A stretch of DNA of 64,000 nt from Xiphias gladius (lineage: Eukaryota > Chordata > Actinopteri > Istiophoriformes > Xiphiidae): NCBI RefSeq assembly GCF_016859285.1, contig NC_053415.1:16555001-16619000 (forward strand). Direction: 5' to 3'. The notes beneath the pieces were generated by a model. The model ran no database searches. It had not been told where the DNA came from and saw only the letters and a program-made list of their open reading frames with translations. Numbering within the stretch: position 1 is the first letter of the stretch; every line of letters begins with the position of its first letter. Both the position numbers and the translations under genes were made by a program. Shown one piece after another: positions 1 to 64,000 of the stretch.

Positions 1-3000
1 AGCCTTAAATGAGCCTCTTCCAAGTGTCCTTAATGTCTCCCAGATGTAGAGTTCTTCAGTCCTGTTGGCGTCCTTGGTTGGAAGCAAGAGAAACTCGTAA
101 TCTGAAAAATGAAAAGGCCTTGATGGGATGAAGCATCCATTTCCAAAGCTGCATGACACAGCCAGTGTTACACAAGTCATTCTAGTCAAGGATAATTGGT
201 TAAGAAAGAGCGTCGGCAGGGAGTGTCTGAACAAGGTACCCTTCATGCACTCATCTCAGCCCCATAATAAGAGCATGGGGAGGTGTGCTGAAATATAACC
301 CCATCACTATTCATTCTCACCCCCTTGATGCAACAATGACTAGCATGCAGTCTGCTTTTCATTTAAGGGAATTACCTTTGGGAGGCCAGCAGACGTCTCC
401 TGAGTTGCTCTGTGTGTGTTCTTCTCATCCCTGCAGAGCTGTCTCATTAACACAGAACCCAGAAGGCTCGGTTTAGCATAGCCCCATCCCTGTCCTGCTG
501 AAGCCTGCAGCCCGTTGCATGAAAGCCGAAAATAATGACTCACACACATTACAAAATCTGTGTATCCCCAGTTCCAGCACCACTCCCCAGGCTGCTGCAG
601 CTTAGACCTGCAGCCTCTCTAACAAGTAGACTGTAGTGCTGAGGCCACTCAAGACTGAGAGCGTGCGAACAAGAGAGCCAGGAGGGAGAGCTGGGTGTCA
701 CAAGATGTGAAAGAAGTAGCACTAGCTTAGTCTAATTTATGAATTTCATGACAGATTTTGTGACTGTGTGTAGCTTACCTAATGAGGTTTTTGACATGGT
801 ACACGAGTTCTTATAGCTTTTCAAGCTGAAGCATGATCTGTTGTCATATTTCAGATTGGAGTGGAGCAGCTATTAAACTTTTCTTCTGTAAAAAATGAAA
901 AGGCCTAATTATTCAATCATCAGCGGCTACTTCCTTTAGAGCACTTATGAGTTCAGGCCTCATCTCACCAGGGTGTGGCTCATATCATTTACATTTCATT
1001 AAAGCATGCTGTGAGACATCATTGATTTCTCAGTAAACCAGGAGTTTCCATGATGCAAGCTCATGGGTGGGGGGAGCAGTAGACGCGGCACCCATCGGGA
1101 GCTGTCAAGAGCTGTCAGAGGATAGGATCCAGACCCATGGCCAGGAGAGGCCAGGCCAGCCAGCTGTCACCTCTCTGACACTGGCTGAGACCATCCATCT
1201 GGCTGAGAGAGGCCCACCATGGGTGGAGAGAAACTCGCCAGATCCCAGCCTACATGCACATGAAGGCTGGAATGTGCACACACAAGTAGACATGTTTCAT
1301 GTGCGCATAGATACATGAACAAATGTTTATGCACGTACAGTGACATACATGCACTCCTCTATGCATGTACGCCTGTATGAACTTGTACAATGTTGGTACC
1401 AGGGCTATTTTGGGTAATCAACAGCACAATCTGGGGTGCTGTCCACATGAATCATGCCCTCACAGACAGATCCGGGAAACAGAAGTGACACGCCGCCATC
1501 AAGCTGAACAGACACAAATAAACAATTATAACATTCGGCTGTAACTCTCGGTTTCACATACAGTGACTCTCTGTCTCAGAGATTGAGCTTTAACAGCAGG
1601 AGTTGTTTTTTTTTTTCCCCCCACACACCTACACATCATTATGGAATACATAAAAGTCCTCTGCTGGCAATAATGTTTGAATGAGTGGCAAGCTTACTCT
1701 ACTCCAAATTTAGACATGCCACAGTAGTGGATCTATCTCTCCTTACTCCACTGGAATTTTTACTGCTGTGATACTCATGTAAAGTAAAAAAAAAAAACCA
1801 ACATCACTGCACATTGGCCAAGTGTGGAACACATCCACCCTGGCATGTTTAAGTAAGAGGGGTCAGTGGAGTTGCCAGACATATGGAGAACATTTGGAGA
1901 TATTCAGACTCCACATTGACCACAACAGAGACAGACAGAGTGTTGTACATCTTGTTTTGGTAACATCTCGTTTTCATAAAAATCTTAAATACCCACAATT
2001 TTTCCTAAATTTCTGGATATATTTTACTAAAAGAAACACATTTTTCATTTACTATTTTCAGTATTTTTCACTGAAGACTGAAATTCATTATGAAGTTTAC
2101 TGCCATTTGGACACATAACTCTGATAATTGGCCTTAGCCTAATAGTGATACGAAATTGAATTTCTGTCTTTTGGGCCAAATCGTCATCGTTTAGTTCAAG
2201 GATTTTATTCAGCTGGTGAGGACTCAATTAACCAAGGCACAGTTTAAATGTGGGTGACCTCCAAGAAAACCTCCATGTAGGTGACCTTGCCTTTTCCTGA
2301 TTGTGAAGTTAAATACTCAAAGGAGCAGTTGTGTTATGTTTACAGGCTTTTGAATTTCTCTCAGAATTGATTTAATAATTGCTGTGAACAGTTCTCCCTG
2401 CTGTCTATGAATACACCACAAGGGGCTATATGATTGTGGCAGAAATGCCACACTGGCAACAATTACCTAGAGCTGTAGTCCCATTGTTAACAGAGGTTGT
2501 TAAGTATTAAGAGTCAAGAAAAGGTGATCGTATTCAAAGCTTAGGACAAAAACAGCTAAACGTGCATCTCTTTGCACTTGAATGCAATATATATAAATAT
2601 AGGTCATGATTTCATATCACACTCATGAGATGAGAGGCAACAATGAGCCATGAGAAAAGTTACTGAAAGCACAGGGCAAACTCAGGAAGGCAAAGATAGA
2701 CAGAGAAGGAGAGCTGGAGAGATCAATGATAATGTGATCTGATGACATAGTTGAGCGAGCAGTTCCCCTCTGGTGGTCTCACCATCGACCAACTCAGAAC
2801 TGAATAGAGTGAATTTTGTTTGGATTGGCTTTAATCTTTCCATCAGACAATACGAGGCCGACAGTATGCTGCAAGTGTTTTCCATTTTGCCACAGGAGAA
2901 CTGTGTCAGGTTCTGCAAGTGCACAAGCACAGATACGTCAGTGTGGCACACTGACAGGCAGCTTGTTCAAATAAAGAGCTGACAAAGCTCGGAGCTTAGC

Positions 3001-3469
3001 GACTGTTGAGAAAAGTATTTACAGAAACAAATGCACATGACAACAGAAAACAAAAACAAAGTGATTCCATCGGATGGATCTCAGAAACTGTCTGTCCATG
3101 GTGCTGAAAGGATAAATTTCCAGTTGTTAAAAAGGCAATGCATACTTTTTCCAATCCAAGTTAATTACAAATAGTTACAGAGTAGCTTAAAAATGTGATG
3201 AAATGGAAAACATAATCCATGACAGCTACGCCAGAGCAAAGGCAAGCGTATTCAACAGCTTGTGTGGAGCTTATTTTTGACAAATAGCGTCATATGGTGC
3301 TGGTTGTTTCAGACAAAAGAGTGTGAAACCAGATGATGAGTGGTGCTCATTGCATGGTAGTATAGTATGTAAGTCAAAGCGAAAACATGTTGTCCATCTA
3401 TTTTCTATGTCTCAAGAGATGTCCGTGCTTAGCATGACCTTTATCCATTTTAAATGACAGCTTTTCTTG
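1..3469. other. Intergenic, no gene recognised
   Basis: I see no exon-like reading frame with splice sites, no RNA gene and no clear mobile element. Short open frames here (for example near 1067-1318) lack codon-level similarity to any family I know and have no flanking splice consensus. AT-rich vertebrate non-coding DNA. Confidence 0.6.
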
Positions 3470-4135
3470 ACAAACAACACAAGAACAAGACCGAGAGTCT
3501 ACAGTCACGCTAGCAGCTTTGTGAGGCTGTACTTTAAAGCTAAATATTAATGATAAATGGTAACCTCGACATGCTAACATGCTCACAATGACAATGCTAA
3601 CATGTTGAGGTTCTGCTTCTACAATGTTTACCATCTTAGTTTAGCTTGTTAGCATGCTATCCTATGCTAATTAGCACTTAACACAGACTACAGAAGGAAC
3701 TGTCGTGAATGTCAATATAATTTTTCAGGTATTTGTCCATAAATCAAAGTTATGGACAATTTTGGACCCAACGATGTGCATGGATGTCTGTACCAAATTT
3801 AACAATCCATCCAGTGGCTGTCAAGACATTTCACTCAAAACCACAAAAGTCAGAGGATCTTTAGAGTCATTAACATACATAATCTGCGAACCACAAATGT
3901 CTGTACAAAATTTTGTGCCAATCCTTTCATTGGATAGTTCACAGGATAACAGAAAATGTTGACCTGCTGGTGACACTGGAGGAAAAATTGAGGGATCACC
4001 AAAGCCAGAGGGATTCAGCCTCTGGAGAACATAACTGTGTGTAGAAAATTTCATGGCAATCCATCCAATAGTTTCAGCTTGCACCAAAGTGGAGGATTAC
4101 GGATCAACAGACTGACCATGCCATCCCTACAGCCA
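3470..4135 (+). repeat. Degenerate teleost interspersed repeat (gctaacatgctaac type)
   Basis: The segment has a core of repeated 'catgctaacatg'/'gttagcatgcta' words near 3570-3655. About 100-base modules follow that repeat phrases such as 'tgtctgtac(c/a)aaat', 'ggcaatccatccaa' and 'agacatttcactc'. I recall this as a very common fish repeat made of internal tandem modules. A second, shorter copy lies near 36400-36735 in the opposite orientation. It has no coding capacity, so it is non-autonomous; its class was not determined. Confidence 0.6.
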
Positions 4136-7100
4136 CTAGTGTGGCAAATAAACACATCCCATATGATACTAATGTCAAACCACCAATGTTTTATAAAAGA
4201 GGTTTGCCTTTTTTTTTTTTTTAACACTATGTAGTGTTTGGCTCTGTTTCATACTTTGCTGTGTGCTCATACTGTTTAGATAAAATGCACAAATTAGGGC
4301 AGGTTCTGTGTTCCCAACACAAAGATGAAAGCCGTCTCCAAAGCAAATGCCCAAGAGAAGCCATAATGAAAGCTCCAAGATTTTTTTTCCTGGCCATTCA
4401 AAGGAAAATATTTACTTATTATCTTTGCTATTGATGTTTCATATGGAAATTATTGCCAAGACATTGTGTGACGGAGAAAGTGTGCAGGCACAACGATGTG
4501 ACAGATCTTCAAACCCTAGCCAGGCCACAAAGAAATGTCTGAGACTTTATAATTAGCTTTAAACTGTCTTGATGGGAAGGAACCCACCACAAGATTCACG
4601 CAAACATGGCTGCTACTGTGCACACCTTCATTCATCCAGGAGGAGGTCTAATAACCAGTGTTTATATTGTGGTCACCAAATACGTACATGGCAACAGTGT
4701 TGTGTCTGATAGACCCTGTGTTGTTCAAACACACCCAAGGAGTGGATAACATCCTCAAATTAAGTTCCTTAATAGTGGAGTAATGACAACATTATAGCAT
4801 GCAAAAATCTCTGAAATGATCTGGTCAGCCCCCTACCCTTGCAGAGCAAGGCCTCACAAAGGAACTGAGATATATTTGAAGTTACTTAAACTACCTCTGA
4901 TTACTGAGATCATGCTTGGTTCAGTGAGGACAGTCAAACATCTTTTCAATCTTCTACCGTATACCTATTTTATCAGTCCCATATGTAGCATTTATAGGAA
5001 TATAAGTAGTATATTAATAAGTGTTTCCACGCTGTTGGATACTGCCATGGGTATAATAATCTTGCAGCCTTGGGCTCACTTGAATTTTACATGATGACCA
5101 AATGTTAAAAGAAAAATAAAAGCATAGGGTTTAAGTTGGACCCAAATATACAGTCATAAACATCATCACCCTAGAGGGATTGTTAAATATGGGATAATAA
5201 TAACTATGACAAACAATGCTCTGCCTTTACTTCTCATATGGTAAAAGCAGGGTCCAAAGACAATCAGGTTTTAAATAAAGTCTTTTATAGAGATAGGAAA
5301 GGGATATTATTTCATTATTGTGTCTAAACCACACTTAACAATTTATCAACATAATTATTGCCGGCGCCCAGGTTGCACTGTCACAATAAAGTATGGCCCA
5401 GAAAGAGCCAAGAACTTTTATGAGCTGATATTAATTGATTTGTCCTAACCTACCCAGACCTGGTGTCCCTGGGCTCCGCTTCCTCAGAGCAGTGGAGCGG
5501 TGCCAATACTCTGTCCTAACTCTGCATAAAAATAAATGAGAAGCTATGTGGCTAGTTTCTAAAGTCAGAGGATATTGTTCGATTTCACGTCAGCCCTCCA
5601 GGAGGCAATTTAAACAACCCAGCATGCTAATCAACCTGGTATAAAAGGCAGTTCTGGAGGGTGGCCCATTCCTCTTTTTTCCCCCTCTCTCCTATTGCAA
5701 CAAGGCCAAAAAGATCCTAAACAATCTGAGGGGAAAAGTATAATTGGGCTTGTATCTGAGAGAACACTACACTCCAATGTAATATGACTATAAGGTGTTG
5801 AAAAGGAAACAACCATTCTTGCATTAAAGGGCATGCCCTGGCCAGTTGTACAACATGGGCTGACATGCTATTGTTGCATTTTTTCAATATCTAGGAAAAC
5901 ATAAAAAAGCCCCACTGCTATAGCAATCATCCCAGAGAAAAGATACTTATATAAAACATGTTGGCATGGAAAAACAAAGCACTGCTCCACTGGAAGACTC
6001 AGAGCCAGGACGTGAGCTTCCCTGCTGCCGTCAACACATCAACAATGTCTCAGTGGAACCACACTGTGATCCTCGTCTGAAGAGGCAGAGGCCCCCAATC
6101 TCCACAAATAATTCAATACTCTAACATCCCCTCAGTATTTGTTGCGACCACAGAAATATGATAGTGTTCATTCTCTGCTTGTGCCCTGAACCCAAAGGTC
6201 AGGTGGTAGCAGATCACAGACTTCTCTGTGACTCGGAGGTTAAACTAATCTTGCATAACTTTCTCACGTAGCCCAACCAGTGCCCTTAGAAATCTACAAC
6301 AGCTTGTCATTGAGCGGTGGGTGAACCTGATTTATTACATCACTGAGCAGTTTGGTTGACTTGACTGCTGGTTTACTTTGGCAGTTGTGTTGTTCCTCAC
6401 TGAATTCACTGTAGACCTAAAATGAAATGTGCATGTACTCCGTTACTGATACAAACTTCGATGCAATTGTCCAATAAGACATGTTTCTTTGAACTTTTCT
6501 GAATTATATGCTTGAACCAGCTCAGACTCACACTGCATTTTCACAGCCCCTTATCAAAACCTGTCCTGAGCACAAGGCAATATCACAAATATGAATGTTT
6601 TAGACTTTAGATAAATGTTCCGCAGTAAATTCCTGTAAAGCCACATTTCAGTATTACATTCTTCTACAGTGTTTTTGATAAGCATGCCTTTTTAGCCAGG
6701 AATGTCCTTCAACCATCTCAGTGCTGAGGTCTTGAAAAGAAGTAATTTCTCACACCCCAGTTTGAAAATCAGCCCATGACTAGAGGTAAAGACTGATAAA
6801 CAGTGCCCCCTACCGACACAACAATATTCTTACAGTTACTTTGTAAATCCCTTTTTTCTTTTTTCTATGTGAGTAAGTTCAGTTCAACATCAGTGTATTA
6901 CCTTATTTTTCTCTTAATTCATAGCGAGTGTATTGAATTTCATGTCACCATTAACCCCTCCTTCAACTTTTAATGAAATCTACAAGCAAACCCTGCAACT
7001 TTCAATGAACATTCGGGCACTATTACTAATTTTTCTTTTTTTTTTTTTTTTTTTTACAATTCAAAGAAACAGGAATCCAAGCTCTTGATATATATCATGC

Positions 7101-8094
7101 TATGCATTAGCGTTGTCTGTACAGGTAAGTGCACTGAAGGTTGTTCAAAACATCATCAAAAACTACAGCAAGAAAAAAGTAAACAAAACACAAACAAAAA
7201 TCACAAAATAATTAATGAACAATCATTAAAATATAATTACAAAGATAACCTGACCTGTGAAAAATTTCAAGTATTATCACAGCTATGGATTAGCACATAT
7301 AAAAGACATATGACATTCTTTTTTAATTACATGGAAGAACAGATAGATATCTGATGACTGATTTTTAAACGCATGCGTGGGGGTTACCCTTTACAGTGGG
7401 GTCCAAAAGTCTGAGACTTTGGACTCCACTGTGTTGTTAAGTCCTTTATGAATCCAGAGGGGTTTCTGATTCTGATATTACTGTCCCCTTTTAGCCTTGA
7501 CACAGTCACTGCACATCCAACTAAACTTATTTCTTCATAAGATTAGCGTTTACTTGTTATATTGTGGCGAGTTAAATATACAGTATAGGTGCTTACTTGA
7601 TTTATAGAAAATGTAGCATCATCAGTAGAAACCTCTTATGTTACCTTTAAAAAACAGACAATAAAAAATGTAATATAAAATGCAGCTGCTAGTTAAATAC
7701 ATTACATGAATGATATTAAAAGTAGGTAAGGAGTTAAAAGTAACAGGACCAGGGAAATCTTAAGAGAAGAGTACTAACAAGTGTAAATGAAAGCAATACT
7801 TTTTCTGTACTCTGTGTTTAACGTCTGGTACTCTGTCAGCCACATCGTACAAACTGTCATTTCTGTAGTACAATTTCAGGCTCATTTAGTCTCTTGTCCT
7901 TAACTATGTACAAAAGGAGCTAACTCTGTTGTACTTGTGTCAGTCCCACAGTGAATATTTGTCCTCCTTTGGAATGTCTTTGACTGAATGTCCTCCATAC
8001 TCATAAGTGCCCCTTTACATATTTGTATTGATCTTATTCCTTTGCCCTCTGCTATGTTGTATTTGTAACTTCGCTTCACTGTCTACTTCCTTCT
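4136..8094. other. Intergenic, downstream of the CD2-like gene
   Basis: No gene recognised. It holds a poly(T) run near 7031-7055 and AT-rich sequence. Nothing resembles a spliced exon or a structured RNA. Confidence 0.55.
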
Positions 8095-8100
8095 TTTATT
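8095..8100 (-). terminator. Probable poly(A) signal of the CD2-like gene
   Basis: The plus strand reads TTTATT, which is AATAAA on the minus strand. It lies about 50 bases past the second in-frame stop (8148-8150) and about 470 bases past the first TGA (8568-8570). The whole 8148-8884 stretch is therefore probably transcribed, whether or not its distal part is translated. Confidence 0.5.
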
Positions 8101-8147
8101 TTTTAATTTTCAGATCGCCCAGTTGAATGCAGGCCTATTAAACAACT

Positions 8148-8567
8148 TCAGCTTTCTCTTGTATCCCCACTCAGGTATTCATTGCCAGGCTTTTTTTCTT
8201 TTGGGCCAGACTGGTCCTCATTTGTCTCATCAGTTATACCATCACCCTGCCCTTTATCTGTCTCTGCTGTGCTGCTGTCTGGCTGTACCTCAGACTCATC
8301 TGGTGCATACCTGGTCTTCCTTAATGGTTCTTGGTCTGGATCTGCATGGGCAGTGTTCATAGACTCTTGAAAGGCATTGGTTTTACTGTTGTCTGGTTTT
8401 GTTTGTGTGGGGCTCTGAGGTTGCTGAAAGGTTTCGAAAGATAGATTCTGTTCTGTATCTATTTCTTCCCTGTTACCTACAGTATCTGATTCACTGTCAT
8501 CTTCAGATACTGTTTCCGTTTCTAGCTGGTCGTCTTCTCTTGTGTGTGTTTCTCCCTGTGACAGGCT
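8148..8567 (-). pseudogene. Tail-like frame after an in-frame TGA in the last CD2-like exon
   Basis: The exon that begins at 8884 meets TGA at 8568-8570. The same frame then runs open for 139 more codons to TGA at 8148-8150. The extra stretch has the same character as the tail before it: rich in Glu, Asp, Ser, Thr and Gln, with no hydrophobic runs. Examples are TVSEDDSESDT, EIDTEQNLSFE and YAPDESEVQPD. This suggests a former longer tail cut by a nonsense change (CGA to TGA would do it), a readthrough site, a sequencing error, or removal of the TGA by splicing. If read through, the product would be 653 aa. Confidence 0.5.
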
Positions 8568-11500
8568 TCAATCTTGCTCATGCAAAGCTGCTTCTGAACT
8601 ATTCTGTTCAGGAACGGTGGACAACTGTCTCTCCTCACTAGAGTCAACTGATACATTTCTTTCCTCTGAGACTGGTGAGTCAGATTCTCTGGATTTTTTC
8701 TCTGAAATTTCTCCATTAGCCTGATCTGACTTGGCATCTTCCCTATGTCCACCAGCAGTGTCCTTAGTTCCCATATCTGTGGAGTTTTGGGTCAAAGGCG
8801 AACATGGCTGAGCAGTAGGAGACAAGATGCCATTTGCAGGAGGGGACTTTGCTTCCTCATTCTCATCTAACGCCTTCTCTGACTCTGAAACAGTAAAAAG
8901 AGTAAAGAAGTTAGTATCAAAACTGCACCTGTCTGCTAAGAGTTTGCAAAGGGGTTAAGTCAAGGCAGTCTTGGTTTTAAAATCAGTCAGAATCAGTCTT
9001 AGTTGATGGAAGTTTTAGCAGTGAGCAAAGCTAAGAAATCATTTACCATGTAATCAATGGACTGCATTAAAACAAATAAATGAATGAATCAAGCACAGGT
9101 TCTCTTCTTGCTCTATGGTACAGTACTGCCCAAAATAATATCACATTACGGATTCTAAATACATGCCAATCTCTCACTGTCATCACTCTACTGTACTGTA
9201 GACTGAAAAAAAATGTTTCAATTGCCAATTCCGACTCTTATTTCAACAACTTAGCGTGTCTATCCAAACAAGATGCAAAGTCATTTGAATTAGATAAATG
9301 TTTAAAGCAATAAAAATGATAAAAATAATTTGTATAGCATTTTTCTAAAATGACACCTTTTTAGATGACTGCCTTATGACGCAGAATGAAACAACCCCAG
9401 CCAAAGAACATATTAATGAAAACAGAGACGAAATACTAAAAGCGTCACAAAAGAACAGTAAATTATACATGAGAGATAAAGAAGAAAAAATAAAGTATGG
9501 TTAAACACTATTAAAAAAATGACTTAGCATAAAAAAATTACAAGTCAAATAAATCTCAAAAGCTAACCAATGGCTGCTTGCATATGAACCTAACAGCCTG
9601 GCAGCAGCATTTTCTATAAAATAGCGGCAGGAGATGGTCTTTCAAATGATTCCCTGAATAGAACAGTTGCAGTAATCTACCCAGTATGATATGAACACAT
9701 ACATGCAATTTACCCTTAAATGACTTAAATTGGAAATATTTCTTAACTGGATGATGCGAGACTTCACGACATTAGTGGCCAGAAACTCAAAGGACATACG
9801 CCCAGTTTACAGGCACCATGCTAGACACTGAGAAAGTTCCAAAGCTTGATTTTAGCTGGTTCATAGGATTTTGGGTGCCGCAGATGATGTGTCTGAATTT
9901 GATTTGAATAATTGAAACGAATAATGCAGCTCTCAGGTGTTTTGTCACATCCAACATTTAACATTTGCAGTCATTGCTAGGTTTAAATAGGAAATAGCTA
10001 AGCATAGTGAAAAAAAACCCCATAAATCCAATATTACTGCCTTTTTCTTGACGGTTAGTTTCTTTTGTGTTAGCCTGTGTGTGAGTTTTTTTCCCCCCGT
10101 GAGACTGAATCTAGCTTGGATAGTGGTTTCCAAACCTGGCTGTGCAGGAGCAGTGGCTGGTTCAACATCAGACTGTGTGTCCTCCGTACAGTCCAACACA
10201 CCAGCTGGGTCTGGTTCATTTGCCTTCTCAGAGTCTGAACAATCACACTCCGGGACCTTTTCCTCTGTACGTCCTCTGGACTGATCTGCATCTGCATCTG
10301 CATCTCCTTTGTCGTTGCTAGGAAGATTGTCCGGATCCTGACAAAAAGATGGCTTTCTACCCAGAGGGGAAGGAGGAGAAACAGTTTTCTCATCCTTGTC
10401 TGTGCTCCTCTCTAAACCCGAAACCCAGGAAAAAGAAATTATAGAAAAAGAATGCTTTAAGACATCAAACCATAGAGAAGCAGTCAGAGGAGTTGGGTGT
10501 CAAATAGTCCAGTTAGGAGCAATGTGTGATGTTAACATCAAGTAGTGCTGAAACAATAACATGATTAATCGGATTAAAGTATACCTTGATTTCAGTTATG
10601 TTTAAAGCTGAGACACTGGAGTGTAACTCTTCAAAAGCATTGCTATTTCTCATAAAAGGAATCAATCAGGTAAAAACATTCTTTTCTAAACTCTAATAAA
10701 ATTCGAAGCTTAGAAAAAGGTCTAAAAGCGAGAGAATCCAACCTGGGCCTCTGCAACACAGGCAAGTAGTGTTGAAACAATAACATGATTAATTAATCAA
10801 CTCTAATTTCAATTACTGATTAATATTTTAAGTCAACTTAGGTTTCCAATTTGTATGTCATATTACAGATTAAATGATTAATCGTTTTTTTCAAAAAATA
10901 AGAAACAGATGAAGTAATGAAAATAAGAATTAGTTGCAGCTGTTAATTAAGCTAACAATCCATTTTCTAAGAATTGTGTTGTTAGCTAATTATTACAGGT
11001 ATATTAAATTGAACAAAGGCATCGATCAAAACACAGTCTTTACACCTGCTTTTAACACACATTTTTAAAAAAATTGAATCTACACTGACCAAATTTGAGA
11101 TATTTGGAATTAAAGAAGGAATCCTTCCTGGGCAAAATGAGAAGATAAAGGAAAAAAATTCTAAATATTTGTGGATGTTTTATTACTATATTGAATAATT
11201 TCAGTAAGAATGTTTTTTTCCACTCCCTGTCAGTGCTTGTGCCATTCAGTCATCTGGCTGAAGCATAGGACGGATATTTTCTTTTGTAAATTTTATTACT
11301 AGAAAAATGACACTCAGAGAGAAAGTAAACAATGCAGAATGTTCTTTCACCATTATTACAAAGTGTTTTTCTATCAATTTGCTTTAAACCCAGGTTTTAC
11401 TATTGTTGTAGCACATAAACACATTTCCGAGCGACAGTAAAATTTGGGATAAACCTGCTTACAGCTTAAAACAGCTACATAAAAACACCCCAAGCCAGGG

Positions 11501-14500
11501 AACATATTAAGCAGCCTTTACCTTCTCCTTTGTCCAAGTCTATGGCTATGTCTTTTTTGTGAGTGCTATCAAGGAGGTTAGGCTTCATATTCCTATTACC
11601 TTGGTTCAAATGGCCAAGTCGCTGAGGACAAGGGAGTGTGGCTGCTCTGTCAAGAAAAGGCCTACATTCTTCGTCCTCAGCTGTCTCCTTATCTGACTCT
11701 GAAACAGAATAAAATACAAAATGTAATGTAACTCTCAAATAAGACAGAAAGAAATGAAAGATGCAAGAGATATTAGACAGAATGTCCATCATCAATAAAA
11801 AATAAAAATCATGAAGATCTGCACTTATTTGATTGAAAAATCTGTTATATATGGCCTATGATGTACTATCAATGTGGGTTTTCTTTATTGACCTCAGTCC
11901 AAGTGCAAATTATTAAAAATTTCCCAACATGCTCTATTACTAATTATTCACTTTAATTTAAAAGATTGTGTAGCTTTGGAGTTACGTGCTCTCCGAGTGC
12001 TTTCTAGCTCTTATCTGCAACACTACCTTTACACAATGAACAGTCAGCACCAGCCAAATGAAAGTAATTAAGTCAACATGCATAATCTGTTGCTTGTGTT
12101 TCATTTGGCTGAAATAACTGGTCATTGTCGAAACGCGCATATTCTGAAAAATTATAAACAGAAAAAAGAGGGAAAAAAAGAATTTAACAGAAACAGGAAA
12201 ATAGATAAAAACAGAAAGTACTCAGTAATAGGTCAGGTCTTTAATGTGCTAAATTTAATGAAATTCCTTTTCTTCTGAAATTTTCTTTGCTTTTCCATAA
12301 GTGTCTTTATTATGAAAAGCAAGTATGTACAAAACACTCATTTAAACAAACATGTTCAGCTGCTCTGCAATTCAAGCAGCACCAAAATAACACCATCATT
12401 ATTTTCATGAGCATCATTTGTGTCTACTGCTTGTTCTCTCATCTGAAATTATTATTAGCGACAGAAATTTAACTGACAACAGTAATTGATACTGAAAACA
12501 TGTGACACTTGCAGCCCTACATCTTAGACTGACCACTGAAAACATACAGTATCATACCTTCTGTTTTATCAGGTGGCAACTGTTTTTCCAAATCACCTTT
12601 GCTTCTTTCTGCAAAACATGCTGGACAAAAGAAGAAAGAAACAGTATGTTCTTGTTTCATCCTTTCTGAAGATCAGAGTCAGTAACAGCAGTGGCTGGTG
12701 TTCTGTACTGCTGCACGTAAATAGCTCTCTATACATACAGTTGGTAGACCTGGAAGAACTTTTGATCTCTAAATAACAAAGAATCTCTCCCTGTATAAAA
12801 CTTATTATTACATTTAGTCAACTGTTGCATATAGCTTTGGGAATACATCACTGAATATATATTCTCAGTGTGTATCTGCTCTATCTGCTATCTCAGTTGC
12901 TGAAAATGAAATAATTTTGGGAACAAATTCTCTGGCTAAGGTGTCATTTTTTAACTGTACCTTTACTGTTTTGTTTGCAGAACACTACGCCCAAAACCAA
13001 AAGGAGTAGTCCTATTAAAATGGTGGTGGCTAGGCTTGCAGCCAGTGCTACAGACTTTGGACTTTCATCTGCACAGAAACACAAAAGCCAAAGTTACAAA
13101 AACGTCTTACATTCATTAGTAAAACAATATTCATGTACTACTATAACTCAACATTTCAGTCTAGGTTTTTGAACATGAACTCTGCAGTCCTTCCTGATAC
13201 TACAACCAAAGGATATATTCATTTTGTAAATCACTTTGAAATTGCTTATGCAAAGAGATTTAATAAATGTATTCCATTATCATTATTATTGATTGTAGAC
13301 ACATGATGAACACATCATTTGTGTTCCATTTTGTTTTTACTTTCCTGTCAGCACTGGATAAAAATAAAGCTCAGCTGAGTTTGAAGCCTCTGCTTCACAT
13401 TTAGTGTCATCGTCAGTGCCACACTGCAGGTAATGTTTCTTTTTAATGAAACCCTTGTTGGGTATATTTGGCGGGTACATACTAAGAATATCCATACAAA
13501 TTATTTTCTGAAAGTACATTTACTTGAAAATGACGAATTCCACAGCATAAATTTTAAATATACAGTAGAGTAGACTTGAGAGATATCTTACCAGAGAAGC
13601 AATCCTTTGCAGTGAATGTAGCTGTTTCAACGGTCAGAGGATTGCTCACCCTACAAGTGTATTTTTTATCATCATGTTCATCCTCCAGAGATATTGTTAA
13701 CTCGGCGCCAGGCTGCGGGTTTCCACCTGAGCCCCACTCAAACTTCATTGAGGACTGAGGGTGTGTGGGATCTGCAGAGCACATCAGCGTTGCCTGGGTT
13801 CCATTTACAGTAGAGTTGCCATTATTCACCTCACAGGATATGGTGGGTTTGGCAACCTTATCTTTAGAAATATATATATAAATGGAAATAAATACATTAA
13901 TGCAAACCTAACAGAGAAAATAAATGATTCCCTTATGTTGCATGGATTTATGTAATAACATACATTACATTCATGAACCAACACTTTAAATGTGATATAG
14001 GTTATAAAGGGCATAAAGTGCTTATCAGAATGATAAGATATATTGTACGAGTTGTAGTTACACATTAAAGACATATGAATGAAAAAATATGACTGAATTA
14101 AATTAATAAAATAACTAAACTGGCAGTCATCAATAATTATGCCCCTGTGTTTAAGGTATAAATAGGTTTAGGCAACTATAACTACTTTGTTTAAGGGTAG
14201 GGAAACATCATGGTCATGACAAATTATTGTCACAGTATGGTTAAGGCTAGACTGAGACAGCTTTAGTGACAGAATGCTGCCACGGTTAAAGGAAATACAT
14301 ACCGACTGCTACATAACATTACGGTCAAAACCAAGACTTTGTACTGCAATATAAGAAAATCACAGTAATTCCTACTTTGGCACTGAAGGTAACGGTATAT
14401 TGTCTTCAGCTTCAGGAACAAACCACCATTAATTTCTAGAGAGCAAAGTCCCTCGGTTGATACCGCAGCCATAATAAAAAGCAAAGCAAATACACTAACT

Positions 14501-17500
14501 AAAAAATGCGTTTTTATAGGTGACATATTAAGAGATAATACTGGCTTTGATATCTGGATTTACTTTTGGGCGTCGGCAATGGTGGAGGAAGTACACAGAT
14601 CTTTAATACAACGATGTAAAAATACTCCATTAAAAGTAACAGCCTTGCTTTCAAAATTCCTCAACGTAAAGATAAACAAGTATTCACAGCAAACTGAACT
14701 TACAGTATCAAAAGTAAAAGTACTGGTTCTACAGTAAAATGTACTCTGTGACTAATGTATGTATACTATTATATATGACATTATTTGATTGTAAATACTG
14801 ACGCATCATTATGCATGTAGCATTTTATTGTTGGTCAAATTGGAGCGGGTTTTAATTAGTTTATATACAGTTATACAGGCTAATGTGTGAATGGTTTGTT
14901 GAGCTTCCACCCTGACCCCCATAGAGCAAGCTGTAAAATCTTCTTAAGAAATGTAGTAGTGGATTTGAACACAGAAAGCCTTGAACCTACAAAAATGCGC
15001 ATCATTAACTTTTGAACCCATTTCAGTTCTTCACAGTGTTACTTGTTGGTGAGAAAAACATTTCAGGTGAGAAAAAGTTGCTGACCAGAGAGCAACTGTG
15101 CATGCAGCTAAAAAAAAAGTCCTAAATCTGATACTGCTACTCTGTTTACATGATGATTTATACTACAAAAACTAAAAAAATTCTGAATTGCCAATTTCAC
15201 ATGAAATTGCAATTAAAAAACTATAAAATTAATTTTAGAAAGTTCCAAAAATTCTCAATACATCCCTGACCATGATGAAATTTACAATTTGAAACACAAA
15301 CCGTGCCAAAGGTCCAGTGCCTTTATAGTAGAAATATCTCCCACTACCATACCCCTTTCAGGTCTTAATAGTTTTATATTAGTGAGTCAGAAGCTTTTTC
15401 TGAAATTCATTCCCGGACAACGGTTGTTCTATGTACAGTGTCCCCCATTGCAGGCATTAACACTGTGGTTCAGAGTTGTAAAACATAAAAAAATCCAATA
15501 CGTCACCGGTAGTGGCAAAGGCTACTAAGGAACCTAATATCCTTCTTTTTCACTGCAGGTAGCCTCTTTTCTTTGTGTGATCATTTTGGCCATGACATTA
15601 ACTGACAAGGGGCCTCACTGAAGAACACATTTGTATTCTTGTCCTAAATCTCTCTTACTTTTTTCCTCGGCTCGTACCTTCCTAGTCGGACTCAACAAAC
15701 TCTCTTCACTGGACAAACGTGTCATAAAACGCTTGTTTCAGCCCGATAAATGCCATGTGTTACCAGAGAAATGCCAGAGAATATTATAGCCTATAGCAGG
15801 TGACATTACACTGTCACATGCAACAGAGGGTGATACTGCATAGAGACTGGTGAATTTCGTTCGAACCTGAGAGAAAAATTCTAAATACGTTAAAAGAGGA
15901 GTCACAAATTCTCTTAAAGTGGACGTATATGCATCTTGAGACCAAATCTGTTCATATGAATGGTTCCATTGTCCTGAGAGCGATGACTTGTCAAAAATTT
16001 GTTCATTGTTCAAGTTGCTATAGCAACACATCAGCTTCTTGCTACATAATGCAGGTACCCATGTTTAGAAAACTGATCAATCAACTGTATATAGGTATAC
16101 AGCCACTTTGTCGAAAAACTTACCTATGACCTTTAATTTATAATGTGAATGATGCACATCTTTGTTCATTATGAATGCTTCCAATTCAAATTCTCCACTG
16201 TCTTCATATCGGAGGTCTGTGATGTTTAGTTCTGCAGAGACCCAGTCAAGAGTGACCCTGTTGTGAAACCGGTCGTACACCTGTTCCTCCCTGCCATTAA
16301 ACTCTACCACTTTGTCGCGATTATGCTTCCACAGAATATGATCAGGTTGTCCAGTGACGTGTGGCTTCAGGTGGAACGTCTGCCCCGGGAGGCCATATGT
16401 TTGAGGCTGCCCAGAAACTAGACACAGAGAATGGAGAGGTGTGGAAAAATGGAGGATAACGTGTTAAAGAGTTTAGTATATTTTAAACATTGAAGGATAT
16501 GGTAACAACACAAGACTTCTCTAATGTAAATTTAGTTGCTAATTCTTTCGGAACACCTTCACAATGTGATATAATCTAATATAAATAAATCTCCAATAAA
16601 TCCTATTCGTACGAAGCTTATAATGTTCAGACTTTGCTGTCACTGAGAGTTTCAATGTAAGCGAGAGTGTTCAGCCTTGACCTTGAAATATATAGTTTAA
16701 CCTAAAAATCTCAACTAATACTCCACTTACTGTCTTCTTCTGGAGCTTTCAACTGAATTTCACAGTGTTTAGCAGCAGATAGAGCTTGTTCAGTCGTGAC
16801 GGAGACGGTTTCGCTGTCATCACGTGACCCAAGTATGGAACTTCGTTCACGTGACAACAGCTGGGCACACCTGAACAGACTGAATGGAAATGGGTGCTAT
16901 GTCTAAGTCTGTTTCCCCTTTAAATAGCGTTTCCCACAGCACTGGCCTCCATGGTCTGGCTTAAGGCTTAACTTAAGGTTGGCGTCACAGAGATGACTGA
17001 TTCAGAGCTCAAACGATTAGGCGATTAATCAATTAGTCAGCTTTTTTGATAATAGATGAATTTTCAGTAATTTTGTTTTTTTTCTCGTTCCATCTTCTAA
17101 ATTGTTGGAATTTCTCACTTTTCTTTGTGTTTTGTGATAGTAAAATGAATATCCTTAGGTTTTAGAGTGTTGATGTCAAGCATCAACCACTCTGACTGCA
17201 TCATGCTAGACTTTTTTGTTGAATTGTGATGGATAGTGCAGACAGTTTGTTGTTTTCTGATGTTTTACGGACTAAATTAGAGCTGCAACCATTACTTAAT
17301 CCATGAATTAGTGGACAGACAGAAAATGAATCGGCAACTATTTTAATAATCAAACTGATGAAGACCATGTGATGCAGTTGAAAAGCAAATATAAAGACCT
17401 TAAGTCACGACTGTATTGTCAAACACTTCAAAACTATTCAGTCTAACATAAAACTACACAAACTACAGCCCCAAGAAGTACCACAAAGTGTCAACAAAAA

Positions 17501-18019
17501 TGATACAGTGTAAGCTGACAAAAGGAAAGTAGGTAACTTAAAGGGTTGTTGTATTATGTTCAAGTGTAACTACAAGCTTAAAGTCGATGTAAATCATTTG
17601 CGTAAATGGTTATAAGTTTGGTGTATTTCTTGGTTTTCCCTTAGTATCAGAAATAATGCTGTGTTTAAGTAATAACTTCAGCTAGAAATTAAACAGTAGG
17701 CATATTTAAAAAAAAAAAAAAAAAAAAAAGTCTGTCAACAAAGGTGTTGAAAAACGATACGTCAATCTTTGCAATCTATAGCCTACAACAGGCGCATGTG
17801 TTTTTTTTTTTAACTTGCTGTGTGAAAACATGAACTGTTGAACCTTAGATAAATCAGTACCTTGACGTGTGGGGCCTGCGTGTAAATCTGCCAGCTCTCT
17901 GCACTGTACTTTTCATGTCCATACAAAAATAAATAAATAAATAAAATCAGCGCAACCATGTGCAACTTACCTAGGCAGGATGTTAAGATACCACAGGCCA
18001 GGAAATACCATTGAGCCAT
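8568..18019 (-). CDS. CD2/CD58-like Ig-superfamily receptor, spliced, 8 coding exons
   Basis: A type I membrane receptor of the CD2 family, expected to mediate cell-cell adhesion or co-stimulation on leukocytes (family knowledge). Minus-strand exons by splice and phase: 17971-18019, 16124-16417, 13592-13861, 12961-13068, 12558-12608, 11522-11698, 10136-10411 and 8568-8884; every internal boundary is phase 1. The predicted 513 aa run as follows: signal peptide about 1-16; V-type Ig 17-114 with no cysteine; C2-type Ig 115-204 with four cysteines; helix about 211-232; then an acidic, Ser/Pro-rich tail. The cysteine-free first domain and two-disulphide second domain are the CD2/CD58/CD48 pattern. 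I see no ITSM tyrosine motif, so a classical SLAM receptor is less likely. The start ATG at 18019 opens a hydrophobic leader. The donor at 10136 (CAG|GTTTGG) is weak and that limit is the least sure. The first TGA may be premature (see the 8148-8567 entry). CD2 versus CD58 orthology is unresolved. Confidence 0.8.
10136..12608 (-). CDS. CD2-like cytoplasmic exons 5-7
   Basis: Three exons (12558-12608, 11522-11698, 10136-10411) encode a charged, low-complexity tail. They open with ERSKGD, ESDKET and ERSTDK; the next exon (8884) opens with ESEKAL, so the exons look like a duplicated series. Exon 7 contains a Pro-rich piece (SPPSPLGRKPS) and a hexanucleotide run near 10281-10306 encoding Asp-Ala repeats. 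All are phase 1 to 1. The exon 7 donor is uncertain; alternatives lie between about 10135 and 10260. Confidence 0.65.
10540..10950. repeat. Fragments of a 'gattaatcgattaat' interspersed repeat
   Basis: Two related pieces (about 10542-10600 and 10769-10945) share 'gtagtg(c/t)tgaaacaataacatgattaatc', and the second continues to 'gttgcagctgttaatt'. A related copy lies at about 17005-17410. I recall a widespread fish repeat with this gattaatc-rich motif. It is intronic in the CD2-like gene and non-coding. Confidence 0.45.
12961..13068 (-). CDS. CD2-like exon 4: transmembrane segment
   Basis: Thirty-six codons, phase 1 to 1. A short stalk (DESPKS) is followed by a roughly 22-residue hydrophobic helix ending in a Leu/Val run, and then by FCKQNSK as the stop-transfer. 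The acceptor has a good pyrimidine tract; the donor is AAAG|GTACAG. Confidence 0.8.
13592..13861 (-). CDS. CD2-like exon 3: C2-type Ig domain, four cysteines
   Basis: Ninety codons, phase 1 to 1. Cysteines occur in TISCEV, TLMCSAD, KYTCRV and AKDC, matching the two-disulphide membrane-proximal domain of the CD2 family. FEWGSGG supplies the core Trp. Sequons are NST and NGT. Confidence 0.85.
14570..14880 (+). repeat. Teleost 'agtaaaagtact' interspersed repeat, copy 1
   Basis: It begins 'ggtggaggaagtacacaga' and includes 'atgtaaaaatactccatta', 'aaaagtaaaagtactgg' and 'cattttattgttggtcaaattgga'. A second copy with the same order of motifs lies at 20034-20432. It sits in the intron between the V and C2 exons of the CD2-like gene. 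Confidence 0.6.
16124..16417 (-). CDS. CD2-like exon 2: cysteine-free V-type Ig domain
   Basis: Ninety-eight codons, phase 1 to 1. Landmarks are ILWKHN (C-strand Trp), VYDRFHNRVTLD, LNITDLRYEDSGEFEL (the D-x-G-x-[YF] turn with Phe) and YKLKVIG. There is no cysteine anywhere in the domain, as in the adhesion domain of mammalian CD2 and CD58. Two N-linked glycosylation sequons are not evident beyond LNIT. Confidence 0.85.
17005..17410 (+). repeat. 'gattaatcaattagtc' interspersed repeat fragment
   Basis: It contains 'gcgattaatcaattagtcag' and, further on, 'agctgcaacca' and 'aatcggcaactattttaataatc', typical of an old fish repeat related to the pieces at 10.5-10.95 kb. It lies in intron 1 of the CD2-like gene. 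Confidence 0.45.
17707..17728. repeat. Poly(A) run in CD2-like intron 1
   Basis: About 22 A residues. A simple homopolymer, with no retroposed gene recognised upstream of it. Confidence 0.7.
17971..18019 (-). CDS. CD2-like exon 1: signal peptide
   Basis: Sixteen codons plus one base, starting MAQWYFLACGILTSCL, followed by the strong donor G|GTAAGT. It is hydrophobic and short, and ends in phase 1 as Ig-superfamily leader exons usually do. Joined to the exon at 16417 it continues V-S-G-Q in frame. Confidence 0.8.
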
Positions 18020-19386
18020 TTCAGGAAACTCATAGGTGCGCGGCCGTTGCTTTACCCCCGAACTTTCAATTCGTGTGCTCGGGGTAAACGGTGTAACTGT
18101 CGTCGTTTCCCCGAAGTACACGGTCGAAAAGGTGATGTGTTAGTTTCCCTCGAGTACGTTTGCTCAGGCTCAAAGCAAAAACCCTCAGCAGTGCCTGCGC
18201 AAGCAAACCGAGAGGTGTGTTTACTTGTGGCCCCCGAGCCAAAATATATTTGTCCGAAGAAATATCCAGGTGCAACACCTGCGTTTCCGGTCTTTTGAGT
18301 TCCCAGACCTTCACAATAAGTTGGAAACTTGGCCATTGTTTCCACACATCGACATCACGGTAGGTAACAGTGACCTTGGAAGCCTGTAAATTAACATGTC
18401 ACGTCCACATTCTTCGGAATATAGAAGAATTATTTAAAACATATTTTCATGTGCACACAGCCAAATCTATCTGTTCATCTACTCCTGCACCAGTGGAGTG
18501 TTTTCCCTCTCTCCCCATCAGTCTGCACCGTTTTAGTTTGAAAATATCACGAAAGCTCGACTATTTTGTTTGACTGTGGACCTGGTTGTTGATACCGGTT
18601 GTTGGTGCAAGATGTTTTTTTTTCTTTTTCTGACCTCTGTGAGATGTATGCTGCAGTAGAAATGCGTCTGGAGTTCAAGCAATACCTGGGAATAGTAAAA
18701 CCAGTATTTTCAGTGATTTGTTTGACTCAAAGGTTTGTAAGTTTCTTTGACCACGTTTGCAGTGTGCAGATGGGAAAATCCAGTGGTTGTTTTAGATTAA
18801 ACTTCAGATATGTCTTCACATATTTAAGACGGAATATTGGTTTGAATAAAACAAAAGTCTGAATTATATTCAACTCTTGATGGCAGAGTTCGCTGGAAGA
18901 CAGCCACACGCACCCACACACGTTTAGTACATGAGAATAGGTCAAACCAAGTGTTCACAAACATATTTTTATTTACTGATATGCATATATTTATTGCATT
19001 CAAATATTGTTCCATTATGTGAGCAACATCATCATGTTTGGTATTGAACTGCAAAAGCCAAGAAACCATGCATTAGTTGAACTGTCAAAAGGAATTCTAC
19101 GTTAATCTGTTATTACTGCTCTACATTAATTTTAATCCATATCAAATCAAGTTTAAACAATTGCTGCTGTAATATAATATTATACTGCTCAAGTGTAAAT
19201 GGTGAGAGATATTGATGTTGACACAGGTCTGATATTATGGTTTTGTTGGTGGTGAGTTAGAAGGAAGGCAATGCCTCCCCAGCTTTATAAGAAAACACTG
19301 ACAGACTCCATGATTTAATATGACGTTTCAGTCTTTGTATGTGCTGTATTTTCATACTGATTTCCTTTCATTTCTTTTGAAACTTA
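18020..19386. promoter_or_regulatory. Spacer between CD2-like and klhl6; CD2-like promoter expected here
   Basis: The first about 330 bases upstream of the CD2-like ATG (18020-18350) are visibly richer in CG dinucleotides than their surroundings, which fits a leader/promoter region. I could not identify a TATA box with confidence. No other gene is seen. Both flanking genes read on the minus strand, so this is a head-to-tail spacer. Confidence 0.4.
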
Positions 19387-19392
19387 TTTATT
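19387..19392 (-). terminator. Candidate poly(A) signal of klhl6
   Basis: AATAAA on the minus strand (TTTATT on plus), about 270 bases past the klhl6 stop. Other AT-rich hexamers lie farther on, so the choice is tentative. Confidence 0.3.
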
Positions 19393-19663
19393 TATCTATT
19401 AATTTGTATTATTGTATGATTGCTTGATTGTGATTAAGTTATTAATAATGTTGTTAGTTTTCTTTCTCTAAGGCAGAATGGAAACAACAAATGATAATAT
19501 GTATTTTTTTTAAAAAGGAATGAAACATCATATAAAAATAAAGTTTTGTAAGGTAAAAATTTTTGTATTTTTTCTCCTTTGTAGACACTTTATATTCCAC
19601 TTTTTATGCATCATTTCATTACCCTTCTCGGCAGCGATAAAGTCCTGTTCACAGAAGTCTGTG

Positions 19664-22600
19664 TCATTGACACTCTGGAGCAGGTGTTATGCGGTGTATG
19701 TGTGTGTAGGACTTCATGAGTGTCATGCTGCCGTGATGCGACACTCCCATAGGTAAAACACACTCCTCTGTCAGCAACCCTCGGGCGACATCCCAGCACA
19801 TCACCGTGGAGATAACTTGGTTTTTGTTATCCCGGCCACCAGTGATGAAGAGTTTGTTGTTACAGGCAGCGATGGCGCAGCTCGCTCTCTCCCCCAGACG
19901 AGTCACAAGGGACCATGAGTCACATAGAGGGGAGTAGCAGTACATGGCATGCATAGCACCACCTGGAAGCAGATAGAATCGAAAGGTAACCATATTAAAG
20001 TTAATAAATAGATACATAAACAGATCCATAAAAGTAGGTATTCTGCAATATAAAAATACCCCATCACAAGTAAAAGTCCTGCACTGAAAATATAACTTGA
20101 GTAAAAGTTTTTAATTTTATTAGCAGAAGTACTTAAAATTAAAAAAAAAAGCAAAAGCGCTCATAATGCAGAAACATGCCCCCTGTGAATGTTTCACTAT
20201 TGGTTTATTATTATAGAAGGATTAATGTGAAAGTAGGATTTTCCTGGTAAGTTGGTCAAGGTAGAGGCAATTTTTTAACTATTTAACTTGTATCTACAAG
20301 TATTCAAATTAATTTAGTGGAGTAAAAGAACAATATTTCCCTCTGAACTGCGATGGCATAGACGTATAGATTAGCACGAATTAAAACATTTCAACTAAAG
20401 CATAAATACCTCAAATTTGTATATTCCACCACAACTTACCAACTACATAGATGCAGTTCCTGAATGTAACAGCATTTGTGCATTTGGTTTCAATGGGAAT
20501 GGGCGCCCGCAGCTCCCAGCAGTCTGTCCCAGGTTCCCAGCACTGAACCTTATCAGTTGCCAGCTTTCCATTCGGCCCGCCACCAATCACGTAGATCCAT
20601 CTGTCAAAGCTTGCAGCAGCAAAGGAGCTCACACCTACTGTAAGAGGTGTTACCTGCAATAAGTAAAGCCGGAAGGGCTTCTGATCAAGAATATGTGACG
20701 AAGTATAGCCTAACAGACATAGAAGGGAATATGTGGAATATATTTTTTTAAAGCAGTAGGCTTTGTGGAGCATCAGATGTATAGTATTTAACACCTAATG
20801 TATGCAATAATAGTAAAAGGGAAAAAAAAGAATGAGAGAATGGACCCAATCCAGTGTCTGAGTAGGACATCACTCCCAGTTTTGAAAAAAGACTGAAGTT
20901 TTGGGTGAGGGGTAGATGGCCACAGTAGGTTGCAAGATATCTTTTAACCTGCATTAATTGATTTTTTTTGCCACTTGTGTGCGGCAGAACCAAGCTGTAA
21001 ACAAAACACTTACACGACTTTATAAAGTTCATATTGCAAGTGTGTTAGCAAACAGTTGCCTATTTAGACATATAGTAGACATGGCCCAACATTAGGTTTC
21101 GTATGGAGTCGTGTTTCTGGCCGCTTGATAAATGCAAGTCCAACACTGACTCTCCTTTGGAATCTGTTTGGTTCTTCACCAACTCCCTAGGGAAGTATCT
21201 TGCACTTTAGCTGCTGCATGGTTCTGCCATTTGGTGCTGGGCAGGTACCATATCATGGGTTTATCTAAGCTTTTTTTGCTGAAAACAGTTGCCTGCTGCT
21301 GCTGCAGCGATAGTGAACAAAATAGGATGGCTGTGGGACAGGTAGATTACGGTCGGCCCTCTGTGACTGGAAACAATGCTGACAAGAGCCGTGAGAAGGA
21401 GTCACATCAGTATAGCTGCAGGGCTTAAAACTAAAACAAGTCACTGAAGGGCCCTAAAGCACTGTAGAGCCGAGGGGAATGGTAGCGTTGGTGATAATCT
21501 TTTACTCATCACTACTTCACATTCTTGTAGTCATTTTTTATATAGACTGCTTCAAGAAACATTTTTAGTGAAGCACCAAATTATGTCAAACTTTTGTATT
21601 TTTACCTGTGTCCAACGATTGTGAAAGGGATCGTAGGCCTCTACGCTAGCAAGTCTCTGAATTCCGTCAAATCCACCCAATGCGTAAACCTTCCCCCCCT
21701 GAACCGCCATCTTGTGTCTCCAGCGCCCATTTGTTAGGGGCTCAATTTGGATCCACTTGTCCAGGGTGCCGCTGTATTTCCAAACATCGTGTTGTGTCTC
21801 CTTACCTCCTGCAATAAGAGAAGCATCACAGAAACTGTCACCTACAAAACTGAAATTACAAAACTGACAGTTACAGTACACACTGTAGCTTTTATCCCAA
21901 AACATCAAGGTGTCACTGAATCTGTAGTAGTGACTGTATCTTTGCTCGACATTGGGGCACAGACTTATCACTCATATTAAAGATATGCAGAAAACCCAGT
22001 GAGAAAGCCTGAACTTTCACAGCATATGTGCTGTTAAACAGTTAAAGTAACCACAGCTAAGGAGTCGGTTCCTGAGTTGGGAAACACCTAATACCACAAC
22101 AACTGTTACTGCAGAGAATGCCATGTCTTCCGCTGTTTTCTTCAGCTGTAAACTATGGATTGACTTAATAAAACAACATTACATTTAAATAAGACAGGCC
22201 TCGAAAACATTTACAACAACCTCTTTATAGGATGGAGATCCAAGAAAAATTAATACATGATGAGAGCACATGTAGAAAGTACAACTTCGCAGGTGCATAA
22301 TCGGCAGACGGTGAACAGTTTCACTTTTATGTGCACTTTGAAGGGTCACACATTTTACAGGAACTAAACCTTTCTATGAAAACGTGAATACATGACTTTT
22401 CTCACCAGATATGTACAATTCATTGCGAAAGGTGATGCAAGCAAACTCCACCCATTTTCGGTTTTGGGATTCATCCTCCATCTCTGTGATTGGCAGCCGT
22501 GCAACCTCTAGCCTGCTGCGTCTAAGGGGGTCCAAACAGGTGACAGTGGGAATGAAGCGTTCATCTTTAGTGCAGCCTCCGATGATCAAGAATACCTCTG

Positions 22601-24328
22601 ATAGAAAGTGCTGCACACGGGGTTTGGTCCGTTCAGAGACCACCTACAAAAATGTTTTACATGCATGTAAGCACATTAAACTATAAAACATTTAAATACA
22701 GTAGATAATTTTATCACAAAGTGAGTTGTCTACAAAAAAAGGGGATTGTTATTCTTAATAACTGGCTGTTAGTGCAGTAAATATGGAACATTTTAAAAGA
22801 CAGCTTTTGCCCCTGGTGGGCAAAGTGATACATGTTTAGACCATTAATAAGTGTTAAGCCGTAGTGTTTTAGATATTTTAAAGGTAAAAATGTTTTTTTT
22901 TAAAAAGGCTTACTAGTATTATATCAAATAAATCATGTCAGGTTTTTGATTTCCCCTGTTTACAAACCTCCCTGCCAGAGAGGTGATAGGTGCGGGCCTC
23001 TTGCAACGAAGGAAAAGTCTCACTGCAGTGGCGTATCAGTTCATCTGACTCCACTTTTTCTACAAAGTATGCTGGCTCCAGCAATGGCAGTCGAACATGT
23101 GAGAGCAACCTGGCCAGTAAAGGATAGCGTTCATCCTGGTAGGCTCTCACCCAGCGCATGAGCGCCTCAAAAACACACTCCTCACACTTAACATCAAGGT
23201 CGTCCCTCTGCAGGACAGTCTCCAGCGACTCTGCTGGCAGCTCTAGGAAGTCCTGCTGCTGGACCACCTGGGAGAACTGAGAGGTGATGTAGTCCTGAGC
23301 CCTGGTCTTCAGGGCCGACAAAGCGTGACTTTCAGCCAGGTTCAGGATCCCAATACAGTTCTCTAGGTGAAGAGACTTGCTCAGAAAGCCAGCACATGCA
23401 TCCACAACGCGCAGGAACTAAAAGAAACAAGGTGAGCAAGGTGAGCTTGGGAATCATTATTACTTTTAAGCTAAAAATTGATTAAGCACTCTGATATACA
23501 CATAAAAGGTTTCTCAATATTGGGCTCAGGACCTCATGTGGTGAATAAGCAGATAAAACTCAAAACGTATGCAACATTAAAATTGACAAGACAACATGTA
23601 AATGGTCTTGGAAACCCAAAACGATGTCATGGGCCATAAAAAGATGAAAAGCCTTAACAATAAAGACCTTTACATGTGTATCCTTACAACTGTATCCTAA
23701 ATATTAATCTGGTTATAATTCTAACCTCAATCCTAGACAAAATCCTAACCTTAAAACAGCCTGTTGAAGAAGTGAGGACTAGAAGAATAGAAGTAGGGGA
23801 ACCTGCCTCACTTCTTGTGGGGCACAGCTGTGTAGTTAATTTAAGCCTGTATGGAAAACCAATCCAGAGTGTAAACAACTGGGCAACTTTCACTTCCCTC
23901 TTAGTGCGGCACATGTCTTACGCAGTAAGATGTTTGTTGCACTCTATAGTGGCTATACTGTCTAAAGTGAGAAGATCAGAACAATCGGAAGATTTTAAAT
24001 GTGGTTCTACACTACAGCAGCACCATGATATTGCTAAAAGTTATCACCATAATAGAATCTGTGTTCCTCAATGTAAATAAATAAGTGCTTTCCTTTTTTT
24101 AAATTCTTTTTGCTGATAATTCAGCAACATAGTGGATTCTGTCATGCCTTTGATGCACCACATGTACCAACTGACTGATAATAATTCAATTACACTGAAT
24201 TAAAATTAGATGAATATCATCAACACTTTATAAACTGCTGTTGGTGGCTCAACACATCTTGAATCTAATTCTCATCACACTTACATAGAAAGGCCATAAA
24301 ACCCTTTTGGACTCGAATGGATCAAGCC

Positions 24329-24360
<32 letters not shown>

Positions 24361-25202
24361 TATATTTTTTTTTTCAACTTGATGATTTATTTATTGAAGA
24401 TATTAGGATTTTATTCAGTTTTTGTTTTAGGATTAGGTTTTTGAAGTTAGTGGCTTTATGTAAAATATACAGTAACATCATTTCAAAAATCATTTCCTTT
24501 GGTTTTTACAGTCCGAATTATTATTTCCAAATTATTTAAATTTTCTTTTCTCTTTACTGGCAGTCAAATGCTAACACTAAAAGTCTGTGACTGCTTCTGA
24601 TTTACAAGGAACTGTGTATGTGCCAGATGAGGTTTGTTGTTATGTAACGTAACTGATTATCTTCTTTAAAATTTATTGTAAGTAACTGTCATTTTACCTG
24701 AAATTGACTGGCAGCCTCTAGTATTCTCTGGACATTTGAGTGTGTGAGGAGGGCTCGGCTGGTGTAGGTATACTCCAGGAGAGAGTGCATTGTCCCACTG
24801 TCCAGCCCCTTTATTTGCACGCACTCCTCATGACTCTCCTTCAGGCCACTGCAAAACATTGCCCTACACAGAAAAACGTTCAGTTAGTAAAACCAGAAAT
24901 CCCATCATGATAAATAAAGACAATGTTAGATTAGGCTGTTTTTACCTGAAATACTGACTGGCAGCGGCAAGTATGGCTCTGTGGCAAGGGAAGTCATGGC
25001 CTTGAACACTCAGTATCACATCGGTCAGTTCTCTGTTCACACGCAGAGTCTCCATCCCTCTCTGCAGCTCAACAGGTAGACCTCCATCTTCCCAGCATAA
25101 CTCACTTGCTCCTGTCGGGTTCTCTCTCTCCTCATCTGGGCTGGAGTCATCACCAAGAAGCGGCAAGGGACAGTCTGTGGTCCTCTCCAGTGAGTCACTC
25201 AT
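19664..25202 (-). CDS. klhl6: Kelch-like protein 6 (BTB-BACK-Kelch CUL3 adaptor), complete
   Basis: KLHL6 is a substrate adaptor for CUL3 ubiquitin ligases; in mammals it acts in B-cell receptor signalling and germinal-centre formation. Coding exons on minus: 24946-25202, 24698-24863, 22968-23417, 22406-22643, 21606-21808, 20440-20653, 19664-19962. They join in frame with consensus splice sites to 608 aa (human about 621). The BTB domain (about 45-150) holds LTDVIL and [20 protein letters not shown] (about 155-290) holds [19 protein letters not shown] and [12 protein letters not shown]. Six Kelch repeats follow: [53 protein letters not shown] and ITGGRDNKN. These match my memory of human KLHL6 nearly block by block, including [13 protein letters not shown] and KWVEFAC, so the symbol is firm. 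It is upstream of and co-oriented with the CD2-like gene, and head-to-head with the cd101-like gene. No disabling change seen. Confidence 0.96.
20034..20432 (+). repeat. Teleost 'agtaaaagtact' repeat, copy 2, inside klhl6
   Basis: Motifs are in the same order as the copy at 14570: 'aaaaataccccatcacaag', 'agcagaagtactta', 'ggtcaaggtagaggcaattt', 'gtggagtaaaagaacaatat' and 'ttccctctgaactg', ending near 'attccaccac'. It fills the intron between klhl6 exons 6 and 7 (19963-20439), and its far end lies within about ten bases of the exon 6 splice donor. Confidence 0.6.
24329..24374. repeat. A-run / (TA)n / T-run self-complementary tract
   Basis: Intronic in klhl6 (intron 2): an A-run, then about ten TA units, then a T-run. 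The whole tract can pair with itself. Confidence 0.75.
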
Positions 25203-25251
25203 CTTTTACACCAGAAGCTTTTCAGAAACTCACTCTCCTCTTTAGGTGCAC
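25203..25251 (-). other. klhl6 5' UTR part of the first coding exon
   Basis: On the minus strand a pyrimidine-rich stretch (TTTCCTTTGTGTTTTTACC) leads to AATGCAG|GTGCACC at 25252/25251, a good acceptor 49 bases before the ATG. This implies at least one non-coding klhl6 exon farther upstream, which I could not place. Confidence 0.5.
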
Positions 25252-27115
25252 CTGCATTGGTAAAAACACAAAGGAAAATAACCGACTTTGATTAACGCTT
25301 GCGACATTGGTGTCGCTCTGAGATGGGTATTTGTTTTTTTCCATTTCTCTTCATACTTCCTATTCCTGTTCTGTGAGGAACATACGTATGTAGCAATGCT
25401 TGTTTCTAGACACTTCCTCTTCTTGTGCTGAGTAAATTTCCCCGAAGTTACCTATTTTTCCTCTTTTTTCAATACCATAGATCTCAGGTTTCCTCCACCA
25501 GACTTCACCAAACAGCAATAACTACAAATAATGGTCAGAGTTGGTGAAGTGTTTTATCTAAAACACATTTTTACATACTATATAATCCTCTGTTCCTATG
25601 GATTGCTATCAACAGGATCTCACTTCTTCTTTTATTGTCTTAAACTACTCTAAGTGGGATAGAACTGACTGTGATCACATGAAGCTGTTTGTTACCAGAA
25701 GTTTGCTGGCAGGATGACTGTCGGTGGTAAAATGTGTAAGAGCAGCTTTTGCCCCTCCTTCATTATCACCACTGAGGTGCTTATGCTTCTACTTCCTATA
25801 CTACTAGTATAAGGAGTAATTACCATAGCAACTATCCAACAATGCATATTACATTGCTTTATTTTACTTATATAACTATATGATAATACTATATTACTAC
25901 TATATTGTTATTGTTGTATTTTTATATAATATCCTACATATATCATAGTATTCTCTTCTGTTTCTATTAAATACAGTATATTTCACAGTACTAATACTGT
26001 ATAGCATGTGTATATAACATACTATACATGATACATTATCCTGTATGTTTTTTTTATTATGCATACTTACATCTTTAAACCTATACTGTAGCTCATCTCA
26101 TCTCATCGCACCCTAATAGCTCCAGTGGAGATCCCACCTGTTACTGTACTAGGATGGTATGAATGTGTCTAATTGTCCAACGCCGCAGAAGTGTTCAATC
26201 TGCTTAACGAACAGACACATAAAGTCCCCCAGCATTTGCTCAATCAGAGCAGTAGTGTAGGCTACAGGCTGAAAAGTAAGTATGGAAGACACAGCTGCAG
26301 CAGAAATGTATGTTCTTGTCTTCTCCACCAAGCGGCACTATTGCCTCGTTGGTCTACAGCACAGTTTCAATCATTGTCCCAATGAGTCCACACTTAAAGT
26401 AGTTCCTGTTTCTGTGTTTGCAGAAATAGGTCAAAGTTGGACCCAAGCTGTTTCATAGAAACGCAATTGAACCGCAGACCCTTTATCTCCAAATACACTT
26501 CACTGTATGATTGAATTATGGAAGGCCTATGTTGTTAATCAATTCATTAAATAATCGAGAAACTGATTGGAAGTGTTTAGTGTGGTTCGTTCTAAGGGAA
26601 ACGACTTCCAGTAATGGGGGGTTTGTTGATTTCAGAAGATGCCGATAGAGAGCATTTATGGTTGAGGTAAAACGAGCGCCTTATTTCTCAGTTTTTTATT
26701 AATGGCGTGAGTTTTGTCCAATTGATTTAGTGTCACATTTGATGTTGATGTCACACCATATAAGGTATGTCAGCCCTGCTTATGCTTTTTAAATCGCATC
26801 AGGTGTAGATCTCGGTCTGTTTTGTTTTTTGTCCCCCCCCCCGAAAAAAAAACTCCACCACGAGCTACCTACATATGCAAATTTTGACATATATAACCAA
26901 CAGTGAAGAAAGATTTGCGATGACAGCATGTTGTAACTGTATGTGCAGTATGCAGGAAATATTTCAGACTTCCTCTTTGTGAATCAAAGGGAAACGTAAG
27001 ACCCTTTAATATCTCCGTAAAGTCACAGACAGATTTTCACACGGGGAGGGTGACTGAGTCCATGGTCACAGCTGCTGCAGGGTGAACACTGTGTTACTTC
27101 AGAAGCAGGTTCAGG
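25252..27115. promoter_or_regulatory. Shared upstream region of klhl6 and the cd101-like gene
   Basis: The two start codons (25202 minus, 27116 plus) are about 1.9 kb apart and point away from each other. The promoters and any non-coding first exons of both genes probably lie here. Most of it is AT-rich, with a degenerate TA-rich stretch at about 25840-26060 and a poly(C)/poly(A) junction near 26832-26850. No CpG island is obvious. Confidence 0.4.
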
Positions 27116-27185
27116 ATGAGGTGGTCCCTTCACTCGATTTGGAGGGCCAATTTGCTCTTTTGTCTGGGTGTACTTCAGTACTGTG
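27116..27185 (+). CDS. cd101: cd101-like exon 1: signal peptide
   Basis: Opens MRWSLHSIWRANLLFCLGVL and ends in phase 1 at the donor TGTG|GTAAGT. It joins to GEAKVHTEI at the next exon. The basic start and Leu-rich core make a normal signal peptide, and this fixes the start codon. Confidence 0.8.
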
Positions 27186-30100
27186 GTAAGTACTTCATTG
27201 AATTCCTGCAGCTGAATTGCTTTGAATGCAATATGGTAGAATGTATAAATTAAATTAATTTGAAAAATATATCTTCTTGATAAAAAAATAACAAAATTAT
27301 TTTTTTTCTTTAAAAAAGCCTTTTTTAAGTAACGAGGTAATAAGTAGAGCCGAGAACCTTGGTGTTGTTGAGTGGCACATATTTGTGCATCTGTCAATAC
27401 TCCAGGTCCATCATGAATAAATAAAAAGAAATAATAGTAACCACTAATACATGTGTATATTGAGCTACACTGTAAATGTATATTGTACATCAATTCCTGA
27501 TGTGCTTTTGGCAACTTATTTTTATAATTTTGTATAGTTGCATTTAGTAAATTGTTCTGTGATTAAATTCAGTGATTCATGATTGATGATTAACCTATTT
27601 TATTCGAATAATCTTTATTGATAAAAATTTTATTGATGTAGGCAAAGGAATTACTGGCTAATTATCCTTAAAATCAGTGCCCTGGAACAGACCTTTTCCA
27701 CTATTTGCAGGCACTTGTTCTCATGGATTAGTCTAATGAATACATACTTCATACTACATGCTGTAAAAGGTTTATATTTTTTGCACAACTCAGAGGCTAT
27801 ATAGTCTTGTTTCACATATCCATGCAATACTGAGACAAACGTTAGACCCTGGAGTGTCGCACCCTTATAAAACATGACTGACACTTAGAGTTGCAGTATT
27901 CAGCTGACTTCAACATCTGTGTTTTGTCTGTGTTTCACTCAGGCGAAGCCAAAGTGCACACTGAAATACAGGCTGGGCCTCTGTATCGTGTGTTGGGCGC
28001 TCCCCTCTCCATCTCCTGCAATGTGAGCGGCTTTGCCAGTGAAACCACTCAAAAAGAATTTGAATTCCGTATTAAGAAGCCTGCAAATCCAACATTCGAG
28101 ATCAACATTATCAGCACTCATGACCAAAGCTTTGCGTATGCAGTGTACGCACGGCGTGTGATGAGCAAGGAAATTACTCTGAAACATGTGTCTCCAAACT
28201 CAGTCCTCTTTGAGATACAAAGCCTACAGAAAGCCGATGAAGGGGAATATGACTGCAATGTAATCAACTCAGAACATGTTTATCATGGAATCTACAGTGT
28301 TAAGACAACAGTTAAAGGTAATCAGTCATCATTATTCTTTTCAGTTGTAAGACCTACTTTTCATGGTCACTGCATGGCTGTATTGTAAGATTGTCAAAAA
28401 AATGTATGACCGTCATGTCTTCTTCCCTATGTTTCTGATATGGTGCCATAGTGATTGACAACTCCCTAAGTGTTTCGTCAGCTGTCTCCACGTCAATGAG
28501 CTATAATGAGGGTGATGCCCTCACTTTTACATGCTTAGCCTCCAGCAACACAATCCAGCACACCCATCTGTCTTTTGCCTGGTATCTCCATAAAGACGGT
28601 CAGGCTGAGGCTCAGCCTATAATTTCTCTGGACAGAGATTTCACATTGAGCCCAGGCCCAGGGTTTAAAGAGCGTTACCAAGCTGGACTCATAAAGTTAG
28701 ATAAAATCGGAGAAGCCATGTACAGGCTACAGATGGCTCAGCTGGAGCTCTCAGACCAAGGTAGGATCTACTGCCAGGCTCAGGAGTGGATCCAAGATCC
28801 TGACTGCTCCTGGTACTCTATTGCACAGAAGGATGCAGAGGAAACTACGCTAAATGTCAAAGCCAGAGGTTAGAAGCAGCTATCATTTAATGGATATTAC
28901 CTATTAATAGCACATCTTGACACATTCATCTTTGCTTTTCCTTTTCGCAGTCTTTGTGGCTTCTTGATAGGATGTGTGTTTCTGTGTGCCATGTTTGTAT
29001 CACTCTGCATATTTTTTGCCTTGATTAGAGGTGGCGCCAGAAATGTCGTCTTTGGTGGTGAGAATCTCGACACAGCAGACAGCGCTGCGGGAAGGGCAGG
29101 AGCTGTCGCTATCCTGCAATGTAGATACACAGAATCTGAAGGAAAGGTTCTTCTCTGTAGCCTGGCTCCGGGGAGGTGTTGAGCTGGCCCGCATCGGCCC
29201 TACAGGCGTTCTGTCTGTGGGGCCCGAGTACAGTGGCCGAGAGAAAGAAGGAGAGCTCAGAGCCGCCCGAATCGGGGACAGAGATTACCGTCTCATATTG
29301 CAACCTGTCAGAACTGAGGACCAGGGAGGATATATCTGTAGGGCATGGCCTCAGGACAGAGGCCAGGATGGTGCTTTTAGACAGGGAGCAGCCCAGGATT
29401 CTAGCCTCCAGCTGGTCAGCATCTCAGCCACAGGTCAGTCAGCAGATTAACCCATACTGACTGAGACACAAACATATACAAGCATTTATTCAGGGTTTAA
29501 TTTCCTTTTCCTGTATGATTTACCCTGGTTTTAAAGGTTATTATTAATAGTAATAAAATTATGGTTTCTATTATTATCTTTTCAAACACAGTCATGCTTT
29601 TCTCATCACAGAAAGTGGGCTCTCAGTTGAAATGCAACGCTCTGTGAGTGTTAAAGAAGGTGACAGGCTGAAGCTCACCTGTAAGGTGGATGAGGTTAAA
29701 GGTCGGCTCTCCGTCACCTGGCAACACAAATTGACATCCACATCAACGGCCCTGTTTACCAATGTCATCAGTCTAAGTCAGGAAGGTGTTATGGCGATAG
29801 CGGGGGAGTTCATGAGTCGCAAAGTAAGGGCAACGCGTCCAGCAACTGACACCTTCACCCTAGAGCTTGAGGAGGTCACACCCTCTGATTCAGGGGTCTA
29901 CCAGTGTGCTGTGTCTGAATGGAAAACCAATAGTAAGACCAACAGCCAGTCGCAAACTGCCACTGTGACAGTGGAGCCTACAGGTAAGATATGTCTGTGT
30001 AGTACAAATTATTCAAGACAAATGAATGATGAAACCGGCATATTGACACACCAGGTTCCCCTTATCAAACGGTTTGATTATTCATTGAAAAAGGTCATGT

Positions 30101-33100
30101 CATTCTCAAGTTACCTGAAGACTCCCTATGGGAAAAAAAACATATTTGCCATATTTTGCCGTCAGCCTGCCAGTTTGTCTGTCTGTCACTACATCCATCC
30201 ATAGGGTGTAGTGAATATTACTAGGTTCACTTCCAGGGCTTTACACTCGAAGTTTTGTTAATATGTGTTTGTTGAAATGACACAAAAGTATAGACTTTGG
30301 AGTACCTCACTGCATAAATTTCCATTTAATGAGGAAAAAGTGATTTTCTCAAAAGTGTTAAGATTGCTTAATGCTTTAAGTTAAAAGTTTTATGTGCAGA
30401 TAAGTATTTTGACACAGATTTATTTCATATTTTATGGGTGAAAGCTCATTTTTAATATATCTTGATGACTGTGGGTATGTTAACCTTTTTTGTTTTAAAG
30501 ACGGAAATTATTTTGAGAAATGATGTGCAAGGTAATATGTGTGAGCATAAATGAGAGAAGAGTCAGACACTAATTTGGTCATTTACTCACATCTGTTTTC
30601 TACTTGGAACACTCATGAATGCATGATGATTGTATGATCACAAACTTCTCCTTTCTTACTTGACACAGAGTCATTTTTGAAAGTGAATCTGATAAGTCGC
30701 AACAACCGGGTTAATGTTGGAGAAAATGTGGAGTTGTTATGCCGGGTCAGAGGGCCACGTGTGCCAATAACACTGACCTGGAGCCTGCAGCGCGATGCCT
30801 CAACTGTAGATAACATCCTGACACTGTACCCTAACGGTGATATCAGCTGGTCTGGAGACCAGCACCGCTACCAGTTGAAAGTAGAGAACAGACTGAATGA
30901 AGTCATTCACTATCTTCTTGTCAACGGTGCAAGCCACAGCGAGGCAGGAAGCTACCAGTGTAGGGCGTCTGTCTTCCTGGAGAATGTACACAAGAAGCTG
31001 CCCCCATCCAACCACCTGGCTGTGATGGTGCAGAAACCAGGTACTGCTGAGATTTAGCTACATGCCATCTTGGAGCAATTTTGGATGAAAGCTGCACCGT
31101 GCATTCTATTTCTCTTTGTTTCTCACCATATATGACTTAACTTTTATCTCTCTTTCCTAGCGAGCAAACTCATTCTGACATCCCCCACCACCTTGACGAG
31201 GGATGTCAACACTGACATAGAAATAAAGTGCTCAGTTATCTCAGAACCCTTTGCATCGTCTCAGTATGCCGTCACTTGGCTGCACCAGCAATGGGCAGAA
31301 AATAAGACCATTGTAAGCTCAGACCGGGACGCCCTAGTAACATTTGGGACCCAGGTAGAGCTGAGCAACAGACAACGAATCAGCATGAGGCGCACTAAGG
31401 GCCCTAGTTTTGAGTTGACTATTCGGCAAGCTCAGATCTCAGACAATGGCTTATATATATGTGAGGTGGTGGAGTGGCTAAAAGATCCACACGGTGATTG
31501 GTATCAGTTCTCGCCAGTGTCCAGAGCCACAACACTAACAGTTATTGAGCCTGGTAAGTTTATTTATCTTTCATTAGCTAATGGAAAAATTATCCAGATT
31601 TTATTAACCATGTAACCTATCTAATGAGCAACATTTAACCTGTACCATTTAAAAAAATAATAATTAAAAAAAACATGAGTTCTCGATTTCCTCAGGTTTC
31701 TTCTCTCTGCCCACTCTGATTCTCTAGCGAACGATCTTCGATTAGATATGAAAGAGCAGCAGCAGTTGATTGCCAGGGAGGGAGACGAGGTAGAGCTCAA
31801 GTGTAACATCATCTCAGGTGCATCCAGTCCTTCTTTCTTCTACAAAGTCTCTTGGTTCTACACTGGACACAGTTCTTCCGTCATGAATGTCCCTTTAGTA
31901 GAGCTTGATCACACGGGCCTGCTGAGGTACCCAAAGAACCAGGCGCTCAGAGGCCTGCAGGGGCGGCTTCGTCTCTCCAGACCCACTAAGATGAGCTTCT
32001 ACCTCGGAATTCAGAGGGCCCATGAGGGGGATAGTGGAACCTACCAGTGCCAGGTGGAGCAATATCAGCTGGATGGTGAAGGTCACTGGCAGCAAAAGGC
32101 CTCGGACAGTGGCAGTCCGATTGGTCTGACTATAAATGTTGTGGGTATGTTCACATCATTAAGAGCGCTCTATAGGTAGCTTTTTAATACGGTTGTGTGT
32201 GTGTATGGGTGTTTAAAGGAATAGTTAGTTGGAAATACATTCATTTGCTTTCTTGCCAAGTGCTATATGAGAAGACTGATACCACTTTAATGCCAGTACG
32301 GTAAATGTAAACCTGGTTAGCTTAGCACAACCGCAAGGCTAACCGGATGCTCACCGCAGCTTCATATTAACTGTACAGTGATAGTAGAGGTTTCAATCTT
32401 CTCATCAAACCCTCGGTAAGAAAGCGAATAAGTGTATTTCCCAAAATGTTACGCTATTATTTTAAAACTTGCAACTGGCATTATATTCATATTGCCAATA
32501 AAATGGAGTATATGGTTGTCTGCGTTCATTGTGCTGGCTTGTGCTGCACAACAACCTATGTTCTCAACAAAATAACCATTCTCTAATGGTGGTGGCTCAT
32601 ATTTGGCTCTAGTGATGGTGTTGATATTTTTATGCCCTATGCTGTCTGTTCTTTGTTATGTACATCTCGACTTGTTCTGCTTTACTGCCTCTTCTAGTAT
32701 TTCTGATACAGATTTGTTTTTTGTGTCTGTCCTTCGTAAAACCTCTTTATCTCCATTTTTTTTTCCTTTCCCTGACTTCTCCCTTGTCTGTCTGTTTACC
32801 TTGGAATTTAACTTAAAGTGTCATTGAAACCAATTATCTCGTTTAATTAAAATTGAATAAAATACGTCTTTTTACCTGTGTGCCTTTTCATAGAAAAAAA
32901 CCTGTCCCTTGTAATGGATGAGGTGGAGCTGAATGTGAGCAGATACCAGGACTTCACTATCCCCTGTTCCATCACCAGACAATCCAGCAGTGAATCTGAG
33001 TTCCAGGTTACATGGTTTTGGAAAAAGGAAATAGAAGCTAAACAACGCCCCATATTCACATCTTACCGAAACGCTACCCTACAAGACAGGTACTGGGGTC

Positions 33101-33602
33101 ATCAGCTAATATTTGGCCACCCCCGACCCAGCCAGTTCAGCCTGACAGTCTCGAAGCCAGGCCCTGAGAACAGTGGCCTGTATTTCTGTGAGGTGGAAGA
33201 GTGGCTCCCATCGCTTTCTCATGGGTGGAGGAAGGTTGCAGAGGAAAAGTCAGGATATTTGAATGTTAATGTCTATACAGAAGGTAAGCACAGTTTAATG
33301 CAATGAGCACTTTTCTCTCAGCAAATATCAGCCCATTTAAAATGATGTGAAATCATGTGGGTTTGTGGACACAAGTAATGCATTTCTTTGCTTTTGTTGC
33401 AGGAGAAGCTGTATCTGAGCTGCAATGCAAGTCAGGTACCTGGATAGGGATTCTTATAGCTTTTGGCATCTGTTCACTGTTGGTGATATTCATACTAGTG
33501 CTGAAGATATGCCGGAGCAAGGGCTCAGGAGGAGAGAAGTCAGGACAATCTCTGTCGGCAGAGGTACACCCTCTGAACACCAAAACCAGTGCAGAGGACT
33601 GA
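27116..33602 (+). CDS. cd101: EWI-family Ig receptor, CD101/IGSF2-like, 8 Ig domains, complete
   Basis: A type I membrane glycoprotein of the EWI family (CD101, IGSF3, PTGFRN, IGSF8), which associates with tetraspanins; mammalian CD101 is an inhibitory receptor of T and myeloid cells. Exons: 27116-27185, 27943-28317, 28452-28868, 29029-29433, 29612-29983, 30669-31040, 31161-31553, 31728-32144, 32894-33283, 33403-33602. All junctions are phase 1, giving 1136 aa. Order: signal peptide 1-23; one V-type Ig per exon, D1 24-148, D2 149-287, D3 288-422, D4 423-546, D5 547-670, D6 671-801, D7 802-940, D8 941-1070; helix about 1084-1104; then a 32-residue tail without tyrosine. D2 carries the family motif (EWIQDPDCSWY), with variants EWLKDPHGDWY in D6 and EEWLPSLSHGW in D8. 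D2 (IQHTHLSFAWYL, SLDRDFTLSPGP) and D7 (VELDHTGLLRYP, WQQKASDSGSP) resemble human CD101 best. Human CD101 has seven Ig domains and IGSF3 eight, so igsf3 is the alternative. Confidence 0.85.
32214..32458 (+). mobile_element. MITE-like repeat, copy A (intron 8 of cd101-like)
   Basis: It begins 'aaaggaatagtt' and ends 'cccaaaatgttacgctatt', so the two ends are imperfect inverted repeats. Internal motifs include 'gttagcttagcaca', 'gagaagactgataccac' and 'aagaaagcgaataagtgtat'. Related copies are at 45161-45522 and 63084-63280. It has no open reading frame, so it is non-autonomous; hAT-type origin is my guess from the ends. Confidence 0.55.
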
Positions 33603-33758
33603 ACCTCATAGGTCAGAGGAGAGGAGCTGAAGAGAAAAAATGCACTCATAATTTTTATGTGCCATGCAGTATATGCAATAATGTTTTAAATTTTAAAAAG
33701 TTGCACTGCACATATTTTTTTATTCATTTGTTATTCAGAGTTAAATAATTCTTGTTTA

Positions 33759-33764
33759 AATAAA
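33759..33764 (+). terminator. Poly(A) signal of the cd101-like gene
   Basis: AATAAA 157 bases past the stop codon, the only canonical hexamer in a position expected for a short 3' UTR. Confidence 0.6.
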
Positions 33765-36399
33765 TCTGTTGATAATGTTCCATAAAAAAATAGCTTTAAT
33801 GTTTTACTCTCTGTGCAGCTGGGAATACTTCTGCCCTTATAAATTAATTAATTTCATTTAACCATTAAAATTAAACAGGCATTTTTCATTTTACAGCTAA
33901 AACGTATTTGCAGAATCACAAGCCTCTTACATCTTACTTGCAATGGACAGTTTAGCCAGGCAGCAGATCAACTTTGTGGCTTCACATACACAAAGCAACA
34001 TACACTGACTGACAGATTCCTTTTTATGTAGCAACATAACAGGCTGCTTGACACTATGTCTTCGATGAGAAAGAGTCAAAGCTTAGCGTGTCTGCGGGGG
34101 CAGTTAGGCACGCAATGTGGCGAGATTTTAAATATTTCTCTGTAAGTCAGACAGTGGTGAATCAACCAGGAAGTGCTCTGTGGTTCTGCAAGAGCACGGG
34201 ATGACTGCGGGCTGCAAATCTGCTGATGTGTGAGTGCGACCAGTATTGGTGGGGACAGAGACACATTTTTTAAAGTGGTGCACTGCACCTTCATGCACTG
34301 GCAGTAGCGATCTCCTAATAGAGACGTAGTTTTTGCTGTCATTATGTACTTGTCTTGCTAAAGGTTGCACATTTTTTAGATGTTTTTTTAGTTGAGCACA
34401 TTTCATTTCCATGTGACTCTGGATGCACAGTTTTACTTATAAGACATGGAGGCTGTGTGTGTGTATTAGTTTGCTTCACTGAATGTGTGTTTGTACATGT
34501 GTAATCCATTTTGTATTGTTTTGGCTTTACTCCAGCACAATGGATTTTAAATGAAACATTACATCTGAGATTAAATGTCTGATTTTCAAGGTGTTCACAT
34601 CCATAATGTTTGCACAATTCAGGAATCGTAGCATTTTTCATACATAGTCCCCTTTGTTTTCGGACAATGCATCAGGTCAGTCGTCATAAATACACAGCCA
34701 GCGCATTTAGGACCAGAGGAATGTTCTTGACTTGCCAAGGCAATAACCTCAATCCAGTTTAACATGTTTCTCTCTTTTCGAGAGAGAAATGCTTGGCCAG
34801 ACTGGCCAGACTGGAGTTAAAACCCACCAAGCTGAGATGACTGCAGTGCAGTCCTGACAGACCATCACCCGAGAAGAAACCAAATGTCTACTGGTGTCAT
34901 TGGAGTTGTAGAAAATCTACTGTGCAAAAACAACAAAAAGGTTTTATAGTCCAAACACTCACAAGCTAAACTGTGCTTGAGTACTGTATGTTTGCGTGTG
35001 AATGTGAGATTTTGAATCTCTGCCACATTGCAGCTGCTGCATGCAAATGATGTTCCTATTCAACAAAATTGGATGCTGGAGAGTAATCAAATTCAAACTA
35101 AAGAAGAAAGTAGTCTCTCTCTCTCTCTCCCGATCTCTCCCCCAGTCTCCATTTCTCCCTGCATCAGCTCTATCAATGTTTAAAACCCCATCTGTGTAAG
35201 AGGCAAGAATAGAACAGGCCTGGACACCAAAATACTACCATACAGAGAAAGACTCTTGTCCAGTGAGTGTATACCAGTTATGTACAATTTAAGGTAAAAC
35301 TAACAGTGGTTTTCTGAAGGATGTGAGAAACTAAAAGTAAACTGAGGAACTGTCAGGCAGGCTGTAGCTCCCCCGGCCCCAGAGAGATGATGTAGCACTA
35401 TCTTTGGTCTTGAATTATACCAGCCATTCACAGGCTGGTGGACTAGCTCCCTCTTCCAGCCTCCCTCTTAACTTTACTGTAATTCCACTCCCTTGTGTTT
35501 CCATGGCAATGCCTGTCAGAGCAAACAAAGAAACACTGAATTTGGGAGGCAAATCGATGCTTGTGTCTATGCAGCATGTAGTGGAGACAAACTAGCGTGT
35601 ACAACAGCAGCCATGCTAGAACTCCCTTGTCATGCTCTTTGCCTTAATAAAGTCCGAGCATTAACATATTGAACAGTCAAATCATCAGTGATGCTGTTGC
35701 ATGCAGTGCATAGTGAAAAGTGGGATTTATAAGACCACATCTATAATCCTTTAATTTCAAAAACTCACATGTGTTAGAGGAAGACATTTAGGTTCCCAGT
35801 TTGCCAGCATGTAGCTGGATGCTTTAAGCTGGTTATCTCTAATGCTATGATTTCATTCCAGATCTGATTTGGCATCAGCTTGAGGCTCTGTCCTTCATGT
35901 GCCATGAATGGACTCTATTTATGAAAACTGTGTAACCAGTTGTACTACAACATCTTGAAGCACAGCTCCTTGAACTACATGAACATTGTTGTAAGTGCAC
36001 ACACATACAAACACTGCTATGAAGGTTATACCACACTGATTATAAATCAGTAATATCACAGCAGTATACATATCTGTGGTTTAAGCATCAGCTACCTGTT
36101 TATGGGCAATTAAAGTGAAAGAATGTTTACTTATCTGAAAGCAAAAGCATCTTATCTTTGCATACCTGCAGACTTGCCATTCACTGGTGTATTATCAGTT
36201 TGGGGCATTACATTCAGGTATCCCAGTGCCAGGACCCTGACTGTCGGGTTTTCTGACAAACCTAAATGGCACCTTGCCATCTTAATGTTATTAGTTTCAC
36301 TTCTGCCTCGGTGATCACCTCACTTTTAACTTTTAATTTTCACTTACCAACTGAAATATCTCAACACTTACCAGTTACAATGGTACAACATTATGTACA

Positions 36400-36735
36400 G
36401 ACATTCATGGTTTCCAGGAGTTGAATCAACCAACTTATGTGATCCCCTGACTTTTCCTCTAGTCCCTACTAGAGGAAAAGTCTCAACCATTGGATGGTTT
36501 GCCATGAACTTTGATAGAGACATTCATGTCCCCCTTAGAATGAACTGCAATATCTTTGGTGATCCCTTGACTTTATATTTAGCATCATCATCAGGTCAAA
36601 ATTTTATGTTTAATAACCAAATACCTGAAAGAAAACAAATTCCCATCAGTGATGAACAGTAAATGTCAGCATGCTAACACACTAAACTAAGATGGTAAAC
36701 TTTATATCTGCTAAAACATCAGTATGTTAGAAGCT
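36400..36735 (-). repeat. Second copy of the gctaacatgctaac-type fish repeat
   Basis: It contains 'gatcccctgacttttcctcta', 'ttggatggtttgccatgaa', 'gacattcatgtccc' and 'cagcatgctaacacact', the same vocabulary as the 3470-4135 copy. The orientation looks opposite because the 'catgctaaca' core comes last. Confidence 0.5.
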
Positions 36736-36896
36736 GAGTTTTTGTTATATGAGAAGACAAAATGTGTTCTGTGAGAAAGGTCTACTGTGGTTTACTATGT
36801 ACCATGTCTTTCTTACTGTTATCTGAAGCAATGACTCCTTATGTCTCTGCATGTGGTGTTTTTGTGCATTAAACAGTGCCCTGTCAAAGCCCCTTC

Positions 36897-37073
<177 letters not shown>

Positions 37074-37418
37074 AAACACAGCACAAGTGATCAAAGTTAG
37101 CCCTAAAAAACCCTCCTGAACAAGAGGATAATGTGTCCTGGCAGAGGTAGGGGTGACATGAGGAGTGAGAGACACTCTAACTACCATGTGCACGAATTAT
37201 GTAATACCTCTCCTGAAATCTGAAAGTCCTCTCTGAAACCCTTTTTGCCTCCTCTCACCTCAGCTCACTGAATCTCTTTGCTTATACCCTCAATTCGCAT
37301 GTAGTCCCTCCTGGCCCTATCTTGCCTTTGATATTCCCTTTTTTCTCAGAGGGAGAGGACACAGGCCTGACACAACTGCCCTGCGCTCTTCAGCCCTACC
37401 GAAAGCCACAAACTTTTA

Positions 37419-37434
37419 CCCCCCCCCCCCCCCC
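37419..37434. repeat. Poly(C) run
   Basis: Sixteen consecutive C residues, followed by a CT-rich flank. Confidence 0.9.
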
Positions 37435-40400
37435 TTCTCCGCCTCTCCACATCAGTCTTATCATCTGTCAGCACTAGAGGGAGCTATTGTTACCCAGAAG
37501 GACAGCGAAATGCAAAAGTCACCAGGTTTAATAACAGACAGCGGAGTCAGACGGCTTCAGAGCTTGTCATCGCAGCACCCAATCTGAGAATCTCTGTCTC
37601 TGCTTTGGCTTGTTGAAAAAAAATCTTTTGGTCCTCACAGCTTGGTGAGCAAGTTCTATGTCTGGTCTGTACGTGTCAGGCAGTAGATGGAAAAAATGCC
37701 TACAAAGTTGGAAGGAGCGATACAGGTGGCGAGACTACAAGTCAGCTTGAGGTCTCAGAGGATGTGAGCGTGTGATGGTGACACCTCAGACTGCACATTG
37801 TCACCTAGAATAGCAGCAGATGAGAAAAAGTTGAAGTACACTGAGTGTGAGTTTCAGCCACGGTCTCTTCACGCAAGCACAGACAGGGAATTACCTCATT
37901 TATCCAACCCCCACATTAATACACAAATGTATTGACAAACACAAACCGTATACAACTCTCTAAACTGTTAGGAGCTGTCTGCCTTTTCTTGTTGAGGCCT
38001 TATTGTCATCCCCAGGGATGGCGTCGGCTGGTAGAAGGAGCTGGAGAGTCCAAAATAAAAACAGCTTAAATGGTGCAATATGAAGTAATAGCCTGTTCTG
38101 CTCGCTGTCAAGGGAGCTCTCAGCAAACTCAGAACTCCCATTTTTTCTTTCACAGCTGTACTCTTACACACTGGAACTGCACAGATGAACATGCCAAAGC
38201 TGCTTTATCAATACGTACAATATGCCTTTGTCTTTGATGTTTGTTTGCCTTTCGGTCTACATGTGTATGTGTGTATGCTGTTACTGCTACCTTTAATCAT
38301 ATTTGCAGTATGCTGTGTCTCCCCCGACAGAAAAAAAAAAAATGCAGAGCATGGTGACAAGTTTAGATTTCATTATAACAGCACCATCGAGAATGTACTG
38401 ATTTATGTGTCGAACTGGAATCAATCTAGCATTTTGGTTGACTTCTTTATTTTTTTTTGTATTGCACATGAATAAAATAAGGCATCTTAACTGACTCTAC
38501 ATTGAACATATTTCTCCTTCTTCATTCCCTCTCTCTTATTCTCCACAGAGGACTCTATTTAACAAGATAGCAAAGACATTTCCATCCCACTGACAAATAA
38601 GAAATAGAGTTTTTATTTTGGGATTAAATGCAACATACTTCCCAGAGCAGATAAAATGATAACAAACACGCTGTTGTTGCTTCCTTATAGGGTTGCAGGG
38701 ACTTTTGCTTTGAGAATGCTGCTTTCCTGTAGTGCAGACGTTGCAGCTGCCCCTGGTCATTATCACATCTGACATCAGTCACACTAGAATCATTCAGAAA
38801 TTCTGTTTAATAAATTATTGGGCATTTATATCAAAGAAATATCAGTGTCAGCAACATTTACCTAATGTGAATAACTGATGACATATGCAACTAATATAGT
38901 GGGAGTTACCATGCGTCTATGGGGCTTGCTGATGGTGCGCTGCCAAGGGCAATCTGAATCAAGCATCACCAAGGAAACAGAAGTAGCAGGAAGTCTGAGA
39001 TATCAGCTAGAGCAGGACTTTTTAATTTAGCACAACTGTGATTTCTGGCTGAAATTGTTCTTGTGGACTTTCCTGTTTGAGAAAATGGGAAAACAACGGT
39101 TAAGCTGGTTCAACACTCTCTGTGTACAGTTGGACGTTATCTGATTTGGATAGTGACAGAGCTGCTGCAGAGAAGAGGCCTCTTAGCTGAGGGATGAAAG
39201 CAGAGGGAAATGTCAGCTGCTTCCGCAATATTCATTCATCGGTATGTCAGAGCAGGGCAACAAATATACAGTAGCTCTTCAGCTATCATGGTACTCTATC
39301 AACAGAGACCATGCAAGCTGCTAATCAGCCAATAAATCAGCCACTGGCACTTGAGGCTTTCCTCACAGCCAGCGCACATCAGGGTTTCGCCTCCAATATG
39401 TTTTCCCGAAGCGAGGGGAGAAATGTTATGGTGAGTTTAACTTTAACCATACTGCACCTTGTTGGTACACACTGTGTGAGATGGAATAAGACCAAGAAAC
39501 AGATTGCTGAGAGTTTTTGCACTTGTCTAAAAGCTAATAGGAAGACTGCGTAGTGTCTATCTTTACATCTTCCTCCACACTTTATTTGCAACATGTATGC
39601 ACGGTTTTGCTTCCAATTATCATCTATGCCACTTATTATTTTTCTATGTTACATTATATATCTCTAACTTATCTCAGTCTTATTCTCAGTTTTTTTTTAA
39701 TCTTTCTTTTGCCCTTTGAGGCAACTAGAACACTTTTGTCTTTAGCCATGTATTTTTAGTTTCTACTCTTATACCACTGTGAAACTCTGTGGTGCGCAAT
39801 GAATGTAGATGTATGTTCTTTTTCCAATACTGGAGCCTTCAGATTGTCATGATAACACCCCTAGCACCATGACAGCAACCTGAACTGTAAATGAATGAAA
39901 ATTTTCAGTTGCCTTTGTTGCTTTAAGCCACTCTATTGCAGCCATTGCGGATTACTTTATTTGCCTGCGTACTGAAATCACACAGGAAAGACTAAGATGA
40001 AGCATAGCTGAAGGCAGACATATCCGTCAAACAAACAGAGCCGATCTGATAGAATTTGCTGTTTTCTTTACTTTGGTTCTGCACATTTGACTAGCTGTGC
40101 AATGCTACCCGCCCTTGACCATCCTTACTGGAGTGAGATAATTGTGTGTTCAGAGGCACAAATGCTTTTGTTCTCTGCAATGGCATGTGTATGTCTGCGC
40201 TGTCTGAGTAATTTATTCACGCCATAATGCCAGTTTTGACGGCTGCCCCGCCTGTGACTAAGATAGTTGCCGTATGCTAGTGAGCTGACGTCTTCATTAG
40301 CAGTAGTTTTTTAGATGTCCCCCCCCCACACACACACACACACACACTTCAGTCACCAGCCCCGACGCTCTGCTGCACACATCAGCTCCCATCAGCCTTC

Positions 40401-40531
40401 ATCCGTGTGTGAGGAGCTCCCCCAACTGCTGTTCCACTAATTCATGTTGCTAATTAGCTGACAAACAATGTACAGTTAGACCAAGGACCTGGCACATTTA
40501 CAACACTCATGTTTATATACCACATCTACAA

Positions 40532-40596
<65 letters not shown>
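40532..40596. repeat. (CA)n microsatellite
   Basis: About 65 bases of pure AC repeat. A shorter one (about 40328-40347) lies 190 bases upstream. Confidence 0.9.
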
Positions 40597-40601
<5 letters not shown>

Positions 40602-42205
40602 GCACCTCCCCTTGATACATTTGCACAGTTACATTCATATGGCCATATTAGGTTAGTACATTACTTTACATTTCTTAATTGACACTTCTAACTAGAAATA
40701 CTCTATTAATGCTATAATAATTTACGGTCTTTCCTGATATTTTCTAAATAAAAAATACAATGCACCATACATATTGTATTGAGATTGAATATGTACATAA
40801 TCATTTCAGCTAAAATAGTACATCTGATCACCATCCCCCTTTCAAATCATACACAATAATGTCGCTTCCATAGTAACCAACTAACAGTAAAAAGCACTAA
40901 CAGTAAAAGTATATCTAAATTATGATCCTTATTAGTGCATTTTCTGTGAGACTTGTATCTGTTCCGTTCTGTTGGTCCAACCAGGTGCGTATCTGGAGAA
41001 ACATGAAGATAAAAGACATGAGGTCTCTCTCTCTTTCTGCAGCTTCTCTCTTTCTCTTTTTCTGAACAGCTGGATGATGTGACACTGAGGCACGCAGACC
41101 TGTCACGCATCATCAGGGTCTTACAGTGTGACACTGTAGGCCTCTAGGGCAGAGAGATGGTCTGGTCCACGTCCACATGTAGGTATGACATTTTTTTCTA
41201 GTCTAGAGCACAGTCAGACTCAAAGTCATAATGGAGGTAATGAGAGGCCCCATGACACTTTTATGCCACATTTTATATTTTATTCATTATCAGCTAGTCT
41301 CTGCCTAATTACATACAGTACAGATGTAGCCATTGCAGAAGCTGCTCTTTTTTATTTCATTTATAGTTTACAACCTTGAATTAGAAAATGACCCTGCAGG
41401 ATCAAGCAAAATTTGCACAATATGGTTGGTGCTGTTTACAGCATTTGCGCTACTGATGCAGTGCTGAATTGGTGACTGCAATACTTACTGTAAAGACTAT
41501 TACAAATCAGTCTTTTTCCTCTCTTTATCTTGCTTTCGACTCAAAGGAAAATTTCACAGCGATTCAAATAGAGCAGAAAATTAATGGTGCAAGGACAGTT
41601 TGAACCACTAGGCACCTTTAACAACACTGCAATCAGAGATGTAAAAGCATGCAATCTTCTTTTTCTTTTTTTTTTGGCATCTGATTGAAAATATTACTGT
41701 TTGGGGTGTGGTCAAGAGTGCAGCATGCTTAACAGTTTCACCTATGGAGAGAATATCAGCAGCAGTTTTATACTCTGAGTAATTCAGTGTTGATTTACCT
41801 TTGAAGTTTTATTCTTTAAAATTCTTCTAAATCTTTTAAATTCTCTTTTTTTCAGACTAATGGGAGTTGAATAGGTTGATCCTATACAAGCCACTCATGT
41901 ATTTACGGGTTACAACTCGCTGGAGAAGCTGCTGTTTTTTTTAGTAACGCTTTTATTACACAAATATATTCTTAGCATTTAATAATCTCGTTACAACAGA
42001 GATAGCCAAATTTGCTGCCGACACATCTAACATGAAAGGCTACCCCCTGGCGAACCTCAAGCAGGAGACAAGTGTGTACCCCGATAGCGTGTTTGTCATG
42101 CTTAGCCCTGCTCTTCTGTGCGAAAGTATACTAGCAAAGAAGCGATGAATTTAGATGCTGATTTACGGTCAATTATCAGAAAATGCTGCCCTTTCAATGA
42201 ACCAT

Positions 42206-42230
42206 ATATATATATATATATATATATAGC
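42206..42230. repeat. (TA)n microsatellite
   Basis: About twelve TA units. Confidence 0.85.
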
Positions 42231-45160
42231 ACTGTATGTGAGCTGAATAAGGACTGCTATACAATGATAAAACTTTATCAATACCTCAACATGAGGTCCT
42301 TCAAACTGTAATGGTAGCGGTCTTAAAACAAGCTGCTCAGGGCTGAGGTACAGATTTTACTGTAAGAGAACTTACAAGTCTTTCATCCTCAGCATCTCTC
42401 TGCCACAGCAGGCCAATTAGGTGTCATGATGCAGTGTGGAGTAACTGGTATTTCTTTTGGTAAGCAGTTTCTTTATCCCAGAGCTGATCCTCACACTGTG
42501 CTGGAGACTGTCTGATATCAGAGCTGCAGAGAACACGACTGAACCTGCACATATCACTCAGATAAACACCTCCGAGGATGAACAAACTCCAATACTTGAC
42601 AGACAAAATTCAGTCGTACATTTTTTTGGGAGGGATTTGGTTTGTTTGTTTTCTGCTCCGCATCCAGCTATGGTGTATAAATATTGCCCCTCTACCTCTC
42701 TGTATATGATAAGCATTAAGCGACAATCCCTCACTCAAAAGCATAATAGCTGTTGCATACCCTGAGCATATGCAAAGAGATGACCCTAATAGAGCTAAAG
42801 GGAAGTTCATAAATTAACATTTTTTAAAAAATGCCCTGTGTCATCAAAATTGGTGGCTCAGTTTACACAAATGGCAAAGTTTGGATGCCACTTTGATGTG
42901 GTAATAAGCTGTGTCGATTTCTGTGTGTCAAGCATTTTTAACGGTGAGGGGCATTCCTAACAGCTACTATTTGAAAATCAATTAAATACTTTTTGCTAAC
43001 AGCCCTGCCTGGTTCAGAGGGAGGAAAACTAATTTTCTCACCCTCTCTGCAACAAACATAGACTCACAGTCTTTTGAAGAATGTGGACCAAGACGAGCAC
43101 AGATATGAAGTCCTGAGGGATTGAGAGTAAGTCCTGGATTCAGATAGCTTGGCTGCAATGTTATCTTTGCTGTGTGTGTGCTGCTCACAGTATGCTTGCA
43201 GCAAAGCATGTATCTGTAAGACATGGGCCAGCTGGGCCTTTATCTTTTTTTTTTTTTTTTTTTTTTTCCAGATATATGTATTTAACTTAGTGTATTTGCA
43301 ATGTTGGGAATTGATTGATTGCATGTACAGCTTGTTGTTGTTAGAGGGATAAATGCCAATCTACAGTATTTTCATCTGACAAAAACTAAAAGGGAAACAT
43401 GATTTTATAATTATTAAGTCTTAATCCACTTTTGATTATTTTGAATGCTCATCAGCTACGCAATCCAAGTCAAATCTGTCGACACCAATCTGATTTATTA
43501 ATTCCCTGAATTTACTGTAACATTTACAAGTCCTTGAACTAATATCCCCTGGAACATCTAATATGCTTGAACTAATATCACATGATTTGGTGCTGTTGGT
43601 TCCAAATATCCTACTGATTTAAAGTGATAATATCTTTTTTGCTATTTAAAGCCTTACCCTTGTCACAGTAACAATTTTCAGCTTTCAGTGCCAAAAGTGT
43701 AGCCAAAAATATGGACCCACAAGAATTATTTCTCTCTTCGTGTTGTAAAATGAGAATGTCAGGACATGCAAAATGTTGCATGTTATGATTCATAGAATCC
43801 AGGGTTCTCAATTGCACAAGAGCCCACAGTACGAAGGGCTCGGAAATTTTTTGAACTGTGGTGTGTCAAGTTTGTTTGGGCAAGATCAGATTTTGTGCAG
43901 ACTCAACACATGCTTGCATGAGCCTGTACTGTATATGTGCATGCATGGCTGTCTGCAGGTCAACACATGTTGGTTACATATGTGTTGATATTTTGCAGGT
44001 TCTCTCCCTGTACAGAACAGTGTTTTTCCAGCGAGACAGTCAATCATTAGGTGGAAAGCTACAGCACTGTGTACCTCTGTTTATTAATTTTAAAGGCCAT
44101 GAAAAGCACACATGAATGTGACTGATGAATGAAGGTGAGATGAAAAAGGACAGCAGGCTCAAAGGCACGTTACAGAAAGTGTTTTGCATGGGAGTTATGG
44201 GAGTTCTAGCATGATGTAGTGTTTGCATCAGAGGCAGTGTTTTTCATAGATGGTTTACTGTATGTGTGTCCTAAGCTGTGTGTGCTTGTGTGTCTCTTTG
44301 TGTGTGCCCGCACAGATGAATATGCAAGTGTGTTTTTTTTTTTAAGAGAGTGAAGTGCATGACTCAGGTAGGCAGGCAGCTCACGTTTCTTCTGCTTGGC
44401 AGGCAGCAGAGATTAGATCGGATGGAGCTGATCTGGGTTTCACCTCTGCCAAAAAACATCCACAATCAGCTCAGAAATCCTTATTTGTAAACTCTCAAGT
44501 ATCAAAGTACAGATTGACTTGATCTAAATCAAAAGAGGTTGAAATTCTATTGTCAGTTTTAATTGTAATAGCCCAGGTAAAGGATAGATGGATTATTTTT
44601 ACTACATTGCACCCACTCAACACTTATTACAGGTGAAAAATAAGAGAGAATGGCGTTGGTGGTAACATTGCCATGGCTACTATAAGCTTTTACATTAAAA
44701 AGCCCTTATCTGAGTCACTCACTGTACAGTCTATTTACTGTGTGACTTATTGTGTGTTAGTGGCATCAATACTTCAGTGTCACTTTTAACAGGATTTAAC
44801 ACTTGCGTCCTGGAGACTGTGGCACTCTCATTGTCCTGTCTCAGGTTTCACCGTCAGAGATGATGTCACATTGTTTTCTCAGTGCTGATGCAGACAGAAG
44901 CGCACAAGGGCATGGTCTTGCATTTTCTGTATTTCCTCTGATGGGAAGGAGCTTGAGGACACATAGACAGAAGACACGGTCAGTTAGGGAAACAACTACT
45001 CCTTGCTGGCAACCATAAGTTTACATACTGCAATGTGTTGTTTGAAAGCAATGTAAGCTAATTCCCACCATCAGGTTGTATGCATTTAAATGAACATTGG
45101 TTTGTGGTTTAACTCATATGTTTGCATATTTTATCACTGAATATGACTAAATTGAATGAT

Positions 45161-45522
45161 AGATGAGAAGATCAATTCCACTCTCATGTCATTATACTAC
45201 ATATTAAGCTAGAGGCGGCAGGCGATTTATTTAGCTTAGCACAACAACCAGAGGCAGGGTGAAACAGCTGGCTCAGCAAAGCTCACTAATGAACACATTT
45301 TTAGATCTCAGCTTCATGTGGATTAAATCACGTTATTGAGCTTTACAGGTGCTGGAAGGATTATTTTTTTTTAACCTTCAGACAGAGCCAGGCTAGCTGT
45401 TTCTCTCTGCTTCCAATGTTAATGCTAAGTTAAGCTAACCATCTGCTGGCTCTAGCCTCAAAATAACTGTTTACAAGACAGAACATTAGTGTCATTCCCA
45501 AAATTTCAAACTATTCCTTCAA
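45161..45522 (+). mobile_element. MITE-like repeat, copy B, interrupted
   Basis: The left half ('gagaagatcaattccac', 'tagcttagcacaac') and right half ('gacagagccaggctagctg', 'tctgctggctctagcc', 'aaactattccttc') flank about 90 bases that look unrelated. It resembles copies A and C; the right half is nearly identical to copy C over 'gacagagccaggctagctgt'. Confidence 0.5.
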
Positions 45523-47416
45523 TGGAGAAGTAATAGTACTGATTCCCAGCATTGTCCATTAGTATGGAGATGAGTGTAAAAGTTTTTCTGTCTGTTAGCC
45601 CTGCAACAGACTGGAGATTTATCTGTCACGTTCAGCAAGTCCTCCAGCCTGAACACCCATATAGGCCGTTTGTCCCCATCCATGGATATGACCCTTAGCA
45701 GTGTCTCCACAAATAGCACCCCTTCAATGGCAGTTGTACTGGACCTTTGTCGTAATGGTAACAATAATAAAAATGCAGTTAAGCTTTTGGAATGGTAATG
45801 GTTTGGTTGGGTTGAGGCACAAAAACAACTTGGTTAGATTTCGGAAAAGAAGGTGATTTCGGTTAATATGTATCATGGTTACAATAATAAAGACGCAGTA
45901 AAGGTTTGGGAACAGTCAAGGATAAAAGACTCAACAACGACTATTGGTTTCAAATGAGAAATGAACAATGGTCTCCTGTATCAAAGTCCTGTGTTTTGTT
46001 GAAGTAGCCATCCATCCCAACCCCTCCTCCCAGCCTAATGCAAATTCTTCGCTCTGTCCACTATGCTATCTGAGTTCCTCCTTTGCTCCCATTATAATTT
46101 TTACGGCTGCTAGGGGTTGCCTAAGAATAAAATGTAACTATGGGTCGTGATAAGCTGCTTGCACAGATGATCTATGGGCTTGTTTTTTACAGGAGGACAG
46201 TCTTGTCGTGTTTCTGTGCCTTGCACCTGGGATAGGCTCCATTCCCTCATGACACTTGGAAGTATTAAGCAAATGGGTCATGGGTTAATGACATCAGTGT
46301 AATGGCAACTGTTGTTCAATATACTGTACATCACTGCTAAAACACAGAAATATTGCAAAACAGAGCAGTAGACTTGCATTTAATTAACACTGGTTTTTGC
46401 AATTTTGCACTGGTTATTCAATAACAACAGACGGCGTGAAGAAGGTGGAATAATATTATAGGATTTTTGTTTTTATTTCCTCCGTCATTCAGATTTTCTT
46501 GTGCAGTTTTCATTTTATGCCAATGTAACAACCTCTAATAATGTTTAAGAGAGCAGCAACACCAAAATCGACACTTCAGTTTAAGGTAAACCAATAATAA
46601 ATCATTATTTAATACCTTTTCATACAAAACATGTGTTCAACACTTGTCAGGACCAGGGAACCAAGGTTGGATAATATATGTGGTTGTGTTGTGTTGGTCT
46701 GAACAGGGAGTAACAGACATGTTCCTGGTCCTGACCCTCTGGTTGCAGAAATCACTGAAATCAAGTAACTGCTGCAATTACAGTCACAACTACCCTGTAA
46801 TTTCTCCAGACTTCGCTGTCACCTCAGTAAAATGAATTTGTGCTGTACAACCAACTAAATATTCCTCAGTTTATTACTCAAATCGACTAAATTATGCAGT
46901 GAAACATAAAATTTAAAGGTAAAAGATACAGGTGAATACAAATCAACATCAACACTTAGTATGATACATACTATCACTTATCTATTAAAATTAATAACAC
47001 TTCACATGCAATACCCCTCTTTTGTTACCAGCTTGGATAATACCATGATTCAGTAATCTGGTGGTGTATTAACTGTGCCTCCAAAAGCCTTTTTTGTTCA
47101 CGTACTTCCTCTTCCAGCCATGAGTCATGTCAGGTTTACATGGGTGTGTGGTGAGACAGAGTTACCTTGTTCTGAATACACAAAGCAAAAGCTCCGGTTA
47201 AGTGTGACCATTAAAAGCAAATGATGTTTTACAGCCTGGAGTTGTTAGATAGCATCTGCTTTGTTGTTGTTACCCAACAGCAAAAAGGACAAGCCTGTAC
47301 CTGTGAGGGAGGATGATGAAATGTGTGTGTTGTGTAATGTGGTTGGTGGTTTGGGACATAAAGTCGAAAAATCTAAGCTCACCTTAATGCCCTTGCTTTC
47401 ATTCCTAAAGAATATA

Positions 47417-47552
<136 letters not shown>

Positions 47553-49003
47553 ATGTGACTCTCATGTCCAGTGCACTGCAAATGAATAATGTATGACTTT
47601 CAGCTGTGTTTGCATGTTGGGCAACACCCAAAAATCAAGACGAGACAGAAAGACAAAGACAGAAAGAGAGAGAGAAGATAAGAGAACACAAATGCATGAA
47701 CTCTACTAAAATGATTTTTTCATGAGAATCCCAGAAAATTAGTTCTGCTGCATGCAATGAAAGAACAAGTGTACACAACTGTCCTTCTTCATGACACAGG
47801 AGGATTTTTATCCATACTTGCTGCCAGAAACTGTCATAATTATATCTGACGTGTTCTGTTGAGTGTGGCTATGCGGCTCTGCTGCTGACAATGTGTGTAC
47901 ACAGACACCTGGTGTAACACAGCGTAAGGATACCTATAGTAAGCCTAGCCAGGCTGGGTGAACGGATCTATTGTTACTCAGATATTCAAGTATTTGTTCA
48001 CTTCATTCAAAAGCCTTTAATTAGCACATATAGAAAGATTATTCATTTGCAATTAAATAAATACAGGATAACTCATGCAACCATCTGTCAGCTAATGATT
48101 ATGAAAATTACATGTGGAGTTTGGACCTTATTTCAGCATCGGCTCTGCTGTAATTTGAAAACAAAGGGGATATACATAAACATATATTAATGTTGTGATA
48201 ACCACCTGAAAATGTAGAAGGGAAAGAGCGGACACTTCCGCTCTAGTCTTGTAATCACTGCAAAACCTGTGTTTCACTTAAAGGTTTTGTTCATGCTCAC
48301 ATGCATGTGAATGTATATCTAATGCAAAGAAGCGTACAAAAATGAACGCTCATTCAGACACACACATAAGTACCAGTGTCATCGGGTATTATCAAACAAT
48401 CATGGTAATCAGAGTTTTCAAGTGGTAAGAAAGAAGACATCGAGTCTTAGTAGCATGTAGCACAGAAATGACAAAGTACGGGAAAGAAAGGGCCATCAGA
48501 GCTCAGGAATGGAGAAAGGAGACACAGATAGATAGAAGGCAAAAAAAAAAATGGTAGCTTGACAGTCATTTCATATTAATAATCTACATTAGGAGCCCCT
48601 ATGATGAATAATTAATGTGCTGAAAAATGTAGGGACTTTTGCTCCTGGCAGGCTAATGCATTGTAAAGCCTTGTGAATGTTGCTATGAATGTATACAGCA
48701 TTAGTTTGATGTGCAGTATTGTAAGTTTGGATAACTGAGCTTTATTTTTTGTCTTTAAAAAAACAGCTTGTGCATGACACTGGATTTATGACATAAAGGG
48801 AAAAATTACATCTTTGACTGCACCAGCCTCAGCTGTATATAATCACAGGTTATCTGACAATGCAGTGTTTAATCTTCCGAGCTAGTGTGAAGTGTGGCGT
48901 GAGGAATTGGACTGTATTACTTTGACTGTGTAGTGACTCAGCTCACATGTAATCCTAGATAGAAGAGTGGCACTCTTGAATGTGGTTGGTCCCAGCTGGA
49001 GTG

Positions 49004-49057
49004 TTGTCTTCTGCCTGCTGTCTGTCAGTCTGCTGACAGACAGCAGGCAGAAGACAA
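49004..49057. repeat. Perfect inverted repeat: 25-bp stem, 4-base loop
   Basis: The left arm 49004-49028 begins TTGTCTTCTGCC and ends CTGTCAG. The loop TCTG is at 49029-49032. The right arm 49033-49057 begins CTGACAGACAGC and ends AGAAGACAA, the exact reverse complement of the left arm. Pairing stops at the next base on each side (G opposite A). It lies in intergenic DNA about 3.8 kb upstream of the 52.8 kb start codon. No gene or transposon is recognised around it. Confidence 0.95.
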
Positions 49058-51700
49058 AGCCCACAGTATATATAATAAGTCGGTATGTTGGTGCCTGTTA
49101 CTATACATTCTACTTGCATTTTTGCCCACCAGCAAAGTCTATATAGGATGAGGGCATGTCATACACGTATTAATAGCAGTAATGTTAGTTTCAATCGTGA
49201 ATGTGTCCATATTTGTTGTTGGATTTTGAATGAGCTTTGCAGAAGAGTTGTTCTCCCTACAAGGAATGCTCAATCTATTTTACCTTACAGCCTCACTTGT
49301 ACTCGTGTTTATTTCAGAGGAACCGAACATTGCAACAGAACTTTTGTTTGACAACGAAAGGTTACACTTTCTCTATCTGCCCTCCATCTGGATTATTCCT
49401 CATCCGTTTCTGCCTTGCTCTCTGTCTCTGGAATGTCTCACTCCTCTTAGAATAAATATGGGCAGAAGTACTTTGAAAAGTTTCTTTCACTTGCTCACAG
49501 GCTGCACTAAAACAAAGAGCTTTTGTTTACATATTTATAATTTCATCATTTGTTTCAAACACCATTTATGTAACAGGGATCCCCAGTTTAAAGTTAGGAT
49601 TTATCAACAAAGTGAACTCACATGTGATTCCATGTTTGTGTGATACATACTGTATGTTTTCACATGTGCATTTCTGTAATTTGAAGTCACACTTGCATCC
49701 CTACGTGCACGTTTGTGCTAATGTATGCATCCACTTGTGTATGTGGACGTATTTGTGTGTGAATTGCCTGTACACACCCTTAATGGGAACTAGAGAAAAA
49801 TGCATGGAGAAATCATTAATCATTCATATACTTTTGGGACGTACTATGAAAATGCGTGTATGACGAAATAAGTGAACAAATCTCTCTCTTTCTCCACATC
49901 GAGCCTCTCTCAGCTATCCTATGTAACCTCACTGACACCAGCTCAACAGATAACACTGTAAGGGTACTAAATTATTAAGATTTAAAAAAAAAAAATAGTT
50001 GGCCTGTACAAGCCTCATACAGCACTCAACAGTTATGAAGGACACTCCTCAGAAGGCTGTGACTATTAAGAGTTATCTAGGTGATGGACCCTGTTATGAA
50101 GTGCACACAATGCAGACTCCTCTGTTTCCATGGAGACCTATTGTGATCCCCAGCATCCACTGTACTTGCAAACATTCCTCTGAAGCCTTTTTTTTTTTTT
50201 CTCTAAGCAAACATACTTATTGATAGTTGTGAAAAAAAAATTGGCATGAGGGGGTCAAAGGTGATGCCTTCTTCAGTGCTAACATGATGCTGCGCTCCGA
50301 CAACGTCACAGCTGCCTTTTAGATGCCAGCCTGGGCAAACTGTGTCATCACTCCGCCACGCAATAAGGAGTCAGTGGAGAACCGATCTAATTTTAGGTGC
50401 AGCAATATGTAGACCAGGTGTCATGCACATGGCCTAGCTAGCCAGTTTAGTTGTGTATTAATTCAGCAGTGTTGGACTTGGATAGACCTTTGGAGAAGCT
50501 GAACCACTTCATACCAGTGTCCAGTCCCATTCTAGCTTACTTTTTGTTGGCAGCAGTGTCTGCAAAAGCTTTGTTTTCTCTAATTTAAACATGCTGAGAG
50601 CTTTCGATCTTTTCTGTTAATACCAGGACACAATTTTAGACATAAAGAGGGACAAAAATATCTTTTTTTCCCATTAAACTGTTTGGTTAACTGTTATTCA
50701 AATTTATTAACATAAAGTATTCTGTAAACATCTCTCTTGACGCCTCAGGGCCCAGACTCATCTCACCAGGTGTTCGGAAGTGTTATCTGAGCTGACATCC
50801 ATGGGCACAGCAAAGGGAGAAAAATCATTGTTACCGCTTCCAGAAAATGGTATTCATGTTGCATTCAGGCAGTGTGCGGAACTTGCATATCCCAGTGTTG
50901 ATAAAAAAGAATACCAGATGGGTCTATTGCAGTTACTTTTTGTATGCACAAGCACAGGCCTGCTCATTTATTTATGTATTACACGGGAGAAAGCTTTGAG
51001 TTTCACTAAGTTGGAGCTTTTTGGATTCTGTATTTCTGTCCTTTCCCAAAAACGGTGCTCTTTTCACAGCTTCACACCAAAGGAGCATTATCTGATTGTG
51101 CTATGTTCTGTTTCCCAGCAAACTCCCATTCACTGTCTATGTCTATTTTGAGAACCTCCTAATAATGCAGCAGATTCGTGCAAATCAATAAATCTGTGCA
51201 TGTGTCAAAGTGATGCTTATGATCTGAATCAAAGAGGGATGAAATTTGCATCTTGCAACCTCTGAAACCTCTCGGTGGGGGTGTAGGGGGGTGGGGGTTG
51301 TTCAGATATTTCCCACAGTTCCCAAGCAGAGTGGCACCTCATTATGTTGACTACCAGATGTGTGTGTGGCAGTGTGGGGTAGGGGGGAAATAGGGAGGTG
51401 GGAGTGATATAGAAATTTCCGTCTCTGACACACTGACTGCTGGGTAAATTATGCATGAGGAGGTGACTTTTGTGATCAGCACAAGACAAGTAAACACCAT
51501 TAACGAAAAGCCTAATATTTAAAGAAGGATTTGTTCCTTTTCTCTTTAAAAGACCCTATCACCCTGCTCGTAATATGCAGTATAAAATGATTTTGTGCCA
51601 TAGCGATTTATGCCAGCCTCGAAAGGTTGTTAAACTTTACCCTGCGAATAAAAAGCTGAGAAAATTGGTAGTTGTAGCGGCTTAATTGCCCTCCACTTCA
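49058..51700. other. Intergenic, upstream of the CpG-rich promoter
   Basis: No gene recognised. An open frame near 50780-51151 has no similarity I can recall and no splice context. Confidence 0.5.
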
Positions 51701-51709
51701 CTTAACCTA

Positions 51710-52844
51710 TTCAACCCGCCAACGTCCTGTCCCGGAATTTAAATTCAGAAATGCAGATTCGGCCTCTCCCGTAGTGGATGGTGTGTAGCACACGGCCGGG
51801 GCGTGGTCTTTCATAGGGGGTGGGGGCAGGCAGCACGCCGAGAAGTTTTCAAACTGCCGGACAAACAAAAGTGATTTGCCAGGCAGGAAACAGGGAAGTC
51901 GCGTTGGAAGGGGGGCCGCGCTGGACTCTTTCTCTCTGGGACCAGATTAGAGCATATGCCAGATTATAATTGAGAAGAATCCAAGTGTTTGAGTGAAGTA
52001 GCCTTTTTTTTTTTTGGGTCTGTTGAACCGACTTGTCGTAGAATTGCGTATTTGTGCGTATTTCACTGGCTCAGGTGTATCGCCAACTGAGAACCCAGCG
52101 TATGGAGTTACAGCATTGATTGATCAGTCAGATTTTATTGTGCCAGCGCACAAAGCCTCGTCTGCTCCATCTAGAGCGCCCGCCCACCGGGGTTTCTGGG
52201 GAGCGATAGTGGGGGACTGATTACGGTCTACGGGATTTTCCGTGGAGGAAGCCAGAGCCTGCTTTGACTGCGATTTGCTCTCCCATCGGTGAAGGGGAGG
52301 GAAATTAGCGAGGACTTATTCCAGTCTGACTCCATACCGCCGGGACTCCGAGATCCCCTGTATGCATTTAGTCCCCTCTGTCTTTCATTAGGTAGCCTAT
52401 CCGAATTCGCGCAAGTCACGCTGGACTTTTGTCTTTTACCGAGCAGGCTGCGAGTGCGAATCGCCTCCGCAGTCTCGGATGCGTAAACGGGGAGTGGGTT
52501 GGGTCGCCTAGGCGCCTGGCATACCCACAAGTCGTCAGCGACTAAGGCAGATAGGTGAGGGTGAAAGCGAGGGGAAACGCCACCCGTGGTGTTTTTTTTT
52601 TTTTGTTTTAAGCAGGAGGACGCCGGAGAGGTGAGTCGGACACTGGCAAACCGCCGGTCTCCCCGGCTGTGGATTTGGCTCTCAGGACACAACCTGGCCG
52701 CTTTTGTCGCCCGGGATTCTTAGACCTTCATTATCTTCCTCTGTCTGATTCCAGACCAGCGGTTAACTACACTGTCAAACCCGACCAGACATCGCCTCCT
52801 TATCATAAGGGAATATTGGAAGTGAATCTGCGGGGCAACACACA
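51710..52844 (+). promoter_or_regulatory. CpG-rich promoter and 5' leader of the gene starting at 52845
   Basis: CG dinucleotides become frequent from about 51710 (for example 'gcacacggccggggcgtgg') and stay so to about 52870, in contrast with the AT-rich flanks. The stretch includes several upstream ATGs and a possible leader donor (GAGAG|GTGAGTC at about 52630), so the 5' UTR may itself be spliced. Confidence 0.6.
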
Positions 52845-52884
52845 ATGGCAGCCGGTGCGCTCCTTCTGGCTTGTGCGCTGCTTG
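52845..52884 (+). CDS. First coding exon (signal peptide) of an unidentified membrane or secreted protein; partial gene
   Basis: The ATG opens MAAGALLLACALL and the exon ends one base into a glycine codon at the donor CTTG|GTAAGT. This is a short Ala/Leu-rich signal peptide with a phase-1 exit, the usual layout of Ig-superfamily leaders and the same phase as the cd101-like gene. No downstream exon is visible in the remaining 11 kb, so the first intron is long. By position next to a cd101-like gene, an EWI relative (ptgfrn or igsf3) is a reasonable guess, but thirteen residues of leader cannot identify it. The AUG context (CACAATGG) has G at +4 and A at -3. Confidence 0.6.
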
Positions 52885-53110
52885 GTAAGTCATCTGAAGA
52901 AGCTGTCAGCCTGAATTTCTGCTGTGAATGTCCCCTGTCTGTTCAGATTAACGAGGTAAACCAGCATCTGCCGGGTCTCAGTCACAGCACACCTGTATGA
53001 GACGTGAATTTGAACGGGTTAGTTGGGAGAGCAGCCACTAGTCATCATGAGTCAGGTGGAAGTAGGCTACATCAATAATCGCTGCAACAATAACAGATGC
53101 CTGTGAACTG

Positions 53111-53112
<2 letters not shown>

Positions 53113-53163
<51 letters not shown>

Positions 53164-53167
53164 CGTG
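53113..53167. repeat. (GT)n(GC)n compound microsatellite
   Basis: About 40 bases of GT repeat run directly into GCGCGCGCGC. Alternating purine-pyrimidine throughout. Confidence 0.9.
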
Positions 53168-56100
53168 CTGAACTAGGTTAATGTGATATTTGGACTTTAG
53201 TCACAGATTAACCCTGTACAGTCTGACCTCCTGTGTTCAAGGGCTGCTATTGACAACCTGAACTTGTGTGGAATTAACCCACACACATGTATGAATACAC
53301 ACATGGATACAGTACATAGGCACACACACGTCATGGACACACCTGAGCCACACATCTCCAACACCCCCGAGGAATGAAGTCATCCAGTGGGTGTGAAGAC
53401 ACCCAGTACCAGCTTTGCTTTAGAGTTGTACAGTAAGTCATCCCTTCAGGTGAAGCCACTTTGTTCAATTCTCTCTTAACCCTCAATTTATTGGATTTCA
53501 CAGGCAAATACGAGTTCAAACACACACACACACCCGATGACACCCAGTGACACATACAAAGATTCATACAGGCATGATTGCTGACACACACATATACACA
53601 GTACATCCTGCCTGTGAACTGTCCCAAACAAACACCAGATGGCTTTTCTGTTCCTGGATTGGGAGGCCTGTCAGTGCTGCTGGGGGTCAGAGGAGGGAGG
53701 CGGGGGCGGGAGTGGAAGTCGGCCCGCTGGAGGCCCCCACTTAGCCAAGAGGATTACCAGCCTGTGCCTTGCTTCACGTCCCCTTTCAGTGCATCAGATG
53801 TCACTTTCACCGGGACTGGGGGCTGCAAATGAGTTTTCCCAATGAAAGTGCGAGATGTATTGTTCACTGTACAGTAGGGAAGACTGCACACAATCACAAT
53901 ACAGATCTTATCTAAAGTGTAGGCTGGATAACGGAGGGTTTTCATATTACATAATAATTGTGAATCATATGGTTAAAAGGGAAGCAGTTTGAGGTGGTGA
54001 GGAACATTTTGGGTGTTAGGAAAGAGTAGGTTTGGTTTTATGTGGCGTGTGTCTGTGTGGATCATTGGCACAAATCAGAGAGGGTCTCAGGATATTTTCT
54101 AATGCTATTATGATATGTTGCCAGCTCTATTAGTGATACGAAGCTGACAATTCTGCAATATGAGATACGTTGCCTTCCCATTTTTAAGCAAACATTGCAA
54201 AATTCTCTTCCTCTAGCCCTTCAAATGTGAATATTTTCTGGTTTTGAGTCTTTCCTGACAGTAAACAAAATATCTTTGTGGCTTTGGGAACATGTTATGG
54301 GTATTTAACACGATTTACTTAAATTTTATGGATCAAACAATAAATTAGCAGATTTACTGATACTGAAAATAATTAGTTGCAGCCTTAAAATATTCAACTT
54401 TGCATCACAAAAACCAAGAGGAAAACATACCTCTAAAATGACAAAAATTATGTCTCTCAAAAATAAGAACCAATCACATTGTTTTCATTCAGTAGACTAA
54501 ATAGTAAATGTGTCACCTTAATATACTCTAAAACTATTATATCACCCTGGCAAAAGGCTGATCTCTCTCAAGGAAGGATACTGCCATGCTCTAGTAATGC
54601 AATATTGGTGCTAGTGTATTAATTACACATCACAACAGAATGTATGGCAATATATTGCCATATCAATGATTTATCCCTCTTCTACAGACATATACAAGAA
54701 CAAGCATCTGTGTTAAGGGACATGTGCTTGTGTCTGTCTTTTGTATGTGATCAGCTGTATAATTTTGCCACGTGTTTGCACTTTCATTTGTTTGTTAAAA
54801 AGTCATAAAAAAAGAGGTGGACGACAGGTGTGTTAGTTGGTGACTGTATCAGTCATTCTTAAACCCAGATGTGCCACTTACACCATTTTGTAATAGCAAA
54901 TGTTATATCAGGGTTATTTATGCTGCTGAGTTTGCAACCAGGTGTGAGTGAGTGCGCGTGCATGTGCTTATGTGGCACCGTGGTATATGATAAAAAGCGT
55001 ATAAAAGAAGTTGCCCGAAGGAACCAGTGTTTCTTAGCTTTAGAAACAGGATGTCTTAATTTTCTCTCAGAGAGTGAGAAATATGCCATGCATTTGGTGT
55101 GGTGTACCATTGTGTTCTTTTTTTGGGTTATGCTTCCATTTTTATGTAAGCGCGCGTGTGAAACGGGGAGCCGACGTAAAGTGCTCGAGACATCCCAGTT
55201 TATATAACTAAATTGAAAGCGTAATATGTGTGAGACTGGCTGGTTTAACTGTGAAATGCCCGAGTGGTTTCCATTTACTGGGCTGACAGGAGAGCAGTCT
55301 GCAGGCGTCCAGGTTCTGATGAGATGCCACTGGTCCTGTTTATCAGCTGGTCTCAGCGCAGCTTAACATTGCACAAATGGGAAAATCTTAAAGTTTATGT
55401 TTGACAAGATGCACATTCTGCCACTTAAAGTTGCTCATGCGTCTGTCATAATGCGATGGTTCATATATATCTTGATTAGCTCTGCCACCTCAGTAGGACG
55501 GGTGCTGTTTTCAACCCATAGATACCATATCTGAACATGTAATGGATGAATGTGCACGTACGTCCATGAGAGTGGGTTGGTCATGGGGATAGGTAGGAAG
55601 TGATACATTTTTCATAAGCATTGGCCAAAAGTGGGGTGCGGCAGTGGGCGGGCGTCTTATTCAAAAGGAACATAACTTAACCAAAACCCCTACAGTACAT
55701 AACAGTCACACTAACAGCTGCATCTTTGTGTCTCAATATTCAGCAGAAGTCAGATACTAAGGACCATACCAGTGATTTAGCCTGTTTTTCTAATTTGATA
55801 TAAACCATGAATACTATACATCGCTGCCTATAATTTTCTAAACCCTGCTGTAGCATTTCAGTTTTTTAATGCTTTATTCTCCTTCCATCCATTGGTACTC
55901 ATATATATCTCTAGGGTATGAACATGTATTGGCAGAGTTTAAGCATGCCTCATGTAAGCATTCATTTTTTTTATTATTTATCGTTATTTCAAATCAAAGT
56001 GCAGTTAAACTGCATTACCACGCAACAACAATGGAACTTCAGTGAAACTGGAATGAAAAAATACACTGAAGACTTGATATTCATGGAATGCACAACTCGA

Positions 56101-59100
56101 GAGTCCATAGAGAAATAGGTGAAAACCAGTGACTACCTGGAGAGTAAGAAAACTACATTCAAAAAGTTGAAACTCAATATTTCGAAAAAGGGTCAGCAGT
56201 AATATAAAGTATATGTGCTTTTTTGTCAAGCTAGTAAAACATGTGAAAACACTGGTATGATCCTTGAGCATCTGATTTCTCCTCCATCCACCTACATTTC
56301 TTTTCGCTGTGTAGGCGGATGTCTTGTTGTTTCTTAGTGTTTTAGTCAGATTTTTGACGCTGTTTTTGATCAGTTGTTTGAACTCCGAAGAAAAGGTGAA
56401 ACCAGTTATCCTGGCTAAATGCAGTGCTACTGATTGAGAAGAGAAAAGTTTTAAGTGGTTGTAGTAACACCGTCAAACTTTGTGCAGAAAGAGTGTAAAA
56501 CCAGCCCTGCATAATTGCCACAATCAAACAACGTAAAGGTACTTAAGCGCTCATTTCCATTTTAGGCATAATTACTGTGCCATTTTCTTATTCAAATCTT
56601 TTGCACAACATAGGGAGGACAGCACTTATAGCCACTTAAGTACAGATTTGATTGTGCATGTGGTGCTGTGACAATTGTCACAAATGCTTGAGATGGGTTA
56701 GGATTTAAATCATCTCATTTTCCATTTCAGACAAACTCATTAAAATGTGTCTCTGCATAATGTGAAACAAGGTTATAATTAATGGTGAAAGCAATTAGAA
56801 ATCTGGTGTATGGAACAGACTCATCCTGACAACTGCATAGAACTTCCCTAATTGCCATCAAGTTTTTTGATATTATGATGCAAGTTTAAAAACAAGTAAG
56901 ATGCTTTATTGTGTCATCACGTCATACAAAATACTAAAGAAATCATTTAACTAAATGGAAGTTGAAAAGAGGAGAAAAATGGCAATGTTAAAAAAAGTTA
57001 GAGACGTGTCGTAGTTATTTCTGTTGACTTTTCAATATTCAATGGTAATGGGAATGTTGAGGTCAACTCAGAGGCATTTCAAACTTTGTCAGGATTCAAA
57101 GTTTGCAGTGCCACTCCCTGATACCCACCCCAGCCTCTCCTCTGTCCCGAATAAGAATGACAACTGGAAGCCCCCACCCTAAAATGACAGGGATTTTTGT
57201 GTGCGTGGTCAAGCCATGTGTCTTCTTGCTGTACATCTTGAGTCAGCTGTTACCACACTGGGAATACTTTCCATGTGTTTGTAAGCGTCAGCTGACACAC
57301 GGGGGCGGGGGGGTGTCTAGACAGTGAAGCAAAATGCAATAACTCACTGTCTAGCTCTTTGTATAGCTGTTCTATGTAAATGCTACAGAAAAGTTTATTG
57401 TGTGTTCATGTGAAGTTTTGTTTCTCATTGTTTTTGTCTGTTGTCACCAGAAACAGAGGACCTACTTCTCTCTTTTAGGGGGAAATATGGGTTTGTGCAG
57501 GTGTCTGACTGCAGTACTCTTTGGTCCCCTTGTTATTTTCCGTGCCTGCTATGTTCTGTAGTGGCACACAGGCTTGTTTGCATGATAAGCATTAGACCCG
57601 CATCTTTGTGTACACCCATGACAAGACGCCTTTTGTGCCATTGTTTTTTCATATCATAACATCGCTGACTCAACTGACAAAAAAACAAACAATAGAAAAA
57701 GCAGAAAGAAGACTGTCAGCTTGGCTATCACTCACCAACTGTGTGGTAAGGTTTCAGTAAATATTCATTAAAGTTGGGATGCATAATAAAAACACAGGTC
57801 ATCCTCGGGTCGCTGTTCTGCTGTTGGTGAGGACGAGATGTCTTTTAGTCATGGACCAATAGAACTGAATGAGGGATGGTTGATTATGCTAGCATGGGTT
57901 TGTTTTTGTGCTTATGGACAATTCAAATCTTGCTTTACTAGAATGTACTACTAACAGGGCAAGTAATTGCCCTGTAATACGGACTTCACAGTCAGCTACA
58001 GAAACTCACACCCAACTGTCACTGCAGTTTTACTACAGCCCCACTGTCGTCTGTTATCCAGTTCCTTCCTCTCTCTTTCCTCCAAAAGGTAAAAAAGTCA
58101 ATGTGAAGGGATAAAACACCTTTTTCAACATTTGAGACTGAACTGACTGAACTTTATTGCTTGCTGAGCAGTAAATCAAAAACAGTTAGCTGTGGATAAT
58201 CACAGATACTCTTCTCATGCAGTGTCCATTTTTTTTATTTTTATTTTTATTTATTTTTTTAATGATGATCCTCCCCCATGACCCAGATTTGGGCTGTAGT
58301 CTCTCTCCAGTTCACACAGGGAAATGAGTGACGGTGTGAAGTGATACGAAGTTCTTGAGGGAGACTTCCTGCCAATCAGGATAGAGGCTGTAGCAGGATA
58401 CAGAGCAGAGGCAGTGTCTGCTTTGTGTTTGGTTTTGACTCTAGAGCAGCACCTCTGGTTAACTGTCAGGACTGTCCCACATCACATCTCTTTGACAGGA
58501 TTGCGTGGCTGCACCCGCACATCTCAGTGTTTTCGCTATGATTGAGTTGTAGCAGCGGAGGTGAAGCGCGCGTGCGAAAATGTTTTTTGGTTTTTTGTTT
58601 TTTGTTTTTGTTTTTGTTTTTTTTTTTTTGGGCGAGCAAAAATTTTTTTGAGGTCTAAGTACATACACTGCATTTGTGCACCCACTTGGTGACCTCTTAC
58701 ATCCACTGGGTCTTAGCTATTGGCTAGCTACCTGTCAATCATTCTTCCAATTATTCATTCTTAACTGTCCTTTTTTTCCAGAATTAACCTGCATCATCAC
58801 ACGGTTGTATTATAAGTGTTAATTTACTTAAATGTAAGGACATTTTCAGTGATAAAATCACTTACATTTACGCCGTTTCTTTAGGGGAATCTCATCCAAA
58901 TAATATGTAATGTTAATATCTCTTTGAGCGAATCTGTCCCTTGCCTTTGAGATTGACAGCTTTCGCACATCACGGTGGTGCTTAGTAACACCCGCCTCCC
59001 GGTTTTCTTACAATCTTTGTATCAAGGTGGATCTTTCAAATGTTGCTTATTTCACACATATGTGTTTCCTTGTGTATTCCTATCAGATGAGTGCATTTGC

Positions 59101-59999
59101 TGCAATGTTACTATGTGATACTCATGTGAAGTTGCAGGACTGTTTTCCCTTCGGCGAATGATCATCCTGAATCCATGATCAGCATTGCTTGCTTCAGTGT
59201 TGACACCTACCTGGTGCTTATTGTTATAATCATTGTGCTGTCATTATCAGGTAAGCTAAAGTTTAAAGTAGGTAAAGTTTTTCTCATTAGTATGCTTTAC
59301 TCACAGGTGTGTTAATTGGCCTGGATATAGAGCGGCCGTAGCAAAAAATAAGATAATATTAGTGTGTAAAGATATAAGACAGAGCCCTCTCCTCTCAACT
59401 CCTCTCCTATCATTTAAAAAAAAAAAAAATCAGCAGCGGTCATATATCAGCAGCGGCATGACACCCCTGTTAGGTGCATATAGGGGGAAAAATTGCATCT
59501 CTTCACGCCTTAAAACTGTATCTCGTGTTTCTTGATAACACAACAACAACCCTTTAGCTATTCAGTTTGTAAACCGTTAAAGTGTTCTTTAGGGCAAATT
59601 TGCATGGATCTCTTCCTCATCTCACTCACACACTTAAAAGCTACTCCAGCTGCCTCCTCCTCCCCCAGTGAATAGCCTCTGACCTCCCTCCCCCACTCTT
59701 TTCTAAACAATACTATGCCCAACCCACCTCTTCTTCAAAGAGCACTAATTAGAAACTGCCCTCAAGTGATTCAAACCAGATATTTTCATCTCCCTTACAG
59801 TGTCAGAGGAAGAATCTTCGTTTAACAGCTACATTTACCGTGGACTGTTTATGAACACCTTCCTTGACCAATTAAAAGACTAACCCAGCCCCGTTCCCCT
59901 TGGGATTTTGTCTGCTCCTCCCACCTCTGCTGTTCCGTGTCGGGAGTGACGATGACTGGCCAGCGAGAGAATTCCACTTTGCTCCTCCACACACTTACA

Positions 60000-60024
60000 C
60001 ACGCACACACACACACACACGCAC

Positions 60025-60086
<62 letters not shown>
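60000..60086. repeat. (CA)n microsatellite
   Basis: About 86 bases of CA repeat with a few CGCA interruptions in the left third. Confidence 0.95.
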
Positions 60087-60088
<2 letters not shown>

Positions 60089-61028
60089 AAGCACCCACAG
60101 CGCCCAGAGCTGCTGTCCTTCAGCGTAGCCACACTCCTCCACCCGAGCAGATCCCACGCTGGTGGGATACACACCAGGCACTGTAACCATGGTTACCGCT
60201 CCCCACCTGCACACTGCTGATCCGTATTCATAGGTGGTGTGCATGTTCAAAGATGCATGTGTGCCCTTGAATAAATGTCTACATGCATGTTACATTTTTT
60301 TTCCCCTTTTTAAAAATGCTCCCACACAATGATGAAGAACACGTCACTCACTTTGCCATTATGTTTTGTTAATGTGCTTGTTTTCCGCTTTACACCTAAA
60401 ACCAAAGAGATGCATGTGTGTGTTTGTGTGTCTAACTGCTTATGCATAAATACATGAATTTACAAGCGCATGTCTTTTACTGCCTGAAAGGCAAAATGAC
60501 TGACAATGGAAGAAAAAGTCTGTTTGAAGTAGACTAATTAATAGTTAATTAGTTTCCTTTCCAATCTGCAGCTTAATGCACAAACATGGGAAATGATAGC
60601 AAGCTGCCAGTCATACAAAAACTTACCACTGTACATAAAGTAGATACAGCTGTCAGCCTTAATTGTGCACAAGCACAAGATGGATAATGACCGAAAATAA
60701 TGGAGTGTTTTTATAACCTCACTTAATTTTAGAACAATTAATGCAAATGTTCAGTCGACTCTGCTGTAACAGTTGCTTATGACAGGATATAATGGCTTAA
60801 GTTTTTTTTATCTGTGTCTCTGTGAAAGTTTTGTTTGGGGCAGATTAGAGACCACAGTCCTTTGTCATTCACACAGAGTGGGGGATGTGTCTGTTCGGGG
60901 GGAGGGATGAGGGGTCCATTTGCTTGGGATTGGGGGTTGGGGAGATGAGGTTAGTGGGGTAGCAGGTGTCCATATAGAGTTAATGGATCGGGCAAAGGGA
61001 GTAGATGGAGACTCTTAATGTACTAGAG

Positions 61029-61038
61029 GTGTGTGTGT

Positions 61039-61110
<72 letters not shown>
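61029..61110. repeat. (TG)n microsatellite
   Basis: About 82 bases of GT repeat, about 1 kb from and complementary in orientation to the CA array at 60000-60086. Confidence 0.95.
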
Positions 61111-61111
<1 letters not shown>

Positions 61112-63083
61112 TGTGTATGTGTATGTGCTTGTGTGGGCTGATATGAAAGAACCAGTTTGACAACTAGTCTCTGCCCCCATTTTAAACTTTCTGTCTCCCC
61201 CACTGTTATAAACAGCAGATGGGATTATAGCCATATTTTCAATGAAGGACTGATTGTTGCTTTTAAGCACTAAACTAAATACTTCCAATGTGGCATATTA
61301 ATTTAGCAAAACTGCATTTACTCTTTACAATATGAAAAAACCATATCATATACATTTTTATATAGTTATTTTGATATCTGCCATGTCATGTCTCGATATT
61401 GTCCAGATGATGGTGAGAAGTATAGAGTTGTGCAGTGTAGGTTTAAAAAATTGCTCCTTTGTCATTTCAGTGATCAATGAAGCAGAATTTAAAAGCAAGT
61501 TGACAGTAGCATTCATGAGGAAAATGATGGAGAGTGTAATTACTTCTTATATACAGCACTTGGGTTTCTTTAAATGAATCTTTTGATTGATTGCTAACGT
61601 TGTAACTCCTGGGTTGAGTAAAATTCTTGTATTTCTGTACAGTATAATAAAGCATAATATCCTAGCGTTATTTTATGTTGAATAAGTTATATATAATGTG
61701 CTGAGTGTGTGTATCTGTGTGTGTGAATGACCTGGTTGGGCCTGGCATTGCTCGGCCTGTGACTACAGGAGTTAGACAGTCCAATGAGTTGATCTCAAGC
61801 ACTACATTTTTTTACTGTGGCCTTTTGGACAGAGGCAAGAGAGACATTGCTACCCAGCTGCAAAATTTAGGCTTTAATTGTATTTATATGTCAACATATT
61901 GCTGTAGCTGTGCCATATGTGACGATGGTGTAGTAACAGCGTTAGTGCGCCGCACAAGCTTTCCTTATTGACTACTGCTGCACTGCTGCAAAGTAGGAGG
62001 GACATGTAATCATTCCCTAACAAAGCTCTAAAGTAATCATGTTTACCTTCATGTCGAGGGATAGAGCAATAAAGCAACACATAGCATTTGAGGAACAGTA
62101 GCTCTGCAAGACGAGGAGGAGGAGGAAAACAATTTGGCACCACTAATGAGAATTTTGATTGAAAATGTCTACGGAAAATGTTATTTAAAAGGTTGAGAAG
62201 GAATCACTGTAGTGCTGATTATGTGTTTGACATTATCACTCAGGATGAAAAACTAAAAGTCAAAAGCTATTTTACATCATGGTCCAGCAAGAAGGCGAAG
62301 CAGCTGAGGGTGTAGGAGGGAGGATGAGGAGGCAGCTGTTCAGCCCAGAAGGATAGATTACGATCTGCTCTGTGTTGTTGACACTATCGACAAATACTGG
62401 AAGCACCGGAAATGGAAAGAAAATATGAATCAGCCCACTCAGACCAATCACATTTCTGCTCAGCATGTATAGCTCCTACACTTAGTTACATTTATAGTGC
62501 AGTTGCCACAGTACCGTGTGCGGTAACACACTGGCACAAAAGAATGAATTATTGCTGAAACCCCCCATTGCTTTAATCATGGTCTCACCAGCTGTTATGA
62601 GCAACAGCGCAGGTGGGGTCATGACTGTTGTAGCCCAGGGGGCCCATAACTTGGGACTAGTAAGCATGGTGAGAGCAGAGGATAAACATGACCCAGGTGT
62701 GACACAAAGCGGGAGTCCGTAGGCTTGAGACTTGGATCCGAGTCACAAAAATGGAGATGAAAGGCTTGACACGGACTTGACTGCTGAGAGACTTGAATTA
62801 GTTGAGTCTTGAAAGCAAAAGCATGCATGCTTTAAAATCAATGTAAAATCATTCTGTTTATCATCTGAATCTGAATAGCATATCATAAAGACTGGAAACA
62901 GGGAAGCAGTTCTGTTCAACAATAACAAATCTTTTTTTTTTTTTTTACTGTAATTAGTAACTTACTGAAGTCTTGCTGTGACAATGAGGATTGGCCCAAC
63001 TCATAACCCTCTGTAAAAACTACTTGATTTTACATTTCATTTTGGTACAGATAATACAAACAAGATATCAATAGTTAATTAGT

Positions 63084-63280
63084 GAGCTTCAGAGGTGCTT
63101 GTAGCTGGATTTTGCTCCCACCGGACAGAGCCAGGCTAGCTGTAAACTAAGCTAACTGACTGCTGGCTCTAGCCTTATGTTCACCACATTGATGTGAAAG
63201 TGGTATCAGTCTTCTCGTCTAACTCTGGCAGGACAGCGAATAAGCATATTTCCCAAAATGTCGAACTATTTCTTTAAAAA
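63084..63280 (+). mobile_element. MITE-like repeat, copy C
   Basis: It contains 'gacagagccaggctagctgt', 'ctgctggctctagcc', 'gtggtatcagtcttctcgtct' and 'cagcgaataagcatatttcc', and ends 'aaaatgtcgaactatttct'. This is the best preserved right half of the family seen at 32214 and 45161. Confidence 0.55.
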
Positions 63281-64000
63281 GCAGCTGTGTCCTAGTTGTC
63301 GAAATAAAGAGAGAGAGACAGAAAGCAGAACTACGCAAGACATTTGCATGTGAACTCTTTGTACTCCAGCTAGAGAGAGAGTGGGTCTCAGAGGGAGCAT
63401 GAATGTGCAGTAAAATCATACACTATACTGTACATATATGTGTCTGTCTCTTTATGTTAGGTTGTTTCTTTGCCCTCTGGCTATTTTTTACTGCCTTCTA
63501 AGGCACAGAAAAAGTTTGATGGGGAGTCCTCCTCGATATTGCTGGCTTACGACAACTCCCTAAGTGAATTTGTCCCTCCATGTAACCGTACTCATCTTGT
63601 AATCCTTGCATCTGTACCACTAGCATCGCCTGCCTCTTTTTACTTGAGCCGTACAATAACACTCAGTAAATCCTCTTCATCTTCGGACTCTATGAAGGCT
63701 CCTGTACTCTCTTGTTCTTCCTCCGATTTAAGCTGCGTGGGTGTAATGAGCAGTTGTTGTGAATGTTGTCAGTCTGCTGGCCTGTCTGTCTGGCCCTCTA
63801 ATGGAAGTAAGAACGCTTACTCTGTCTTTCTTGCTGTATTCCTCCATGATAGACACTCGCACACAGCATCACACCTGTTTCCCAGCTGACCGACTTGCAG
63901 CAGCTAGAAAGTTTTCCCTTGAACACTGAAAATCATTTACCTTTCTCTTCCTTTTCTCAACCTTATTTGTCTTTAAAACATTCCAGTTAATAAACTAGGC
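63281..64000. other. Window end; no gene confirmed
   Basis: Holds a plus-strand open frame (63470-63889) and, on the other strand, a short acidic frame at 63640-63768 (see findings). Neither can be tied to a gene. Confidence 0.4.

Follow-up and report, generated by a model that had tools for sequence, protein, structure and literature searches.

The window, a 64 kb stretch of swordfish DNA, carries on its minus strand a receptor gene of eight exons that runs from 18019 down to 8148, with all introns in phase 1 and with GT-AG ends (Table 1). The reading is open from the ATG to a first in-frame TGA through the eight exons, and this TGA is the sole break in the frame. Behind a signal peptide come the two Ig domains, IgV and IgC2, then a single membrane segment and a long acidic tail contributed by four exons (t1 to t4). 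The encoded protein comprises 517 residues up to the first TGA and 657 up to the second, including one residue at the present stop.

Table 1. Features of the receptor gene and of its last exon, in window positions
Feature	Position	Strand	Basis
Exon 1, start codon and signal peptide	17971..18019	-	ATG, GTAAGT donor, in frame with exon 2
Exon 2, IgV domain	16124..16417	-	top PDB match CD58, E 2.4e-9; splice sites
Exon 3, IgC2 domain	13592..13861	-	Pfam Ig_3, E 5e-7; splice sites
Exon 4, transmembrane segment	12961..13068	-	hydrophobic stretch ATTILIGLLLLVLGVVF, judged by eye from the translation
Exon 5 (tail exon t1)	12558..12620	-	phase 1-1, splice sites
Exon 6 (tail exon t2)	11522..11698	-	phase 1-1; resembles start of exon 8, protein P 0.004
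Exon 7 (tail exon t3)	10136..10411	-	phase 1-1; homologous to part of exon 8
Exon 8 (t4), portion ahead of first TGA	8571..8884	-	sequence
First in-frame TGA, context GAT TGA AGC	8568..8570	-	sequence
139 open codons past first TGA, coding signature	8151..8567	-	composition and period-3 tests
Second in-frame TGA	8148..8150	-	sequence
Perfect 11-bp hairpin, 13-nt loop, 54 nt past first TGA	8479..8513	-	shuffles and RNA fold
AATAAA poly(A) signal	8095..8100	-	only AATAAA between 8570 and 7000

The last exon (8884-8148) reads as 105 acidic codons, the first of which is completed by the last base of the preceding exon, then the TGA at 8570-8568, another 139 codons in the same frame and the second TGA at 8150-8148. 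The initial annotation had described this layout, including the second stop and the poly(A) signal behind it, and its coordinates and frame are exact. An ATTAAA is also present, from 8107 on the minus strand. We refer to the portions of the exon ahead of and behind the first TGA as its upstream and downstream parts.

The gene had been taken for a CD2-like receptor, a name that gives way to CD58. In the PDB, the IgV exon matched CD58 (1ccz, E 2.4e-9; 1ci5, E 5.3e-9) far better than the best CD48 chain (E 0.0065) or a CD48/CD2 chimera (E 0.078). The IgC2 exon matched other Ig chains only, the best being CD22 (E 3.4e-5), among the 60 of 143 matches listed. According to PMC5990624, zebrafish cd58 comprises eight exons, including two that supply a cytoplasmic stretch without counterpart in human CD58, and lies near igsf3, ptgfrn and others, whereas zebrafish cd2 has five exons and lies on a different chromosome. 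The swordfish gene shares with zebrafish cd58 the eight exons, the IgV and IgC2 domains, the single membrane segment and the intracellular exons missing from human CD58 (PMC5990624). Its neighbourhood may also be alike: eight plus-strand Ig frames at 27.9-33.3 kb of the window have the look of IGSF3 or PTGFRN, and we treat them as a single IGSF3-like gene. Given the closer match of the IgV exon to CD58, the agreement with zebrafish cd58 in exon count and cytoplasmic exons, and the IGSF3- or PTGFRN-like frames nearby, the gene is most likely a cd58 (LFA-3) orthologue and not CD2. The two fish proteins differ in length, with 369 amino acids reported for zebrafish Cd58 (membrane segment 208-230, about 139 amino acids behind it; PMC5990624) and 517 or 657 here, depending on the TGA; the swordfish gene also differs from the zebrafish gene as described there in that its last tail exons are related by duplication. 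The same source argues that the CD58 tail shortens from fish to mammals.

A candidate alternative last exon was seen at 12143-11884 on the minus strand. Its acceptor ends at 12144 (score 4.5, 98th percentile); it is in phase with t1 and ends in ARFDNDQLFQPNETQATDYAC, followed by a TGA at 12075-12073, with an AATAAA from 11889. If used, this exon would give a short-tailed CD58.

The relation between tail exons was clearest for t3 and the upstream part of the last exon. Their DNA alignment (10313-10140 with 8749-8604) scored 68, compared with means of 27-28 for two kinds of shuffles, and no shuffle scored as high (0/1,000 each); the same held for the protein comparison (0/1,000). This homology stops 33 nt short of the first TGA. 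The start of the last exon also resembles t2 (protein P 0.004; DNA 0/200 shuffles as high), and between t2 and t3 there was no likeness beyond chance (P 0.40 and 0.32). Judged by these alignments, t3 and t4 are duplicates and, since t2 resembles the start of t4 as well, exon duplication seems to have built up the long CD58 tail. The t3 and t4 proteins can be aligned with many gaps only, and such divergence between duplicates suggests that the tail is under loose constraint.

We also considered whether the t3/t4 module recurs a third time in the downstream part, and make no such claim, as this part has no convincing relative among the tail exons. P was 0.01 in an initial DNA test; with dinucleotide and codon shuffles, respectively, it was 0.03 and 0.05 for the comparison with t3, and 0.15 and 0.13 for that with the upstream part. 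At the protein level, P was 0.25 with t3 and 0.73 with the upstream part (0.11 when the first half of the downstream part was used). Intron sequence past the t3 donor was rejected as its source too (P 0.30). No Pfam family matched either tail part or t3 up to E 1, and no NCBIfam family matched either tail part up to the same value. A search of the swordfish genome (690.8 Mb, 1,298 contigs) with the upstream protein (E up to 0.1), the downstream protein (E up to 10) and DNA (E up to 1) found no second copy, paralogue or haplotig besides the copy in the window. Among prokaryote contigs there were 36 pattern matches and among viral contigs one, none of them confirmed, a result that is uninformative for an animal gene.

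Shuffled versions of the 417 nt behind the first TGA contained 7.0-7.3 in-frame stops on average; the stretch itself contains none. Stop-free shuffles were rare with mononucleotide (12/20,000) and dinucleotide (1/5,000) shuffling and did not occur when upstream and downstream bases were pooled (0/5,000), and the other two frames of the same strand have 7 and 13 stops. These counts, together with a composition that matches the upstream frame, bear out the initial expectation that random sequence would seldom stay open for so long in the same style. The stretch contains 14% T, and its T-poor bases favour open frames. Moreover, the window contains 45 stop-to-stop frames with 110 codons or more, and 20 of these (the downstream frame included) extend to 139 codons or beyond, some of them not evidently coding, so that frame length alone is insufficient proof of coding.

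Composition and periodicity gave further evidence. The period-3 power of the downstream part was 3.93 (shuffle mean 0.74; 0/2,000 shuffles as high), compared with 5.66 for the upstream part, 1.09 for the bases past the second stop (8147-7700; P 0.18) and 0.64 for the preceding intron (P 0.50). When t2, t3 and the upstream part served as training set, a codon-position model scored the downstream stretch at +21.5 bits in frame, at -53 and -64 in the other two frames and at best -19 on the reverse strand. With t2 and t3 alone as training set, the scores were +22.3 in frame versus -48 and -61 (34 of 14,130 windows as high), and with the Ig, membrane and first tail exons they were +16.8 versus -13 and -35 (26 of 14,130). 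Training on the IGSF3-like gene (1,014 codons) gave weak separation (+5.3 versus +0.7 and -25.6; 353 of 14,130 windows as high), and this model did little better on tail exon t3 (+6.1 versus +2.2 and -21.0). When the exon was scanned in 90-nt windows at 45-nt steps using the first of these models, the frame was best in all 15 windows starting from 8885 down to 8255, and in one of the seven that reach beyond the second stop, with a negative score. On both strands of the 64 kb, 417-nt windows above 10 bits fell in two regions only, the last exon and t3, both of which are in the training set. Acidic residues make up 26% of the downstream part, 23% of the upstream part and 25% of t2 and t3 (shuffles: 10%), and hydrophobic residues 12%, 12% and 17% (shuffles: 19%).

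Since the frame is free of stops beyond what shuffles give, has period-3 structure, fits the codon-position composition of the upstream frame and of no other, and is acidic, we conclude that the downstream stretch is present or former coding tail. The initial view of the stretch as tail coding sequence and not ordinary UTR is thus supported by the period-3 signal, by the codon-position models and by the loss of signal at the second stop.

A single in-frame stop, a coding signature on both sides of it and 417 undamaged nucleotides behind it make it probable, in our judgement, that a recent stop-gain, segregating or fixed, has truncated the last exon. The frame is intact on either side of the stop, with no frameshift and no further stop in the 417 nt. 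From what is directly seen in the exon, namely the intact frame, the stop and the signature on both sides, we infer the direction of change: the ancestral last exon would have coded tail as far as the second TGA (657 residues), and a point mutation, probably recent, would have created the TGA at 8570-8568. The present protein most likely ends at 517 residues, having lost 139 acidic tail residues, a segment that was probably disordered, together with the residue at the stop. Transcripts with a premature stop in their final exon are as a rule spared nonsense-mediated decay. Since no such decay is expected here, since the mutation leaves the Ig and membrane portions intact and since the tail is quick to diverge, the shortened protein should be tolerated.

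Single-base changes that would make a stop in the downstream stretch number 52 of 1,251. Assuming 0.12 frameshifting indels per substitution, the chance that the frame would remain undamaged under neutral drift falls from 0.51 at 1% divergence to 0.26 at 2% and 0.034 at 5%. Because this chance is low at the higher divergence, either the event is recent or constraint on the stretch persists. The initial annotation had named a reference error from CGA to TGA as one option, which is possible in itself and lacks specific support, CGN codons being absent among the exon's 244 sense codons. Stop-gain alleles in last exons are a general class, and the present case resembles them in having one stop in an otherwise undamaged last exon and in the removal of a C-terminal tail. 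The position of the poly(A) signal speaks against a stop-gain: with the second stop as the original end, about 50 nt would separate that TGA from the AATAAA, which is short compared with the 387-bp 3' UTR given for zebrafish cd58 in PMC5990624.

An error in the assembly sequence or consensus, with the real gene running on to the second stop, is unlikely. One wrong base would account for everything, including the lack of decay downstream; however, the window is without any N and the gene has no other frame break.

Splicing could also take the TGA out of the message, through an intron lying within the last exon (8654-8556 or 8638-8342) or by joining t3 to the acceptor at 8342, and we regard this as improbable. 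Candidate in-frame introns had to measure 60 nt or more, excise the TGA and keep the reading open; 226 qualified, of which the best 12 and the 8654/8556 pair were listed, and they were scored with approximate splice-site matrices, set against the gene's own sites. The seven used donors score 0.1 to 7.0, the seven used acceptors -2.1 to 8.0 and the intron sums 1.4 to 11.9. Since some used sites are weak themselves (the t3 acceptor, -2.1; the membrane-exon donor, 0.1), site scores alone do not exclude splicing. The best pair, 8638/8342 (donor CTA/GTGAGG 1.9, acceptor -1.5), has each site inside the range of used sites, and the 8342 acceptor is in phase with t3 and the best of 22 such AGs. Nevertheless, the sum of this pair (0.4), the highest of the 226, lies under those of all seven used introns, both introns inside the exon would cut out 8638-8604, which is homologous to coding exon t3, and 8638-8342 is T-poor (0.17, versus 0.31-0.38 in the gene's seven introns). 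The 99-base intron proposed initially (8654-8556) is unlikely: its donor AAT/GTATCA (-3.7) falls below all seven used donors, the pair sums to -2.1, and about half of it (8654-8604) is homologous to t3, although its T content (0.24) is less unusual, 10% of 725 99-nt intron pieces being as low. A strong donor-like CAG/GTATGC is found inside the downstream frame at 8310 on the minus strand (score 4.4, near the 99th percentile for GTs across the window).

Programmed readthrough or UGA recoding, yielding a minor long form with the 139-residue extension, is very unlikely. It would agree with an undamaged extension that has a coding signature, and the stop is a UGA. An 11-bp hairpin follows 54 nt downstream, where the longest stem in 100 shuffles had 9 bp, and the fold has a z of -2.1 (5/200 shuffles at least as stable). 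Readthrough-stimulating hairpins are usually closer to the stop, and at this greater distance a role of the hairpin (8513-8479) in readthrough is doubtful. The hairpin is nevertheless beyond chance and, like the undamaged frame, also fits continued use of the extension. Selenocysteine recoding was rejected, no SECIS being among the six matches to Rfam (E up to 10) for the region 7000-9000. In PMC4132726, the confirmed mammalian readthrough genes OPRL1, OPRK1, MAPK10 and AQP4 have, as cd58 has here, a UGA stop and then an in-frame extension with a coding signature. All four carry CUAG after the UGA, whereas the swordfish gene has AGC (PMC4132726). That cd58 is a readthrough gene without CUAG, perhaps helped by the hairpin, with two signalling forms from one mRNA, is scarcely probable.

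That the stretch is ordinary 3' UTR, open by chance through its T poverty (14%), is highly improbable: frames as long as this one are not unusual in the window and the IGSF3-trained model separates this frame weakly, but shuffles of its own bases seldom stay open, its period-3 and codon-position composition fit the upstream frame and no other, and its acidic content is 26% versus 10% in shuffles.

For a receptor whose acidic tail is long, gaining a stop in the last exon is an ordinary event of a known kind. Readthrough would be of real interest, has little support and, if true, would make a costimulatory receptor an example of readthrough that does without CUAG. If the recent truncation that we favour is correct, gene models that end at either TGA would each give half the picture, and the case would show that the long CD58 tail is free to vary in length.
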